Shown piece after piece: positions 1-64,000 of a stretch of DNA of 64,000 nt (positions are counted from its first letter, which is position 1; each line of letters opens with the position of its first letter). Made by a program: the position numbers and the translations under genes. This DNA comes from Synechococcus elongatus PCC 11801 (GTDB lineage Bacteria > Cyanobacteriota > Cyanobacteriia > Synechococcales > Synechococcaceae). Under the pieces are notes generated by a model. It saw only the letters and a program-made list of their open reading frames with translations, ran no database searches and was not told the origin of the DNA. The DNA lies in assembly GCF_003846445.2 (NCBI RefSeq), contig NZ_CP030139.2, forward strand, positions 1,426,001 to 1,490,000. Direction: 5' to 3'.

Positions 1-605
1 AGCAGTTCCGGCGTAAAGTGCAAGCCCGCCGTTGGTGCCGCCACTGCGCCCATCTCCCGGCTGTAGACCGTCTGGTAGCGCTCAGGATCGCTGCTGCTGG
101 TGTGGATATAGGGCGGGAGTGGCATTTCTCCCAGAGTCGCCAGCCGTGACCAAAAAGCTTCTGGTTCACCTCGGAAGCGCAACCACCGGCCCCCTGTGGC
201 TGGATCGCTCGCTTCCACATCAGCGACTAACAGTGGATCTTCAGGATTTGGCCCAAAGGTGATCGCCGCTCCAGGCTTCAGCCGTTTCCCCGGTTTGACT
301 AGGGTCAGCCAATAACCTGGACCGTGCTCCTCCACCAGCAGCACCTCGACTGGCACGCCCGTGTCGATTTTTTGGCCATACAAGCGAGCAGGGATAACGC
401 GGGTGTCATTGATGATCAGCAAGTCGCCAGGATTGAGCAGTTGCGGCAGGTCGTAGAAGTTCCGATGCCACAGCTGCTCGCGATCGGGAAAAACCAAGAG
501 GCGGGCATGATCGCGGGGCTCAACGGCCGTTTGGGCAATCCGATCCGCTGGTAACTCGTAGTCGTAGGCATCCAGTTGCCAATCCGAGGGAGAAGACTCG
601 TTCAC
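1..605 (-). CDS. queA: S-adenosylmethionine:tRNA ribosyltransferase-isomerase (partial, 3' end cut)
   Basis: QueA transfers and isomerises the ribosyl group of SAM onto 7-aminomethyl-7-deazaguanine in tRNA to give epoxyqueuosine. The reverse strand reads from a GTG at 605 and opens with an acidic lead into DYELPADRIAQ, followed by LVFPDREQLWHRNF, NPGDLLIINDTRVIPARLYG and, near the edge, AAPTAGLHFTPEL. All are hallmark QueA segments (the DYELP start, the NDTRVIPARL strand and the PTAGLHFT loop). About 200 codons are visible, roughly the N-terminal 55% of the family's usual ~360 residues; the rest lies before base 1. No ATG is available near the conserved start, so GTG is chosen. It is divergent from the bicupin gene at 651. 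The family assignment is secure; the start is an inference. Confidence 0.93.
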   Translation of the reverse strand, partial: MNESSPSDWQLDAYDYELPADRIAQTAVEPRDHARLLVFPDREQLWHRNFYDLPQLLNPGDLLIINDTRVIPARLYGQKIDTGVPVEVLLVEEHGPGYWLTLVKPGKRLKPGAAITFGPNPEDPLLVADVEASDPATGGRWLRFRGEPEAFWSRLATLGEMPLPPYIHTSSSDPERYQTVYSREMGAVAAPTAGLHFTPEL

Positions 606-650
606 AGACAGAAGCTCGAAAGAATGAGGTTAGCGAAGTGAATCACAGCG

Positions 651-1700
651 ATGAGCGATCGCAATCACGATCCCGTGTCCCAGATGACAGATCTGAGAGG
701 TGCGCTCGTTACAATCGTGCCATCGCTGCTGGCCTGCGTTGATATGGTGATTGCTTCTAACTCGATCGGTGTAACGGCTGAGGCCCTGCTCTACGACTAT
801 CGTGAAGCTGCCAATCCCCTCGGGCAACGCCTGATTTCGCGAGTTCCCTATCAAGACTGGGGTGCAGAGCTGCACCAAGCGCCAGCAACGGCGATTATTC
901 CGCTTGACCTGAGTGAAGCCCTGGGTTGCGAAGGGCCGGCCACCTCGCCCTCCCTCCTAGCGAACTTCGTTCACATTTTGCCAAATCAAGCGATCGAAAC
1001 CACCGCGATCGCTACTAGCCAGATTTTCTACGTGTTGCGCGGACAGGGCGTGACCCGTGTCGCCGATCAGGAAATTGCTTGGACGGAAGGCTGCTGCCTG
1101 GCGCTGCCCACCGATGCGATCGCGACCCACTATGCCCAGACGGATAGCGCCTTCTATTGGGTTCACGATGCACCGTTGCTACGCTACCTCGGCGTCAAAC
1201 CCGATCGCGCCCGCTTCCAGCCAACGCTCTACCGCCGCCAAGACCTGGAGCAGACCCTCGCTGCGATCGCTGCGGATCCCAAGTCCAAAAAGGCGAATCG
1301 TCTTAGCGTCCTACTCGCCAATCAGAACTTTCCCCAGACGCGCACGATCACCCATACGATTTGGGCGATGTTTGGATTGCTGCCGCCCGACGTTGTGCAA
1401 GCTCCCCACCGTCACCAATCCGTGGCGCTGGATTTGATTTTGGATTGTCAGCCCGGTTGCTACACCTTGGTGGGCACACAGCTGGATGAGCGCGGTCAAA
1501 TTCGCAACCCCGTCCGTGTTGACTGGCGGCCCTACTCGGTGTTTGTAACGCCGCCGGGTTACTGGCATGCCCACTACAACGAGTCGGGCCATGAAGCCCA
1601 TTTGCTGCCGATTCAAGATGCTGGTTTACACACCTATCTGCGGACGCTCGATATTCTGTTCGCCCGCAGTAATGGCCAGATCTCGGATGAGGCAGCTTAG
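651..1700 (+). CDS. Bicupin-fold protein of unknown substrate
   Basis: A 349-residue protein with two cupin-like halves. The first carries TSQIFYVLRGQGVTRV and WTEGCCLALP, a typical 'function plus beta-barrel turn' cupin pattern. The second carries VQAPHRHQSVALDLIL and TPPGYWHAHYNESGHEA, whose histidines could bind a metal. Gentisate/1-hydroxy-2-naphthoate dioxygenase-type bicupins look similar, but I cannot assign a substrate. The reading frame opens at ATG 651, 45 nt after the divergent queA start. In-frame ATG codons at 684 and 744 are alternative starts, and the first 30 residues are not obviously cupin. The 3' end overlaps the convergent HAD gene by 4 nt. A soluble cytoplasmic location is likely, as no signal peptide is evident. 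Confidence 0.75.
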   Translation: MSDRNHDPVSQMTDLRGALVTIVPSLLACVDMVIASNSIGVTAEALLYDYREAANPLGQRLISRVPYQDWGAELHQAPATAIIPLDLSEALGCEGPATSPSLLANFVHILPNQAIETTAIATSQIFYVLRGQGVTRVADQEIAWTEGCCLALPTDAIATHYAQTDSAFYWVHDAPLLRYLGVKPDRARFQPTLYRRQDLEQTLAAIAADPKSKKANRLSVLLANQNFPQTRTITHTIWAMFGLLPPDVVQAPHRHQSVALDLILDCQPGCYTLVGTQLDERGQIRNPVRVDWRPYSVFVTPPGYWHAHYNESGHEAHLLPIQDAGLHTYLRTLDILFARSNGQISDEAA

Positions 1701-2497
1701 CTTAGCAGCGCTTTGACGCGATCGCTCGTCAGAGCTTCCACACCCTCGACTACGCAGTCTGCGCCAGCTTCTGTCAGCTGTTGGGCGTAGCGATCGCGAT
1801 CGCTGGCAGTCTCCAGATGCGGTGGCAAAACTCCCACGGCATACCAAGGGCGATCGCTCGCTTCATAGCGAGCCCGCCACACTGTCAACATATCGGCAAC
1901 GGTGTCGCCAGCATAGATCGTTGGGAGCTGGGGATCGGACGCAAGGCGCTGAGCTGCCGTAATCAATCCGGTTGGGTTGGGCTTATCCGGAGCATCGCCC
2001 ATAGCAATTAGCACAGGAGGATTGATGCCAACACGCTGTTCCAAAACAAAGCGGGCTGAGGCTGGCGTCGCACCACTAAAAAAGCCCCAAGCTACGCCAT
2101 CTGCACTTAAAGCTTGCAGATAGTCGGCGGACATCAACAACGGCTCATCGCAAATGTAGCCATCCCACGCAGATGGAACGTCCGGTTGCTGGCCGCGATA
2201 GCGCACTTGGAAGAAAGCCACGATCGTCTCGTAGTCCAAAGCCAAGGTATTGCGATCGCGTCCTTGTGCTTCGTAGTAGCGATAGATCAGTTCTTCCGAA
2301 GCTTTCCAGTCGTTGTTCCACTGACCTTCACCCTTAAGGCGATCGATATCGGCTGGTGTTGGCCGATAGCCCCCATCCGTAAAGTGATCGACAGTATCCG
2401 CTAGTGCCCGTCGGTAGGAACGGCTGACATCACGCACTACGCCATCAATATCAAAGACTGCGATCGCCCAAGGCTGTGACACAGGATTGCTCTCCAT
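1697..2497 (-). CDS. HAD-superfamily phosphatase (subfamily IA, TIGR01548-like)
   Basis: 266 residues with all the haloacid dehalogenase motifs. Motif I is VFDIDGVVRD near residue 15 (nucleophile Asp and the +2 Asp). Motif II is FFSGATP. The motif III lysine lies in GDAPDKPNP, and motif IV is YAGDTVADML. The cap segment between motifs I and II is alpha-helical and holds the unusual KGEGQWNNDWKASEELI stretch typical of a cyanobacterial/plant-like HAD-IA group. The physiological phosphate ester is unknown. The gene is convergent with the bicupin and their 3' ends overlap by 4 nt, so the two transcripts must be complementary at their ends. ATG 2497 is the obvious start, just ahead of motif I. 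Confidence 0.85.
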   Translation of the reverse strand: MESNPVSQPWAIAVFDIDGVVRDVSRSYRRALADTVDHFTDGGYRPTPADIDRLKGEGQWNNDWKASEELIYRYYEAQGRDRNTLALDYETIVAFFQVRYRGQQPDVPSAWDGYICDEPLLMSADYLQALSADGVAWGFFSGATPASARFVLEQRVGINPPVLIAMGDAPDKPNPTGLITAAQRLASDPQLPTIYAGDTVADMLTVWRARYEASDRPWYAVGVLPPHLETASDRDRYAQQLTEAGADCVVEGVEALTSDRVKALLS

Positions 2498-2957
2498 GCA
2501 TGTTTCTATGGTGCGCGATCGGGCGGCAGACTCTTATCGTTGATCTGGACAGTCACAACCTTTTTGATAGGATAAAAGACGGCCCATTGGCTCTTAGATG
2601 TCAAGGTGAGCCGATCTGGGGAATGCCCAGTCACCAAGTGAGTTCTATCTCGGGTGCATTATTGCCAGTCAGCTCGTCTGCCTCGCAATCCCCCTAGAAC
2701 TACTGCTCAAGGTGATTTGCAAGGATCAACCATTCTTGCTGAGCAATTCATTCCCTGGCCCATGGGCAACGGGTAGTTGTCGATGCCTGCTGCATGCTCA
2801 ATTCAGGATCGCCTGAGTCCGCTCAATGGCTCCTGAACTCCTGCGGTAGTGGGAAAAGACTCGGAAAATCTGAGTCAACGCTGCGCCCTGATCAGGCTTG
2901 ATCCGGTGCAGGCTCAAGGTGATAGGTACGTCAGCCAGGCATGGCTGGGAGGTCGGA
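2498..2957. other. 460-nt intergenic stretch without a convincing gene
   Basis: Between the HAD gene and ycf65. Both neighbours are transcribed away from it, so it must hold two promoters. A short frame at 2476-2697 has no recognisable protein and no ribosome-binding site. A TTTTTGATAGGATAAAAG tract near 2560-2577 is the most promoter-like AT-rich spot, but it lacks a clear -35 element. No repeat, tRNA or terminator was seen. Confidence 0.5.
2947..2957 (+). promoter_or_regulatory. Strong Shine-Dalgarno that fixes the ycf65 start
   Basis: GGGAGG at 2947-2952 lies five bases before TTG 2958. It is the only good ribosome-binding site in this frame and supports a TTG start giving [11 protein letters not shown], which matches the usual N-terminus of the family. 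The longer reading from TTG 2898 would add 20 residues with no family resemblance. Confidence 0.75.
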
Positions 2958-3257
2958 TTGTCCAGGTTTACGATCAAAATTCTTTGGCTGAACGAAAACG
3001 TTGCGATCGCAGTCGATCAAGTCGTTGGTAAAGCAACCAGCCCGTTGACGGCCTATTATTTCTGGCCGCGTCATGATGCTTGGGAACAACTGAAAACCGA
3101 GCTCGAAAGCAAAAGCTGGATCACGGAAGCAGAACGGGTTGAATTGCTCAACCAAGCAACCGAAGTGATCAACTACTGGCAAGAAGAAGGGAAAGGCAAG
3201 CCGTTGGCACAAGCGCAGGCTCGTTTCCCAGAACTGGTCTTCACCGGCAGTAACTAG
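2958..3257 (+). CDS. ycf65: Plastid/cyanobacterial-specific 30S ribosomal protein PSRP-3 (Ycf65)
   Basis: 99 residues. The stretch [18 protein letters not shown], the centre [19 protein letters not shown], and [19 protein letters not shown] followed by [20 protein letters not shown] are the family's signature. PSRP-3 is a small-subunit ribosomal protein found in chloroplasts and cyanobacteria but not in other bacteria. The chosen TTG start has a GGGAGG site five bases upstream; translation from TTG 2898 is possible but unlikely. The gene stands alone and is followed at once by a strong hairpin terminator at 3281. It is easily mis-annotated as a 119-residue hypothetical protein because the start is not ATG. 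Confidence 0.93.
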
Positions 3258-3280
3258 TCAGCAATCCAGCTGTAGCTGAT

Positions 3281-3315
3281 AAAAGGGTCTTGGGTCATTG
3301 ATCCAAGACCCTTTT
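3281..3315. terminator. Bidirectional hairpin terminator after ycf65
   Basis: AAAAGGGTCTTGG, a 9-nt loop, then CCAAGACCCTTTT: a perfect 13-bp inverted repeat flanked by A and T runs. It can end ycf65 on the plus strand and the coiled-coil/HEAT gene on the minus strand. Confidence 0.9.
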
Positions 3316-3333
3316 GCGATCGGGGGAACATAA

Positions 3334-3373
3334 CCCACCACTGGATTCCTAGTTTCAGAACTCCAGTAGTGGG
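3334..3373 (-). terminator. Second inverted repeat behind the HEAT gene
   Basis: CCCACCACTGGA (3334-3345) pairs with TCCAGTAGTGGG (3362-3373) with one mismatch. It lies 11 nt past the HEAT gene stop. No T-run follows directly, so it may only assist the hairpin at 3281-3315. Confidence 0.45.
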
Positions 3374-3384
3374 TGCAGTAGCTG

Positions 3385-4326
3385 CTAGCGAGCAGATCGC
3401 CGCGATCGCGATTTTTTCTTCGTGGCTTTGGCCTTGCGCAGGGCACCGCGGAAAGGGGTCAGTCCTGCATTGGCGGCTTTGACAACGGTAGGATCCGTGT
3501 CTCGCAGGGCTTGTCGCAGCAGCGGCAGCACTTTAGGCGATCGCCAGTCACTCAAGGCTTCAACCACAGCGAGGCGGACCGTGGCGCTGGGATCGCGTCC
3601 TAATTCCGCAAGGACCCGCACAATTGCCGCAACTTGACTAGCTGCACTGGCACTAGCGATCGCACCCAGAGCGAATGCAGTATTCGCCCGTGTCTGTTCA
3701 TCGCGATCGCGAGCCTGCTGGAGTAGGTCTTCCAAGACAATACCCGAGGTACTGGGCAAGATGCTGCTCTCGGAAGTCAGAAGTGTAGTTCCACCAGAAG
3801 AGGTGGATTCAACGATAGTGGATGGTTCTGCTGCAGTCGTTGGGGGCTGTGTCCGTACCCCTGCATTGAGGGTTTGCGCCAGCCGCTGCTCAAGGTTGTG
3901 CGTGCATTGCTGCAGGGCGAGGATTTGCTCGCGTTGCTGGCTGATCTGAGTTTCGAGGGCGTGAATAGTGGCAGTGCGGCTCGCGAGCTCGGTTTGATGC
4001 TGACTTTCAGCCGCAGCCAAGCTGGTTTGTAGGCCACTGAGTTGCGCCTCGAGCTCCCGCTTCTGCGTCTCAAGAGTACTGAGATCGCCTTGAGCGGTCG
4101 CTAAAGCTGACTCTAAGTTGCTGATTTGCGCTTTTAGATCTTGGACCGCTTCGTGATGACGCTGCCCTTGTGCGTTCAGTTCATCGTTCAACCGCTTGTC
4201 TTGGCGTTGCAGGTCTTGGCTGAGCTGCTGACGGCTGGTTTCTGCCTTCTTCAGCCGTGGCCAGAGAATCGCGTAGGCTCCACCTGCACCAATAGCGAGT
4301 CCCACAACTCCTGCGATCGCATTCAT
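3385..4326 (-). CDS. Membrane-anchored coiled-coil protein with C-terminal HEAT repeats
   Basis: About 313 residues from ATG 4326; a TTG at 4363-4365 would add 13. Domain order: one N-terminal transmembrane helix (VVGLAIGAGGAYAILW); a long coiled coil of ~130 residues rich in Gln, Glu and Leu; a Ser/Thr/Pro linker; two to three HEAT-like repeats (DEQTRANTAFALGAIA, DPSATVRLAVVEALSD, DTDPTVVKAANAGL); and a very basic tail, KATKKKSRSRRSAR. It would sit in the plasma or thylakoid membrane with a scaffold-like cytoplasmic part. The HEAT units resemble those of phycobilisome lyase-type proteins, but no lyase residues are recognisable and no function is assigned. ATG 4326 is favoured because GAAGAGG precedes it and the transmembrane helix follows directly. 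Confidence 0.7.
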   Translation of the reverse strand: MNAIAGVVGLAIGAGGAYAILWPRLKKAETSRQQLSQDLQRQDKRLNDELNAQGQRHHEAVQDLKAQISNLESALATAQGDLSTLETQKRELEAQLSGLQTSLAAAESQHQTELASRTATIHALETQISQQREQILALQQCTHNLEQRLAQTLNAGVRTQPPTTAAEPSTIVESTSSGGTTLLTSESSILPSTSGIVLEDLLQQARDRDEQTRANTAFALGAIASASAASQVAAIVRVLAELGRDPSATVRLAVVEALSDWRSPKVLPLLRQALRDTDPTVVKAANAGLTPFRGALRKAKATKKKSRSRRSAR

Positions 4327-4683
4327 CCGCGCAGCCTCTTCTGTGACATCAAGGGTCTGCCCCAATTATGCGACTAGGGTGATCGCCGACCCAATAGCGA
4401 GCGATTGCAGGGCTGCCAATGACAGTTGCAAACGCGATCGTCCCATAGCAGTTGGGCGACTTGTTCAGACAGCATGAAGCGCTTAATTGCAAACGAAATG
4501 ACACTCTCCTCAGACTGGATTACGCCCATTAGCCGTGAATTTTTGCAACAGAATCAGGGGCAAGCTGGGTCAATTCAATGAACTTTTATAACGGCACTTC
4601 GAGGCGTTGCGATCGTGCAGCAGCGACGCTTCTACAATACTTGCGGCTCTTTCTGCCTGATTGGTTCTCTACAGGAGATTGCA
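4327..4683. other. Intergenic region upstream of psaI
   Basis: 357 nt between the divergent coiled-coil/HEAT gene and psaI. A -10-like TACAAT lies at 4633-4638, about 45 nt before the psaI ATG, but the nearest -35-like TTGCGA (4607-4612) is 20 nt upstream, so the promoter call is weak. AT-rich tracts occur near 4486 and 4580. I found no clear HLR1-type direct repeat. Confidence 0.4.
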
Positions 4684-4800
4684 ATGTCTGGTGACTTTGC
4701 TGCTGCCTTCTTGCCGACTATTTTTGTACCGCTCGTAGGTCTGGGCTTCCCTGCAGTCCTGATGAGCTTGCTGTTCACCTACATTGAGTCGGAAGCCTAG
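4684..4800 (+). CDS. psaI: Photosystem I reaction centre subunit VIII
   Basis: A 38-residue single-span thylakoid protein: MSGDFAAAFLPTIFVPLVGL then a hydrophobic helix ending YIESEA. Length, start and end are all standard for PsaI. An AGGAG sits eight bases before ATG 4684; a longer frame opening at 4615 has no such support. PsaI helps PsaL bind and thereby supports PSI trimerisation. psaL follows after 45 nt, so the two are almost certainly one transcript ending at the hairpin at 5389. Confidence 0.95.
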   Translation: MSGDFAAAFLPTIFVPLVGLGFPAVLMSLLFTYIESEA

Positions 4801-4845
4801 AGGCTCTGGCTTTAACCGCACTATTGTCCTATTCGGAGTTCTGCA

Positions 4846-5346
4846 ATGGCCCAAGACGTGATTGCGAATGGCGGCACGCCTGAGATTGGCAACCTAGCAA
4901 CGCCGATCAACTCTTCCCCGTTTACCCGAACCTTTATCAACGCGCTGCCGATCTATCGTCGCGGCCTTAGCTCCAATCGCCGTGGTCTCGAAATCGGCAT
5001 GGCTCATGGCTTCTTGCTCTATGGGCCGTTCAGCATTTTGGGCCCTCTGCGCAATACCGAAACCGCGGGTTCTGCTGGCTTGCTGGCAACCGTTGGTCTG
5101 GTTGTGATTTTGACCGTTTGCCTCTCGCTCTACGGCAATGCGGGTTCTGGTCCGGCTCCGGCAGAAAGCACGGTGACCACACCCAATCCTCCGCAAGAAC
5201 TGTTCACGAAAGAAGGCTGGAGTGAATTCACCAGCGGCTTCATCCTGGGTGGCTTGGGTGGCGCGTTCTTTGCGTTCTACCTCGCCTCGACGCCCTACGT
5301 GCAACCGTTGGTCAAAATTGCCGCTGGCGTTTGGTCGGTGCACTAA
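4846..5346 (+). CDS. psaL: Photosystem I reaction centre subunit XI
   Basis: 166 residues with the cyanobacterial PsaL pattern: N-terminal GTPEIGNLATPINSS, the chlorophyll-region INALPIYRRGLSSNRRGLEI and MAHGFLLYGPF, then hydrophobic spans at AGLLATVGLVVILTVCLSLY and SGFILGGLGGAFFAFYLAS. PsaL forms the trimer interface of cyanobacterial PSI. ATG 4846 gives the standard N-terminus. It follows psaI by 45 nt and is followed 42 nt later by a strong intrinsic terminator, which defines a compact psaI-psaL operon. Confidence 0.97.
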   Translation: MAQDVIANGGTPEIGNLATPINSSPFTRTFINALPIYRRGLSSNRRGLEIGMAHGFLLYGPFSILGPLRNTETAGSAGLLATVGLVVILTVCLSLYGNAGSGPAPAESTVTTPNPPQELFTKEGWSEFTSGFILGGLGGAFFAFYLASTPYVQPLVKIAAGVWSVH

Positions 5347-5388
5347 GTCCGTTACGACCGAATCCACCTCGTTCCTGACAAGATGCAG

Positions 5389-5416
5389 CGAGTCCTCAAT
5401 TGAGGACTCGTTTTTT
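5389..5416 (+). terminator. Intrinsic terminator of psaI-psaL
   Basis: CGAGTCCTCAATTGAGGACTCG is a perfect 22-nt palindrome followed by six T, 42 nt after the psaL stop. Confidence 0.93.
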
Positions 5417-5494
5417 CTGGGTGCGCGATCGCTCTTCATCCCTAGTGAACATCGCTGGCAGTGAGCTGATGATCAGGAGCAGTCTTGAATCGCG

Positions 5495-6376
5495 TTACAA
5501 GCTACCTTGCCCCCATAGACAGCGCACACCAACCGCACCAATTCCGATCGCAATTGCCCAGCGATCGCGGCGTTGCAGTTGCAGATCATGCCAAGGGACA
5601 CGATGTCGGCTGGGGCTGGTAAAGCCGCGCACCTGCATGCTGGCCGCAATTTGCTCCGCCCGCAGCAAGAGATTTTGCAAAACGCGTTCAGCGACTAATA
5701 GCCAGATTTGCAGCCCTCGCCGCCAACCCAACTGCTTCCAGTCGATCGCCCGAGTCGTCACCGATCGATAGAGACTTTGGATCTCTTCCAGTACCAGCGG
5801 CAAGAAGCGCAATCCAAGAGTGAGTGCCAGCGAAATTTCCGTGACGGGAATGCCCCAACGCCGTAGCGGTGCCAGACAATCCTCGATCGCCGCCGTAATT
5901 TCTTCTGGCGTAGTGGTCAGTAGATAAAGGGTTGTGCTGTAGAGCAGCGTGAAAATTAGTGTGCTGGTGCGGATCGCAAGGTTGAGCGATCGCTGAGTGA
6001 CTCGTAGATTGCCCCAACTCCAAAGGTCAAAGCGGTAGTCGCTCGCTGGCGGCAGCGTCAGACCCGAATCGGGTCGATAGGACTGCTGAGTCAGGAGCTG
6101 ACCATCGGGCAGTACCGCCGTCAGCACGAACAGCAACCCCGCAAGCATCAGCAGCCAGCCCATTTGCTGCCGCCAAACGCGCAGGGGAATGCGGGCGCTG
6201 AAGGTCAGGAGCAACAGTGCAACCACCAGACCAATGCGCCAGAGCGGACTAGCCAAAATTGGGCTGAGCAAGAACAGCATCAGCCAACCCAATTTCACTC
6301 GCGGATCTAGTCGATGCAGCCAAGTCACCGGCTGCTCGAGATATAGCCCCAACGGCAGCGATCGCAGTAAATCCAT
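5495..6376 (-). CDS. Energy-coupling factor transporter transmembrane protein EcfT (CbiQ family)
   Basis: 293 residues with four to six hydrophobic spans (such as LGWLMLFLLSPILASPLW and GWLLMLAGLLFVLTAVL). The C-terminal cytoplasmic part carries RAEQIAASMQVRGF, the Ala-Arg-Gly coupling helix that docks on the ATPases of ECF vitamin/metal importers. No ATPase or substrate-binding S component lies nearby, so it is a solitary T subunit that must use partners encoded elsewhere. A chloroplast homologue group (ABCI12-like) is known to me. It starts 9 nt after the der stop and is probably the last gene of the kinase-der-ecfT unit. Confidence 0.82.
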   Translation of the reverse strand: MDLLRSLPLGLYLEQPVTWLHRLDPRVKLGWLMLFLLSPILASPLWRIGLVVALLLLTFSARIPLRVWRQQMGWLLMLAGLLFVLTAVLPDGQLLTQQSYRPDSGLTLPPASDYRFDLWSWGNLRVTQRSLNLAIRTSTLIFTLLYSTTLYLLTTTPEEITAAIEDCLAPLRRWGIPVTEISLALTLGLRFLPLVLEEIQSLYRSVTTRAIDWKQLGWRRGLQIWLLVAERVLQNLLLRAEQIAASMQVRGFTSPSRHRVPWHDLQLQRRDRWAIAIGIGAVGVRCLWGQGSL

Positions 6377-6385
6377 TGGAGCAGT

Positions 6386-7747
6386 TTAAACGCGGGTGGC
6401 TCGATTGGCGCCGCGCTCCAATTCCCGTGATTTTTTACCACGCCAGAAGAGGCGGATTGGGGTGCCGCTGAAGCCGAGGCTTTCCCGGAATTGGCGCTCA
6501 ATGTAGCGGCGATAGGATTCGCCAAACAGCTTGGGATCGTTGACAAACAGCGTGAAGCTAGGCGGCTGGGTGGTGACTTGGGTGCCGTAGTAAATCCGAC
6601 CCTGACGACCTTGACGTGTGGTTGGTGGTGTTCGCCAAGCGATCGCATCACCCAAGACTTCATTGATTACGGAAGTGCCGACGCGGCGACGGTGCTGCTC
6701 TACCACGGTGTTGACTTGGTCGAGAATCTTCTCAACCCGCTGACCAGTCAGCGCACTGACAAAAATCATCGGTGCCCAGTCGAGGAAGTAGAGGCGATCG
6801 CGCAGTTGCCGTTCCACCTCGTAGATGGTGCTGGAGTCTTTTTCGTGGGCATCCCACTTGTTGACGACGATCACGCAAGCACGGCCATCTTCTTCGATCC
6901 GACCTGCCAGTTTTTGATCTTGATCGGTGACGCCATCCAGCACATCGATCACCAGTAAGCAGACATCTGCCCGACGGATCGCTTTGAAGGAGCGATTAAT
7001 TCCGAAAAACTCAGGGCCGTAGTCAACCCCGCGTTTACGGCGAATCCCTGCTGTATCCACCAAGCGATAGCGCTGATCGTTGCGCTCAATCACTGTGTCG
7101 ATCGCATCACGAGTTGTACCCGCGATCGGGCTGACGATTGCCCTTTGTTCACCCAAGAAGGAATTGAGCAGACTAGATTTACCGACATTGGGACGACCGA
7201 CGATCGCTACACCAATTTCCGTTTCTTCCTCAGCTGATTTATCTGCAGGTGGCAACAGCTCGACAACGCGATCGAGCAACTCACCTGTACCACTGCCATG
7301 AATGCTGGAAATCGGCAGTGGTTCACCAAAACCTAAGCCCCAAAATTCCGCTGCTTGGGCAGCACCTTTGTCGGGCGACTCGCATTTGTTGACAGCCACT
7401 ACGATCGGTCGATTTTGATGGCGCAGCCAGTCGGCAATTTCACTGTCGGCTGCCGTTAGACCTGCCTGTCCATCGACGACTAAAACAGCCAGAACTGCTT
7501 CTGCTAAAGCCAACTCAGCCTGTTCACGAATCAGTGGTAAAAACTCGGTGTCGTCGTCAAAAACCAAACCACCAGTGTCAACTACCGTAAAATCGCGATC
7601 GCACCAGAAGGCTTCTTGATACGTGCGATCGCGGGTGACACCGGGTTCATCGTGGACGATCGCTTCGCGGCTGCCGGCCAAACGATTGACTAACGTAGAC
7701 TTCCCAACATTTGGTCGGCCAAGAATGGCGACAATCGGCAGCGGCAT
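6386..7747 (-). CDS. der: Ribosome-assembly GTPase Der (EngA)
   Basis: 453 residues with two tandem GTPase domains, the Der hallmark. The first P-loop, [14 protein letters not shown], lies at ~9-22 with switch and G3 DTGG; the second, [15 protein letters not shown], starts near 183 with DTAG. NKCE and NKWD are the two G4 motifs, and a C-terminal KH-like domain follows. Der acts in late 50S subunit maturation. ATG 7747 gives [17 protein letters not shown]; an upstream ATG at 7768 adds seven residues outside the family pattern. The gene lies between the PfkB kinase (34 nt upstream) and ecfT (9 nt downstream), all leftward. Confidence 0.96.
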
Positions 7748-7781
7748 AACAGTCTTACTTACATGCAAACCTTCATTCTAG

Positions 7782-8816
7782 TCATCCCGCTCCGGGCTCG
7801 GTAAGTTGCATGAGGGCAGTCTCCATTGCTTCCACAGTGGTGGTTGCTGTCCCAAACACGCGCACCACAAGGCTGGCGGCCAGATTACCAAGCACAGCCG
7901 CTTCCCAGAAATTCGCGCCGGACACCAACGCAAGCGTTAGAGCGGCGACGACCGTATCGCCTGCTCCAGTCACATCAAAAACATCCGTGCGATTGAAGGC
8001 AGGAATGTGGTGCTGCTCCCCATTGGCGGCAAATAAGCTCATGCCCTCTTCACCTCGAGTGATCAAGACGGCCTTGGCGCCGGTTTTCTGGAGCAAATCT
8101 TGCCCAGCGCGTTGGAGATCTGCCGCATTGGCAATTGCATAGCCAACCGCTAACTCTGCTTCTGGCAAGTTAGGTGTGAACAGGGTCGCCCCCCGAAAGC
8201 GATCGAGATCGACCTGAGCATCGACGACCAGACGCGGGGCTGCCGCGATCGCATGAATCACCGGATCGGAGAGGACGCCGTCGCCGTAGTCGGAGCCAAT
8301 CACCGCATCAACGCGATCGATCTGCTCAGTGATGTAGCGCGCTAACGCCTGCTGATGGTGTTGCGATGGTGGCTCATCCGACTTGCGATCGAGCCGCACG
8401 ATTTGCTGCGTCACGGATTGGCGAGCGTGGCCAGAAATCCGCGTTTTGGTCACCGTTGGCCGTTCTTCTTCGACCAAAATGCCCTGGGTATTGATCTGAA
8501 CTGCTTCAAAAATTGATCGTAGGGCACGACCCTGCTCGTCATCCCCCACCAACCCCACGGCTAGAACCTGAGCGCCGAGACTGGCGCAGTTGTAGATCGC
8601 GTTGGCACCCCCACCAGGAATGCGGCGGGTTTCTTCGTGGCGCAGAATCGCGACGGGTGCTTCTCGAGACAGCCGCTCAACCCGACCGGTCAGGAATTCA
8701 TCCAGTGTCAGATCGCCGACCACCATCACCTTGGCTTGGCGAAAACTCTGCACAAGCGTGATCAAGCGATCGCGCTCACGCAATAACTGAGACTGAAATG
8801 TCGGGTCCAGACGCAT
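7782..8816 (-). CDS. PfkB/ribokinase-family sugar kinase, RfaE domain I-like
   Basis: 344 residues. VMVVGDLTLDEFLTGRVERL with SREAPVAIL is the N-terminal pattern of RfaE/HldE domain I (D-glycero-D-manno-heptose-7-phosphate kinase). RIPGGGANAIYN is PfkB signature 1, and DVFDVTGAGDTVVAALTLAL is signature 2 with the catalytic Asp in GAGD. The nucleotidyltransferase half of bifunctional HldE is absent, so this is the stand-alone kinase form. The role in LPS or other heptose-containing glycans is inferred from the family. It is probably first in a leftward unit with der and ecfT. Confidence 0.82.
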   Translation of the reverse strand: MRLDPTFQSQLLRERDRLITLVQSFRQAKVMVVGDLTLDEFLTGRVERLSREAPVAILRHEETRRIPGGGANAIYNCASLGAQVLAVGLVGDDEQGRALRSIFEAVQINTQGILVEEERPTVTKTRISGHARQSVTQQIVRLDRKSDEPPSQHHQQALARYITEQIDRVDAVIGSDYGDGVLSDPVIHAIAAAPRLVVDAQVDLDRFRGATLFTPNLPEAELAVGYAIANAADLQRAGQDLLQKTGAKAVLITRGEEGMSLFAANGEQHHIPAFNRTDVFDVTGAGDTVVAALTLALVSGANFWEAAVLGNLAASLVVRVFGTATTTVEAMETALMQLTEPGAG

Positions 8817-8862
8817 CGCCGCCTTCCATGCTGGCTAACTATTGTGGCGGAGAATGGTCCTC

Positions 8863-9786
8863 TCAACCGGTGGTAGCGGGCGGAGTCGGGCAGTTGGAGG
8901 ATTCCGATCGCACAAATTCAAGGTTGATCAGTTTTAGCTCGGTGCGACTACCAAGGGGATAGGGCTGTTTTGCTAGCGCAGCGATCGCCTGTTGATTGAG
9001 AATCGGATAGCCACTGCTGACCAAGACCTGCGGCGGCTCTAATGCCTTCCCATTCGCACCAACTAGCACGGCAAGTTGCGCTGGTTTCACCTGCTCAAAA
9101 CAGCGATCGCCCTCGGGCAGAGGCAGTTTGATCGCGATCGCTTGATTGGGGATTTTGAGGTCGGGATAGTCGGTCTGGAGCGCAGCGACAAACTCACCGA
9201 GCTTGCCAAACCCAAGGCTGGGATCAGTGCCTTCGACAGTGAACGCATAGAGCGATTCATCGACCACCGCCGTTTCCGTGCCTGTGGGTGACGCCTGAGG
9301 CGTCGATTCAGTTTGAGCCGCAGGTGGCGTGTCGCTTACCGGCGGTGCCGGCGGAGCAATATCGCTAGCCTCAGGGACTGGAGGTGGTGGCAACTGGGGG
9401 GGAGGCGACGTTGGAACGGGGAGATTGAGTTCTGGCAGAACGAGGGGTTCAGGCGGTGGTGGCAACACCATCGGCGACATCAGCGCCGATAGATCGGGCA
9501 TGCCGCTAAAGGGCACTGCAGGCGTACTAACGGGATTGGGAGCCGCGCCACGGAGTGATTCTGGGAGCCGCGCAAATTCATCCGCAGTCAAAGCCCGTGT
9601 TTGCACTGGTTCTCGTTTGGGCTTGGTCGGTGCGGGATCGGACAAGTAGGGGAAGACCGCGAAAAAGATGCCATGGGCACCAACCGAGATCAGAAGAGCG
9701 ATCGCAAACGGATTGCGCAGCCAATGCCGAGGTTCAGGCTGAGGCAGAGGAGCGGTCTCCAAGGGACGAGACGGCGCAGCAGTCAT
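8863..9786 (-). CDS. TonB-like envelope protein with a proline-rich periplasmic linker
   Basis: About 307 residues from ATG 9786; a TTG at 9828 would add 14 unlikely residues. Short cytoplasmic N-terminus, one transmembrane helix (FAIALLISVGAHGIFFAVFPYL), then ~120 residues dominated by Pro (for example SPPPQLPPPPVPEASD). The folded C-terminus includes QVLVSSGYPILNQQAIAAL, which resembles the TonB C-terminal strand-helix (stem followed by 'N..A..A'). TonB would transduce energy from ExbBD to outer-membrane receptors; no exbBD is nearby. The C-terminal match is partial, so other periplasm-spanning proteins are possible. Confidence 0.65.
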   Translation of the reverse strand: MTAAPSRPLETAPLPQPEPRHWLRNPFAIALLISVGAHGIFFAVFPYLSDPAPTKPKREPVQTRALTADEFARLPESLRGAAPNPVSTPAVPFSGMPDLSALMSPMVLPPPPEPLVLPELNLPVPTSPPPQLPPPPVPEASDIAPPAPPVSDTPPAAQTESTPQASPTGTETAVVDESLYAFTVEGTDPSLGFGKLGEFVAALQTDYPDLKIPNQAIAIKLPLPEGDRCFEQVKPAQLAVLVGANGKALEPPQVLVSSGYPILNQQAIAALAKQPYPLGSRTELKLINLEFVRSESSNCPTPPATTG

Positions 9787-10080
9787 AGGCCAGTCGAAAA
9801 GGCGATCGCAGAGGAGGCAGTGCGCCAATCCTATCCCGAGGATGGAGAGGGCTGTTGGTCTGCAGGATCACGATAGGACAGTTCTGGGAGTGGATTGTGC
9901 GATCGACTCCAGTGGCTAGGCGCTGAGGTTCGAAATGTCACAGGCAAAACTCAGCAAATGGCAAGGGAGCAGTGATAATCAATCCACTTGTTGATCATCT
10001 CGCTCGCACACTCTGCAGGCTGAATTGGAGATGAGTAACTGACTCGTGAGTGATGATGTAACCGGTTGGTACCGTCAGTG

Positions 10081-11016
10081 ATGTCTGGTTTCCCGAGGAT
10101 TCTGCAACTGTTTAACAGTCGATGGCGTGGCTGGGGCCAGCTGTTGGTAACAGGCTGCCTGCTACTTGTTCTGACGGCCTGTACAGCCACCCCGAGTGCT
10201 GATGCCAGCGAAGCCGAACTGGCGGCCATCTTGGCGCAATTACCGGATCCGGCACCTCTCACAGGTGGCCCCAATCCTTTTAAGACACCGCCGGTGCCAC
10301 GCAACCTGCCACCGACACGAGCAACCGCTGTTGGCCCAGTCTGTCAAGCCATGCAGCCAGCGATCGGCCGTGAAGCCTACAGCATGGCTAACTTTCGGCC
10401 CGAGATTCGATCAGCTTGGGCCCATCCCACCAATTTTGGCGATCGCGCCGCTGTCGATCGCAACGGCCAGCCAGTCGATAACCGCATCAGCTTGATCGTC
10501 CTACATGAGACGGTGGCTTCAGCAGATTCTGCGATCAACTTCTTCCAAACCCCACATCCACGCGATGAGGATCAGGCCAGCTACCATGCGCTGATTCGTC
10601 GTAATGGCACGATTGTCTACACGGTGCCACCCGATAAGCGCGCCTTTGGGGCAGGCTCCTCCAGCTTCCGCGGTGAATCGGTACGCTTTAATCCCAAACT
10701 ACCGGGCTCCGTCAACAACTTTGCACTCCATGTCAGTCTGGAGTCGCCGCGGGACGGTCGCGACAATCGACGGCGGCACAGCGGCTACACAGCTCGACAG
10801 TATGATTCTTTGGCTCTGATTGTGCAGCAGTGGATGACGGGTTACACGATTCCAGGCGATCGCATTACCACTCATGCTGCAGTTGATCAGAGTGGATCAC
10901 GGATGGACCCCAGAAGTTTCCAATGGCAGCGGTTAGCGCAGCGGCTGCAACTTCTCAATGAAGGGACAATTCCCGGCTGTGCTGATCCCGATGTAGGAGC
11001 AGGCTCCTCGTTGTGA
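10081..11016 (+). CDS. Lipoprotein N-acetylmuramoyl-L-alanine amidase (Amidase_2 type)
   Basis: 311 residues from ATG 10081. A lipoprotein signal peptide ends in the lipobox LTAC (Cys34). After a Pro-rich linker, the amidase fold shows LIVLHETVASADSAINFF, SYHALIRRNGTIVYTVPPDK, NFALHVSLESP and ITTHAAVDQSGSRMDP. The two spaced histidines and the late acidic residue fit the zinc site of the Amidase_2/PGRP family that cuts the amide between muramic acid and L-Ala. It is probably anchored in the periplasm for peptidoglycan turnover. It is divergent from the TonB-like gene. A TTG at 10066 lies in frame but is less likely than the ATG. Confidence 0.85.
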   Translation: MSGFPRILQLFNSRWRGWGQLLVTGCLLLVLTACTATPSADASEAELAAILAQLPDPAPLTGGPNPFKTPPVPRNLPPTRATAVGPVCQAMQPAIGREAYSMANFRPEIRSAWAHPTNFGDRAAVDRNGQPVDNRISLIVLHETVASADSAINFFQTPHPRDEDQASYHALIRRNGTIVYTVPPDKRAFGAGSSSFRGESVRFNPKLPGSVNNFALHVSLESPRDGRDNRRRHSGYTARQYDSLALIVQQWMTGYTIPGDRITTHAAVDQSGSRMDPRSFQWQRLAQRLQLLNEGTIPGCADPDVGAGSSL

Positions 11017-11237
11017 ATCACTGAGTGGATTTGGACGATCGCTCTAGGAACAGCACTAACTAGGACTGCATCTGTGCAGAAATAAAACGACTGGGCTGAA
11101 TAATTATTTTGTAAAGCTTTTCATCATTCATTAAATCAGTTGGTGAGGTTGGCCAACAGGGCACCAGCGATCGCTAGCCTAAATGCAGAACCTTAGCATT
11201 CGCTTCAGTTTGCTACGACGATTCACCTCACTTGTAT

Positions 11238-11248
11238 GGGAGGGGCAT
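11238..11248 (+). promoter_or_regulatory. Ribosome-binding site of the 57-residue gene
   Basis: GGGAGGGG at 11238-11245 lies three bases before ATG 11249. It favours this start over ATG 11183, which would add 22 residues. Confidence 0.55.
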
Positions 11249-11422
11249 ATGACCTCCGTTCGTGTTCGTATTCGGCATCAAAAAGGTCAGCAGCCTAGCT
11301 ACCTCGGTCATATTTTCCAAGGCGATCGCTTGCTTGCAGTAGTCAGTGGACGCACAGAGCTGGAAACCTCTCGCCAAGCCGAAGTTTGGCTCAACCAGCA
11401 GCTTGAGCCAGCCTTGGTTTAA
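11249..11422 (+). CDS. Small conserved-looking protein of unknown function
   Basis: 57 residues beginning MTSVRVRIRHQKGQQPSYLG and ending LNQQLEPALV. It has an alternating strand-like first half and a helical second half, with no cysteine, signal peptide or membrane span. The GGGAGGGG just upstream and an in-frame HIP1 (codons for GDRL) support a real gene. It stands alone between the amidase and the fbp leader. I do not recognise a family and assign no function. Confidence 0.55.
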   Translation: MTSVRVRIRHQKGQQPSYLGHIFQGDRLLAVVSGRTELETSRQAEVWLNQQLEPALV

Positions 11423-11473
11423 CAGCTCACTGAGCCTTGTTGTAATGAGCTGACTCTAGATGTCTACATCCGT

Positions 11474-11596
11474 AAGCCTCTTCATGCCTGTTGCTGGAGA
11501 GGCTTAAAGCTATGGGGATGAAAGAGGACTGATCCCCATAAACAGCCCTTGAGTTTATCTGAAGAAGGCTGTCGATTCATGGGGATCTTTCTACGC
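11474..11596 (+). promoter_or_regulatory. Hairpin-rich leader ahead of fbp-zwf-opcA
   Basis: Three successive inverted repeats: AAGCCTCT/AGAGGCTT (11474-11481 with 11498-11505); ATGGGGAT/ATCCCCAT (11512-11519 with 11532-11539); and ACAGCCCTT with AAGGCTGT about 11543-11573. The ATGGGGAT word recurs at about 11579. The first hairpin could end the small upstream gene, but no T-run follows any of them, so they may instead act as RNA structure or as operators. A regulatory role is inference. Confidence 0.4.
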
Positions 11597-11635
11597 TGAA
11601 GGAGAAATTCGCGCAGTCATTGCGGGGATGTCTTC

Positions 11636-12670
11636 ATGGCACAAGCCACGATTTCTGAGACCCATACGCGAGATCTCGATCGGGATTGCACCACTCTGTC
11701 GCGACATGTTCTCGAACAGTTGCAAAGTTTTGGCCCCGAAGCCCAAGACCTTGCAGCCTTGATGCAACGGATTGGTCTTGCCGCCAAACTGATTGCCCGT
11801 CGCCTCAGCCATGCAGGGCTGGTGGACGATGCCCTGGGTTTCACCGGAGAGATCAACGTCCAAGGCGAAGCCGTCAAACGGATGGATGTCTACGCTAACC
11901 AAGTCTTTATCTCAGTCTTTCGGCAGAGTGGCTTGGTCTGTCGGCTGGCTTCCGAGGAAATGGAGAAGCCCTACTACATCCCCGAAAACTGCCCGATCGG
12001 CCGCTACACGCTGCTCTATGACCCCTTGGATGGCTCGGCCAATGTCGATGTCGATCTCAATGTCGGCTCGATTTTTGCCGTTAGACGCCAAGAGTTCTAT
12101 GACGAGTCCCACGAAGCCCGCGATTTACTACAGCCTGGCGATCGCCAAATTGCAGCTGGCTATGTCCTTTATGGTGCCAGTACGCTGCTGGTCTACAGCA
12201 TGGGTCAGGGCGTCCATGTCTTTGTCCTAGACCCAAGCCTCGGTGAGTTTGTCCTGGCTCAGTCCAACGTGCAAATACCCGATTCTGGACAGATTTACAG
12301 CGTCAATGAAGGCAATTTTTGGCAATGGCCTGAAGGCTATCGCCAGTACATTCGGGAAATGCATCGCCGCGAAGGCTACAGCGGCCGCTACAGCGGAGCA
12401 CTGGTGGCGGACTTTCACCGCATCTTGATGCAGGGCGGCGTCTTCCTCTATCCCGAAACGGTCAAAAATCCCGCTGGCAAATTGCGGCTACTCTACGAAG
12501 CTGCTCCCATGGCTTTTCTAGCCGAACAAGCTGGGGGCAAAGCCAGCGATGGCAGGCAACCCATTCTTGCGCGACAACCCCAAGCCCTCCACGATCGCTG
12601 CCCGTTGATCATTGGCAGTGCAACTGATGTTGACTTTGTCGAAGCTTGCTTGGCTGAGTCGGTGCCGTAA
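11636..12670 (+). CDS. fbp: Fructose-1,6-bisphosphatase, class I
   Basis: 344 residues. It removes the 1-phosphate of fructose-1,6-bisphosphate. The metal/substrate signature [13 protein letters not shown] lies at ~128-140, SEEME with its metal-ligand acids near 107, and [18 protein letters not shown] near 71. It is the class I (plant/animal-type) enzyme; in cyanobacteria a separate bifunctional F/SBPase usually serves the Calvin cycle. The gene opens an operon with zwf (47 nt downstream) and opcA, pointing to recycling of fructose-6-phosphate into the oxidative pentose phosphate pathway in the dark. The leader has repeated hairpins. In S. elongatus, RpaA is known to drive dusk expression of zwf-opcA; I did not identify an RpaA site here. 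Confidence 0.95.
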
Positions 12671-12717
12671 CTGAGGCTAGCTCGCCTCTCGTCCTTTCCC
12701 CCAATCAATTGATCCTG

Positions 12718-14253
12718 ATGACTCCCAAACTGCTTGAAAATCCGCTCCGCGTTGGACTCCGCCAAGATAAAGTCCCTGAGCCGCAAATCCTCGTCATCTT
12801 TGGGGCCACAGGCGATTTAACCCAGCGCAAACTGGTGCCCGCCATCTACGAGATGCACCTCGAACGGCGGCTACCACCGGAACTAACGATCGTGGGGGTG
12901 GCGCGGCGCGACTGGAGCGATGACTATTTCCGCGAGCACCTTCGCCAAGGGGTTGAAGAATTTGGTGGCGGTATTCAAGCAGAAGAAGTTTGGAACACGT
13001 TTGCCCAAGGTCTTTTCTTTGCCCCAGGCAATATTGATGATCCCCAGTTTTATCAGACCCTCCGCGATCGCCTGGCAAGTCTGGATGAGCTGCGCGGTAC
13101 GCGGGGCAATCGCACCTTCTACTTGTCAGTTGCGCCGCGCTTCTTCGGTGAGGCGGCAAAACAACTGGGAGCAGCAGGGATGCTCGCCGATCCAGCTAAG
13201 ACCCGGTTGGTGGTGGAAAAACCCTTTGGCCGCGACCTCAGCTCCGCGCAGGTTCTGAACGCCATCTTGCAGAACGTTTGCCGCGAAAGTCAGATCTATC
13301 GCATTGATCACTACCTCGGTAAAGAAACAGTCCAAAACCTCTTAGTCTTCCGCTTTGCCAATGCCATTTTTGAACCGCTCTGGAACCGGCAATACATCGA
13401 CCATGTCCAAATCACGGTGGCCGAAACCGTTGGGCTAGAAGGCCGAGCTGGCTACTACGAAACAGCTGGGGCCCTGCGAGATATGGTGCAAAACCACTTG
13501 ATGCAACTGTTCAGTTTGACGGCGATGGAGCCGCCAAACTCCTTAGGTGCTGACGGCATCCGCAATGAAAAGGTCAAGGTGGTGCAAGCAACGCGACTGG
13601 CAGACATCGAAGACTTGAGTCTGTCAGCAGTTCGTGGGCAGTACACCGCAGGCTGGATGAATGGCCGTCAAGTGCCTGCCTATCGGGATGAGGAAGGGGC
13701 GGATCCTCAGTCCTTTACTCCCACCTATGTCGCCATGAAATTGATGGTCGATAACTGGCGCTGGCAAGGCGTGCCTTTCTATTTACGGACGGGCAAGCGG
13801 ATGCCTAAAAAGGTGACGGAGATTGCGATTCAGTTCAAAACGGTGCCGCACCTGATGTTTCAGTCGGCTACTCAAAAGGTGAACAGTCCCAACGTCTTAG
13901 TCCTGCGGATTCAGCCGAATGAAGGGGTGTCGTTGCGCTTTGAGGTGAAAACGCCGGGATCCTCGCAACGAACGCGATCGGTAGACATGGACTTCCGCTA
14001 CGACACGGCTTTTGGGTCGCCGACCCAAGAAGCCTACAGCCGTCTGTTGGTGGACTGTATGCTCGGCGATCAGACCCTATTCACCCGCGCCGATGAGGTC
14101 GAGGCATCCTGGCGGGTGGTAACGCCTCTACTCGAGACTTGGGACGATCCCCGTCAAGCGGCTGGGATCTCCTTCTATGAAGCGGGTACTTGGGAGCCGG
14201 CAGAAGCTGAGCAGTTGATCAACCGCGATGGTCGCCGCTGGCGTCGTCTCTAG
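12718..14253 (+). CDS. zwf: Glucose-6-phosphate 1-dehydrogenase
   Basis: 511 residues, the family size. [14 protein letters not shown] (from ~27) is the NADP-binding fingerprint; RIDHYLGKE (from ~195) holds the substrate-binding lysine and catalytic His; VEKPFGRDL is a third conserved block. The enzyme oxidises glucose-6-phosphate to 6-phosphogluconolactone, making NADPH in the dark. ATG 12718 is chosen over the in-frame TTG 12709, giving the N-terminus [14 protein letters not shown]. It lies between fbp and opcA in one operon; its activity in cyanobacteria depends on OpcA and is redox-controlled through thioredoxin. Confidence 0.97.
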
Positions 14254-14292
14254 CCGCCTCGCCGTAGTGATGGACCCTTCTGGAGATTCTGA

Positions 14293-15630
14293 ATGACGAC
14301 CGCTACCCCTCTGCTCTCGCTGCAAAAACCAACGCCGATCGCCCTTGCCGAAATTGAAGAATCCCTGAGTCAGCTCTGGGCCAACCAACAACATAGTGGG
14401 GCTGGCACCCTCGTCTCTCGAGCCACGACCTTCAGCATCGTGGTCTATGAACCTGAGGAGTTCCAACAGATTTTGGCGGCTCTTGGTTTGTACCATGGGC
14501 ACCTCGATGGCTTGCATGGACCCGTTACCCGTGCTGCGATCGCCCAAGCCCAGACACAATTGGGCTTGCCGGCAACTGGCCGTCCCGACAGTGCCACGCT
14601 CAAAGCGCTCCGACAGGCCTATCAAGCGCTACAGCATCCGCCGAGCTTGACGAATCAAGACTTGCGCGGCGCCGTGCTCAGCAATGTCATTGCCACACAA
14701 AACCCCTGTCGGATCGTTAGCCTCTGTCCCACGCTTGAAAGCGATCGCCCAATCAGCGCTGAAGTCTCGGCTTACTGCCCGATTACTTCAGCCAAGCAAG
14801 CCTCACTGATTTGCTGCGAAGCCGTGACCCTGCGAGGCTCTCGGGAAGAGATGGAGGCGATCGGCTCTTTTGTTAGTGAGCTGCTGCTGCCGGGGCTACC
14901 CCGCTACGTCTGGTGGAAAGCGACACCCAATCCTGAGCAAGTCCTCTTTCAGCAGTTAGCGAGCTCCTGCAACTGCATGATTTTTGACTCGTCCTACTTC
15001 AGCGATCCTGAAGCTGAATTTCTCCGTTTCCAAGATCTGATCGATCAGGAAACCTACATCGCCGATCTGAACTGGCACCGCTTAGCTGCTTGGCAGGAGC
15101 TCACCGCTGCTGCCTTCGATCCCCCAGAGCGTCGCGATGGACTACTGGAAGTGGATCAACTAGTGATCGACTACGAAAAAGGGAATCCAGCTCAAGCGCT
15201 GATGTACATGGGCTGGATTGCCAGCCGTTTGGGGTGGCAACCAGTCACCTACCGCTGCGAAGGCGGCGAGTACGACCTCAGAGAGATTGAGTTCCGCACG
15301 GAGGACGATCGCACGGTCAAAGTCGAGCTGGCGGGAATCCCTGTTGGGGATCCGGGGCTGGTCTTGGGCGACCTGATTGCCCTGCGCCTCACCTCTGAGA
15401 ATCCTGACGCTGACTGCTGCACGATTCTCTGTTCGGAGACGACGGGTTGTATGCGGATGGAAGCAGGTGGTAGCGCCCAATCTTGCCGAACCGAGCAGGT
15501 TGCACCACCTTCTAACGAAACCTCAGAGTCTTTGCTGGCAATGCAAATGCAACGTTGGGGACGGGATGCCCTCTACGAAGAAAGTCTGGCGGTCATTGCA
15601 GCAGCACTGCGCCAACGCACAGACGCCTAA
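14293..15630 (+). CDS. opcA: Glucose-6-phosphate dehydrogenase assembly/activation protein
   Basis: 445 residues, directly behind zwf (39 nt). OpcA binds G6PDH and helps it oligomerise into the active form. The C-terminal two thirds follow the OpcA pattern (RIVSLCPTLESDRPISAEVS, LPGLPRYVWWKATPNPE, RLGWQPVTYRCEGGEYDLRE). Residues ~55-112 (FQQILAALGLYHGHLDGLHG, then TRAAIAQAQTQLGLPATGRP) resemble a peptidoglycan-binding-like module (PG_binding_1 fold), unexpected in a cytosolic protein; there it may serve as a protein-binding domain. Several cysteines near residues 135-175 and 375-400 could be redox-sensitive. The palindromic terminator at 15672 closes the operon. Confidence 0.95.
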   Translation: MTTATPLLSLQKPTPIALAEIEESLSQLWANQQHSGAGTLVSRATTFSIVVYEPEEFQQILAALGLYHGHLDGLHGPVTRAAIAQAQTQLGLPATGRPDSATLKALRQAYQALQHPPSLTNQDLRGAVLSNVIATQNPCRIVSLCPTLESDRPISAEVSAYCPITSAKQASLICCEAVTLRGSREEMEAIGSFVSELLLPGLPRYVWWKATPNPEQVLFQQLASSCNCMIFDSSYFSDPEAEFLRFQDLIDQETYIADLNWHRLAAWQELTAAAFDPPERRDGLLEVDQLVIDYEKGNPAQALMYMGWIASRLGWQPVTYRCEGGEYDLREIEFRTEDDRTVKVELAGIPVGDPGLVLGDLIALRLTSENPDADCCTILCSETTGCMRMEAGGSAQSCRTEQVAPPSNETSESLLAMQMQRWGRDALYEESLAVIAAALRQRTDA

Positions 15631-15671
15631 AGGAAAAGTACGGCGCGCCAATTCTTATGTTTTGAGGCACA

Positions 15672-15703
15672 AAAAAGGGGACTGCGATCGCAGTCCCCTT
15701 TTT
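15672..15703. terminator. Perfect palindromic terminator shared by opcA and petD, centred on HIP1
   Basis: AAAAAGGGGACTGC, GATC core, GCAGTCCCCTTTTT. The 32-nt palindrome is perfect, with a GCGATCGC octamer at the centre. A and T runs on the two sides allow it to work on both strands, ending fbp-zwf-opcA (plus) and petB-petD (minus). Confidence 0.93.
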
Positions 15704-15735
15704 ACTGTCAGTGAATGAGCGTTAACCGTCGAAGC

Positions 15736-16218
15736 TTAGAACAAGCCGAGGGTCAGCGATTTGTCGATCGGCAGGGCAGCGCCAATTCCGAGGTAGAGGG
15801 TGAAGACCGTACCAAACAGGAAGACTGCCGTTGCGATCGGGCGACGGAAGGGATTTTGGAACTTGTTAACGCTTTCGATGAACGGAATTGCGATCAAGCC
15901 CAAAGGAATCATGGACTGCAGGACAATACCCAGCAGTTTATTGGGGACGATCCGCAGGATTTGGAAGACGGGGTAGAGATACCACTCCGGCAGAATTTCC
16001 AGCGGCGTTGCGAACGGATCAGCGGGTTCACCCACCAAAGCGGGATCTAGAACCGCCAAGCCGGTCAGGCAGGCGATCGTTCCCAGAATCACCACCGGGA
16101 ACATGTAAAGCAAATCATTGGGCCAAGCGGGCTCGCCATAGTAGTTATGGCCCATGCCTTTGGCCAGCTTTTGGCGCAGAATCGGATCGCTGAGATCCGG
16201 CTTCTTCAAGATAGACAT
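15736..16218 (-). CDS. petD: Cytochrome b6f complex subunit IV
   Basis: 160 residues starting [20 protein letters not shown], the canonical PetD length and N-terminus, with three transmembrane spans (such as [20 protein letters not shown]) and the quinol-site PEWY motif in [17 protein letters not shown]. It forms the plastoquinol-oxidising side of b6f together with cytochrome b6. AAGGAGA lies upstream of ATG 16218; an ATG at 16302 extends the frame into the petB-petD gap without support. It follows petB after 96 nt and shares the terminator at 15672. Confidence 0.97.
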
Positions 16219-16314
16219 GATGCGTGCTCTCCTTGGGAAGGTCTCGTTCGAGTCAGTAGAGAGGAGAAAGGCGCTGACCGTTGTAACCAGCGCCAAACCC
16301 AAGCTTGTTTGCCC

Positions 16315-16962
16315 TTAGAGGGGACCGGAGATGCCTTGCTTCCGGATCATCAGGAAGTGCAGCAGCATAAAGACTGCAATCAACCAAGGCAAGACAAAGG
16401 TGTGGAGACTGTAGAAGCGGGTCAAGGTTGCTTGACCAACGCTTTGGCCACCCCGCAGCAGTTCAACCATGGCAGAACCAACCACGGGAATCGCTTCAGG
16501 CACACCGGAGACGATTTTGACCGCCCAGTAGCCGACTTGGTCCCAAGGCAGCGAGTAGCCGGTCACACCGAAGGTGACCGTGATTACTGCCATCACGACA
16601 CCAGTGACCCAGGTCAATTCGCGGGGGCGTTTGAAACCACCGGTCAGATACACACGGAAAACGTGCAGGATCATCATCAGCACCATCATGCTGGCCGACC
16701 AGCGGTGGATGGAGCGGATCAGCCAACCGAAGTTGACTTGGTTCATGATGAATTGCACGGAGCTATAAGCTTCAGCGACCGTCGGCTTGTAATAAAACGT
16801 CATTGCAAAGCCGGTGGCAAACTGAATGAGAAAACAAGTTAACGTAATCCCGCCCAGGCAATAGAAGATGTTGACGTGGGGAGGAACGTACTTGCTGGAA
16901 ACGTCTTCAGCGATCGCTTGGATCTCTAGACGCTCCTCGAACCAGTCGTAGACCTTCGACAT
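16315..16962 (-). CDS. petB: Cytochrome b6
   Basis: 215 residues. Four membrane spans with two histidine pairs for hemes bL and bH ([20 protein letters not shown] and [20 protein letters not shown]). Cys35 in [14 protein letters not shown] is the thioether ligand of heme ci (cn). The Qo-side [15 protein letters not shown] is intact. It is the core electron carrier of the b6f complex in thylakoids. It heads a petB-petD operon and is divergent from ctpA across a 209-nt region that must hold both promoters. Confidence 0.98.
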
Positions 16963-17171
16963 GAATCCGCAAGTTCCTAGTGATGCTTACGAAAAAATGT
17001 AACACAGTCAGCTGAGCGGATCCGTGGCGAAACGACGTAGCTCCGGCTAGGTTTGAGCTGTTGAAGTCGTCGATCAACAGCGGTCTGAACTCGTTTTTGT
17101 CAAGGTCTGTTCCTTGGCGCGACCGAACGCTCTAACGCTTAATATCCTGAAAGGTTTGTAAAGTTCTGTTA

Positions 17172-18398
17172 ATGATCCAGCCATTTCTGAAGCGATCGCT
17201 CCTTTGGCTTGCGCTGTTGTTCTGGTTGGCAACGGCAGCTCCGGCCTTAGCCCTGACAGAAGAGCAGAAACTGTTTAACGAGGCTTGGCGCATCGTCAAC
17301 CAGTCCTATGTGGATCCCGGTTTCAACCACACCAATTGGTATCAGCTGCGCGAGAAGATTCTGAAGAAGCCGCTGGCCGATCGCGAACAGACCTATACCG
17401 CGATCGAAGGGTTGTTAGCCAAGCTGGATGATCCGTTCACACGACTGCTACGGCCGGATCAATACCGCAACCTCCAAGTCTCGACAGCAGGTGAGTTGTC
17501 CGGCGTCGGCTTGCAGATTGGTTTTGAGGCTGAAAGCGGCGATGTGGTGGTGATTGCCCCGATCGAAGGTTCGCCGGCAGCCCAAGCCGGCCTATTGGCG
17601 GGCGATCGCATTTTGACTGTGGATGGCGTGGCAATTTCAGGCCGAGAACTGGATGAAGCCGCTGCTCGGATGCGGGGTCCCCGTGGCACGACAGTCGCGC
17701 TGCAAGTGCTTCGCGATCAACAAACTTTGGATTTTGAATTGGTTCGCGATCGCATCAGCCTCAATCCAGTGCGATCGCAGATCGATCGGGATGGCGATCA
17801 TCCGACGATTGGCTACATTCGCCTCAGCCAGTTCAACGCCAATGCATCGGTAGAGGTAGCCCATGCGATCGCCCAGCTTGATCAGCAAGGGGCAGAGGCC
17901 TTTGTCCTTGACCTCCGTAATAACTCGGGCGGGTTACTGACTGCGGGCATCGAGATTGCGCGGGAATGGCTGGATGAAGGCGCGATCGTCTATACCGTTA
18001 ACCGGCAGGGGGTGCTGGATAGCTTTGCGGCCAATGGTCAGGCACTGACGGATAAACCGTTGGCTTTGTTGGTCAATCGCGGTACTGCTAGCGCCAGCGA
18101 GATTCTGGCGGGGGCGCTACAGGACAATGAACGCGCCATCTTGGTTGGCGATCGCACCTTTGGCAAAGGCCTGATTCAGTCTCTATTTGAGCTGTCGGAT
18201 GGGGCAGGTTTAGCAGTCACCGTGGCCAAATACGAAACGCCCAACCATCACGACATCAATAAGCAAGGGATCCAGCCGGATCTCGCTGTTGAGCAGCCCG
18301 AGCCACTGTTTGCCGAGGCAATCGCATCTGCAGCCGATCGCCAATATCAGGCAGCGGTGACGGCGCTGACGGAGCAGTTGAGGCGCGATCGTGGCTAG
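17172..18398 (+). CDS. ctpA: C-terminal processing peptidase (D1 protease family, S41)
   Basis: 408 residues. Signal peptide MIQPFLKRSLLWLALLFWL through APALA, so the enzyme is lumenal or periplasmic. A PDZ domain lies near 100-180 (GVGLQIGFEAESGDVVV, GLLAGDRILTVDGVAI). The S41 protease domain has the Ser-Lys dyad: Ser307 in GTASASEILAGAL and Lys332 in FGKGLIQS, 25 residues apart as in the family. CtpA matures the D1 protein of photosystem II by trimming its C-terminus. Its position next to petBD is a known cyanobacterial arrangement. The last 8 nt overlap the HD-domain gene. Cyanobacteria carry several paralogues, so the exact letter (A, B or C) is less certain. Confidence 0.92.
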   Translation: MIQPFLKRSLLWLALLFWLATAAPALALTEEQKLFNEAWRIVNQSYVDPGFNHTNWYQLREKILKKPLADREQTYTAIEGLLAKLDDPFTRLLRPDQYRNLQVSTAGELSGVGLQIGFEAESGDVVVIAPIEGSPAAQAGLLAGDRILTVDGVAISGRELDEAAARMRGPRGTTVALQVLRDQQTLDFELVRDRISLNPVRSQIDRDGDHPTIGYIRLSQFNANASVEVAHAIAQLDQQGAEAFVLDLRNNSGGLLTAGIEIAREWLDEGAIVYTVNRQGVLDSFAANGQALTDKPLALLVNRGTASASEILAGALQDNERAILVGDRTFGKGLIQSLFELSDGAGLAVTVAKYETPNHHDINKQGIQPDLAVEQPEPLFAEAIASAADRQYQAAVTALTEQLRRDRG

Positions 18399-19665
18399 CC
18401 GCCGCCAGCGCATCTACCACGACCCCCTACATGGGGCGATCGCCCTGCAATTTGAAGATCCGCTAGAAGCGACGTTGATCCGCTTGATCGACACGCCGCC
18501 CTTTCAGCGGCTGCGACGGATCTGCCAGTTGGGTCCCGCTAGTTTGACCTTCCATGGAGCTGAAGCCTCGCGGTTCACCCATTCCCTTGGGGTAATGCAG
18601 GTGGCGCGCCGCGCTTTTGCCCCGATCGCAGCCAATTGGCCGGAATTGGCGGTGCACCGTCCGGCGTTGCTCTGTGCCGCACTGCTGCACGACATCGGTC
18701 ACACGGCCTTTAGCCATACCGGCGAGGAAATTTTTCACTGTCAGCATGAGCCTTGGACGGCGCGGCTGATCGCAGAGGATTCTCCAATTCGCCAAGCCTT
18801 AGCGGACTACGACCCAGCGCTGCCCGAACAAGTCCTCGCGGTTTACCGCAAGCAATACCAGCCCTTGCTGATCAGCCGGTTGATCACCAGTCAGCTCGAT
18901 TGCGATCGCTTGGATTACCTGCTGCGCGATAGCTATTTCAGCAGGGCCAGTTATGGACGCCTCGATCTTGATCGCATCTTGTCAGCACTGCGCTTTGATC
19001 CCGAGAGCGGCGAGTTAGCCGTCGCAGAGAAAGGACTGGCGGCGATCGAGCATTACTTGGTGGTGCGATCGTTCATGTATAGCCAGGTCTATAACCATCC
19101 GAAAAACATCGTGGCTGGCTGGATGCTGGTTAGGATTTTCGAGCAGGCACGCCAGCTTTGGCACAACCAACCGCGATCGCTGTTTGTCGATCCACTCCTC
19201 CAACCTTGGTTTGAGCGATCGGTAGCAGATCTCAGTCTGGATGAGTATCTGGCAGTGGATGACATCGTCTGTCTCTACCATCTGCAGCGCTGGCAGGACA
19301 GTACGGATCCTCTCTTAGCGGATCTCTGTCGCCGCTACCGCGATCGCGATCTGCTCAAAGCCCTCAATCTCCGCGACCTCCCCGCTGAGCAGCAGCAGAC
19401 CTTACTGGAGCACAGTCAGCAATTGATTCGTAGCCAAGGACAAGATCCGAATGGCTACACCGGACTTTGCCAAACCCAGAGTCGCGGCTACACGCTCTAC
19501 CAGAGCGGGATTCGTCTCGCCACCGATCAGGGGCTGCTGGAAATCAGTCAACGATCGCCATTAATCCGCGCTCTGCTGGAACCGCCCAGTCAGGCTTGGT
19601 TGATCTACCCCCGGGCAATCGAAGCACCACTGAAGCAGCAGTGGCAGGCAATCCAATCTGTCTAA
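18391..19665 (+). CDS. HD-domain phosphohydrolase (SAMHD1/dGTPase-like)
   Basis: 424 residues from GTG 18391, overlapping the ctpA end by 8 nt, so it is translationally coupled. YHDPLHGAIAL and FQRLRRICQLGPASLTFHGA, then RFTHSLGVMQVA (His), CAALLHDIGHTAFSHTGEE (the HD pair) and TSQLDCDRLDYLLRDSYF (distal Asp), give a complete metal site of HD superfamily hydrolases related to dNTP triphosphohydrolases. Substrate is unknown; dNTP or another nucleotide is plausible. The 3' end overlaps the convergent TPR gene by 4 nt. Confidence 0.87.
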   Translation: MASRRQRIYHDPLHGAIALQFEDPLEATLIRLIDTPPFQRLRRICQLGPASLTFHGAEASRFTHSLGVMQVARRAFAPIAANWPELAVHRPALLCAALLHDIGHTAFSHTGEEIFHCQHEPWTARLIAEDSPIRQALADYDPALPEQVLAVYRKQYQPLLISRLITSQLDCDRLDYLLRDSYFSRASYGRLDLDRILSALRFDPESGELAVAEKGLAAIEHYLVVRSFMYSQVYNHPKNIVAGWMLVRIFEQARQLWHNQPRSLFVDPLLQPWFERSVADLSLDEYLAVDDIVCLYHLQRWQDSTDPLLADLCRRYRDRDLLKALNLRDLPAEQQQTLLEHSQQLIRSQGQDPNGYTGLCQTQSRGYTLYQSGIRLATDQGLLEISQRSPLIRALLEPPSQAWLIYPRAIEAPLKQQWQAIQSV

Positions 19666-20753
19666 GCCGTTTGGAGTTGGATCCAGTCAGGATGTTCGCG
19701 TAGCGTTTGGTAATCCGGATCCTCAGCAGCCAGCGAACGATAGGTGTCGGGATCAAGGGCGATCGCCTGTTGCAGATCTGCGATCGCAGCGAGGGGCTGG
19801 TCCAGCCGAGCTTGGATGGCCGCACGGTTATACCAAGCATCCGCCAAGTCAGGATTGCCCGCGATCGCCTGATCAAATGCCGCTAACGCTGCCGTCCAGT
19901 TCTGGAGGCAAGCCCATGCTAAGCCTTGGTAATAGGACAATTCCGCTGCGGCTTCTCCCGATAGTTGCGGCAGAATCTCGGCATAAATCGCCAGCGCCTC
20001 CTCGTAGCGTTCGAGTTGCGCCAGCGCATGACCCCGTTGGATTTGCAGCAGTAAAGGGCGATCGCCGAGTAGCTCTGCATTTTCATAGGAGGTCAGAGCA
20101 GCAGCGTACTGACCCAAGTTGTAGAGGGCATGACCCCGCCACGTCCAAGCCGTAGCCTGCTGCGGTTGCAGGGCAATCGCTTGATCTAAACAGCGCAACG
20201 CCTGATCCGGCTGATCAACGCTCAGGTAAATCTGCCCTAACTGCCGCCAAGCAGGACTCTGATCGGGGTCGATCGCCACAGATTGCTCGTAGTGCCGTAC
20301 CGCCTCGCGATAGCATCCCTGCTGCCAGAGGGCAAAGCCACAGTTCGCCCAAGCCTGGGCATAGTCTTCTGCCAAGGCGATCGCTTGCTGATAACTGGCG
20401 ATCGCATCCTCCAACCGTCCCAGCTTGCGCAGAACAATGCCGCGATTGTTCCAAACCTCCGGCTGCTGGCGATCGCCAGCAAGGGCTTGCTCGTAGGAGT
20501 CCACCGCTTCGATCAGCCGCCCCAAATGCTCCAAAACAATTGCTCGATTATTGAGTGCCTCTGGACGTTGGGGATTGATCTCCAAAGCACAGTTGTAGCT
20601 AGCCAAGGCCTCCGTCCAGCGATTTAGTCGTTCTAGGACAATGCCGCGGTTATTCCAGAGGGTGCAATTGCGCGGCTCATGGCGCAGACGTAAGTCGTAA
20701 GCCGCTAGTAAAGCCTCTAGCGATTGATTAGAGTCACCGTTCGGTATAGACAT
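19662..20753 (-). CDS. Tetratricopeptide-repeat protein
   Basis: 363 residues made almost entirely of 34-residue TPR units: WNNRGIVLERLNRWTEALAS, LNNRAIVLEHLGRLIEAVDS, WNNRGIVLRKLGRLEDAIAS, WANCGFALWQQGCYREAVRH and more, about eight or nine units. There is no signal peptide or membrane span, so a cytoplasmic scaffold is likely. TPR arrays mediate protein contacts; the partner is unknown. It is convergent with the HD gene (4-nt overlap) and divergent from the PsiE-like gene. The near-identity of adjacent repeats suggests internal duplication. Confidence 0.9.
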   Translation of the reverse strand: MSIPNGDSNQSLEALLAAYDLRLRHEPRNCTLWNNRGIVLERLNRWTEALASYNCALEINPQRPEALNNRAIVLEHLGRLIEAVDSYEQALAGDRQQPEVWNNRGIVLRKLGRLEDAIASYQQAIALAEDYAQAWANCGFALWQQGCYREAVRHYEQSVAIDPDQSPAWRQLGQIYLSVDQPDQALRCLDQAIALQPQQATAWTWRGHALYNLGQYAAALTSYENAELLGDRPLLLQIQRGHALAQLERYEEALAIYAEILPQLSGEAAAELSYYQGLAWACLQNWTAALAAFDQAIAGNPDLADAWYNRAAIQARLDQPLAAIADLQQAIALDPDTYRSLAAEDPDYQTLREHPDWIQLQTA

Positions 20754-20820
20754 ATACGAATAGAGCGCAGACAGCGTTGCAGCTTATTATGGGCAGCGGT
20801 GTTACTCCTGCAAGCGATTT

Positions 20821-21294
20821 ATGGCGCCCCAACCCCGCCGCATTGCGAGGCTCGGACAATTTTGGAGTGACTCAGAAAGTTTTCTGAAACTCGTTAGCAA
20901 TCTCGAAAAATTCATCGCCAAGGTCCTGTCGCTGGCAATGATTGTGGTGATCATTGTCTCGACAATTGACCTCGGTATTTTTCTCATTAAAAATCTATTT
21001 ATTTTTGATCCATTTTTTCTCAAGACAGCCTTATTCGAAGTATTTGGGATGTTTCTAAGCGTCTTGATCGCTCTAGAAATCCTTGAAAATATTACGGCTT
21101 ATCTTCGGCGTAACGTCATTCAAGTTGAACTTGTTGTTGCCACTTCATTAATCGCGATCGCGCGGAAACTTATCATTCTTGATGTCAACAAAATCTCTAC
21201 AGGCGAGTTATTTGGACTGGGATTTGCAGTGCTCGCCCTAGCAATTAGCTACTGGATTGTGCGATCGGCTCCACCTCGCAATCCTCATCCCTAG
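20821..21294 (+). CDS. PsiE-family membrane protein
   Basis: 157 residues with four hydrophobic spans (VLSLAMIVVIIVSTIDLGIF, ALFEVFGMFLSVLIALEILE, VELVVATSLIAIARKLIIL, GLGFAVLALAISYWIV). The second-span pattern ALEILENITAYLRRNVIQVE fits phosphate-starvation-inducible PsiE-like proteins. The biochemical role of the family is unknown. The gene is AT-richer than its neighbours (one line at 20941 counts 19 G/C of 60), which may reflect hydrophobic codons or acquisition. ATG 20821 is the only sensible start. No pho box was recognised upstream. Confidence 0.75.
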   Translation: MAPQPRRIARLGQFWSDSESFLKLVSNLEKFIAKVLSLAMIVVIIVSTIDLGIFLIKNLFIFDPFFLKTALFEVFGMFLSVLIALEILENITAYLRRNVIQVELVVATSLIAIARKLIILDVNKISTGELFGLGFAVLALAISYWIVRSAPPRNPHP

Positions 21295-21327
21295 AAAAGA
21301 CAACTGATTCAGTTATGAGATAACTCT

Positions 21328-22080
21328 TTAATTCAAGCGGAAGCTGACCGAAATTACTGCAGTCATATCCTTCTCAATTGTGCTGGTATCGTAACTACCA
21401 CCATCACCCACATCGGTTGAATTAGGAGCGGTAATTTGAAACACACCTGTTTCAGCACTGGCGATCGCTGCTAGGTTACTGCCGCCTTGCTGAGCGATCG
21501 CTGCGGCGCGTTTTCTAGCATCTTCTGTCGCTTTAGCCAGCAATTCGACCCGATATTCTGGCAGTTTGCTGAAGGTATAGGCCGGCGGTGCAATTTCCAA
21601 GTTGACCCCCTCGGTGAGCAGCTGTCCAATCTCCTGCGACAGCGTCTGAATGCGGGCAACTTCAGCGCTCTCAATTGTCAGTACTTGGCTGGCTCGATAC
21701 GCTGCAACTTCGTTGGTGGTGCTGCCGTTGGGCAGGGTTTGATAGATCGGGAAGGAGTTGATTACGCCACGCTGAATTTCCGCTGCTTCGACGCCATTAG
21801 CCTGCAAGAAACGGATGGTGCGATCCAAATCGGGCTGAAGGGCCTCGTAGGCGGCAGCCAAAGTCGCTGCCTGCCGGTTGACGGTAATCCGCCAAGTGAC
21901 GCGATCGGAGGTGACGCGTTGCGTACTCGCACCCGTGACTGTGAGGCGATCGCTACCTCGGCGTAGATTACTGACAACCGTATTGCCAGTCCAAGCTAAC
22001 CCTAAGGTCAAGATGGTAAGACCGACCACGAAGTGATGCGGATGCAATAGTCGATCAGTCCAATGGCGAGTTTCAGTCAT
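21328..22080 (-). CDS. SIMPL-domain (DUF541) exported protein
   Basis: 250 residues. N-terminal membrane anchor or uncleaved signal (FVVGLTILTLGLAWTGNTVV), then the SIMPL pattern: LTVTGASTQRVTSDRVTWRI, DLDRTIRFLQANGVEAAEIQ, and a C-terminal helix ATEDARKRAAAIAQQGG. SIMPL proteins are periplasmic, form ring-like oligomers in some bacteria, and have no firmly known reaction. The gene converges on the PsiE gene with 33 nt between stops and stands alone. Confidence 0.83.
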   Translation of the reverse strand: MTETRHWTDRLLHPHHFVVGLTILTLGLAWTGNTVVSNLRRGSDRLTVTGASTQRVTSDRVTWRITVNRQAATLAAAYEALQPDLDRTIRFLQANGVEAAEIQRGVINSFPIYQTLPNGSTTNEVAAYRASQVLTIESAEVARIQTLSQEIGQLLTEGVNLEIAPPAYTFSKLPEYRVELLAKATEDARKRAAAIAQQGGSNLAAIASAETGVFQITAPNSTDVGDGGSYDTSTIEKDMTAVISVSFRLN

Positions 22081-22308
22081 CGCTCACACCCCATGCTGTC
22101 TTCATTCTTCAAAGCTCAGATGGGATTGGGGCGAACCATCGCATTCCCTTAAGACTCGATCGACACTGAGCAATCGCCAGAACAGCTGGAGCTTTTGGGT
22201 CTGGCAGTCATCGATGAAGGTTCGATCGCGATCGCCTCGTTGCCTGCGGTACCAGCAATGGTCTAGCCCTGCGGTAGCGTAAAGGACGAAAGACTCAGCT
22301 GCGCCAGC

Positions 22309-22986
22309 ATGGACCTCGGGCAAATTGAAGCAAAACTGCGCAGCAGTGATGTCCAAGAACGGATTCGGGCAATGACGGCGCTACGAGCCTATGAACCCGC
22401 GATCGCGGTGCCCTTATTGCAGAATTGCTGCCAAGACAGTGAGTTTGTGGTGCGATCGCTGGCGGCTATGACGCTAGGCCACAAGCGTACGCCCGAGAGT
22501 TTTGCCATCTTGCAAGGACTGCTGCATGACGATGCCGACGCCAATGTGCGGGCTGAGTCGGCCAATGCAATCGCTGCTTTTGGGGAAACGGCTCTACCAG
22601 ACCTGACGCGATCATTCCGTGAAGACCAACATTGGCTGGTGCGACTGAGTATTTTGTCAGCCTTGCAAGCACTCAATCAGCCGCAAATTTTATTTGACAG
22701 CGCCGTTTTAGCACTGGGTGATGCGGATCTGAGCGTCCGGGAAGCGGCGATCGATCTACTAGCAACCTTTGCGGGTAGCCCCATGCAGACCTTTGCCCTC
22801 GATAAACTACTGCCGCTAGCGCGATCGGAACATTGGCAGTTGCGGGCTCATCTGGCGCGAGCCCTGCACTGCTTTGACCAACACCAAGCCCGTGAAACCC
22901 TGCAAACCCTGCGCCAAGACGACAACCATCATGTGGTGGCTGCCGTCCTTGAGGGCTCCGTGCGACCGAGTCCTAGCCTCGGTTGA
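22309..22986 (+). CDS. HEAT-repeat protein (PBS-lyase HEAT-like)
   Basis: 225 residues of consecutive ~31-residue HEAT-like helical pairs: DVQERIRAMTALRAYEPAIA, DSEFVVRSLAAMTLGHKRTP, DADANVRAESANAIAAFGET, DQHWLVRLSILSALQALNQP and DADLSVREAAIDLLATFAGS. This style is shared with phycobilin lyase subunits (CpcE/F, NblB) but also with many scaffolds. No cpc/apc genes are near. A cytoplasmic protein. It overlaps the convergent gshB end by 14 nt. Confidence 0.82.
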   Translation: MDLGQIEAKLRSSDVQERIRAMTALRAYEPAIAVPLLQNCCQDSEFVVRSLAAMTLGHKRTPESFAILQGLLHDDADANVRAESANAIAAFGETALPDLTRSFREDQHWLVRLSILSALQALNQPQILFDSAVLALGDADLSVREAAIDLLATFAGSPMQTFALDKLLPLARSEHWQLRAHLARALHCFDQHQARETLQTLRQDDNHHVVAAVLEGSVRPSPSLG

Positions 22987-23944
22987 GCATCGATTCTAGT
23001 GCCGCGATCGTCTGATCCCCGATCGAGACACCATTGAGGCGATCGATTTCGCGAATCCCCGTCGGGCTGGTGACGTTAACTTCGGTCAGGTAGCCACCGA
23101 TCACATCAATGCCAACGAAGAACAGACCATCTCGTTGGAGCCGCGGCGCTACTGCGGCACAGATCTCGCGATCGCGATCGGTGATCGGCACGGCTTCGAC
23201 CCGTCCGCCCACAGCCATGTTGCCGCGAAACTCCCGTCCCGTCGGCACACGATTGACGGCGCCGAGGGGTTCTCCATTGACCAGAATGATTCGCTTATCG
23301 CCATCCTTGGCTTCCGGGAGATACTGCTGCACCATCACCGGCAGTTGACCCTGCTGGGTACTGATTTCTACCAAGGAATTGAAGTTGCGATCGCCCGGAT
23401 CGAGGAAGAGAATCCCCTCCCCAGCTTTACCCCCGAGTGGCTTGAGCACGGCGGCATTTAGCTCGTCCAAGAAGGCACGAATTTCCGCTTTATTGCTGCT
23501 GACCAAAGTACGCGGCACTACAGACTTGAACTGCAGCGCGTACATCTTTTCGTTGGCGTGGCGCAGTCCTTCGGGCGAATTGACCACACGAGTCTTTTGC
23601 GGGTCGACCAAATCCAGCAGATAGGTGGCGTAGAGATAGGCGGTCGTCACCGGCGGATCTTTGCGCATGAACACGGCATCAAAGTCATGCAGCGATCGCC
23701 GTTCTGATTCTCCTGCCGTATACCAAGGGCTAGCCACCTGCCAGCGATCGCCCAGCCACTGCACCGGCTCGATTTTGAGCGGTCGCAGCAATCCCAGCGG
23801 ATCGCCCACATGCACAGACAGGTCCGAAATTTCGCCGAACCAGACCTCGTGGCCGCGCAGCTGCGCCGCTTCCATCAACGCGACCGTACTGTCGTGGGTG
23901 GGATCGAGTGCCGCGATCGGGTCAATTAAAAATGCCAGTTTCAC
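22973..23944 (-). CDS. gshB: Glutathione synthetase
   Basis: 323 residues of the prokaryotic GshB family, joining gamma-glutamylcysteine and glycine with ATP. MKLAFLIDPIAALDPTHDST is the standard start, FMRKDPPVTTAYLYATYLLD the substrate region, VLKPLGGKAGEGILFLD the ATP-grasp glycine-rich loop and NVTSPTGIREIDRLNG the C-terminal signature. The ATG overlaps the grxC stop by 4 nt (ATGA), so the two are co-translated. The 3' end overlaps the convergent HEAT gene by 14 nt. Confidence 0.97.
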   Translation of the reverse strand: MKLAFLIDPIAALDPTHDSTVALMEAAQLRGHEVWFGEISDLSVHVGDPLGLLRPLKIEPVQWLGDRWQVASPWYTAGESERRSLHDFDAVFMRKDPPVTTAYLYATYLLDLVDPQKTRVVNSPEGLRHANEKMYALQFKSVVPRTLVSSNKAEIRAFLDELNAAVLKPLGGKAGEGILFLDPGDRNFNSLVEISTQQGQLPVMVQQYLPEAKDGDKRIILVNGEPLGAVNRVPTGREFRGNMAVGGRVEAVPITDRDREICAAVAPRLQRDGLFFVGIDVIGGYLTEVNVTSPTGIREIDRLNGVSIGDQTIAALESMLNRG

Positions 23945-24204
23945 GCGGTTAGACCCAGTAAGGGATCAAGGCCACCTTGGCGATCGAGGGCATGCAGATC
24001 ATCGCAACCGCCGATGTGCTGGTCATCGATGAAAATTTGCGGCAGGCTGCGGCGACCATTGGCCCGCTCAGCCATCACTGCCCGCGCGGCTTCATCGCCA
24101 TCGATCGCGTATTCCTGAAAAGCCACACCCTTGCGGGTCAGCAGCGCTTTCGCCCGAATGCAGAAGGGGCAAGCGCTCCAAGTGTAAATTTCGACGTTGG
24201 CCAC
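23941..24204 (-). CDS. grxC: Glutaredoxin
   Basis: 87 residues from GTG 24204: VEIYTWSACPFCIRAKALL with the dithiol active site CPFC, the cis-proline loop RRSLPQIFIDDQHIGGCDD, and a C-terminal helix. It reduces disulfides and glutathione mixed disulfides using glutathione. A longer open frame to 24330 has no glutaredoxin character. The stop overlaps the gshB start by 4 nt, directly linking the thiol-transfer protein with the enzyme that makes its cofactor. Confidence 0.94.
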   Translation of the reverse strand: MANVEIYTWSACPFCIRAKALLTRKGVAFQEYAIDGDEAARAVMAERANGRRSLPQIFIDDQHIGGCDDLHALDRQGGLDPLLGLTA

Positions 24205-24298
24205 AGATGCAGATCCTTTACTACAGCGATCGTAAGCACTTCGGCCTGTAATTCTGCCACTCCTGCTTTCACTGTGGTGACGCGATCGCCGGTCGAGG

Positions 24299-24335
24299 CA
24301 AAACAAAACCCCTGCGATCGCACGATCCACAGGGG
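24299..24335 (-). terminator. Intrinsic terminator after ycf3-gatC
   Basis: On the minus strand, CCCCTG, a loop containing GCGATCG, CAGGGG, then TTTTGTTTT. It begins ~34 nt past the gatC stop and ahead of grxC. Confidence 0.8.
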
Positions 24336-24368
24336 CGAAGGAGAACTCAAAGATTGAGCGATCGCGGT

Positions 24369-24659
24369 CTACTCTTGCAGGATCTGCGGCACACGGAAGA
24401 AGTCGCCTTCTTGCTCCGGCGCAATGCTCAGCAATTCCTCGCGGTTATCGGCCAGTTGCGTTTCATCAGGCCGCGTCACATTGACCACCTCGATTGCCCG
24501 CGTGGTCGGCTGCACGTCATCCGTCGGCAGTTCGCTTAGCTGCTCGACGTACTCCAAGATGCTATTGAGCTGCGTCGTGAACTGCTGCTCTTCTTCGGGA
24601 GTGAGCGCCAAGCGAGCCAAGTGGGCAACTTTTTGGACTTGAGCCAGATCGATCGACAT
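24369..24659 (-). CDS. gatC: Asp/Glu-tRNA amidotransferase subunit C
   Basis: 96 residues: [40 protein letters not shown], and C-terminal [20 protein letters not shown], the standard GatC plan. It stabilises GatAB, which converts Glu-tRNAGln to Gln-tRNAGln. ATG 24659 matches the family start; ATG 24686 would add nine residues and overlap ycf3. It follows ycf3 by 10 nt, and a hairpin terminator lies downstream. Confidence 0.95.
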
Positions 24660-24669
24660 GGGCAGGCAG

Positions 24670-25191
24670 CTAGAAGTAAACGTCAACTTTAGAACGGCCA
24701 GTGGTTTTCAGCCAGTTCTGGGCTTCGATGTAGTTGTTTGGGGCAAGGCGAATCGCCTGCGTCCAATACTCTGCCGCTTGATCGTAGTGGCGTTCGGCTT
24801 CATCATCATTGCCTGCTTCCTCCGATCGCTGACCGAGGAAGTGGTGAATGACCGCAATGTTGTTGAGCGCCTGCGGCATCTTGGGATTCAAATCCAAGGC
24901 TTGCAGATAATGATCCAGCGCTGTTTGGTGATCGCCATTGCTGGTATGCACCAGCGCAATGTTGTAGAGGATAAAGCTGCGATCAATCGGATCTTCTTCG
25001 AGCGTCAGCGCCTCTTGATAGTTCTCCAGCGCCTCGGCGTATTCGCCATCGGCTTGGGCCGACATGCCATCACGGTAGTAGGCAAACGCTTCCTTAGACT
25101 TCCGGTTGGTCGGCAACACCTTGAGAATCAGGTCTGCCATCACCGTAAAAGACTTGTCGATGAAGTTGTCGTTGCGCTGGGTTCTCGGCAT
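24670..25191 (-). CDS. ycf3: Photosystem I assembly protein Ycf3
   Basis: 173 residues, the family length. [20 protein letters not shown] is the diagnostic start. Three TPR units follow ([60 protein letters not shown]), and it ends [17 protein letters not shown]. Ycf3 chaperones PSI assembly at the thylakoid surface. It precedes gatC by 10 nt on the same strand. Confidence 0.97.
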
Positions 25192-25228
25192 GGTGCCCGG
25201 GTCATCGAAGACTTACTCAGTGTAGTCT

Positions 25229-25519
25229 TCAACTCCAATCATCCTGATCCTTGTTACGGCCTTGATATATCCCACCGCGTTGATGGATTTCGCGGGTGCG
25301 CTCAAACAGGCTGGCCTCATCCAACTGCCAGCGCTGCAGCGCCTTTTCAAGGTCACGCTGGATGTCGCGAGCACCGGGGAAGCCTTGATAGCGAATTTTG
25401 AGGCGCGCCAGTTCACAGAGATTGAAGTCCGTCGCTTCACCGACCAACAGGCTATCGACCGTGGTGCGATCCGATCGCCAGAGAGGATGTTCCTGATCCT
25501 TGCCGCTGGATTCGCTCAT
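25229..25519 (-). CDS. DUF3288-family cyanobacterial protein
   Basis: 96 residues. QEHPLWRSDRTTVDSLLVGE, FNLCELARLKIRYQGFPGAR and DIQRDLEKALQRWQLDEASL match the DUF3288 pattern as I remember it. Acidic and soluble, no known reaction. ATG 25519 is used; a TTG at 25525 gives two more residues. It lies 37 nt upstream of ycf3 on the same strand, so it may be co-transcribed with ycf3-gatC. Confidence 0.8.
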   Translation of the reverse strand: MSESSGKDQEHPLWRSDRTTVDSLLVGEATDFNLCELARLKIRYQGFPGARDIQRDLEKALQRWQLDEASLFERTREIHQRGGIYQGRNKDQDDWS

Positions 25520-25578
25520 GGCCAAGTCGTTGAAGGGGCTACGTCAGTCTGCATTGTCTGATAGTGAGTGCGATCGCT

Positions 25579-26217
25579 CTAAAACAACCAGCGATCGAAG
25601 CAATAGGCCAAGAACAGCAAGATGCTGACGATCGCAGCACCACCCAGTACCGAGATATGGCGATCGTGACTGTTATTGGCAGATAGCCAAGGTTTGAGCA
25701 CTCGCGTCAATCGGGGGATGATTCCCCATTGCAGTAGCGCGATGCCGATCGCGTTCCCGATCAAAATCGTGCTAGCCCGTCCTAAGCCTTGTAGATGCGG
25801 CGTGATCAAGAGGTTAACCAGCAGCGAAGTCGGGTAAAGGGCTAGCAAAACGGTCAGGGCCATTTTCCAACTCGGTGGTTTGTGGAGGAGTTGAGTAAAC
25901 CAAGGCGCAAAGCCTTGAATCAGCACTGTTTTGGAGTAGCTGGCAATTTCGGGCGGTAGTTTCGCCAGCATTTCAGCCCGTTGGGGGGAATCGAGCCATC
26001 GCTGTAGTGCTTCCGGATCCGCAAAATGCAGAACGGCGATCCAGTTGGGATTGCGATCGCTCTCGGGGGGATAAACATCCGTGCCTTGGTAGCCCTCAAA
26101 CTGAGCGGCGGTCGCGGTGATAGCTTGCTGCCACGCCAAGTAGCAGTCCGCGTAGGGGGTCGGCACAGGGTGCACAATCACAGCTGAGGTTCGGGCCGTA
26201 TTTACGTGCATCGACAT
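25579..26217 (-). CDS. Antibiotic-biosynthesis-monooxygenase-like protein with C-terminal membrane helices
   Basis: 212 residues. The N-terminal ~95 residues have the ABM ferredoxin-like pattern (ADCYLAWQQAITATAAQFEG, WIAVLHFADPEALQRWLDSP). The C-terminal half has three hydrophobic spans (MALTVLLALYPTSLLVNLLI, STILIGNAIGIALLQWGIIP, VLGGAAIVSILLFLAYCF). This ABM-plus-membrane fusion is found in several bacteria; the substrate is unknown. It is divergent from ctaA across 88 nt. The start ATG 26217 has a second ATG two codons on. Confidence 0.8.
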   Translation of the reverse strand: MSMHVNTARTSAVIVHPVPTPYADCYLAWQQAITATAAQFEGYQGTDVYPPESDRNPNWIAVLHFADPEALQRWLDSPQRAEMLAKLPPEIASYSKTVLIQGFAPWFTQLLHKPPSWKMALTVLLALYPTSLLVNLLITPHLQGLGRASTILIGNAIGIALLQWGIIPRLTRVLKPWLSANNSHDRHISVLGGAAIVSILLFLAYCFDRWLF

Positions 26218-26305
26218 TCGGCAACCTCGCAGCGTGGGAATTGATCGATAGACGCTGTTTGGGCTGGCTCCCTATGCTTAGGGAAAAGCCCCTTCTTTCC
26301 AGCCT

Positions 26306-28675
26306 ATGCCCGCCACGATCGCCCAGCCCGTTGAGGCTAGCCCGACTTCTGTTCTGCTGGAAGTGGAGGGGATGAAATGTGCGGGCTGTGTGGCTGCCGT
26401 GGAGCAGCGCCTGCAGCAGGTGGATGGTGTCGAAGCAATCAGCGTCAACCTGATCACGCGGCTCGCCAAGGTCGATTACGATGCGGCGATCGCAGATCCA
26501 GACGCGTTGACTACGGCGATCGCAGGGCTGGGATTTAAGGCGCAGTTGCGGCAAGACGGTAACCCGCTGACTTTGCCAGTTGCTGAGATTCCGCCGTTGC
26601 AACAACAGCGCTTACAACTGGCGATCGCGGCGTTCCTGCTTGTGGTTTCGAGTTGGGGGCACCTCGGTCACTGGCTCGACCATCCTCTACCGGGCGCTGA
26701 TCAGCTGTGGTTCCATGCGCTGTTGGCGACTTGGGCCTTGCTGGGTCCCGGGCGTGCCATTCTGCAAGCGGGTTGGCAGGGGCTTCGCTGCGGCGCGCCC
26801 AATATGAATAGCTTGGTGATGCTGGGGACAGGCAGCGCTTATCTGGCAAGTCTGACGGCATTAATTTGGCCACAGCTCGGCTGGGTCTGTTTTTTTGATG
26901 AGCCCGTGATGCTGCTGGGCTTCATTTTGCTAGGGCGAACCTTAGAAGAGCAGGCGCGGTTTCGCAGTCAGGCGGCTCTCCAAAAGCTCTTGGCTTTGCA
27001 ACCAGAAACGACGCAGTTACTGACAGCTCCGAGTTCGATCGCGCCGGATGATCTCCTTGAAGCACCGGCTCAGACTTGGCTGGTGGCGCAACTCCGCAGC
27101 GGCGACTACGTGCAAGTGCTGCCCGGCGATCGCATTCCGGTTGATGGCTGTGTTGTCGCGGGGCAGAGCAGTCTGGATACGGCGATGCTGACTGGAGAAT
27201 CGCTGCCCCAAGCTTGTCAGATCAGCGATCGCGTTTGCGCGGGGACGCTCAACCTCAGCCATCGTTTGGTGATTCGAGCAGAGCAAACCGGCGGCCAAAC
27301 TCGACTGGCGGCGATCGTGCGCTGTGTGGCGGAGGCGCAACAACGAAAAGCGCCGGTGCAGCGGTTTGCTGATGCGATCGCGGGGCGCTTCGTCTATGGG
27401 GTCTGTGCGATCGCGGCGCTGACCTTTGGGTTCTGGTGGACACTGGGTAGCCGTTGGTGGCCGCAAGTTCTGCAGCAGCCTTTGCCAGGTTTGCTGATCC
27501 ATGCGCCGCATCACGGCATGGAGATGGCCCACAACCACAGTCATTCTCCCTTGTTGCTAGCGCTGACTTTGGCAATCAGTGTATTGGTGGTGGCATGCCC
27601 CTGTGCACTGGGTTTAGCCACACCCACCGCAATTCTGGTAGCCACAGGACTCGCCGCTGAACAGGGCATTTTGGTGCGCGGTGGCGATGTACTGGAACAG
27701 TTGGCGCGGATCAAGCACTTTGTCTTTGACAAGACTGGAACCCTGACCCAAGGCCAATTTGAGCTGATCGAGATCCGACCGCTAGCGGATGTTGAGCCCA
27801 ATCGCCTCTTGCAGTGGGCAGCAGCTTTGGAAGCCGATAGTCGTCATCCTCTCGCGATCGCGCTGCAAGCCGCTGCCCGATCCGCAAATTTACCCGCTCT
27901 GACCGCTAGCGATCGCCAACAAGTTCCGGGTCTAGGAGTCAGTGGTATTTGCGAAGGGCGATCGCTGCGCTTAGGGAGTCCTGCTTGGGTGCAGCTCACT
28001 GCTGAAAAGTTACCGACTGGTTCCACTGCCGCAACGCCAATTTTGCTGGCCGATGATCAGCAACTGCTCGGTTGTTTCTGGCTACAGGATCAACCGCGTC
28101 CCGAGGCGGCAGAAGTTGTCCAAGCCCTGCGATCGCGGGGTGCGACTGTACAAATTCTCAGTGGCGATCGCCAGACCACAACTGCGGCACTAGCCCAACA
28201 ACTTGGGCTGGAAGCTAACAGTGTGGTGGCGGAAGTTTTACCTGAAGCCAAGGCAGAAGCGATCGCGACCCTCCAAGCAGATGGTGATGCAGTCGCGATG
28301 ATCGGTGACGGTATCAACGACGCACCCGCTCTGGCAACAGCTGCCGTGGGGATTAGTCTGGCAGCCGGCAGCGACATTGCGCAGGACAGCGCGGGCTTAC
28401 TGCTCAGCCGCGATCGCCTCGACAGTGTGCTGGTGGCTTGGGAACTCAGCCAAATGGGTCTGCGAACGATTCGCCAAAACCTGACTTGGGCACTGGGCTA
28501 CAACTTGGTGATGCTGCCCCTAGCAGCGGGTGCTTTCCTGCCTGCCTACGGGCTAGCACTGACGCCCGCGATCGCAGGGGCTTGCATGGCGGTCAGCTCT
28601 CTCGCAGTTGTTAGTAACTCGCTGCTGCTGCGCTATTGGTTCCGGCGATCGCTCAACCATTCAGTTTCTGCCTGA
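26306..28675 (+). CDS. ctaA: Copper-transporting P1B-type ATPase (CtaA/SynA)
   Basis: 789 residues. An N-terminal heavy-metal domain with GMKCAGC (22-28), membrane helices, TGE phosphatase loop (AMLTGESLP), intramembrane CPC (431-433), DKTGT phosphorylation site (Asp475), HP motif (SRHPLAIAL) and GDGINDAP hinge: a complete Cu+-ATPase. Length and context fit the S. elongatus SynA/CtaA pump that delivers copper inward for plastocyanin, rather than PacS, which is shorter. A histidine cluster at ~399-415 (HAPHHGMEMAHNHSHSP) lies just before the CPC helix, probably in an extracytoplasmic loop, and may bind copper. It is divergent from the ABM protein. Confidence 0.93.
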   Translation: MPATIAQPVEASPTSVLLEVEGMKCAGCVAAVEQRLQQVDGVEAISVNLITRLAKVDYDAAIADPDALTTAIAGLGFKAQLRQDGNPLTLPVAEIPPLQQQRLQLAIAAFLLVVSSWGHLGHWLDHPLPGADQLWFHALLATWALLGPGRAILQAGWQGLRCGAPNMNSLVMLGTGSAYLASLTALIWPQLGWVCFFDEPVMLLGFILLGRTLEEQARFRSQAALQKLLALQPETTQLLTAPSSIAPDDLLEAPAQTWLVAQLRSGDYVQVLPGDRIPVDGCVVAGQSSLDTAMLTGESLPQACQISDRVCAGTLNLSHRLVIRAEQTGGQTRLAAIVRCVAEAQQRKAPVQRFADAIAGRFVYGVCAIAALTFGFWWTLGSRWWPQVLQQPLPGLLIHAPHHGMEMAHNHSHSPLLLALTLAISVLVVACPCALGLATPTAILVATGLAAEQGILVRGGDVLEQLARIKHFVFDKTGTLTQGQFELIEIRPLADVEPNRLLQWAAALEADSRHPLAIALQAAARSANLPALTASDRQQVPGLGVSGICEGRSLRLGSPAWVQLTAEKLPTGSTAATPILLADDQQLLGCFWLQDQPRPEAAEVVQALRSRGATVQILSGDRQTTTAALAQQLGLEANSVVAEVLPEAKAEAIATLQADGDAVAMIGDGINDAPALATAAVGISLAAGSDIAQDSAGLLLSRDRLDSVLVAWELSQMGLRTIRQNLTWALGYNLVMLPLAAGAFLPAYGLALTPAIAGACMAVSSLAVVSNSLLLRYWFRRSLNHSVSA

Positions 28676-28796
28676 ATCCCCCAGAACGTTTCTAGCTCTG
28701 ACTTGCCCCTCACCAGAGGTCAACACCAGCTAGTTTTACCCGTTGCGATCGCTTCTCCACCGATGAGTCCTACTCGAAATCTTGTTGCGGGGGGGG

Positions 28797-28852
28797 CTGG
28801 GGGAGTCGAGTCCCCCAGTGCGTGGGTGTGGGGGTGCGCAATCACCCCCACA
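28797..28852. repeat. Pair of adjacent GC-rich perfect hairpins
   Basis: Hairpin 1: CTGGGGGA (28797-28804), 6-nt loop, TCCCCCAG (28811-28818). Hairpin 2: TGTGGGGGTG (28827-28836), 6-nt loop, CACCCCCACA (28843-28852). They sit 120 nt past the ctaA stop. They could terminate ctaA or be a mobile palindromic repeat; no T-run follows. Confidence 0.7.
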
Positions 28853-28958
28853 GACAGAGGCTTTTGACCCTAAACCAATCCATCCCAAGCCGAATCTTCC
28901 CAACTAGCTTGCTGATTGCTGGATGACTGCTGTTCCAGACTGCGATCGCTCCATAAGG

Positions 28959-28991
28959 AAAACCGCCAGTCCCTTAGAAACCAGCGGTTTT
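28959..28991 (-). terminator. Terminator of atpB-atpC
   Basis: Minus strand: AAAACCGC, stem extended by flanking bases, GCGGTTTT followed by CC. The inverted repeat lies 81 nt past the atpC stop. Confidence 0.7.
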
Positions 28992-29072
28992 AGACGCAGT
29001 AAGGAGGTATTGCTCGCCTAGCTTAGGTGCCCGGCGATCGCGGCCTCTACAAACTTAAGGAGGCGTTCAGGA

Positions 29073-29486
29073 TCAAACGCTGACCAGACCACCAGCAGCT
29101 TGCAACCGAGCACGGGCCCGACGATAGGCTTGCGTGGCTTGAAACTTCCCTTGGCGATCGTCTTCTTTGACCGCTTTCAAGCGCTCATCCGCCTGACTGA
29201 AGGCAGCACGAGCTTCTTCAAGGTCGATCTTGTCGCCCCGCTCAGCAGCGTTGACCAACACCGTAACTTCGTTGTTTTCAACTTCAGCGAAGCCGCCCAG
29301 AACAGCGATCGAAAGCCATTCTTTGTCAGAGCGCACCCGCAACACACCAGTGTCTAGGGCAGAAAGCAACGGTGCGTGACCCGGCAAAATGCCGAGCTGC
29401 CCAGTGGTACTAGGCAGAATGACTTCTTGTGCAGGCGCGTCCCAAACCGTTCGGTCGGGAGCAATGACGCGGACAGTCAGGCTCAT
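29073..29486 (-). CDS. atpC: ATP synthase F1 epsilon subunit
   Basis: 137 residues: [40 protein letters not shown] and the two-helix C-terminus ([20 protein letters not shown]). It couples F1 to the c-ring rotor and inhibits ATP hydrolysis. In cyanobacteria the epsilon gene (named atpC) follows atpB apart from the main atp cluster, as here (70 nt after atpB). Confidence 0.97.
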
Positions 29487-29556
29487 GGTCGCGGAGATTT
29501 AGGGACAAAAACAGCGAGTAGGGCTGCGATCGCAACCCCACTCTGTCAGTCAGCAA

Positions 29557-31203
<1,647 letters not shown>

Positions 31204-31205
<2 letters not shown>

Positions 31206-31230
31206 AGCACTCAGGCACTGGGAGTGCTAA
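31204..31230 (+). promoter_or_regulatory. CIRCE operator (HrcA binding site)
   Basis: TTAGCACTC - 9 nt - GAGTGCTAA: a perfect copy of the CIRCE consensus, about 55 nt before the groES ATG. It places groES-groEL under HrcA heat-shock repression. Confidence 0.98.
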
Positions 31231-31284
31231 TCCATGCGGATTATCCCGGTTGCCATCTCCCTGTGATGACGTTTATCCAAAACT

Positions 31285-31596
31285 ATGGCAGCTGTATCTC
31301 TGAGTGTTTCGACCGTGACGCCCTTGGGCGATCGCGTTTTCGTGAAAGTCGCTGAAGCTGAAGAAAAAACCGCTGGCGGCATCATTCTGCCCGACAACGC
31401 TAAAGAGAAGCCCCAAGTCGGCGAAATCGTGGCAGTTGGCCCTGGCAAACGCAACGACGACGGCAGCCGCCAAGCGCCTGAAGTCAAAATCGGCGACAAA
31501 GTTCTCTACTCCAAGTACGCCGGTACCGACATCAAACTCGGCAACGACGACTATGTGTTGCTGTCCGAGAAAGACATCTTGGCCGTTGTTGCCTAG
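31285..31596 (+). CDS. groES: Co-chaperonin GroES
   Basis: 103 residues. [20 protein letters not shown], the mobile-loop [14 protein letters not shown], and [14 protein letters not shown] give the full GroES fold. It forms the heptameric lid of GroEL. Start ATG 31285 follows the CIRCE operator; groEL starts 47 nt downstream, so it is the first gene of a two-gene heat-shock operon. Confidence 0.98.
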
Positions 31597-31634
31597 GCTT
31601 TCTTCCTTTCACTGCCCTTCAGGACATTCCTTAA

Positions 31635-33278
<1,644 letters not shown>

Positions 33279-33298
33279 GTCTCCCAGTTTTAAGACAG

Positions 33299-33317
33299 GC
33301 GGAGGGTTCTCCTCCGC
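33299..33317 (+). terminator. Hairpin after groEL
   Basis: GCGGAGG (33299-33305) pairs with CCTCCGC (33311-33317), 20 nt after the stop. There is no T-run, so it is a weak terminator at best. Confidence 0.5.
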
Positions 33318-33361
33318 TTGCGATCGCTCCTCAGGGTTTGCTCTGGGGAGCTTCTTGTTGG

Positions 33362-34435
33362 TTACAGCAGCGATCGCAACAGATCGGCGACCTGTTCAGC
33401 ACTGTCTGCAACGTGGAGTTTGCCAGCGGCAGCTGCCATCTTCGGCAAGGGATTGGCGATCGCAGCCCCCAAGCGAGCCTGCAAAAGATCCAAGACCTGC
33501 TGCTGAAGCTGCTCCACCGTCAGGTCTGACTGAGGCACCAAGATTGCTGCTCCGGCCTCCGCAAAAATTCGGGCATTGAAGGTTTGGTGATCTTCGGCTG
33601 CAAATGGATAGGGAATCAGCAAGCTGGGCAGTCCGGCGGCGGCTAGCTCCGCCAAGCTGCCAGCACCGGCACGACTGATCGAAAAATCCGCTCGATTCAG
33701 GAGCGGCGCGACGTTATCGACAAACGGTAGTTCGATGTATTGCGGATGTTGCAGCTGACCGCGATCGGGGTCTTGTTGGCCGGTTAGATGCACAACCCAC
33801 AGACCTGCTGTAAACCAAGCGGGAGCGGCTGCACGAACAAGACGATTAACTGCCACCGCGCCTTGGCTACCGCCCATCACCAGCACCACGGGCACATCAT
33901 CCGGAATCGGTAGGCCATGCTGACTAGGCTGATAAAACTGCGATCGCAGGGGCGTTCCCACGACTTGCAGCGGTCGCCCCGGCAGATATTTCCCTGCTTC
34001 CGCAAAGCCAAGGGCAACGCGTCGGCAAAAACGGCTGAGTAGACGGGTTGTCTTCCCGGGCAGCGCATTGGACTCATGCAGGACCACGGGAATTCCCAAA
34101 CTCCAAGCTGCGGCGATCGCAGGCCCCGCGATGTAGCCACCCGTCGTAAAGACGGCTTCGATCTGTTGTTGCTTCAGCAGTCGTCGTACTTGAAAAATCG
34201 CGCCAATTAAGCGCAACGCTGTTACAGGTCGCTGAATCCACGAGCCCTGAAAGCCACCAACGCGGATCGTATGCAGCGGATAGCGATCGCCGACCAACTG
34301 CGTCTCCAAGCGATCAGGTACCCCCAACCAATCAATCTTGGCTTCAGGTAAGGCTTCTGCCACGGCCAAAGCTGGAAAGACATGGCCACCAGTACCACTG
34401 GCAGCAAAGAGCAGGCGCGGTTCAGCAACAGACAC
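33362..34435 (-). CDS. murG: UDP-GlcNAc:undecaprenyl-diphospho-MurNAc-pentapeptide GlcNAc transferase
   Basis: 357 residues from GTG 34435: MSVAEPRLLFAASGTGGHVF, whose SGTGGHVFPALA loop is the lipid I/donor-binding G loop. VLHESNALPGKTTRLLSRF, VMGGSQGAVAVNRLV, SRAGAGSLAELAAAGLPSLL and PYPFAAEDHQTFNA are the UDP-GlcNAc site and family signature. It makes lipid II at the inner face of the plasma membrane. The open frame continues to 34816 without family resemblance, so the GTG matches the usual N-terminus. It is divergent from the secreted protein at 34511. Confidence 0.95.
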   Translation of the reverse strand: MSVAEPRLLFAASGTGGHVFPALAVAEALPEAKIDWLGVPDRLETQLVGDRYPLHTIRVGGFQGSWIQRPVTALRLIGAIFQVRRLLKQQQIEAVFTTGGYIAGPAIAAAWSLGIPVVLHESNALPGKTTRLLSRFCRRVALGFAEAGKYLPGRPLQVVGTPLRSQFYQPSQHGLPIPDDVPVVLVMGGSQGAVAVNRLVRAAAPAWFTAGLWVVHLTGQQDPDRGQLQHPQYIELPFVDNVAPLLNRADFSISRAGAGSLAELAAAGLPSLLIPYPFAAEDHQTFNARIFAEAGAAILVPQSDLTVEQLQQQVLDLLQARLGAAIANPLPKMAAAAGKLHVADSAEQVADLLRSLL

Positions 34436-34510
34436 AAGCCACCCTGACGTCAGAGAATCAGCGACTAGAATACCGTCAGGCCAACTGCCCTCCTTGCGAC
34501 TAGGGTTCCT

Positions 34511-35290
34511 ATGCTGCGATCTATTCGTCCGTTCTCGTTGGCACTCTTCGCAACACTCTTGCTTGGAGCAACACTCACTCCTGGTCGTGCCCAAACCCCA
34601 GCCGCAGCCAATACGGTGTTTCAAAGCTTGGCCGCAGCGGCAACTCGCCAAGATGCGAAGGCGATCGCCAACCTCTATTCCCCCAGTTTTCAGCCGCCCG
34701 ACGGTCTCGATCGCATTGGCTACGACTCCGCGATGCAGCGCTTTTGGAAGCAATTTCCGGGCGCTCGCTACACCGTTCAAGTCCTCAATAGCCAGCCCAG
34801 CGGTTCTGGCTTGCAAGTCGAAACCCTAACCAAGATTGAGGGTCAACGGAAGCAAGGCGATCGCACCTTCAATTTGGCCTCGGAGATCAAGAGTCGTTGG
34901 CTGCTACAGGACGGTCGCCTGCAGCGCGAGGAAATTTTGAGCGAGCGCAGTCGCCTCAGCAGTGGTAGCAATCCGCCAGAGCTGACGGTGAACGCGCCAG
35001 CCACGGTACTGACTGGCGAAAACTTTTCCTTTGATGCCTACGTCGATGCACCTCTCAATGACGACCTACTCGTCGGTGGCGTCACTGAAGACCCAATTGA
35101 ACTGCAACGGCTGCTTAATCCAACAGACTTTCGGCTCCAAGCCCTAACAGCAGGCGGTGTCTACAAGCAAGCACGGGCGCCCCAGCGTCCCGGCAACTTT
35201 TGGATTTCGGCGTTGGTCATCCGTCGGGATGGTCTCACCGTCGTCAGCGAACGCCTGCGAGTAGTTGATCGCACCCGTCCCAATCGCTAG
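34511..35290 (+). CDS. Secreted protein with an NTF2-like N-terminal region
   Basis: 259 residues with a Sec signal peptide (FSLALFATLLLGATL, cleavage after GRA-QT). Residues ~35-135 read NTVFQSLAAAATRQDAKAIA then LYSPSFQPPDG and QRFWKQFPGARYTVQVLNSQ, a SnoaL/NTF2-like cone pattern; the C-terminal part is beta-rich (LTVNAPATVLTGENFSFDAY). It is periplasmic and its ligand is unknown. The 75-nt gap to murG is a shared promoter region. No clear partner genes. Confidence 0.7.
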   Translation: MLRSIRPFSLALFATLLLGATLTPGRAQTPAAANTVFQSLAAAATRQDAKAIANLYSPSFQPPDGLDRIGYDSAMQRFWKQFPGARYTVQVLNSQPSGSGLQVETLTKIEGQRKQGDRTFNLASEIKSRWLLQDGRLQREEILSERSRLSSGSNPPELTVNAPATVLTGENFSFDAYVDAPLNDDLLVGGVTEDPIELQRLLNPTDFRLQALTAGGVYKQARAPQRPGNFWISALVIRRDGLTVVSERLRVVDRTRPNR

Positions 35291-35354
35291 CGGATGAAAT
35301 GTGTAGAGGGGTTTGACAAAAGCTGTCACTTCAACTACATTAATAAATCGACGC

Positions 35355-35428
35355 GGGTTTGTAGCTCAGTGGATTAGAGCATTTGACTACGGATCAAAGG
35401 GTCGGGGGTTCGAATCCCTCCAAACCCG
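35355..35428 (+). tRNA. tRNA-Arg (anticodon ACG)
   Basis: 74 nt. Acceptor stem GGGTTTG/CAAACCC, D arm GCTC-GAGC, anticodon arm TTTGA-CTACGGA-TCAAA with anticodon ACG (read as ICG for CGU/CGC/CGA codons), T arm GGGGG-TTCGAAT-CCCTC (four pairs plus G-C closure), discriminator G. CCA is not encoded. A terminator hairpin follows at 35438. Confidence 0.95.
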
Positions 35429-35437
35429 TCGCGCAAG

Positions 35438-35474
35438 AGCCTGTCTGAGCAATGTCTCAGGCAGGCTTTTGTTT
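35438..35474 (+). terminator. Terminator of the tRNA-Arg transcript
   Basis: AGCCTGTCTGAG, loop CAATGT, CTCAGGCAGGCT, TTTGTTT. The 12-bp stem has one G-T type mismatch. It starts 10 nt after the tRNA. Confidence 0.9.
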
Positions 35475-35634
35475 CAGGCAGCTGCTGGCTACCGAGATGC
35501 CGCCGGAGCGATCGCCGGATGTGAGATCATAAGGCTGTCTTTGCAGCCGTGGCTGACTTGAGGCTCTGCCCACGTTTTGTCCTTGGCAGACTGCCCAACG
35601 CCTGCGAAGTTTTCTGCGACTTGAGAGCCGACGC

Positions 35635-37104
35635 TTGAATTCTTCTGCGCCTTTGCCGGAAACGGCTTTTTTGCGCCCGGATGGGAGTAACCGCGAAGCG
35701 ATCGCGGCTGTGGCTCAACAGGCGCTTACCCAACTTTTGAATCACGGTAGCCAAGCGGCTCAGCGATCGCCCCTCCCCACTTGGCAGGGCCTTGAGCAGA
35801 ATGTGGGAATTTCAGCGCAGTCTGTACCTCTGCCAGACTTGCTCAGCCAGCTAGAACCGCTGTTGGCTCAGGCTATGAATCCGGCTAACCCCGGCTACTT
35901 GGGGCATATGGATCCGGCAGCCAGCACTGCGTCAGTCATTGGCGACGCGATCGCGGCCTTACTCAACAACAATCTGCTCAGCGTCGAGATGTCGCCGAGT
36001 CTCTCGCGCTTAGAAACAACAGTTCTGCGGGAGTTGGCCCAACGCTTTGGCTTGGGGGATAAGGCTGGAGGATTGCTGCTGAGTGGCGGTAGCCTTGCCA
36101 ATTTACAGGCGATCGCCTTAGCACGGAACTGGGCCTTGCAAGTGCAAGAAACAGGGCTAGCTGGTTTGGCTCAAAAGCCAGTGCTGTTTGCGTCCGAAGC
36201 CGCTCATACCTCGCTACAAAAGGCGGCAATGTTGCTGGGTTTGGGGAGCCAAGCCGTCATCCCAATCCCCACCGATCGCCGCGGTCGGATGCAGGTTGCA
36301 GCCCTAACAGAAGCGATCGCCTCTGCCCGCCGTCAAAGTCAGCGTCCTTTCTGCTTGGTTGCCACAGCTGGAACAACAGTGACGGGCAGCATTGATCCGT
36401 TACCGGAACTAGGCGCGATCGCCCGCGCTGAAGGGCTTTGGTTCCACGTTGATGCCTCCTATGGCGGAGCTGTGATCTTTTCGCCGCGATATCGCCAAAA
36501 GCTGCAGGGGATTGAGCAAGCCGATTCCGTCACTTTCAACCCGCAGAAGTGGCTCTGTGTCGCGAAAACCAGTGCTTCACTTCTGTTGCGCGACTGGTCA
36601 GTCTTAACGGAGCATTTCCGCATCGCGGCACCCTACATGGGCGAAGCGGACGACTTGATCAACCTTGGTGAAGTTTCTGTCCAAGGCACTCGACCAGCAG
36701 ACATTCTCAAGCTCTGGCTGACGCTTCAACATTTTGGCGATCGCGGCTGTGAAGCCTTGGTTGACCACGGGATGCGGCTGGGTCGCAGCTTCGTCGCTGA
36801 ATTACGCCAGCGTCCTCAGATTCAAGTGGCAACCCCACCGGATCTGAACATCCTCTGCTTCCGATTGGAGAGCGATCGTCTCACGGCTGAACTCCAGAAA
36901 TCCCTATTGGATCAGCACTTCTTCTTATCACTACCTCGCTTCCGCGATCGCCTGTGGCTGAAGGCGGTGCTGGTCAATCCCTTCACGACCCATGAGCATG
37001 TGCGACAACTATTTGGCGTGATTGACGCCTTTTGCCGCGATCGCCAGATCCAGCCCGAGCCCCAAAGTCAAGATAACGGGATCACTTACTCACAGTCGTT
37101 ATGA
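35635..37104 (+). CDS. PLP-dependent group II decarboxylase
   Basis: 489 residues from TTG 35635 (no ATG in frame nearby). GYLGHMDPAASTASVIGDAI, LLSGGSLANLQAI and EAAHTSLQKAAMLLG (His191, ring-stacking), FHVDASYGGA (Asp273, pyridine N) and VTFNPQKWL (Lys305, Schiff base) are the aromatic/diaminobutyrate/glutamate decarboxylase pattern. The usual HK pair is QK here. The substrate cannot be told from sequence alone; L-2,4-diaminobutyrate, aspartate or aromatic amino acids are candidates. It stands between the tRNA and prx with its own promoter region. The TTG start is uncertain. Confidence 0.85.
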   Translation: MNSSAPLPETAFLRPDGSNREAIAAVAQQALTQLLNHGSQAAQRSPLPTWQGLEQNVGISAQSVPLPDLLSQLEPLLAQAMNPANPGYLGHMDPAASTASVIGDAIAALLNNNLLSVEMSPSLSRLETTVLRELAQRFGLGDKAGGLLLSGGSLANLQAIALARNWALQVQETGLAGLAQKPVLFASEAAHTSLQKAAMLLGLGSQAVIPIPTDRRGRMQVAALTEAIASARRQSQRPFCLVATAGTTVTGSIDPLPELGAIARAEGLWFHVDASYGGAVIFSPRYRQKLQGIEQADSVTFNPQKWLCVAKTSASLLLRDWSVLTEHFRIAAPYMGEADDLINLGEVSVQGTRPADILKLWLTLQHFGDRGCEALVDHGMRLGRSFVAELRQRPQIQVATPPDLNILCFRLESDRLTAELQKSLLDQHFFLSLPRFRDRLWLKAVLVNPFTTHEHVRQLFGVIDAFCRDRQIQPEPQSQDNGITYSQSL

Positions 37105-37107
37105 GTA

Positions 37108-37130
37108 TGATATAAATGTTTACAGGGAAC
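37108..37130 (+). promoter_or_regulatory. Possible -10 region of prx
   Basis: GTATGATATAAATG just after the decarboxylase stop contains TATGAT and TATAAA, about 55-65 nt before the prx start. No -35 was identified. Confidence 0.35.
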
Positions 37131-37177
37131 TCAATCGAACGAGTACCCATTGATATTTACCCGGAGCCGTGAGACTC

Positions 37178-37774
37178 ATGACCGAAGGAGCCCTGCGCGT
37201 CGGCCAATTGGCCCCCGATTTTGAAGCGACTGCAGTCGTTGATCAGGAATTCCAAACGATCAAGCTGTCCAATTACCGGGGCAAATACGTCGTTCTGTTC
37301 TTCTATCCCCTCGACTTCACCTTTGTTTGCCCGACCGAAATCACTGCCTTTAGCGATCGCTACGCAGAATTTTCGGCCCTGAACACCGAAATCTTGGGTG
37401 TGTCGGTCGATAGCCAATTCAGCCACTTGGCTTGGATTCAAACCAGCCGTAAAGAAGGTGGTCTGGGCGACTTGGCTTACCCACTGGTTGCTGATCTCAA
37501 GAAAGAAATCAGCACCGCTTACAACGTGCTTGATCCTGCTGAAGGCATTGCTCTGCGCGGCCTGTTCATCATCGACAAAGACGGTGTTGTCCAGCACGCC
37601 ACCATCAACAACTTGGGATTTGGTCGCAGCGTGGATGAAACCCTGCGCGTGCTGCAAGCAATCCAGTACGTTCAAAGCCACCCCGATGAAGTTTGCCCGG
37701 CTAACTGGCAGCCTGGCGCCGCGACGATGAACCCCGACCCTGTCAAGTCGAAAGAGTTCTTCGCTGCTGTCTAA
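37178..37774 (+). CDS. 2-Cys peroxiredoxin
   Basis: 198 residues from ATG 37178. Peroxidatic Cys in [17 protein letters not shown] and resolving Cys in [13 protein letters not shown]: a typical 2-Cys Prx (AhpC/Prx1), as in chloroplasts. [19 protein letters not shown] carries the GG(L)G motif of sensitive Prx, and the C-terminal tail ends KSKEFFAAV rather than YF, so sensitivity to overoxidation is uncertain. It reduces H2O2 and alkyl peroxides using thioredoxin. GTG 37169 is an alternative start with a close GGAG. A T-tailed terminator follows. Confidence 0.95.
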
Positions 37775-37825
37775 TTGGCACGGTTCCTCTTCACAACTTC
37801 AATCGATTGATTAAGGCAAGCATTT

Positions 37826-37855
37826 GGAGCTCCAGTCATTGGGGCTCCTTTTTTT
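37826..37855 (+). terminator. Intrinsic terminator of prx
   Basis: GGAGCTCC, loop AGTCATT, GGGGCTCC, then seven T; 52 nt after the prx stop. Confidence 0.85.
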
Positions 37856-37909
37856 GATGAAAAAAACCTGCATCACTTAATCAACGCCGCGGAGTCCTGC
37901 TCGGCCAGC

Positions 37910-38827
37910 ATGCTAAAAGTGAAGAATTGTAAAGCTGCTGTTTGCATGAGCCCAGAGTCCAGCGACGGACATGATCTGCGGCGATCGTTTCGGGATCGCG
38001 AGGAGCTGATCGACTACCTGCGTCAGCAATTCCCCGAGGCTGCGGCCGTCGCCCCCCAGGTCAGCACCATGCGGGGCGGCTATCAGGCCGCGATCGCTCA
38101 GCTCGACGCGATCAATCCACTGCGCTATGGCAAAACTCGCAACTTTTTAGATGGAGCAGTGACGCGCCTGTCACCTTACATCCGCCACGGTGTCCTCAGC
38201 CTGGCAATAGTGCGCGATCGCGTCCTCAGTCAAATTCGCCAGCGCAGTGATGGCGAGAAACTGATTACCGAACTGGCTTGGCGCGACTACTGGCAGCGTC
38301 TCTACTGGGAATGGGGCGATCGCATTTGGCGCGATCGCGAACCCTACAAGACGGGATGGAATCTCGAACAGTACGGCGAGTCGCTGCCAACTGATCTGCA
38401 AGCTGCTGCGACAGGCTTAGCCTGCATGGATCGCTTCAGTCGCGAACTGCAAGCAACCGGCTACTTGCATAACCATGCCCGCATGTGGCTGGCGGCCTAT
38501 CTGGTTCATTGGCGACGGATTCGCTGGCAGGCTGGTGCGCGCTGGTTTCTCCAGCATTTGCTCGATGGCGATCCGGCTAGCAACAACCTGTCCTGGCAAT
38601 GGGTAGCCAGCACCTTTAGCACTAAGCCCTACTGGTTCAATCGCGAGAACTTACAACGATACAACGGCGATCGCGACTGTCAGGATTGCCCGAGTCGCGA
38701 TCGCTGTCCTTTTGATGGCAGCTATGACGATCTTGCCGACCAACTCTTTCCTAATGCTGAATTCCGCGACCAACCCCGCCAAGGCGGACGTTGGCACCGC
38801 GATCGCTCCCACTCACGCCAGCGCTAA
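37910..38827 (+). CDS. Photolyase/cryptochrome FAD-binding domain protein lacking the antenna domain
   Basis: 305 residues. The whole reads as the C-terminal, all-helical FAD-binding half of the DNA photolyase family: RLSPYIRHGVLSLAIVRDRV (89-105 region), ELAWRDYWQRLYWEWG, GYLHNHARMWLAAYLVHWRR, then LDGDPASNNLSWQWVASTFS with PYWFNRENLQRY. The N-terminal alpha/beta antenna domain is absent here but resembles the next gene. A short Cys cluster, Cys257/Cys260/Cys266 (CQDCPSRDRC), follows the FAD region and could bind metal. The function may be short-photolyase repair or a light sensor. The start is uncertain: ATG 37910 or 37946, neither with a good ribosome site. Confidence 0.85.
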   Translation: MLKVKNCKAAVCMSPESSDGHDLRRSFRDREELIDYLRQQFPEAAAVAPQVSTMRGGYQAAIAQLDAINPLRYGKTRNFLDGAVTRLSPYIRHGVLSLAIVRDRVLSQIRQRSDGEKLITELAWRDYWQRLYWEWGDRIWRDREPYKTGWNLEQYGESLPTDLQAAATGLACMDRFSRELQATGYLHNHARMWLAAYLVHWRRIRWQAGARWFLQHLLDGDPASNNLSWQWVASTFSTKPYWFNRENLQRYNGDRDCQDCPSRDRCPFDGSYDDLADQLFPNAEFRDQPRQGGRWHRDRSHSRQR

Positions 38828-38830
38828 AGC

Positions 38831-39265
38831 ATGAGCCAGCCCATTGTTTGGATCCATGGGGATGATCTCAGTCCCCAAAACCCTGCCCTTCTGCGCTATC
38901 CCCAAGCTCCAGCCTTGTGGGTCTGGGATGATCAGCTGCTCCAGGAGTGGCAGATCAGCTTGAAACGCATCGTCTTCATCTACGAGTGCCTGCTGGAGCT
39001 GCCGGTCACCATTCGGCGCGGTGATCCTGTCCAAGAACTCCAGCGCTTTGCCCAAACGCACGGGGCCGATCGCCTCGCCACAACCGATAGCCCCAGCCCG
39101 CGGTTCAACCAGATCGCCGATGCGATCGAAGCAGACTTGGATCTAGAAATCTGCGATGGCCCTGAGTTCGCTGCAATCGAGGGCTATGTCGATCTCAAAC
39201 GCTTCTCCCGCTACTGGAAAACAGCTCAGCAGTGGGCGTTTGAACCAACGAGCAGGGACCACTAA
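38831..39265 (+). CDS. Photolyase-type alpha/beta (antenna) domain as a separate protein
   Basis: 144 residues, three bases after the FAD-domain gene and so probably translationally coupled. SQPIVWIHGDDLSPQNPALL, APALWVWDDQLLQEWQIS, LPVTIRRGDPVQELQRFAQ, GADRLATTDSPSPRFNQIAD and LEICDGPEFA follow strand by strand the N-terminal Rossmann-like domain of photolyases (start 'vlWfrrDLRl.DNpAL', 'rrGdp...l..la...ga...', 'DG..l'). Together with the preceding gene it would rebuild a complete photolyase from two chains, but encoded in reverse domain order. Homology is by eye and moderately strong. Confidence 0.75.
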   Translation: MSQPIVWIHGDDLSPQNPALLRYPQAPALWVWDDQLLQEWQISLKRIVFIYECLLELPVTIRRGDPVQELQRFAQTHGADRLATTDSPSPRFNQIADAIEADLDLEICDGPEFAAIEGYVDLKRFSRYWKTAQQWAFEPTSRDH

Positions 39266-39294
39266 CCAGCGATCGCCAAGGTTATTGTCAGTTC

Positions 39295-42200
39295 CTACGA
39301 ATCTACCTTGGACTTGTTAGGCGTCGCCCCGACAGAAGGCCGTGACTGGCGATCGGATAAGAGCGGCAAGCTCCGCCAGACTGGGTGTTGCTCAGTCCAA
39401 CGATCGGCGATCGCATGGAGCAGCACGTAGAAGCAGGGAATGATCAGCAGCGTCAGCACCGTCGCCAGTGACAGTCCCGAAAAGACCACAATGCCCAAGG
39501 GCTGCAGGAACTCACTGCCCTGTCCCATGCCTAGTGCCAAAGGCAGCATCCCCAGCACCGTCGTCAAGGTCGTCATCAGCACTGGGCGCAACCGTTGGGG
39601 TGCGGCTTGCAGCATGGCTGAGCGGCGATCACAACCTTGCTCTTCCCGTAGTTGGTTGGCCAGTTCCACCAAGATGATTGCGTTGTTGACGACGATCCCG
39701 ACCAGCAGCACCACCCCAACTACCACGGTCGCCCCGATCGCAGTGTTCGTGAAATACAGTCCCAGAATCCCGCCAGCTAAGGCCAAGGGCAATGTGAACA
39801 TAATCACCAGCGGGTCAATCAGGGAGTTGTACTGCACCGCCATGACCACATAGACCAAGAAGGCCGCCAACGCTCCCAGAATCGGTAGACTCGCCTGCAA
39901 CTGGCGGTTGCTCTCGGCGGCACTACTGGGTAACAGACTGACATTCGCGGGCAGATCCACTGTGGCAATCAAGCGTTCTGCTTCGGCAAGGGCAGCACTC
40001 AGGCTAGCGCCTTGGCTAAGGTTGCCGGCAATTTGGAAGACCTGCCGCTGATTAATCCGCTGAATTTCCGCGGGCGCTGTTCCCGTTTCCACGCGGGCAA
40101 TATCATTCAGGCGAATCAAGGAGCCCGTATTGCCAAATAGCGGTAGTTGCAGCAACTGAGCTGGCGTATTGAGTGCCGTGTCAGCCACTTCCACCCGCAC
40201 ATCCACTAGGCGATCGCCTCGCTGTAGGCGTGTGGGAATTGACCCCTCGATCGCCGTCTGAATCGTGCTGCCGACGCGACTGGGATTAAGCCCCAAGGCT
40301 GCGGCTCGTTCGCGATCGAGCTGGATGCGCAATTCTGGCTCGCGGCGATCGCTATCCGGACGATAGCGGGCCAGTTGCGATTGCCCCAGAGCCTGCATGA
40401 CTTGTTCCCCTGCGATCGCCAGCTGCTCGCGGTCATCACTCTGGAGAATGATGTCAATATCAGCCCCACGCAGGGGTGAGTTGTTAGTGATCAGACCCCG
40501 TACCGCGCCGGGCGTGACGCGCACCAGCGTATCAACCAGATTGAGTTGATTGAAAGCGGGGGTCAGCCGTTCCACAAAGCGATCGACATCGCTTCCCGGC
40601 TTCAAAGTGATCGTGCTGGAACTACGCAGGACATTGGTTGTGGTGTTGGCACCAAATAGCGACCCACCAATGGTGGTGAAGGCATAGTCCGTTTCTGGTT
40701 GTTCGAGGAGCAACTCTTCGATCGCTGTCATCACCCGCTGGTTATCCGCGAGCGGCGTTCCGGGTGGAAATTGCACAAACAGTTGCGCTTGGCCTGTATT
40801 GATTCGCGGCAAAATCTCCTGCGAGAGCTGCCCCAGCAACGAAGCACCACTCAGCCCCAAGATCAGAAAGGCGATCGCGATCGTACGCAGTGGTCGGGCG
40901 ATCACCCGCCGGAGGAACTGACCATAGGCTGTTTGGAGCCGCGCAAACTGATGCTGAAAGGCCAACAACGGCGGCCAGCGATCGAGACCGCTGGTTTCCT
41001 TACGCGCCAAGAGGCGTGAGGCCAGCGCTGGCACCACGGTCAGCGCCACCAGAATCGAAGCAGCAACCGCAAAACTGATCGTCAGAATTAGTTCACTGAA
41101 GAGCAAAGAGATGAAGCCGCCCAGCATCAAAAAGGGCAGCACCGCCACCAAGTTGGTTGTCGTCGAGGCAATCAGCGCCGATTCCACCTTCTGGCTACTC
41201 TCGATCGCCCGCTTAATCACTTGACGTGGTGAAAGCAGGCTGCGGCTATCTCGCCCTGGCGTGATCCCAACGCCGTCTGCGATCGTTTCCAGCATCACGA
41301 TCGAGTTATCGACGACGATGCCGACCCCCAGCGCTAACCCACCCAAGCTAAAGATGTTGAGCGAAAAGCCCGCCAAGCGCATCATCACGATCGCCGCCAG
41401 AGTTGCCAGCGGGATCGAGATCACGATGATCAGGGTTTGTCGCCACGATCCGAGGAACAGCAAGACTGCGAGGGCTGCAAGGACTGCACCCGCTAACCCA
41501 GAGCTGGTGACGTTGCCGATCGCGTTTTGAATAAAAATCGACTCGTCCAGCGTCGGTAACACCTGAATGCCTTGACCGAGGACTTGATTGGATTGGAGCT
41601 GACTCAAGCGCTGCTTAACTGCATCCACCACCGCGATCGTGTTGGCATCCGGCTGCTTCTGAACGCTCACTTTGACGGCTGGCTCGCCATTCAAGCTGAC
41701 GAAAATACGCTGTTCGGCACTGCCATCAACCACCCGCGCAAAATCACGCAGCAGCAGCTGTTGAGACGGATCGGCTTCGCTGCCAGCCCGTTCAAAAGTC
41801 AGATCCAGAATGTCTTGCGCATTTTGAAAGCGCCCCGTCGTCCGAGTCAGAGGCTCCGCGCTGCCCAGCAGTCGCCCACCCGAAACATCTTGGTTACTCT
41901 CTTGCAGTTCATTGAGGACGTTATCAAGACCCAACCCTAAGGCTTGCAGGCGATCGGGATCGATCAAGACCCGCACTTCCTCTTCGAGACCGCCGGTAAC
42001 ATCAACCGCCGCCACCCCGGGCACTAAGGTTAGCTCGCGCGCGAGTTCTTCTTCAGCGAGGAGGCGTAACTCTTGCGGCGATCGCTCGGTGGAAGAGAGC
42101 GCAAATTCATAAACCGGCAACTGGGACGGATCGAACTTGAACAGTCGCGCATCTTCAATGCCTTCAGGCAGGCGCGATCGCGCTCGGTTAAAAGTAGCCG

Positions 42201-42549
42201 TCGCGTCGTTGAGGGCTTGGTCAATATTGCCACCCGGCTCAAAGAAGAGGTCAATGCTGACATCCCCTTCCCTCGTGCGCGAAAAGATTTGCACCACGCC
42301 TTCAGTAGCCGAGAGGGATTCTTCTAAGGGCTTGGTGACCTCCTCGACAGCAATTTCCGGTGCGAGACCCGGTGCACTGAGACGCACCCCAACGCGGGGA
42401 TAGGTGATTGAAGGCAGCAGATCTACCTGCAGCCGGCTGACCAAGAAGAGCGCCACGACAATGGTGGCCACGGTCAGCATCAAGGTGCCAATGTGGCGAC
42501 GAATCGAGAGGCCGCTGAGGCTGAGCTTTGGAGGGGGAGTTTGGCTCAT
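39295..42549 (-). CDS. RND-family efflux transporter (AcrB/HAE1-like)
   Basis: 1084 residues with the RND duplication: N-terminal helix (GTLMLTVATIVVALFLVS), large periplasmic loop, TM2-6 bundle containing VGIVVDNSIVMLETI (proton-relay Asp in the TM4-like segment), then a second half with VVLLVGIVVNNAIILVELAN and LTTVLGMLPLALGMG. It exports small hydrophobic compounds with the proton gradient. The ATG overlaps the stop of the upstream adaptor gene by 4 nt (ATGA), so inner-membrane pump and adaptor are made together; no outer-membrane TolC-like gene is next to them. Confidence 0.95.
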   Translation of the reverse strand: MSQTPPPKLSLSGLSIRRHIGTLMLTVATIVVALFLVSRLQVDLLPSITYPRVGVRLSAPGLAPEIAVEEVTKPLEESLSATEGVVQIFSRTREGDVSIDLFFEPGGNIDQALNDATATFNRARSRLPEGIEDARLFKFDPSQLPVYEFALSSTERSPQELRLLAEEELARELTLVPGVAAVDVTGGLEEEVRVLIDPDRLQALGLGLDNVLNELQESNQDVSGGRLLGSAEPLTRTTGRFQNAQDILDLTFERAGSEADPSQQLLLRDFARVVDGSAEQRIFVSLNGEPAVKVSVQKQPDANTIAVVDAVKQRLSQLQSNQVLGQGIQVLPTLDESIFIQNAIGNVTSSGLAGAVLAALAVLLFLGSWRQTLIIVISIPLATLAAIVMMRLAGFSLNIFSLGGLALGVGIVVDNSIVMLETIADGVGITPGRDSRSLLSPRQVIKRAIESSQKVESALIASTTTNLVAVLPFLMLGGFISLLFSELILTISFAVAASILVALTVVPALASRLLARKETSGLDRWPPLLAFQHQFARLQTAYGQFLRRVIARPLRTIAIAFLILGLSGASLLGQLSQEILPRINTGQAQLFVQFPPGTPLADNQRVMTAIEELLLEQPETDYAFTTIGGSLFGANTTTNVLRSSSTITLKPGSDVDRFVERLTPAFNQLNLVDTLVRVTPGAVRGLITNNSPLRGADIDIILQSDDREQLAIAGEQVMQALGQSQLARYRPDSDRREPELRIQLDRERAAALGLNPSRVGSTIQTAIEGSIPTRLQRGDRLVDVRVEVADTALNTPAQLLQLPLFGNTGSLIRLNDIARVETGTAPAEIQRINQRQVFQIAGNLSQGASLSAALAEAERLIATVDLPANVSLLPSSAAESNRQLQASLPILGALAAFLVYVVMAVQYNSLIDPLVIMFTLPLALAGGILGLYFTNTAIGATVVVGVVLLVGIVVNNAIILVELANQLREEQGCDRRSAMLQAAPQRLRPVLMTTLTTVLGMLPLALGMGQGSEFLQPLGIVVFSGLSLATVLTLLIIPCFYVLLHAIADRWTEQHPVWRSLPLLSDRQSRPSVGATPNKSKVDS

Positions 42550-43829
42550 CCGTCGAGGTCTCCGGGATTGGACAGAATGCTGAGACGCACTGGCTGGCCC
42601 GCTTTGAGCGGATTGGCGCTGCGGACAACGATTGTTTCACCCGCTTGTAAGCCGCTTTGAATCACGATGCGGCCATCCGCACGAGCCCCCAACTGCACCG
42701 ATCGCGCTTCCGTAGTCGTGCGATCGCCTTGCTTCTTGAGGACAAAGACCGTGCCGCGATCGCCCGTCGGTGAAGCCTCACCAGTCGAAAGAGCCGTTTC
42801 TGGCACCACGATTGGGTCGGGAGCGGTCGTTGCGAGGGATACCCGTGCCAGCAGGCCGCTACCGATCCGGCCGTTGGGATTGGGCATGGTGATTTCCACC
42901 GGAATCAGGCGCGATCGCGGATCGGCGACAGGCGCAATTCGGCTGATTTGCCCCGTGAAAGTCTGTTTCGGGAAGGCATCCAGCCGCACTTGCACTGGCT
43001 GCCCAGCTCGCAGGTTTGCCAGCTCTAGCTCCGAGACCCGCACCACCACTTTGATGCGGCTAAAGTCGCCGATGGTGAGAATTTCATCACCCGCCCGAGC
43101 CAAGTTTCCCGTTTCTGTGCTGCGTTCCAGCACCAAACCCGTCACCGGTGCGATCAGCTGTGTGAAGTTGCGACGGGCTTGCTCTTGGCTGGCGATCGCC
43201 TGTTGCGCGACCACGCGCCGCTCTGCGGCTGCCACGGCTTGCTGGCGAGTTTGCACCTGCTGTTGCGCGGTACGGACAGCTTGTTCAGCAGTTAGGACTG
43301 CAGTCTGGGCAGTCTCTGCTTCCTGAGCCGAAATCGCACCTGCCTGAAAGAGCCGCGTCAGGCGGGCTGCATCCGAGCGGGCCTGCTGGAGCTGGAGTCG
43401 AGCTTGTTCAACCGCTGCGTTCGCAGCGATCACTTCTGCTCGCTGACTTGCAACTTCTGATTGACGAGCCGCTACCTCTGCTGCCGCTGCGACCACCGCC
43501 GTACTCTGCAAGCGATCATCAAGGCGAGCCAGCAACTGTCCCGCTTGAACAGCATCTCCCACATCCACCGACAGACCGATTACCTGTCCTTCCACCTGCG
43601 CGCGCAGCGACACAGACTGAAAAGGCTCCGTCGTCCCGGTGTAGCGTGTCGCCTCCTGCAAGGGCTGCCGTTCCACCACCACCGCATCCACTGCTGTCAC
43701 AGGCGATCGCAGTTGATCCCGACTGGTTTGTGCAGATCCCGGCGGCAGTAGCCGACAGCCTGACGTAGTGAGGGCCACCAGCAAGCAGGCCAGCCCAAGA
43801 CGAGAACGGGAGTGAGCAAAAACGGTCAT
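42546..43829 (-). CDS. RND efflux periplasmic adaptor (HlyD/MFP family) lipoprotein
   Basis: 427 residues from ATG 43829, with a lipoprotein signal (LGLACLLVALTTSGC lipobox). Then the split biotinyl-lipoyl domain (QVEGQVIGLSVDVGDAVQAG and LIAPVTGLVLERSTETGNLA), a long Gln/Ala coiled-coil hairpin between them, a beta-barrel domain and the membrane-proximal domain. It links the RND pump to an outer-membrane channel. The adaptor is translated first and its stop overlaps the pump start by 4 nt. An open frame back to 43928 lacks a signal peptide at its start, so M34 of that frame is preferred. Confidence 0.93.
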   Translation of the reverse strand: MTVFAHSRSRLGLACLLVALTTSGCRLLPPGSAQTSRDQLRSPVTAVDAVVVERQPLQEATRYTGTTEPFQSVSLRAQVEGQVIGLSVDVGDAVQAGQLLARLDDRLQSTAVVAAAAEVAARQSEVASQRAEVIAANAAVEQARLQLQQARSDAARLTRLFQAGAISAQEAETAQTAVLTAEQAVRTAQQQVQTRQQAVAAAERRVVAQQAIASQEQARRNFTQLIAPVTGLVLERSTETGNLARAGDEILTIGDFSRIKVVVRVSELELANLRAGQPVQVRLDAFPKQTFTGQISRIAPVADPRSRLIPVEITMPNPNGRIGSGLLARVSLATTAPDPIVVPETALSTGEASPTGDRGTVFVLKKQGDRTTTEARSVQLGARADGRIVIQSGLQAGETIVVRSANPLKAGQPVRLSILSNPGDLDG

Positions 43830-44392
43830 GAGGACAGGGTGAGAAGGATGGGAGACACAGACTTGCAAAATCTCTTTACAGTCTGCATGAGACAAGCAGA
43901 TGTCGGAGCAAAGCAAGTGCGCTAGCACACATCACTCAGTGCACTCGTCCACCTTGCGATCGCAGACTTCTACAAGAGTGACGATGATTCCAATGCGTCT
44001 GACGCCAAAAAATTGAAAATGTTTCAGCAGTTTAAACATCACTACTGATAGCAATCGCTGACTTCACCCAAGTCTCTCAAGCATAATGACTACAGATGAA
44101 TTCACTATTAAATTAACGATAGCGATAGGAATAAAGGTAAAAATCAGCGATTTTTGACTGAGAATCTTGCAAACCAATTATTTTTATAGCTATCAACGCA
44201 AAGATACAAAAACTCTAAAGGCGGACTGTATGAGAGAAGCTGAAAACTAAAATCATGCGATCAGATCACTTAACCGAGCTGGATTTTTGCACACAGTCCT
44301 GAACTTATGGCCATGTTCTATCGCAGACAGGGCTGACTTTGGAGGGAATGCTTCCGTTTTTGTCCTCACTGAGTCGCTGTCCGCAAGAGCCC
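43830..44392. other. 563-nt AT-rich intergenic region
   Basis: Between the adaptor gene and the pilin-like gene. It is notably AT-rich from ~43990 to 44290, with tracts such as AATTATTTTTATAG. It contains only tiny frames, the largest a 23-codon one at 44086-44157 with no ribosome site. No tRNA, long repeat or clear terminator was seen. It must contain the promoter of the adaptor-pump pair. Confidence 0.6.
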
Positions 44393-44896
44393 TTAATCAC
44401 ACTTGCGGCCATCCCAAGTGCCGCTGTTGATGCCGCCGCTGTGTATGACCTCAACACAACGACGACCAGGGAGCTGAGCATGTTCTAGGATCAACACCCG
44501 TCGTCCTTGAGGCGCATTCTGCAGATCCACATTGCCGCTGATCTGAAAAATCGCCACGTTGTCGCCAACCAAAGTGCTATCGGGATCGATCCGCAGTGCG
44601 GAGGAGATAGTGGCAAAGTTCAAGGAACCGCCTGCCCAGCAATCGCTAGGCTGAATGGTGACTACTGATCCCGTCAGGGAAAAGCGGCAATCGCGATCGC
44701 GCAGTTGAGCACTTTGTCGAAGTATCCGCAGTATTTGCTCAGTGGTTGAAATGGCTTGATCCATCTGAGCCTGTTGCTGAATTCGCAGCACCGTAGGGAG
44801 CATCAGAGCCGCCGCCCCAATCATCGCGATCGCCCAGCTAATTGCTTGACGAGGACTCAGCATGGAGGGCTGCCGACGGTTAGGCAACAGCGTCAT
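44393..44896 (-). CDS. Single-span exported protein, pseudopilin-like
   Basis: About 167 residues from ATG 44896; ATG 44863 is also possible. Basic N-terminus, then a hydrophobic helix (ISWAIAMIGAAALMLPTVLR) running into an amphipathic helix (IQQQAQMDQAISTTEQILRI), then a beta-rich globular part with four cysteines (DRDCRFSLTGS, QPSDCWAG, GRRCVEVIHSG, WDGRKCD) that could make two disulfides. This layout recalls type II/IV minor pilins, but the GFTLIE-type prepilin site is not present, so the family is unproven. It stands alone. Confidence 0.6.
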   Translation of the reverse strand: MTLLPNRRQPSMLSPRQAISWAIAMIGAAALMLPTVLRIQQQAQMDQAISTTEQILRILRQSAQLRDRDCRFSLTGSVVTIQPSDCWAGGSLNFATISSALRIDPDSTLVGDNVAIFQISGNVDLQNAPQGRRVLILEHAQLPGRRCVEVIHSGGINSGTWDGRKCD

Positions 44897-45067
44897 AACA
44901 GCCAATCTCTTAGGAAAGTTGAGCGAACAAAATGAATGACATCTTTTATGCCTAGTCTCGCTCCCCAGCATCAGACTTCGGCTGTGGACTGGGAGCGTGA
45001 TGATTCAACATGGGGCAAGAGCCTAGCACTTCAATCGACCTTTGACAATCCGACAAGCAACCACCAG

Positions 45068-46102
45068 CTAAGCATCTTGGGGCAGTCCGGTTACTTCTGA
45101 ATGCTCAACCTCTACTTTGCCCCGAAAGACAACGTAGTTGTAGATGTTATAGAACAACATGATAGGAATCAAAAAACCAATAAAAACAATCATGAAGACT
45201 AGAGCACTCGGCGAAGCAGCTGCTTCATAGATAGTGATACTGGGCGGGATTACATAGGGAAAAACAAGCAAACCCAGACCAATAAAAGTCAAGATAAACA
45301 ATAAAACAGTCCAAACAAAGGGAGCGACTTCTTTCCGTTTTTGGAGACTTTGCCACAGCGCAATAATCAGAAGGACACCGAGAATGGGAATGAGTGTAAA
45401 GCCATAGATGAATGGCACTTGAAAAAGGCGATCGCGGGCACTTTCCGAGATAAATGGTGTAGTCGCAGTAATTGCGATCGCACCGATAAGAGTGGTAATG
45501 GCAGCTAGCTTGGCTGTCTTGAAGTGTGTCTCCTGTAGACTGCCTGCTGTTCGCATAATTAAGTAGGTCGAGCCAATCAGTACATAGGCTTGAATCAACG
45601 TCAGGCTAACCAGCAAGCTATGCCAGTTCAGCCAGTCCCAAAGACCACCGATATAATGGCCACTGACATCTGTTTGGATGCCTGTCAAGACACTGCCCAG
45701 CGCGAAGCCTTGAGCAAGAGCAGCCAGAAAACTACCACTCCCAAAGGCCACATTCCAGAAGCGCTTATTCTCGGCATTTTCCCGAAATTCAAAGGCAACC
45801 GCCCGCAGAATCAAGCCAAAAATCATTAGGAAAATCGGCAGATAAAGCGCGTTGAGAATCGTGCCATAGGCCAACGGGAAAGCTCCAAACAAGGCACCGC
45901 CCATCAAAACTAGCCAAGTTTCATTGGCATCCCAGATGTTGCCAAGACTGGTCATCAAAATTGTGCGGCGGTTCTCACTGCTGGCCGTCAGCGAGAGAAT
46001 GCCAACGCCTAGGTCAAAGCCATCAAGAACAACATAGAGAAACAGGAATAGCGCCAGAATGACAAACCAAACCTGAGGAAGAAAATGCAGCAGGGCATCC
46101 AT
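45068..46102 (-). CDS. cydB: Cytochrome bd-type quinol oxidase subunit II
   Basis: 344 residues, about eight membrane spans. It opens ALLHFLPQVWFVILALFLFL then YVVLDGFDLGVGIL with the conserved GFDLG; NIWDANETWLVLMGGALFGA follows (conserved W..NE.WL). With CydA it forms the cyanide-resistant quinol oxidase of the plasma membrane. It lies 37 nt after cydA on the same strand. The 3' part is AT-richer than the 5' part. Confidence 0.94.
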   Translation of the reverse strand: MDALLHFLPQVWFVILALFLFLYVVLDGFDLGVGILSLTASSENRRTILMTSLGNIWDANETWLVLMGGALFGAFPLAYGTILNALYLPIFLMIFGLILRAVAFEFRENAENKRFWNVAFGSGSFLAALAQGFALGSVLTGIQTDVSGHYIGGLWDWLNWHSLLVSLTLIQAYVLIGSTYLIMRTAGSLQETHFKTAKLAAITTLIGAIAITATTPFISESARDRLFQVPFIYGFTLIPILGVLLIIALWQSLQKRKEVAPFVWTVLLFILTFIGLGLLVFPYVIPPSITIYEAAASPSALVFMIVFIGFLIPIMLFYNIYNYVVFRGKVEVEHSEVTGLPQDA

Positions 46103-46139
46103 GGGCGATCGCTCACAACCAACAGCAAATGACTGAAAA

Positions 46140-47525
46140 CTAAGACTCGGCGGCAGCCGTCACTGGTGCTGCAGTTTCAGGAAGCGGTAATTGGCGGTTT
46201 GGTCCCTTGATCAAAATACGGCGACCGAAATAGAGCGCCGTCACAAAGAGCACGCTGTAGAGCAGCAAAAAGGTTCCGAGAGAAGAGGCAACGGCTCCGG
46301 CAGGAACATTGGAGGCAGCATCCAGCGTTCGCAACTGGCCGTAGACGAGCCAAGGCTGACGACCCACACAACGGACAATCCAGCCCGATTCAACAGCAAT
46401 GTAGCCCAAGGGCGCAGCCAACACCCAGCCCCAGAGCAGCCAGCGTTGGTTGGTGAGATTGCCGCGCAACCATTGGGTAATGGTCAGAAACATCAAGCCA
46501 GCGAGGGCAAAGCCAATGCCGACCATGGCCCGAAAGGCGTAAAAAACTAGGCCGACCATGCTGGGGCGATCGCGCGGCTCCCACTCTGATAAGCCCTTGA
46601 GCGGACGGCTGAGGCGTGGCTGAAATTCCAGAATCCAGCCTAACGCCTGCGGAACTTCTAGTGACCAGCGATTGGTTTCAGCCTTGGTATCCGGCCAAGC
46701 CAAGATGCTCCACGGTGCAGCTTCACCGGCAGGGATCGTTTCCCACTGCGCTTCCATTGCTGCCAGTTTTGTCGGCTGATATTCCCAGACTTGCTCGCCA
46801 CTGAGGTGACCGACCCAGATTTGGAGTGGGGCGATCGCGATCAATGCTGAAAGGACGATCACAAAGGAGCGACGGAAAAAGTCACTTTCGCGATCGCGCA
46901 GCAGGTACCAAGCGCTGATGCCACCGACCATAAACAGCGAAGTCTCCAAAGTTGCGAGGAACATATGGGAGACGCTGACCGCCATGAAGGGATTGAAGAT
47001 GATCCGGAAGTAGTCGAGCACCTGGAAGTGACCATCCTGAAGCACGGTTCCAGCCGGTGTTTGCATCCAAGAGTTGGCCGCCAAAATCCAGAAGGTCGAG
47101 AGGTTTGCCCCAAACGCCACCATGATCGTGGCGAGGTAGTGGATCACAGGCGGCACGCGATTCCAGCCAAACAGCATGATCCCCAAGAAGCCCGCTTCCA
47201 ACATGAAGGCCATCGCACCTTCAAAGCCGAGAATGCTGCCGAAGAAATCACCGACCGCTTCTGAGAAGGGCGCCCAGTTGGTTCCAAACTGAAATTCCAT
47301 CGGCAGCCCCGAGGCAACACCAATCCCAAAGTTGAGGACGTAGAGTTTGGCCCAAAAACGAGCGTGATGGTAATAATCCGGGTTGCGCGTCCGTAGCCAC
47401 AGACCCTCCACAATCACCAAAAAAATGGCCAAGCCTGTCGTCAATACCGGCCAGAGCATGTGAAAAATGGCGGTGACAGCAAACTGCAATCGAGAGAGCG
47501 TGGCGGTGTCGGCAAGCCAAGACAT
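46140..47525 (-). CDS. cydA: Cytochrome bd-type quinol oxidase subunit I
   Basis: 461 residues from ATG 47525: SWLADTATLSRLQFAVTAIF then HMLWP with the axial His of heme b595. PMEFQFGTNW and GFEGAMAFMLEAGFLGIMLF (Glu102 and Glu110) form the proton path; a methionine in FRAMVGIGF is the b558 ligand; GRQPWLVYGQLR is the C-terminal signature. The residue that is Glu445 in E. coli, just before GRQPW, is Cys386 here (GWIVRCVGRQPW). The Q-loop is short, as in cyanobacteria. An upstream ATG at 47552 would add nine residues. It heads cydA-cydB and is divergent from the DAGK-like gene. Confidence 0.94.
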   Translation of the reverse strand: MSWLADTATLSRLQFAVTAIFHMLWPVLTTGLAIFLVIVEGLWLRTRNPDYYHHARFWAKLYVLNFGIGVASGLPMEFQFGTNWAPFSEAVGDFFGSILGFEGAMAFMLEAGFLGIMLFGWNRVPPVIHYLATIMVAFGANLSTFWILAANSWMQTPAGTVLQDGHFQVLDYFRIIFNPFMAVSVSHMFLATLETSLFMVGGISAWYLLRDRESDFFRRSFVIVLSALIAIAPLQIWVGHLSGEQVWEYQPTKLAAMEAQWETIPAGEAAPWSILAWPDTKAETNRWSLEVPQALGWILEFQPRLSRPLKGLSEWEPRDRPSMVGLVFYAFRAMVGIGFALAGLMFLTITQWLRGNLTNQRWLLWGWVLAAPLGYIAVESGWIVRCVGRQPWLVYGQLRTLDAASNVPAGAVASSLGTFLLLYSVLFVTALYFGRRILIKGPNRQLPLPETAAPVTAAAES

Positions 47526-47657
47526 AAGGCTGGGGGGCGATCGTGCCCCCATTGTGACGATATTTTTCTCTGGAGTTCTAGAAAATCTGCATTCCCTGAC
47601 CTCCTGCCTCAGTCCAAGCGATCGCCCCAACCTTGAACATCCCGAGGCGGCTGGGCT

Positions 47658-48470
47658 GTGACGCTGCACCGTCTCTTGGTGGTCTTACCCAGTGCGTTGA
47701 TTGCCGCGCGATCGCGGCGACAGGTGCGCGAAGCTTTGCAGGCCCAAGGATTTGAAGTGCTGCTGCCTCGCTGTCGGGAGCCGCACGAGATTTCAGCTCT
47801 AATCCGATCACACTCAGCAGTCGAAGGGCTGGTGACAGCGACGGATCCAGAAACCGTCAGTGCGGTTCTCATGGTTTGGCCTAGCGATCGCCCTTGGTTG
47901 CTGCTGCCATTGGGAAGCGATCGCCAGCTCTGCGAGGAGTTGCAGCTCTGGAGCAACTGGCAAACCGCGATCGCACAATTGAGGCGAGCTTCAAGCAGCT
48001 CAATTCCAGTTGGCCTCGTGGACGATCGCCCCTTTCTGGGCAGCCTGAAGCTGGGACTATCACAACCGATGGCAGGCTTACACCAGCAATGGCGCCAGTA
48101 TCCCTGGCAGTCAGAAGCTGTAAGAGCTGCGCTGAAGTTGTCTTGGTTGGGGCAGCGCTTTCAGGTAGAGGGAAAAACCGCTTCGCAACAGTGGAGCTGG
48201 CGCACCACCCAACTGCAGATCGCCTGTGGGCGCGATCGCCGCTTCTGGCTCAGTCACTGGGAGACCGAGCGATCGCGCCGGCCCGGAGACCCTTGGCCAT
48301 CGCCAACTCGGCAGCAAGTTGAGGCTCCGCTGCAAATCCAGGCACATCCCAGCCAACCGCTCTGGTACCTCGGGCAGCGTCTTCCCGATGGACCTTGGCA
48401 CCTTCAGCACCGTCCCCAGTCCCAAGTTCTGTTTGCACCTCCTGCCGTTAATCCCAAGGCTGTTCGCTGA
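47658..48470 (+). CDS. Degenerate diacylglycerol-kinase-like protein
   Basis: 270 residues from GTG 47658. The N-terminal half tracks the DAGK/NAD-kinase fold: LLVVLPSALIAARSRRQVRE, GFEVLLPRCREPHEISALIR, then GLVTATDPETVSAVL where the kinase loop GGDGT should be, then PWLLLPLGSDRQLCEELQL (like 'PLGTxNDFAR') and IPVGLVDDRPFLGSLKLGLS. The catalytic glycines and Asp are missing, so it is probably not a kinase. A binding or regulatory role is possible. The stop and the next start share one base (TGATG), so the two are coupled. The fold call is by eye. Confidence 0.6.
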   Translation: MTLHRLLVVLPSALIAARSRRQVREALQAQGFEVLLPRCREPHEISALIRSHSAVEGLVTATDPETVSAVLMVWPSDRPWLLLPLGSDRQLCEELQLWSNWQTAIAQLRRASSSSIPVGLVDDRPFLGSLKLGLSQPMAGLHQQWRQYPWQSEAVRAALKLSWLGQRFQVEGKTASQQWSWRTTQLQIACGRDRRFWLSHWETERSRRPGDPWPSPTRQQVEAPLQIQAHPSQPLWYLGQRLPDGPWHLQHRPQSQVLFAPPAVNPKAVR

Positions 48471-48856
48471 TGTCTGCTCTTCTTCGTGCCCGACTAGTGG
48501 AAATTGAGAAGGAACTCCGCTCCTACGACTATCCGGGCTGGGAAGTACAGCGCTATCAAGACGACGAACAAATTCGGATTCATGCTGTGCTGGAAAGCGA
48601 TCGCACCCTGACTGAAGCAGAGTTCGTCCTGCTGTTGGATGCTGTGGACGATCGCCCCGACAGCGCCGAGTGTTTTTATGCCGACTACAGCAGCGATCGT
48701 GAGGTGACGATCAGCGGCGATTTTGAGCTGGTGCTCGAGATTTTCCGGCAGATGCTCAATGAGCAATTTCAGGTTTGGACTGGCAGTCTGCAGCCGTTGA
48801 CGTCTCTGTTTGCTAGGGCAATGGCAGAAACGGAAACAGACTTTTCGCCGCTTTGA
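48470..48856 (+). CDS. Conserved hypothetical protein, coupled to the DAGK-like gene
   Basis: 128 residues: LRARLVEIEKELRSYDYPGW, then VLESDRTLTEAEFVLLLDAV and CFYADYSSDREVTISGDFEL. Acidic, soluble, alpha/beta. No motif I recognise. The ATG shares one base with the upstream stop. The last 44 nt overlap the convergent small secreted protein. No function assigned. Confidence 0.65.
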   Translation: MSALLRARLVEIEKELRSYDYPGWEVQRYQDDEQIRIHAVLESDRTLTEAEFVLLLDAVDDRPDSAECFYADYSSDREVTISGDFELVLEIFRQMLNEQFQVWTGSLQPLTSLFARAMAETETDFSPL

Positions 48857-49109
48857 GAACCCCGAGGAAGAACGCCAGTTCTCGCACTGATGGGTTGAGT
48901 CCTCTGACGGGGTCGGGGTCAGTCTGCAAGCGCTGCTGCAAGATGGTGTATTCCTCTGGCGTCAGGGGGCGACCATCGAGAGGCGATCGCCCGTCCAAAA
49001 TGATTTCTTGGCGCAGTACCTCTTCTGGCAGATCCAGGAGAGTCTCTGCCGCAATGGCCGATTGGAGGCTTAAAATCAGCCCCCCAGCAAGGAGCAGTTG
49101 GCTGCGCAT
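48813..49109 (-). CDS. Small secreted protein of unknown function
   Basis: 98 residues with a Sec signal peptide (RSQLLLAGGLILSLQSAIAA). The mature part is helical: LLDLPEEVLRQEIILDGRSP, DGRPLTPEEYTILQQRLQTD and a C-terminal hydrophobic patch AFFLGVLKAAKSLFPFL. No family recognised. It is convergent with, and overlaps by 44 nt, the preceding gene on the other strand. The signal peptide and the LTPEEY motif support a real gene. Confidence 0.65.
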   Translation of the reverse strand: MRSQLLLAGGLILSLQSAIAAETLLDLPEEVLRQEIILDGRSPLDGRPLTPEEYTILQQRLQTDPDPVRGLNPSVRELAFFLGVLKAAKSLFPFLPLP

Positions 49110-49255
49110 TGGGGCAACTTAGCAAACGCTTGGGTTCACTTTGCCATAGTCCAACCGCAGCGATCGGCGGCTGAAGCTACCGTCTAACACCGCTCAGCCG
49201 TGCTTTTCAGCCCCGCCGTAAGATGGGAAGGTTACCGCCACGCGATCGCTCATTC

Positions 49256-50710
49256 ATGTTTGACGCTCTTGCCGAACGCCTAGAACAAGCCTGGACTAAG
49301 CTCCGGGGCCAGGACAAAATCAGCGAATCAAACGTCCAAGAGGCGCTCAAAGAAGTCCGGCGCGCCCTGCTCGAAGCGGACGTCAACCTCGGCGTTGTCA
49401 AAGAATTTATTGCTCAAGTCCAAGAAAAAGCGGTCGGGACGCAGGTCATCAGCGGGATTCGGCCCGACCAACAGTTCATCAAGGTCGTCTACGACGAGCT
49501 GGTGCAGGTCATGGGCGAAACCCATGTCCCGCTGGCCCAAGCCGCCAAAGCCCCAACCGTCATTCTGATGGCCGGTCTCCAGGGTGCGGGTAAAACGACC
49601 GCCACGGCGAAGCTGGCACTACATCTGCGCAAGGAAGGGCGATCGACCCTGTTGGTGGCCACGGACGTCTATCGTCCGGCAGCGATCGACCAGTTGATCA
49701 CACTGGGCAAACAGATCGATGTGCCCGTATTTGAACTCGGCAGCGACGCCAATCCGGTTGAGATTGCTCGCCAAGGTGTCGAAAAAGCGCGGCAAGAGGG
49801 CATTGACACCGTCATCGTCGATACGGCAGGCCGACTCCAGATCGACACGGAAATGATGGAGGAGCTGGCCCAAGTTAAAGAGGCGATCGCGCCCCACGAA
49901 GTGCTGCTGGTCGTCGACTCGATGATTGGCCAAGAAGCCGCTAGCCTGACCCGCAGCTTCCACGAACGGATTGGGATCACCGGCGCCATCCTGACCAAGT
50001 TGGATGGTGATAGCCGCGGTGGGGCAGCCCTCTCGATTCGCCGCGTTTCCGGTCAGCCGATCAAATTTGTCGGTCTGGGCGAAAAAGTTGAAGCCCTGCA
50101 GCCTTTCCATCCTGAGCGGATGGCCTCGCGCATCCTCGGCATGGGCGACGTGCTGACCTTGGTCGAAAAAGCCCAAGAAGAAATCGACTTGGCCGATGTC
50201 GAAAAAATGCAGGAGAAAATCCTGGCGGCCAAATTCGACTTCACTGACTTCCTTAAGCAAATGCGCTTGCTGAAGAACATGGGGTCATTGGCGGGCTTCG
50301 TCAAATTGATTCCGGGTCTTGGCGGCAAAATCAACGACGAGCAACTGCGTCAGGGCGAGCGTCAACTCAAGCGCGTTGAAGCGATGATCGGCTCGATGAC
50401 GCCGCAGGAGCGTCGCGATCCAGACCTGTTGGCAAATTCCCCCAGCCGCCGCCACCGCATTGCTAAAGGTTGCGGTCAAACCGAAGCCGAAATCCGCCAA
50501 ATCATCCAGCAATTCCAACAGATGCGTACGATGATGCAGCAGATGAGCCAAGGCGGCTTCCCCGGCGGTGGCATGGGAATGCCCGGTTTTGGCGGTGGCA
50601 TGCCCGGATTGGGTGGCGGTGCGCCTGCACCTCAGCCCGGTTTCCGGGGCTATGGCCCTCCGAAAAAGCAAAAGAAAGGCGGCAAAAAGAAAAAGGGCTT
50701 TGGCCTGTAG
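49256..50710 (+). CDS. ffh: Signal recognition particle protein Ffh
   Basis: 484 residues from ATG 49256: MFDALAERLEQAWTKLRGQD. G1 GLQGAGKTTATAKLA, G3 DTAGRLQ, G4 TKLDGDSRGG; the M domain has a Met-rich groove and the RNA-binding loop RRHRIAKGCG. A Gly/Met/Pro-rich linker and a Lys-rich tail (KKQKKGGKKKKGFGL) finish the protein. It binds signal sequences and 4.5S/scRNA. ATG 49223 adds 11 atypical residues. It opens a rightward cluster with rpsP, khpA, rpsU and phoH. Confidence 0.97.
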   Translation: MFDALAERLEQAWTKLRGQDKISESNVQEALKEVRRALLEADVNLGVVKEFIAQVQEKAVGTQVISGIRPDQQFIKVVYDELVQVMGETHVPLAQAAKAPTVILMAGLQGAGKTTATAKLALHLRKEGRSTLLVATDVYRPAAIDQLITLGKQIDVPVFELGSDANPVEIARQGVEKARQEGIDTVIVDTAGRLQIDTEMMEELAQVKEAIAPHEVLLVVDSMIGQEAASLTRSFHERIGITGAILTKLDGDSRGGAALSIRRVSGQPIKFVGLGEKVEALQPFHPERMASRILGMGDVLTLVEKAQEEIDLADVEKMQEKILAAKFDFTDFLKQMRLLKNMGSLAGFVKLIPGLGGKINDEQLRQGERQLKRVEAMIGSMTPQERRDPDLLANSPSRRHRIAKGCGQTEAEIRQIIQQFQQMRTMMQQMSQGGFPGGGMGMPGFGGGMPGLGGGAPAPQPGFRGYGPPKKQKKGGKKKKGFGL

Positions 50711-50813
50711 TCCGCGATTGTCCTTTGGCTCTTGGTTGCCAGCCATGGTAATTTGAGAGATTGTCGGCTATCTCTAGCCATCCTCAGTTGATGTCACTCA
50801 TCAGAGCATTCGC

Positions 50814-51062
50814 ATGATCAAACTGCGTCTCAAGCGCTTCGGTAAGAAACGGGAAGTCAGCTACCGTATCGTGGCGACCAACAGCACCTCTCGTCGTGAT
50901 GGTGCACCTTTGGAAGAACTCGGTTTCTACAACCCCCGCACCAACGAAACTCGTCTGGATGTGCCGGCGATCGTTCGTCGTCTGCAACAAGGGGCTCAAC
51001 CCACCGAGACGGTGCGCAGCATCTTGACCAAAGCCCAAATTTTTGAACAGCTGAAGGCCTAA
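50814..51062 (+). CDS. rpsP: 30S ribosomal protein S16
   Basis: 82 residues: [39 protein letters not shown]. Canonical length and start. khpA begins 4 nt downstream. Confidence 0.98.
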
Positions 51063-51066
51063 GGTT

Positions 51067-51384
51067 TTGTCGCAGGCTTCTGCCGATCGACCGGACTACG
51101 TCGGGCTTGTTCGCCATTTGCTAGAGCCTCTCTTAGAGCCGGGGGAGTCGTTGCGCTTGGATTGCGAAGTGACGCAAGCGGGCCAGCGGGTTCTGTTGCG
51201 TTTGGCTGCAGCCGACACCAGCATGCCTCGGATTTTGGGGCGCGGAGGGCGCAACCTCCAAGCCGTGCGAGCCATCCTCAGTGCCACAGCTGAATTAGCG
51301 GGTCAGCAGATCCACTTGGAAGTTTTAGGGCAAGCTCGCCACACAGAACGACCGCAGCGCCGAGACCGCGATCCGGTAGAATAG
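51067..51384 (+). CDS. khpA: KH-domain RNA-binding protein KhpA
   Basis: 105 residues from TTG 51067. YVGLVRHLLEPLLEPGESLR then ADTSMPRILGRGGRNLQAVR: a single KH domain with the GRGG nucleic-acid loop. KhpA binds RNA with KhpB in other bacteria. It sits between rpsP (4 nt) and rpsU, the usual arrangement (rpsP-khpA). The C-terminus is charged and short. Confidence 0.9.
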   Translation: MSQASADRPDYVGLVRHLLEPLLEPGESLRLDCEVTQAGQRVLLRLAAADTSMPRILGRGGRNLQAVRAILSATAELAGQQIHLEVLGQARHTERPQRRDRDPVE

Positions 51385-51425
51385 TGATTCTGCAAGTCTC
51401 GAAGTTCGACATTTAGCTTTTATTC

Positions 51426-51443
51426 GGGAGGTGATTACCAAGC
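51426..51443 (+). promoter_or_regulatory. Shine-Dalgarno of rpsU
   Basis: GGGAGGTGA (51426-51434) is a near-perfect anti-16S match, nine bases before GTG 51444. It supports the short ribosomal gene. Confidence 0.7.
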
Positions 51444-51617
51444 GTGGCTGAAGTCCGTCTAGGCGAAAACGAAACGATCGAGTCAGCACTTCGTCGTTTC
51501 AAGAAGAAAATCCAGAAAGCTGGCATTCTTCCCGAAGTCCGTCGACGCGAGCACTACGAAAAGCCGAGCCAACGTCGCAAGCGCAAGCTCGAGGCCTCTC
51601 GTCGTCGTCGTCGCTAA
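51444..51617 (+). CDS. rpsU: 30S ribosomal protein S21
   Basis: 57 residues from [60 protein letters not shown]. The full S21 signature and arginine-rich tail; small and easily missed because the start is GTG. It is preceded by GGGAGGTGA and lies 59 nt after khpA. Confidence 0.97.
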
Positions 51618-51743
51618 TTGCTAGCTGGGGTGCCGCCTTTCTGATCCGAAGCGGCATCCACTGACAGAATTTTGAGTTTTAGCTTGAGGGTTGAGATGCA
51701 CTCTGTGCGTGCGATCGCCCATTTACTGAGAGGTGGGCTCTGA

Positions 51744-52709
51744 ATGGAGTCGACCTCGATTTTTTTACCGAGCTTGGAAAGCGCGATCGCCCTGAGCGGC
51801 GAAGGGCAAGCCAATCTCAAATTGCTAGCTCGCCAAACGGGTGCAGATATCGTTTTGCGGGGTCAAGAATTGGTGCTGCGCGGCACCGAAACCCAGGTTC
51901 GACTCTGCGGGCAATTAGTTGCTGCTTTGGAAGCCCTCTGGTCTGAGGGGCGCGCGATCGCGGAAGTCGATATCTTGACTGCGCGACAGGCGATCGATAC
52001 CCAGCGTCAGCCGGAACTGTTGGCCATGCGCGAAGACGTGCTGGCACGAACCCGCCGGGGCGAAGTGATTCGGGCGCGCACCTTTCGCCAGCAACGCTAC
52101 ATCCAAGCGATGCGCAAGCAAACGCTGACCTTTGGGCTAGGGCCAGCGGGAACCGGCAAAACCTTTCTGGCCGCTGTCGTCGCTGTGCAATCGCTGCTAG
52201 AAAACCAATGCGAGCGGCTGATTCTGACGCGGCCTGCCGTAGAAGCCGGCGAACGCTTGGGCTTTCTCCCCGGTGATCTGCAGCAGAAAATCGATCCCTA
52301 TCTGCGGCCGCTCTACGACGCCCTCCACGAATTGGTAGAACCGGAGCGGATTTCGGCGCTGATGGAGCGTGGGGTGATTGAAGTTGCACCGCTGGCCTAC
52401 ATGCGGGGGCGCACCCTCAACCGCGCTTTTGTGATTTTGGATGAAGCCCAAAACACGACGCCCGCCCAGATGAAAATGATGCTGACGCGGATTGGTTTTG
52501 GCTCCAAGCTGGTGGTGACAGGCGACCCTAGTCAGACCGATTTGCCGCCCTCTGTTCCCTCAGGCTTGGCCTTAGCCGAACGAATCTTGGGCAATGTTGA
52601 AGGCATCGCCTTTTGCAAGCTCGGTCGGCAGGATGTGGTGCGTCATCCCTTAGTGCAGCGCATCGTTGAAGCCTATGAGCGCTTTGAAGCCCAGAGCGGC
52701 GGTACCTGA
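51744..52709 (+). CDS. phoH: PhoH-family P-loop ATPase (PhoH-like protein)
   Basis: 321 residues. Walker A GPAGTGKTFLAAVVAV, LTRPAVEAGERLGFLPGDLQ, Walker B AFVILDEAQNTTPAQMKMML and VTGDPSQTDLP: all PhoH/YbeZ features. An N-terminal ~60-residue KH-like part (LARQTGADIVLRGQELVLRG) is also seen. YbeZ-type PhoH proteins act with YbeY in rRNA maturation; despite the name, no pho regulation is implied. Its place after ffh-rpsP-khpA-rpsU supports an RNA/ribosome job. Confidence 0.95.
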   Translation: MESTSIFLPSLESAIALSGEGQANLKLLARQTGADIVLRGQELVLRGTETQVRLCGQLVAALEALWSEGRAIAEVDILTARQAIDTQRQPELLAMREDVLARTRRGEVIRARTFRQQRYIQAMRKQTLTFGLGPAGTGKTFLAAVVAVQSLLENQCERLILTRPAVEAGERLGFLPGDLQQKIDPYLRPLYDALHELVEPERISALMERGVIEVAPLAYMRGRTLNRAFVILDEAQNTTPAQMKMMLTRIGFGSKLVVTGDPSQTDLPPSVPSGLALAERILGNVEGIAFCKLGRQDVVRHPLVQRIVEAYERFEAQSGGT

Positions 52710-52840
52710 AAGCTAAGTTTCTGCTCAAAGCTGCTTTTTCTGCGAAATGTAACCCCAATGGGGGCGATCGCGGACACTATAAGGACGCATCGAAATCCAC
52801 ATGTCTGGTCTCAGTGACTTCTACACAGAAATCCTGAACA

Positions 52841-53842
52841 TTGGTGCAGGACTTTCAGTTACGTGAATCGTTAGAGAAATTTCAAAACGCGACGGTCAAG
52901 ACTATTACGCCAATTTCTCAGGGTATTCAGCTCATAACATCAGGCTCAGACTGGAAGTTTGCCAATGAGGGCGAGCTAGAGCGGTTGGTCTGGGCTTGTC
53001 TGCCACATTTTTTAGATTGCCAACCGCTTCAGCGACAATTTCGAGTCAGCAATCAGTGCTGCGACATTTTGGCGGTCAGTCAACAGCGGCTAACGGTCAT
53101 TGAACTAAAAGTCGCGGAAGATCGCTATTTGATTCCACAACTGACTCGTTACTTTGATGCGTTGCGGGAAGAACAGCCGTTTACCGACCAAATTGACTAT
53201 CAGCGATCGATTCGATTGATTGCGATCGCACCCAGCTATCACGCCGACAACTTCACTGACATTCGCTATAGTCAGCTTTCTTTTGAGCTGTATCAATATC
53301 AAATTCGACAACATCGGCAAAAACATTATCTAACGCTGCTCAATCTCGAGACTCAGGAACAGCGGCATCAAGAAATTCCTGTTTTACAGTTACCGAGTAA
53401 TCCAGCCGATCTGCCTGACCCGCCGCGTCTGATGCAGAACTGGATCAAACGCTGTACCCCAGAACAAGCAGCTAGTCTCCTACAGCTCCGCGCCAAGATT
53501 CTCAAATTTGATCCTCGCATTCAAGAAACAATTCAGGATCGCGGCATTTATTATGGCAAAGGCAAAAAATATCTAGCAGAATTACGGACCGATCCAGCTC
53601 GAGAATTTTGTATTTTCTTTTGGATACCCGATCGCTCCTACTATGGTGGGCAAGTCAGGCGAATCCGTTATTGGACAAACTGGCTAACAGCAGGTTATTG
53701 GGGACCTTGCAACTCTGGCTTCAAACTGAGTGTCAACTGGGGAGGTGGCTCATATAGTCGAGCGAAAGCTCCTAGACTTCAGCAATCTCTTGAAGTGCTA
53801 ACGGATAAAGCACTCAAACATTGGCTAGAGCGAATGAATTGA
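52841..53842 (+). CDS. PD-(D/E)XK nuclease-like protein (DUF91/NucS-like)
   Basis: 333 residues from TTG 52841 (GTG 52844 is next). FANEGELERLVWACLPHFLD, then CCDILAVSQQRLTVIELK with the catalytic D-x9-11-ExK core, followed by QLTRYFDALREEQPF, is the restriction-endonuclease fold as in NucS/DUF91. The C-terminal 130 residues (IYYGKGKKYLAELRTDPARE, PDRSYYGGQVRRIRYWTNWL) are unrelated to anything I know. AT-richer than its neighbours in its central part. No partner gene is adjacent. A 21-codon ATG frame (52801-52866) overlaps the start in another phase. DNA repair, restriction or mobile-element function is open. Confidence 0.7.
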   Translation: MVQDFQLRESLEKFQNATVKTITPISQGIQLITSGSDWKFANEGELERLVWACLPHFLDCQPLQRQFRVSNQCCDILAVSQQRLTVIELKVAEDRYLIPQLTRYFDALREEQPFTDQIDYQRSIRLIAIAPSYHADNFTDIRYSQLSFELYQYQIRQHRQKHYLTLLNLETQEQRHQEIPVLQLPSNPADLPDPPRLMQNWIKRCTPEQAASLLQLRAKILKFDPRIQETIQDRGIYYGKGKKYLAELRTDPAREFCIFFWIPDRSYYGGQVRRIRYWTNWLTAGYWGPCNSGFKLSVNWGGGSYSRAKAPRLQQSLEVLTDKALKHWLERMN

Positions 53843-53875
53843 AAGCAATCACCTGACATCAACGCAGCGATCGCT

Positions 53876-55735
53876 CTAAGCCGCGATCGCATTGTTACGG
53901 CGATCGCCCACGACTACTTCGCGGATGAAACGAACCAAGGCTTTCTGGGCAAGACCGGTCACGACTTGCTGGCCCATCTGCTGCACTTCGGGACGACCGA
54001 GAACGGGAATCAAGGGAATGAACTTTTGCGGTTCAAACCGTTGCCCTTGTTGCAAGAGCGAGAGAACGCGCAGCAACGGCTGTAAATCAGCCAAGGTGCT
54101 GTCTGGCTCAGGATCAAGGCCTAAGCGCTGGCGGATCTGATTGCGCAGCAGAGGCAATGCTCCTCGACCGAGACGATCGAGACTGTTCACCAATTCTTCC
54201 ACCAGGCGATCGCGCAGATCCTGGCCGGATTCACTCAGCAGAAAATCGACAGTCTGCTGGATCAGCTGTTCGCTATCGTAATCGGTGCTATTGCTGGCAT
54301 TGCGCAGCAAGTTCTCCAGCCGATTCCAGCGCAGCTGGCCGCCATTGAACAGCAATTCGCGCAGTGAAGACCGCAACTGAGGCGAGGGATCCGTCAGGAT
54401 CTGGCGAGCAATGAAAGGATAGGCCTTGCTCAGCACCTTGAAGTTGGGATCGACATTGATGGCAATTCCTTCCAAAGTGACGAGCGATCGAATGATCAGG
54501 GCGTAATAAGCCGGTACGCGGAACGGGTAGTCGTACATCACCTGCGAGAGCTGATCGGTGATGCTCTTGAAGTTCAAGTCAGCGACGCTTGCGCCCATCG
54601 CATCTTTGAAGACGCCAGCCAAGGCCGGAATGATCGGTGTCAAGTCCGTGTCGGGCGTTAAGAACTCCAGATTGACGTAGTCGCGTGCCAGCCCTTGGAA
54701 GTCTCGGTTGACGAGGTGAACGACCGCTTCAATCAGGCCGTAGCGCTGATAGTTTTCGACTTGGCTCATCATGCCGAAATCGAGATAGGCCAACTGGCCA
54801 TCTGGGGTGGCTAGCAGGTTGCCCGGATGGGGATCGGCGTGGAAAAAGCCATATTCCAGCAACTGCCGCAGCGAGCACTGCACGCCTCGCTCGATCAGAT
54901 AAGCCGGATCAATCCCTTGGTTGCGGATCGCTTGCAGCTCCGTCAGCTTGGTGCCTTGGATCCACTCCATTGTCAGCACACGACGACTGGTGTATTGGCG
55001 ATAGATACAGGGAACGTAGATGTCAGGCAGTTGACCGTAGAGGCGGGCGAAGCGTTCGGCGTTATCGGCTTCTTGGCGATAGTCCAGCTCTTCGAAAATG
55101 CGCAGGCCAAATTCGTCCGCGATCGCCACCAGATTGCTTTTGACACGACGCACATTGCGCATCGCCCAAGCGGCAAGGCCGCGCAGGATATAGAGATCGA
55201 GGGCGATCCGCTCGGCTAAGCCGGGACGTTGGACTTTGACAGCGACTTCTTCGCCCGATCGCAGTCGACCGCGATAAACCTGCCCAAGGCTGGCCGCCGA
55301 AACCGGATTCTCACTCAGCTCCGCAAAAATTTCTTCGGGGGGCGCGCCCAGTTCCGCCTCAATAAATTCAAAGGCGATCGCGTTCGGAAATGCAGGCAGT
55401 TGATCCTGCAGGCGTGTCAGTTCTTCCAGATAGGCCGGTGGCACGAGATCCGGACGGGTTGAGAGAGCCTGACCCACTTTGATGAAGGCAGGACCCAGTT
55501 CCGTCAGCAGATCGCGCAGTTGCACCGCACGTTGGACTTGATTGCGGCGGGCTGCACCTGTGCGGCCATCAAACCACAGGCCAAAGATGAAGCCCAGCAA
55601 GGGCCAAAAGATTTCGAGGAAGCGGCTCCAGACGACAAAAGGTCGGTTGAGGTAGTAGCGCGCGATCGCTTCTGGGTCGTAGACCAGACTGCCGTCTTCT
55701 GTCATCAGACGGCGGGCAATTGGAACCCCATGCAT
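53876..55735 (-). CDS. ABC1/AarF/UbiB-family atypical kinase
   Basis: About 619 residues from ATG 55735; ATG 55705 is another option. The hallmark is KxGQ in PAFIKVGQALSTRPDLVP, then ASLGQVYRGRLRSGEEVAVKVQ (Ala-rich loop and Lys), FFHADPHPGNLLATPDGQ and YLDFGMMSQ (metal Asp). The family supports quinone biosynthesis or prenyl-lipid homeostasis at membranes (UbiB/Coq8; plastoglobule ABC1K in plants). The C-terminal ~200 residues are helical and cyanobacterial/plant-like. It is divergent from recN across 71 nt. Confidence 0.92.
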   Translation of the reverse strand: MHGVPIARRLMTEDGSLVYDPEAIARYYLNRPFVVWSRFLEIFWPLLGFIFGLWFDGRTGAARRNQVQRAVQLRDLLTELGPAFIKVGQALSTRPDLVPPAYLEELTRLQDQLPAFPNAIAFEFIEAELGAPPEEIFAELSENPVSAASLGQVYRGRLRSGEEVAVKVQRPGLAERIALDLYILRGLAAWAMRNVRRVKSNLVAIADEFGLRIFEELDYRQEADNAERFARLYGQLPDIYVPCIYRQYTSRRVLTMEWIQGTKLTELQAIRNQGIDPAYLIERGVQCSLRQLLEYGFFHADPHPGNLLATPDGQLAYLDFGMMSQVENYQRYGLIEAVVHLVNRDFQGLARDYVNLEFLTPDTDLTPIIPALAGVFKDAMGASVADLNFKSITDQLSQVMYDYPFRVPAYYALIIRSLVTLEGIAINVDPNFKVLSKAYPFIARQILTDPSPQLRSSLRELLFNGGQLRWNRLENLLRNASNSTDYDSEQLIQQTVDFLLSESGQDLRDRLVEELVNSLDRLGRGALPLLRNQIRQRLGLDPEPDSTLADLQPLLRVLSLLQQGQRFEPQKFIPLIPVLGRPEVQQMGQQVVTGLAQKALVRFIREVVVGDRRNNAIAA

Positions 55736-55806
55736 GGCAATCACCGGACGCAGAAGACTTGAAGTATTGTAACGATGGCAGTCCCACGACGGGGCGAGGG
55801 CAAGCC

Positions 55807-57558
55807 ATGTTGCAATCGCTACGCATCGAAAATTTTGCCTTGATTGACCAGCTAGAACTCGAGCTTGGGCAAGGCTTGCACGTTTTGACTGGCGAGACCG
55901 GAGCGGGCAAATCGATTCTGCTGGATGCGATCGATTGTGTGTTGGGCGGCAAGCCCGGCGGACGACCGATCCGCAGTGGTTGCGATCGTGCGTCCTTGGA
56001 AGCAACCTTTGCCCTTTCGCCGGATCTGACGGCTTGGCTACAGGAACAGGCGATCGAGGCGATCGAAGACAGCCTGATTTGTAGTCGTGAACTGGTGCAA
56101 AGCAGTAACGGGCTACGCAGCCGATCGCGGGTCAATGGGGTCTTGGTCAATCGCCAGCAACTGGCAGAGCTGCGGCGACACCTCGTTGAAATTACCGCTC
56201 AGGGGCAGACCGTGGCGCTGGGACAAACCGCGCAGCAACGGGACTGGCTCGACAGCTTTGGGGGAGCCCCCTTAGCGGAGCAGCGGCAAGGGGTTGCTCT
56301 GGCCTATGCCGCCTATCGGGAGGCTGCTCAAACCCTCGAAATCCGTCGCCAAAGCGATCGCGATCGCCTCCGTCAGCAAGACCTCGATCGCTTCCAGCTT
56401 GAGGAACTGACCCAAGCAGAACTCTCTGACCCCGAAGAGCTGACGCAACTCGGACAAGAACGCGATCGCTTAGCCCATGTCGCGGAACTGCAGCAGCAGA
56501 GCTATCGCGTTTACCAAGCCCTTGATCAAGGTGAAGAAGCCGGTTCCGCTATCGATCGCCTTGGCGAAGCGGAGCAAGGGCTAACGCAGATGGTCGTCTT
56601 TGACCCGAGCCTGCAGCCTTGGTTGCAACTCCTGCAAGAAGCGATCGCCCAAGTTCAAGAAGTCAGCCGCCAACTCTACCGCTACGGCGAAGGCTTGGAG
56701 AGCGATCCCGATCGCTTGGCCGCCGTTGGCGATCGCATTCAATTACTCAAGCAACTCTGTCGCAAATACGGGCCGGAGCTGAAAGACGCGATCGCCTATC
56801 AACAGGAACTGCAGCAGCGCCTTGCCGACGACAACGATGAGAATCAAAGCCTGGAGTATTGGGAGGCTGAGCTAGCACAGCGGCAGCAAACCCTGATTGA
56901 AGAATGTGCCCGTCTGACTGCCTTGCGGCAGGCAACCGCTCAAACCCTTGAGCAGAAGCTAATCGCTGAACTCGCGCCACTAGCGATGGAACGGGTTCGG
57001 TTTCAGGTAGAGTTGCAGCCCTTGTCGGAGCCGGGGCCAACAGGAGCAGATCAGGTCTGTTTTCGCTTTAGCCCCAATCCGGGCGAACCGCTGCAACCCT
57101 TAAGCGAAACGGCTTCCGGCGGTGAGATGAGCCGCTTTTTGCTGGCTCTAAAGCTCTGCTTCTCAGAAGCGGATCCCGTAGGAACCTTGGTCTTTGATGA
57201 AATCGATGCGGGTGTTTCCGGACGGGTTTCCCAGGCGATCGCAGAAAAACTGCAGCAACTGGGTCGTCGCCATCAGGTGCTCTGCGTCACCCACCAACCG
57301 CTGATTGCTGCTTTAGCGGATCACCACTATCGCGTCCGCAAACAGGTCAGCGGCGATCGCACTCATGTGGAGCTAGAAGCATTGCGCGATCGCGATCAGC
57401 GGCGGCAAGAACTAGCGGAACTAGCTGGCGGTAGCTCCGCGGATGAAGCCCTTAGCTTTGCAGAGTCCCTCCTTCAGCAGGCCGCAACCACCGCACAAAC
57501 CCCGACCCAATCAGCCTCAAAGCGATCGCCAAAACGTAAATCCAAGATCGCACCCTAA
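55807..57558 (+). CDS. recN: DNA repair protein RecN
   Basis: 583 residues from ATG 55807: MLQSLRIENFALIDQLELEL. Walker A GETGAGKSILLDAID, long coiled coils, ABC signature ASGGEMSRFLLALK, Walker B LVFDEIDAGVSG. An SMC-like ATPase in double-strand break repair. GAGGG lies upstream. An open frame to 55720 is unsupported. mutL follows 58 nt downstream on the same strand. Confidence 0.96.
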   Translation: MLQSLRIENFALIDQLELELGQGLHVLTGETGAGKSILLDAIDCVLGGKPGGRPIRSGCDRASLEATFALSPDLTAWLQEQAIEAIEDSLICSRELVQSSNGLRSRSRVNGVLVNRQQLAELRRHLVEITAQGQTVALGQTAQQRDWLDSFGGAPLAEQRQGVALAYAAYREAAQTLEIRRQSDRDRLRQQDLDRFQLEELTQAELSDPEELTQLGQERDRLAHVAELQQQSYRVYQALDQGEEAGSAIDRLGEAEQGLTQMVVFDPSLQPWLQLLQEAIAQVQEVSRQLYRYGEGLESDPDRLAAVGDRIQLLKQLCRKYGPELKDAIAYQQELQQRLADDNDENQSLEYWEAELAQRQQTLIEECARLTALRQATAQTLEQKLIAELAPLAMERVRFQVELQPLSEPGPTGADQVCFRFSPNPGEPLQPLSETASGGEMSRFLLALKLCFSEADPVGTLVFDEIDAGVSGRVSQAIAEKLQQLGRRHQVLCVTHQPLIAALADHHYRVRKQVSGDRTHVELEALRDRDQRRQELAELAGGSSADEALSFAESLLQQAATTAQTPTQSASKRSPKRKSKIAP

Positions 57559-57616
57559 GAATTGAGCATGAAGCCGCGATCGCCGTAGCGAGCTGCGGCT
57601 GTGCCAAGCTGCGAAT

Positions 57617-59242
57617 ATGGCAAGTCTTCCGCGCATTCAACCGCTTCCAGCACCATGGGTCGCCCGTATGGCCGCCGGGGAAGTGATTGATTCGCTGGCT
57701 GCTGTCGTGCGGGAGCTCTGCGAAAACAGCTTGGATGCCGGCGCGCAGCGTCTGGTCATCGACCTCTGGCCCGAGCAATGGCGAGTGCGCGTTGCCGACG
57801 ATGGCGGGGGAATGTCACTGGCAGATCTACAGATTGCTGCCGCCGCCCATACCAGCAGCAAGCTCAGTCCCGATCGCTTCACGGCGGAACAGTTGGGCTT
57901 TCGCGGCGAAGCGCTGCATAGCTTGGCACGGCTAGGTCGCTTGACAATCGCTAGTCGAGCCGCCGAAGCAGAATCCGGCTGGCAGATCAGCTACAACCAT
58001 TCAGGACAGCCCCAAGCGCCGACCCCGATCGCGATCGCAGCGGGTTGCATTGTCGAAGTCCAGCAGCTTTTCCAAGACTGGCAGGAGCGTCGTCAGAGTC
58101 AGCCGAGTTCTGCACAACAACTGCGAGCATTGCAGCAGCAGATTCAAAACCTTGTTCTCGCGCATCCAAACCTTACGGTGCAAGTGACGCAGAACGATCG
58201 CCCGTGGTTGGCTTTTGCACCGACTCAACAGCCCCAAGAGCGGCTGCTGCAACTGCTGCCCAATACCAGTCCTGCCGACTGGCGATCGCAGCAACTTGAT
58301 CTCGGTCCCGAAGGTCAACTACAGGTTGTCGTTGGCTTGCCCGATCGCTGTCACCGTCGCCGTCCCGATTGGGTCAAGCTCGCGGTCAATGGTCGCGTGG
58401 TGCGCGTACCGGAACTTGAGCAGGCGATGATCGGCGCTTTGCACCGCAGTTTGCCGCGCGATCGCTTTCCCGTAGTTTTTGCCCACCTGCAAGTGCCACC
58501 TAGCCAAGTCGATTGGCATCGCCACCCCGGCAAGGCCGAGTTATTCCTCCAAGATTTACCGATCTGGAGTGAGCGCTTGCAACAGGCGATCGCCCAAACC
58601 CTACCGATCGACGTGGCGCAAGACAGTGAGCTACCGGCCAGTGCAGCCCTGCTCCGAGTCGCGGAAACCACAGGCAGCTACGGCGAATCTCCCAGTCATC
58701 TGCGGGCGATCGCTCAAGTCCTCAACACCTACGTTCTAGCCGAGCAGGGCGATAGTCTCTGGCTGATTGAGCAGCACATTGCCCACGAACGGGTTCTGTT
58801 TGAACAACTCCAAGACGACTGGCAGCTCGTGGATTGCAAGCAGCCAATCCTGTTACCCAAACTCTCGCTAGAACAGCGGTTGCAGCTTGAGCGTTTGGGC
58901 ATGACAGCGGAGGACTTTGGCGATGACCTCTGGGCAATTCGACAGATTCCAGCAGCCTTAGAAAAGCGAGAGGACTTGGTGGAGGCACTGCTAGAACTCA
59001 GTCGCGGTTGGGATCTGAGCGCAGCTCAAGCCGCGATCGCCTGCCGCACCGCCATCCGTAACGGCTCAATTCTGGATCCCATAGAGCAACAGACCTTGCT
59101 CGATCGCTGGCAGCGTTGTCGCCAACCCCGCACCTGTCCCCATGGCCGTCCGATCGCACTCGTCTTACCGGAAACCAGTCTGGCGCGCTACTTCCGCCGC
59201 CAGTGGATGATTGGCCGCAGCCATGGTTTGACTGAGTCCTGA
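57617..59242 (+). CDS. mutL: DNA mismatch repair protein MutL
   Basis: 541 residues. GHKL ATPase: VARMAAGEVIDSLAAVVREL with CENSLDAGAQ, VADDGGGM, HTSSKLSPDRFTAEQLGFRG, then VNGRVVRVPELEQ and WHRHPGKAEL. The C-terminal dimerisation/endonuclease part has LIEQHIAHERVLFEQL (the DQHA site reads EQHI), ACRTAIRNGS, and CPHGRPIALVLPE. Endonuclease-type MutL proteins nick in methyl-independent repair. The D-to-E change at position 385 is conservative. It follows recN in the same direction and faces gcvT. Confidence 0.94.
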   Translation: MASLPRIQPLPAPWVARMAAGEVIDSLAAVVRELCENSLDAGAQRLVIDLWPEQWRVRVADDGGGMSLADLQIAAAAHTSSKLSPDRFTAEQLGFRGEALHSLARLGRLTIASRAAEAESGWQISYNHSGQPQAPTPIAIAAGCIVEVQQLFQDWQERRQSQPSSAQQLRALQQQIQNLVLAHPNLTVQVTQNDRPWLAFAPTQQPQERLLQLLPNTSPADWRSQQLDLGPEGQLQVVVGLPDRCHRRRPDWVKLAVNGRVVRVPELEQAMIGALHRSLPRDRFPVVFAHLQVPPSQVDWHRHPGKAELFLQDLPIWSERLQQAIAQTLPIDVAQDSELPASAALLRVAETTGSYGESPSHLRAIAQVLNTYVLAEQGDSLWLIEQHIAHERVLFEQLQDDWQLVDCKQPILLPKLSLEQRLQLERLGMTAEDFGDDLWAIRQIPAALEKREDLVEALLELSRGWDLSAAQAAIACRTAIRNGSILDPIEQQTLLDRWQRCRQPRTCPHGRPIALVLPETSLARYFRRQWMIGRSHGLTES

Positions 59243-59250
59243 GAGTGGCT

Positions 59251-60369
59251 CTATTGAAACTGACTGCCACGGTAGAAGGGACGTTTGACCACAGTGGCTG
59301 GAATCTGTTTGCCGCGGATCTCCACCCAGAGTTCCTGCCCTAGATTGGCCAAGGCAGGAGGCACGTAGGCAAGGGCGATCGCTTGGCTAAGGGTGGGAGA
59401 CCAACTGCCACTGGTGACGATACCAATCGTGGTATCAGCGATCGCGACGGGATAGCCATGACGGGCGATATTGCGGCCGGGTAGTGTTAGACCCACCAGT
59501 CGGCGACGTAGTCCTTCCGTTTTTGCTTGCACAAGGCGATCGCGGCCAATGAACTCGAGGTTGCGATCGAGGTGAACAACCCAACCCAGTCCAGCTTCTA
59601 GCGGAGTGGTTTCGCTATCCAATTCATGGCCGTAGAGAGGCATGGCGGCCTCGAGCCGTAGGGTATCGCGCGCTCCCAGTCCACAGGGAGTCACATCGGC
59701 TGCTGTCAGTTGTTGCCAAAGTGCGATCGCAGCTTCGGGGGGCAGCATTACTTCGCAGCCATCCTCACCGGTGTAGCCAGTACGCGCCACAAAAGCGGGT
59801 TGACCCGCGATCGAGGTCACAGTGTGGCCAAAGCGCGGCAGTTCTGCCAGTTCGCAGCTGACGAAGGGTTGAAGGGCAGCGATCGCCTGCGGGCCTTGAA
59901 TAGCAACCAGAGCTAACTCTTGGCTGAGGTCGAGGAGCGCGATCGCAGGGGGAAGATGCTCCGTCAGCCAGCGACGATCAGACTCTGTCGTTGCAGCATT
60001 CACAATCAATAGGGCCTGTTCAGCCCCGTCTACCCAACCCTGCCAGTAAACAATGAGGTCATCCAAGCAGCCGCCAGCGTCATTCAGCAGCACAGAGTAT
60101 TGTGCCTGCCCCGGCAATAGCGTCGTTAAATCGCTAGGGAGCAGTCGTTGCAAGGCTTCTCGGAGTCCCGATCCTCTTAGCTGAAACTTCCCCATGTGGG
60201 AAATATCAAAGATGCCGACTTGCTGACGAACGGCGAGGTGTTCCTGCACAAGCCCTTGAAACTGCAGCGGCAATTCCCAACCCGCAAACCCTGTCAACCG
60301 AGCGCCCGCATCTACGCAAACCGCACGCAAAGGGGAGGACAGCAGAGGAGCACTCACAATCGTTGTCAC
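59251..60369 (-). CDS. gcvT: Glycine cleavage system T protein (aminomethyltransferase)
   Basis: 372 residues. RLTGFAGWELPLQFQGLVQE, VGIFDISHMGKFQLRG, DLIVYWQG, ARTGYTGEDGCEVMLPP and GLGARDTLRLEAAMPLYGHE are GcvT motifs that bind tetrahydrofolate and the H-protein arm. It transfers the methylene of glycine to tetrahydrofolate, central to photorespiratory glycine use. No gcvP/gcvH is nearby. It is convergent with mutL, with 8 nt between stops. Confidence 0.97.
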   Translation of the reverse strand: MTTIVSAPLLSSPLRAVCVDAGARLTGFAGWELPLQFQGLVQEHLAVRQQVGIFDISHMGKFQLRGSGLREALQRLLPSDLTTLLPGQAQYSVLLNDAGGCLDDLIVYWQGWVDGAEQALLIVNAATTESDRRWLTEHLPPAIALLDLSQELALVAIQGPQAIAALQPFVSCELAELPRFGHTVTSIAGQPAFVARTGYTGEDGCEVMLPPEAAIALWQQLTAADVTPCGLGARDTLRLEAAMPLYGHELDSETTPLEAGLGWVVHLDRNLEFIGRDRLVQAKTEGLRRRLVGLTLPGRNIARHGYPVAIADTTIGIVTSGSWSPTLSQAIALAYVPPALANLGQELWVEIRGKQIPATVVKRPFYRGSQFQ

Positions 60370-60476
60370 TCGCGATCGCTACATCTGGATCTATTGTGCT
60401 CTAGTACGATCACCCTCTAACAACTGGGCTAGAAAGACAGGATTATCAGAATTAGCGCTAACTATCTAAAAGTCAG

Positions 60477-61487
60477 TTATCGCCCAAAATTGTTCTGAAG
60501 ATTTTCCAGTCGTTCAGTTAAGGCTAAAAAGCGTTTTCTAGAATTGGTCTTATCCAACATTCCTACATGCACAGACTGCAGAAATTCAATAAAGCTGGCA
60601 GGAGTGCAAGGCTGACCCGAGTAATTTACAACATGCCAGCGGTGATAGGCATTATGGACTTCTTCTTTAATAACCAAGATGTTATCTAAATGAGTAGCTA
60701 ACTCCTCTCGACTTGACTTACAGAAGAGATGGTGGCCATGAAGATCGAAATCGCAGCCTTCTTTATATTCTTCTCCTGTGACTTGACAGCGATTTTTGGA
60801 AGCTCTTTTAGCTGTCTCGATCGCTTTTTTAATTGCCTGTTCTCGTGAGATCAATTTTTTGTATTGTGCATCAAGGCCAGGTTCAATTTCTTCGATAACT
60901 GCTTCTAGCCAAGCTTGCCTTGATTTACTGCGGTTAGAACTCCGCATATCTTGAGCCAGTTTGAGAATCCCATATTTACTGAAATATTGCTCATTTTCAA
61001 ACTCATCAAAATCACGGCCTTTAGCCATGATCTCTGCACCTTCATAACTATTATCACTTTGGATACGACTGATGGCACCATTCATCCCTTTACCATTCGT
61101 CTCTAGGATTTCGATGGTGCTCTTACGGTGCAGAAAAAGAGTGTTCGAGGAAACGACAGAAAATTCTGACCGAGCAGCTTGGGAAATTTTTCGAAGCACC
61201 AATGCTCGACGGATCCCTTGACGTCGGTGCGTAATAAACTCAATAATCCTATCAAAGAAATTATTACCTTCCGTTGTCTCTAAATACTTAGCGATAGCAA
61301 CTGCACCTTGCTCATAAAAATAGCGCTGCTTATGGCGAACTATCCATTCAAAATGTTCACCTTCAAGGAGTTCCCACTCATCATCAGGGTTCTCATCAAA
61401 TTTTCGACAAATCCTGTAAAGCTTCTCCTTACTAATCTTCAATGCACGAGCTGTATCTTCATCGGAGAGTAGATTAGGGTTATTCAT
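60477..61487 (-). CDS. HNH-endonuclease-like protein, second gene of a two-gene AT-rich module
   Basis: 336 residues. Cys234 (NRCQVTGEE), then CDFDLHGHHLFCKSSREE, LDNILVIKEEVHNAYHRWH: His252/253, Asn269, His278 form an HNH (beta-beta-alpha metal) nuclease site with nearby cysteines (234, 245, 256). The N-terminal 50 residues read like a small helix-turn-helix (LSDEDTARALKISKEKLYRI); the middle is charged and helical. No GCGATCGC occurs across this gene and its partner, and G/C is low (23 of 60 in the line at 60481). It starts 4 nt after the J-domain gene, whose final codons supply AGGGAGA as ribosome site. Role in defence or mobile DNA is inference. Confidence 0.7.
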   Translation of the reverse strand: MNNPNLLSDEDTARALKISKEKLYRICRKFDENPDDEWELLEGEHFEWIVRHKQRYFYEQGAVAIAKYLETTEGNNFFDRIIEFITHRRQGIRRALVLRKISQAARSEFSVVSSNTLFLHRKSTIEILETNGKGMNGAISRIQSDNSYEGAEIMAKGRDFDEFENEQYFSKYGILKLAQDMRSSNRSKSRQAWLEAVIEEIEPGLDAQYKKLISREQAIKKAIETAKRASKNRCQVTGEEYKEGCDFDLHGHHLFCKSSREELATHLDNILVIKEEVHNAYHRWHVVNYSGQPCTPASFIEFLQSVHVGMLDKTNSRKRFLALTERLENLQNNFGR

Positions 61488-61491
61488 CGGC

Positions 61492-62019
61492 TTATCTCCC
61501 TAATAAGATCGAGTCGCGCATTTGCTGAAGTTTTGAAAAAACTTCTGGATTTCCTCCTGTATCCGGGTGATGTTCCTTAGCTAATTTCCGGAAGGCCTCT
61601 TTAATATCTTTCGCAGTGGCTTTCTTGGGATCTAACCCAAAAACAATCCAAGGCCTAAAATTTTTGAGAACATCAATACCATTGATACAGGTTGGCCCGG
61701 TTTCATTTCGTTCATTCGTGGGGACACCCACCCATTCTCGGTAGAGCTCTAGCCATGGAGCCTTAGTCCGTAAGTTATAGTCCCGACCTTCAATCGCAAC
61801 CTTAAATGCTTCTTGCTGTTTCAGCTGAGTAATATTGGAGCAGTTAAACGCCTTGCAGACTGCAGCTTTCAACTCAGGCAAAGAAGGTTCTGGCGGCTTC
61901 TTTCTGCGGGCAAACTGGGCAAATTCTAGGAAAACCTGTTGATCAATACCATGGCGCTTGGCGAGCTCTGCGGCCCGATCAATCACAAATTGTGGCAGCG
62001 CAGTCGATTTCGAAGCCAT
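61492..62019 (-). CDS. Protein with C-terminal J-domain, first gene of the HNH module
   Basis: 175 residues from ATG 62019; ATG 62046 is in frame. Residues ~128-175 are a J-domain (VFGLDPKKATAKDIKEAFRK, LAKEHHPDTGG with HPD at 151-153, PEVFSKLQQMRDSILL), normally the DnaK-stimulating part of DnaJ. Here it is at the C-terminus behind a ~120-residue domain of unknown fold (LPQFVIDRAAELAKRHGIDQ, WLELYREWVGVPTNERNE). It may recruit DnaK to its partner nuclease. The gene is AT-rich and lacks HIP1. It is followed by the HNH gene after 4 nt, clearly one operon. Confidence 0.75.
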   Translation of the reverse strand: MASKSTALPQFVIDRAAELAKRHGIDQQVFLEFAQFARRKKPPEPSLPELKAAVCKAFNCSNITQLKQQEAFKVAIEGRDYNLRTKAPWLELYREWVGVPTNERNETGPTCINGIDVLKNFRPWIVFGLDPKKATAKDIKEAFRKLAKEHHPDTGGNPEVFSKLQQMRDSILLGR

Positions 62020-62159
62020 ACAGACAAAGGCCAAAGAGAGCCACAAGCCCCTTTAGCCTATCGGATGGCTCACTGCATCCCATTCAAACTGAAAAAGAAG
62101 TTTACAGTTTCCCTACTGGAGGTGGTATTCAAGGAGAACGAAGGGGCGATCGCTAAAAT

Positions 62160-62846
62160 CTAGCTTTCACGGAGGACATAGCCGACCCCTCGCACCGTTT
62201 GAACAAGGCGTTTCTCACCTTCCGTTTCAATCTTGAGGCGCAGATAGCGAATGTAGACTTCAATCACATTCGATTCGCCCATGAAGTCGTAGCCCCACAC
62301 ATTCTCGAGGATTTGTTCACGGGTGAGCACTTCCCGTGGATGCTCCATCAAAAAACGGAGTAGATCAAACTCTTTCATCGTCAGGTCAATCTGACGGCCA
62401 TTACGAGAGGCACGTCGGGTTGAGAGATCAAGCATTAGATTGCTAAATTGCAGTTGCTCTTGAGTCGCAGGTTCTCGTTGTAAATAAAGCTGCAATCGCC
62501 GCAGAAATTCATCGCTACGGTAAGGCTTGAGGAGATAGTCATCAGCCCCTGCTTCTAGGCAGGCAACTCGGTCTTCAACTGTGTCACGTCCCATTAATAA
62601 CAGAATGGGAATGGTCAAACCGCGATCGCGCAACTGTCGACAGAACTGTAGACCTGACTGTCCTCCAGCCATGCGATCAACAATCACTAAATCAGGCTTT
62701 TGCAGATCGATTTGAGCAAAGAGATCCTGCTGAACATTTGCCAATGAGGTACCATAGCCTGCTTGCAGTAAATCACCTGCCATTTGCTGAGCCAAACTGG
62801 AATCGGACTCAATCAAAAGAATGTGCGGCGAGGCTGGCGCAATCAT
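62160..62846 (-). CDS. nblR: NblR-like OmpR-family response regulator
   Basis: 228 residues. A receiver domain with Asp57 (LVIVDRMAGGQSG) and the Lys of LLKPY, and an OmpR winged-helix DNA-binding domain (LTMKEFDLLRFLMEHPREVL, VYIRYLRLKIE, VQTVRGVGYVLRES). The phospho-acceptor pocket is atypical: the usual DD(D) pair is ESD and the Thr of 'LTAR' is Met (LLLMGRD). That fits NblR, the non-canonical regulator that triggers phycobilisome breakdown under nutrient stress. Sequence identity with NblR is from memory. It lies 45 nt downstream of NAD kinase. Confidence 0.82.
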   Translation of the reverse strand: MIAPASPHILLIESDSSLAQQMAGDLLQAGYGTSLANVQQDLFAQIDLQKPDLVIVDRMAGGQSGLQFCRQLRDRGLTIPILLLMGRDTVEDRVACLEAGADDYLLKPYRSDEFLRRLQLYLQREPATQEQLQFSNLMLDLSTRRASRNGRQIDLTMKEFDLLRFLMEHPREVLTREQILENVWGYDFMGESNVIEVYIRYLRLKIETEGEKRLVQTVRGVGYVLRES

Positions 62847-62891
62847 GGTCTGTCCTCACGGGATAGCAGTCTCAACAAACGAGTGTGCCCA

Positions 62892-63809
62892 TTAGCTAGG
62901 ATCTGGCGCACTAGGCTTAGCAACATGCGGTAATCCCCAGCCCAGCTTCTCGCGCAACACCCGAAAGAACTCATTGGGTTGAAGGCGAATAAACTTAGCA
63001 GAATAGCGCGATCGCTGGATTAAAACGCGATCTTCAGGCCAAACGTAGCAGCCTGCATTACCATCAACCACCATCATCAAGCGCTCGGGCGTGGCTGGAA
63101 AAATGGTCATTGGCTCGCGATTAGCAAAGACCAGCGCCCGTGATGCGAGGGAGTGCGGACAGATAGGAACGAGCTGAAAAACAGGAACATCAGGCGTGAC
63201 CACGGGGCCACCAGAACTGAGGGAATAAGCTGTGGAGCCGGTAGGAGTGGAAACAATCACACCATCAGCTGCAATATCGACGGGGACATGCTTACCGATC
63301 GCGACTTCAAAGTGACACATGCTCGTCAGCGGTTCGCGATGGAGTGCCATCTCATTCAGAGACAGGGCTGCCCAGCGAATTAGCTCTCGACGCAACACTT
63401 TGACTTCCATCATGGTGCGCTCTTCGAGGCTATATTCGGATGCGCAAAGCTGTTCAACCGCTGCAGGTAAGGTATCGAGATAAGCTTCTGCCAAAAACCC
63501 TAAGTGACCGGTATTAACCGTCAGCATGGGAACGCCAATTGGAGCCAGTTGGCGAGCAGCAGCTAAAACGGTACCGTCACCGCCCAACACGATCGCCCAA
63601 CGCAAATCGCGATCAAAGCCACGCGGCACTAAGCTTTCAACGGGAGTATGACAAATAACACTGTCGGGATTGGAATAGCCCAGTAGACCTGACTGGCTCG
63701 TCGCTAGACGAACACCCCAGCCGCGAGCATTAAGCTGCTGCTGCAATTCTTCGGCGATCGTGCAGGCTGTCGGTTTGCTGTCGTTGTAGATAATGCCGAC
63801 ATCTGGCAC
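62892..63809 (-). CDS. nadK: NAD kinase
   Basis: 305 residues from GTG 63809. GGDGT (76-80) in [60 protein letters not shown] and [13 protein letters not shown] are the NAD-kinase family signature. It makes NADP from NAD and ATP. Cyanobacteria have two paralogues, so this is one of them. It is followed by the response regulator on the same strand. Confidence 0.95.
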
Positions 63810-63885
63810 GCGAGTACTGCACGCTAAAGGCCAATTGCAGTTCCGATTCTATCAGGGCTTGGGATCCCTGCTATCCCTGTGGGGA

Positions 63886-64000
63886 TCAGCGCAGAGGAGT
63901 CGCTAAGGGCGATCGCCAAATGGCATCGGCTACTCGAGCCACATCGACCATCGCAGCAACATCATGCACCCGCAGGATATCTGCGCCATGAGCGATCGCT
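63886..64000 (-). CDS. folP: Dihydropteroate synthase (partial, 5' end beyond window)
   Basis: The last ~37 residues: AHGADILRVHDVAAMVDVAR, then VADAIWRSPLATPLR and stop at 63886. The HGADILRVHDVA motif is the family's C-terminal signature (RVHDV, binding the pterin diphosphate). It makes dihydropteroate in folate synthesis. The rest of the gene lies past base 64000. Confidence 0.85.
   Translation of the reverse strand, partial: AIAHGADILRVHDVAAMVDVARVADAIWRSPLATPLR

Follow-up and report, generated by a model that had tools for sequence, protein, structure and literature searches.

The genes phr4 and phr5, which stand side by side in Synechococcus elongatus PCC 11801, probably specify a single DNA photolyase of two subunits, the first carrying the FAD domain and the second the alpha/beta antenna domain. 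Both lie within the window, the whole stretch of 64,000 nucleotides that was analysed (contig NZ_CP030139.2, positions 1,426,001 to 1,490,000 of the forward strand). An earlier note on this DNA had taken the pairing to be distinct from known systems, but the pair is the Phr4/Phr5 of Haney et al. 2022 (PMC9426592), who described adjacent phr4 and phr5 genes in marine Synechococcus, some Cyanobium and Nostoc punctiforme, and a single-gene fusion, phr6, in two Cyanobium strains. The choice between a frameshifted single protein and a heterodimer was left undecided by Haney et al. (PMC9426592). New here are the comparative evidence on this two-chain question and the linking of the literature on short photolyases (SPL) with that on Phr4/Phr5.

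Both open reading frames were located on the plus strand in the reversed order that the earlier note had described, namely a FAD gene followed after 3 nt by an antenna gene, giving two chains. The features of the locus are listed below in window coordinates.

37826..37855, plus strand: terminator-like hairpin in the gap that separates phr4 from the peroxiredoxin gene upstream
37910..38827, plus strand: phr4 (SephrC-type gene), photolyase FAD domain, 305 aa, without N-terminal antenna domain
38264..38632, plus strand: Pfam FAD_binding_7 core of Phr4, residues 119-241, with E121, W124, M192 and W231 and the electron-chain Trp 206 and 229
38423..38425, plus strand: Cys172 codon of phr4, predicted first [4Fe-4S] ligand
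38678..38707, plus strand: Cys257/260/266 (CxxCx5C) of phr4, predicted remaining [4Fe-4S] ligands, aligned with the CxxC...C of SePhrB
38825..38833, plus strand: phr4-phr5 junction (TAA stop, AGC, ATG start), with other frames or distances in relatives
38831..39265, plus strand: phr5, photolyase alpha/beta antenna-domain protein, 144 aa
39200..39217, plus strand: RFSRYW motif of Phr5 in its C-terminal helix, suggested interface with the FAD domain

The gap between the two genes is 3 nt long (TAA AGC ATG), and therefore both are in the identical reading frame in the window. Since relatives of Phr4 align only from about residue 20, as judged by the alignment with homologues, the true start of phr4 may be Met13 (ATG at nt 37946). 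The terminator-like hairpin upstream of phr4 weakly suggests that phr4-phr5 forms a transcription unit of its own; such hairpins are a weak signal, two being found against 1.7 expected by chance. The promoter scan of the window locus gave no signal exceeding chance. As assigned by eye from the sequence, the upstream neighbour (37169-37774) is a peroxiredoxin gene and the downstream neighbour (39295-42549, opposite strand) encodes an RND-type efflux transporter. No further photolyase gene was found in the neighbourhood of phr4-phr5; the genome carries three photolyase genes, one of class I (about 94% alike to 1OWL, judged by eye), one of SePhrB type, and phr4-phr5.

The likeness to the pair of Haney et al. 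extends to details. In both cases the FAD gene precedes the photolyase-domain gene on one strand, in reversed order, and C172, C257, C260 and C266 of the window protein match C169, C254, C257 and C263, the four FeS cysteines of Phr4 from Synechococcus RS9916 (PMC9426592), with the CxxCx5C spacing kept. The species differ, and the window open reading frames are in frame with a 3-nt gap, whereas those of RS9916 are out of frame. Compared with genomes of family f19, presumably the marine Synechococcus/Cyanobium family, the identity of the window proteins was about 55-63% for Phr4 and 41-50% for Phr5, and the Phr4 tree supports orthology.

The proposal that Phr4 is the FAD-binding half of a photolyase without N-terminal domain was borne out by a Pfam search and by alignment with solved photolyases. 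Phr4 matched Pfam FAD_binding_7 with 79.5 bits (cut-off 27) over residues 119-241, and its alignment with solved photolyases was confined to their C-terminal half, the best relatives being class I photolyases. An N-terminal domain was absent from Phr4 in the Pfam search and in the alignment to solved photolyases, and the PF04244 N-terminal domain was absent as well. For Phr5, the score against Pfam DNA_photolyase was 22.6 bits, below the cut-off of 26.6, and that against PF04244 was 13.2 bits (cut-off 22.1); DNA_photolyase was matched by 36 of 41 Phr5 homologues. Because a phmmer search with Phr5 found no significant match among PDB sequences (best E 0.18, or 0.062 with the profile), its antenna identity is missed by sequence search alone. 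By profile-profile comparison, the Phr5 profile matched the class I N-terminal domains (96.9%, E 1.9e-10), and in a Foldseek search with the AlphaFold model of Phr5 (pLDDT 84) all of the top 50 hits were photolyases or cryptochromes. These comparisons by profile and by structure, which the earlier note had proposed for its assignment of Phr5 to the photolyase alpha/beta domain, agreed with each other and with that assignment. As modelled, the fold of Phr5 matches the photolyase antenna domain.

The distribution of both genes was analysed in a sample of 291 cyanobacterial genomes. Phr5 was detected in 57 and Phr4 in 58 of these genomes; all 57 Phr5 genomes, which span 25 genera and eight families, also carry Phr4 (Fisher p 3e-60, a naive value that ignores kinship), so that the window phr4 has orthologues in 56 further genomes of the sample, in addition to the more distant G026. 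This sole Phr4-only genome encodes a single 441-aa protein with a Phr5-like domain fused at its C terminus. As a group with the C-terminal domains of two Persicobacter proteins, this domain matched Phr5 (hhalign 91%, E 1e-6). The genes phr4 and phr5 are non-adjacent in 18 of the 57 genomes; 10 pairs are separated by 0.48-4.9 Mb on one contig, and 8 are on different contigs of draft genomes, which do not give the true distance. Linked pairs are always arranged as phr4 then phr5 on one strand, with junctions between -47 and +1623 nt in which frames 0, 1 and 2 are all present and ATGA and TGATG overlaps are common; the start codons at junctions were picked by script, and single cases may be off. 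At 42 of 80 named phr5 loci, mainly of Nostocales, no Phr4 was found within the fetched flank of at most 2.5 kb (shorter where contigs end), and for several of these 42 loci phr4 is located a few kb off in complete genomes. The strict co-occurrence, the non-adjacent pairs and the presence of all three junction frames altogether point to an obligate two-chain enzyme, and argue at the level of comparative sequence against recoding as a general mechanism.

Some loci of the sample are irregular. One genome carries, in addition to an intact pair, a second, truncated phr4-phr5 copy (L041; G282 C1 293250-293917; identity to the window proteins 63-64%). In L031 (G239) phr4 is broken across two frames near the FeS cysteines, and in L020 (G039) it is cut early by an in-frame stop, with phr5 intact in both; these phr4 genes may be either pseudogenes or sequencing errors.

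Natural fusions of Phr4 and Phr5 always have the FAD domain first; several Cyanobiaceae (family f19) carry them, as do three Deinococcus plasmids (L199, L208, L209), while Deinococcus sp. QL22 (L200) carries the split form with overlapping phr4 and phr5 genes. In current annotation the Deinococcus plasmid genes, including that of L200, appear merely as 'FAD-binding domain-containing protein', and the split antenna gene of L200 as 'hypothetical protein'. In the FAD-domain tree, where many forks are open, the fusions sit nested between split proteins, which suggests that fusion took place several times. The term 'permuted', which the earlier note had used, holds strictly for the natural fusions but not for the window, where the domains are two separate proteins.

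For a structural view of the pair, the window proteins were modelled as a single chain, with TAA read as a residue and with five paired alignment rows. The joined model reached a pLDDT of 87.6 and a pTM of 0.88, with an unstructured linker. The pLDDT of the C-terminal helix of Phr5 climbed from about 60 in Phr5 alone to about 90 upon joining to Phr4, and the model is thus suggestive of an interface between this helix and the Phr4 FAD domain. Within the RFSRYW motif of the helix, R124, F125, R127, Y128 and W129 are invariant. Structural searches with the joined model covered almost only the FAD domain and were silent on the placement of Phr5, because the aligners follow chain order.

The possible metal site that the earlier note had seen in Cys257/260/266 proved to be a real cluster, completed by Cys172. 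At least 90% of the homologues have each of the four cysteines, in an alignment that included non-members; the cluster is missing there from G227, the distant G026 and a class I protein. When the Phr4 profile was aligned with SePhrB, the (6-4) photolyase of the same genome (L203), all four cysteines coincided, though the alignment is weak (20 bits). According to Chen et al. 2022 (PMC9178010), each SePhrB protein binds iron and sulphur at about 3.5 Fe and 4.2 S. As the four cysteines of Phr4 fall on the ligands of SePhrB, and SePhrB binds about 3.5 Fe, we infer with good reason that Phr4 carries a [4Fe-4S] cluster. One phr4-phr5 pair (L059, G227, 1078-2319) is without any of the four FeS cysteines; since G227 keeps phr5 beside this cysteine-less phr4, the cluster would be dispensable for the pairing.

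With respect to the lesion pocket, E121, W124, M192 and W231 of Phr4 align with E274, W277, M345 and W384 of E. coli photolyase, and W206 and W229 align with the inner Trp chain. The functional roles of the E. coli pocket and Trp-chain residues are general knowledge. The pocket of SePhrB differs, since its His-His (YSHHIQR) is replaced in Phr4 by His-Asn (YLHNHAR), and the pocket Trp residues of Phr4 are absent from SePhrB. Because the Phr4 residues match those of the E. coli class I enzyme and differ from those of SePhrB, the pocket looks to be of CPD type, contrary to the (6-4) repair that Haney et al. predicted from the FeS cysteines and from the contrast between UV-C and UV-B (PMC9426592). 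CPD repair is then more likely than (6-4) repair, and we lean toward CPD, possibly in single-stranded DNA, as the substrate of Phr4/Phr5. The RS9916 phr4 mutant, for which UV-C survival was 20-30 times below control, showed no UV-B defect (PMC9426592), which fits CPD repair poorly.

This UV-C-specific sensitivity is in favour of the pair being a (6-4) photolyase, as are the positional equivalence of its four FeS cysteines to those of SePhrB and the structural list, in which FeS or prokaryotic (6-4) photolyases stand at the top (Z 16.7 and 16.6 versus 15.3 for the next). Nevertheless, we hold the (6-4) reading to be rather unlikely: the pocket residues are of CPD type with His-Asn at the His-His position, (6-4) lesions are already served by SePhrB in S. 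elongatus, and Phr4 stands far from SePhrB in the tree, where SePhrB forms a long branch.

The nature of the antenna was approached through CofH, which is needed for 8-HDF. A strong CofH was present in the window genome and in most Nostocaceae. In twelve f19 genomes that carry Phr5, CofH was absent or gave matches no better than E about 5e-4; the match in G048 had E 3e-5. Phr5-bearing f19 genomes of marine type without CofH are exemplified by G137, G187, G219, G223, G255, G286 and G289. As these twelve genomes are without clear CofH, 8-HDF was ruled out as the universal Phr5 antenna, and judging from gene content Phr5 in these genomes must hold a chromophore other than 8-HDF, or none. In the alignment with the A. 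nidulans 8-HDF enzyme, Arg51 has its counterpart in the invariant R46 of Phr5, but Ser stands in Phr5 where that enzyme has D101 and E103. We take Arg51 and D101/E103 of the A. nidulans / S. elongatus enzyme to be 8-HDF-related, the two acidic residues presumably contacting 8-HDF.

Such partial conservation of the 8-HDF ligands, together with the lack of CofH in some Phr5 genomes, would suit a self-sufficient, antenna-less short photolyase Phr4, with another task for Phr5, for instance in folding, in carrying 8-HDF or flavin, or in regulation. SephrC has indeed been classed as an SPL, a group defined by the missing alpha/beta domain (PMC9649867, and passages of PMC9178010). We regard this as improbable, because every Phr4 genome in the cyanobacterial sample has a Phr5-like domain and the fusions unite both domains in one chain. 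The earlier note had also offered photoreceptor or repair enzyme as alternatives, of which repair fits the published data and a sensory role found no support. Regulatory roles are described for FeS-BCP relatives such as RsCryB in passages of PMC9178010, but a cryptochrome-type photoreceptor is very improbable here, given that the catalytic residues of Phr4 are intact and that E. coli carrying the homologous phr4/phr5 pair is protected from UV-C (PMC9426592). Hardly credible is recoding, a programmed frameshift or stop-codon readthrough that would join Phr4 and Phr5 into a Phr6-like fusion: Haney et al. put it forward for marine Synechococcus, in view of the strictly conserved junction there (PMC9426592), natural fusions exist, and the window open reading frames, being in frame, would become one if a single TAA were read through, but as a general mechanism it was ruled out by the unlinked pairs (18 of 57) and by junctions that vary over all three frames and gaps up to 1.6 kb. 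Readthrough at the window locus itself, unlike family-wide recoding, may be compatible with the sequence.

Phr4/Phr5 can be set beside known systems. According to passages of Chen et al. 2022 (PMC9178010), S. elongatus PCC 7942, a close relative of the window genome, has three photolyase genes, the third being SephrC, an SPL; by its description SephrC is the same gene as the window phr4, and the passages that describe it do not mention an adjacent phr5. SPL proteins, which by description have no alpha/beta domain (PMC9649867), share with Phr4 a FAD domain without N-terminal alpha/beta domain; the group is defined by this absence, whereas the window has such a domain as a separate co-occurring gene, if the pair is one enzyme. 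NewPHL / Phr7 of Dinoroseobacter, Methylobacterium and Prochlorococcus likewise have the FAD domain first and an extra domain behind, with related FAD domains, but unlike Phr4/Phr5 they are single chains without FeS cysteines. An inverted topology is stated for the NewPHL/SPL group (PMC13274461). Between the NewPHL/Phr7 C-terminal domain and Phr5, homology was not detected by profile comparison (hhalign 0.8%), which is not proof of its absence. The FeS-BCP or prokaryotic (6-4) photolyases (SePhrB, AfPhrB) carry four FeS cysteines at positions equivalent to those of Phr4, but differ from Phr4/Phr5 in the one-chain organization, the N-terminal PF04244 antenna domain and the (6-4)-type pocket. 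Class I CPD photolyases (Anacystis nidulans 1OWL, E. coli Phr) share pocket residues, part of the Trp chain and the antenna fold with Phr4/Phr5, but form one chain with the antenna first and without FeS cysteines.

In the model that we propose, Phr4 and Phr5 would be translated from separate start codons, by termination-reinitiation where the genes touch, and would assemble in trans. Catalysis would fall to Phr4, with its FAD, lesion pocket and predicted [4Fe-4S] cluster. Phr5, the small subunit of alpha/beta fold, would dock on Phr4 where the N-terminal domain usually sits, probably via its C-terminal helix with the RFSRYW motif, and would either hold an antenna chromophore or stabilise the complex. 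Blue or UV-A light, absorbed by FADH- itself or by the antenna, would bring FADH- into its excited state, from which an electron would pass to the UV lesion and back.

One and the same gene has thus been treated in two unlinked literatures, as antenna-less and possibly ancestral in the SPL papers and with an antenna-like partner by Haney et al. On balance we favour the view that the antenna is an obligate, separately encoded and often unlinked subunit, that the cyanobacterial 'antenna-less ancestral' short photolyases are two-subunit enzymes, and that the marine antenna is not 8-HDF. The cyanobacterial SPLs would then be weakened as models of an antenna-free ancestor. If the enzyme is composed of two chains, it would be a naturally occurring system in which the antenna can be supplied or withheld as wanted and the role of the FeS cluster probed, with S. 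elongatus as a genetically tractable host for the question.
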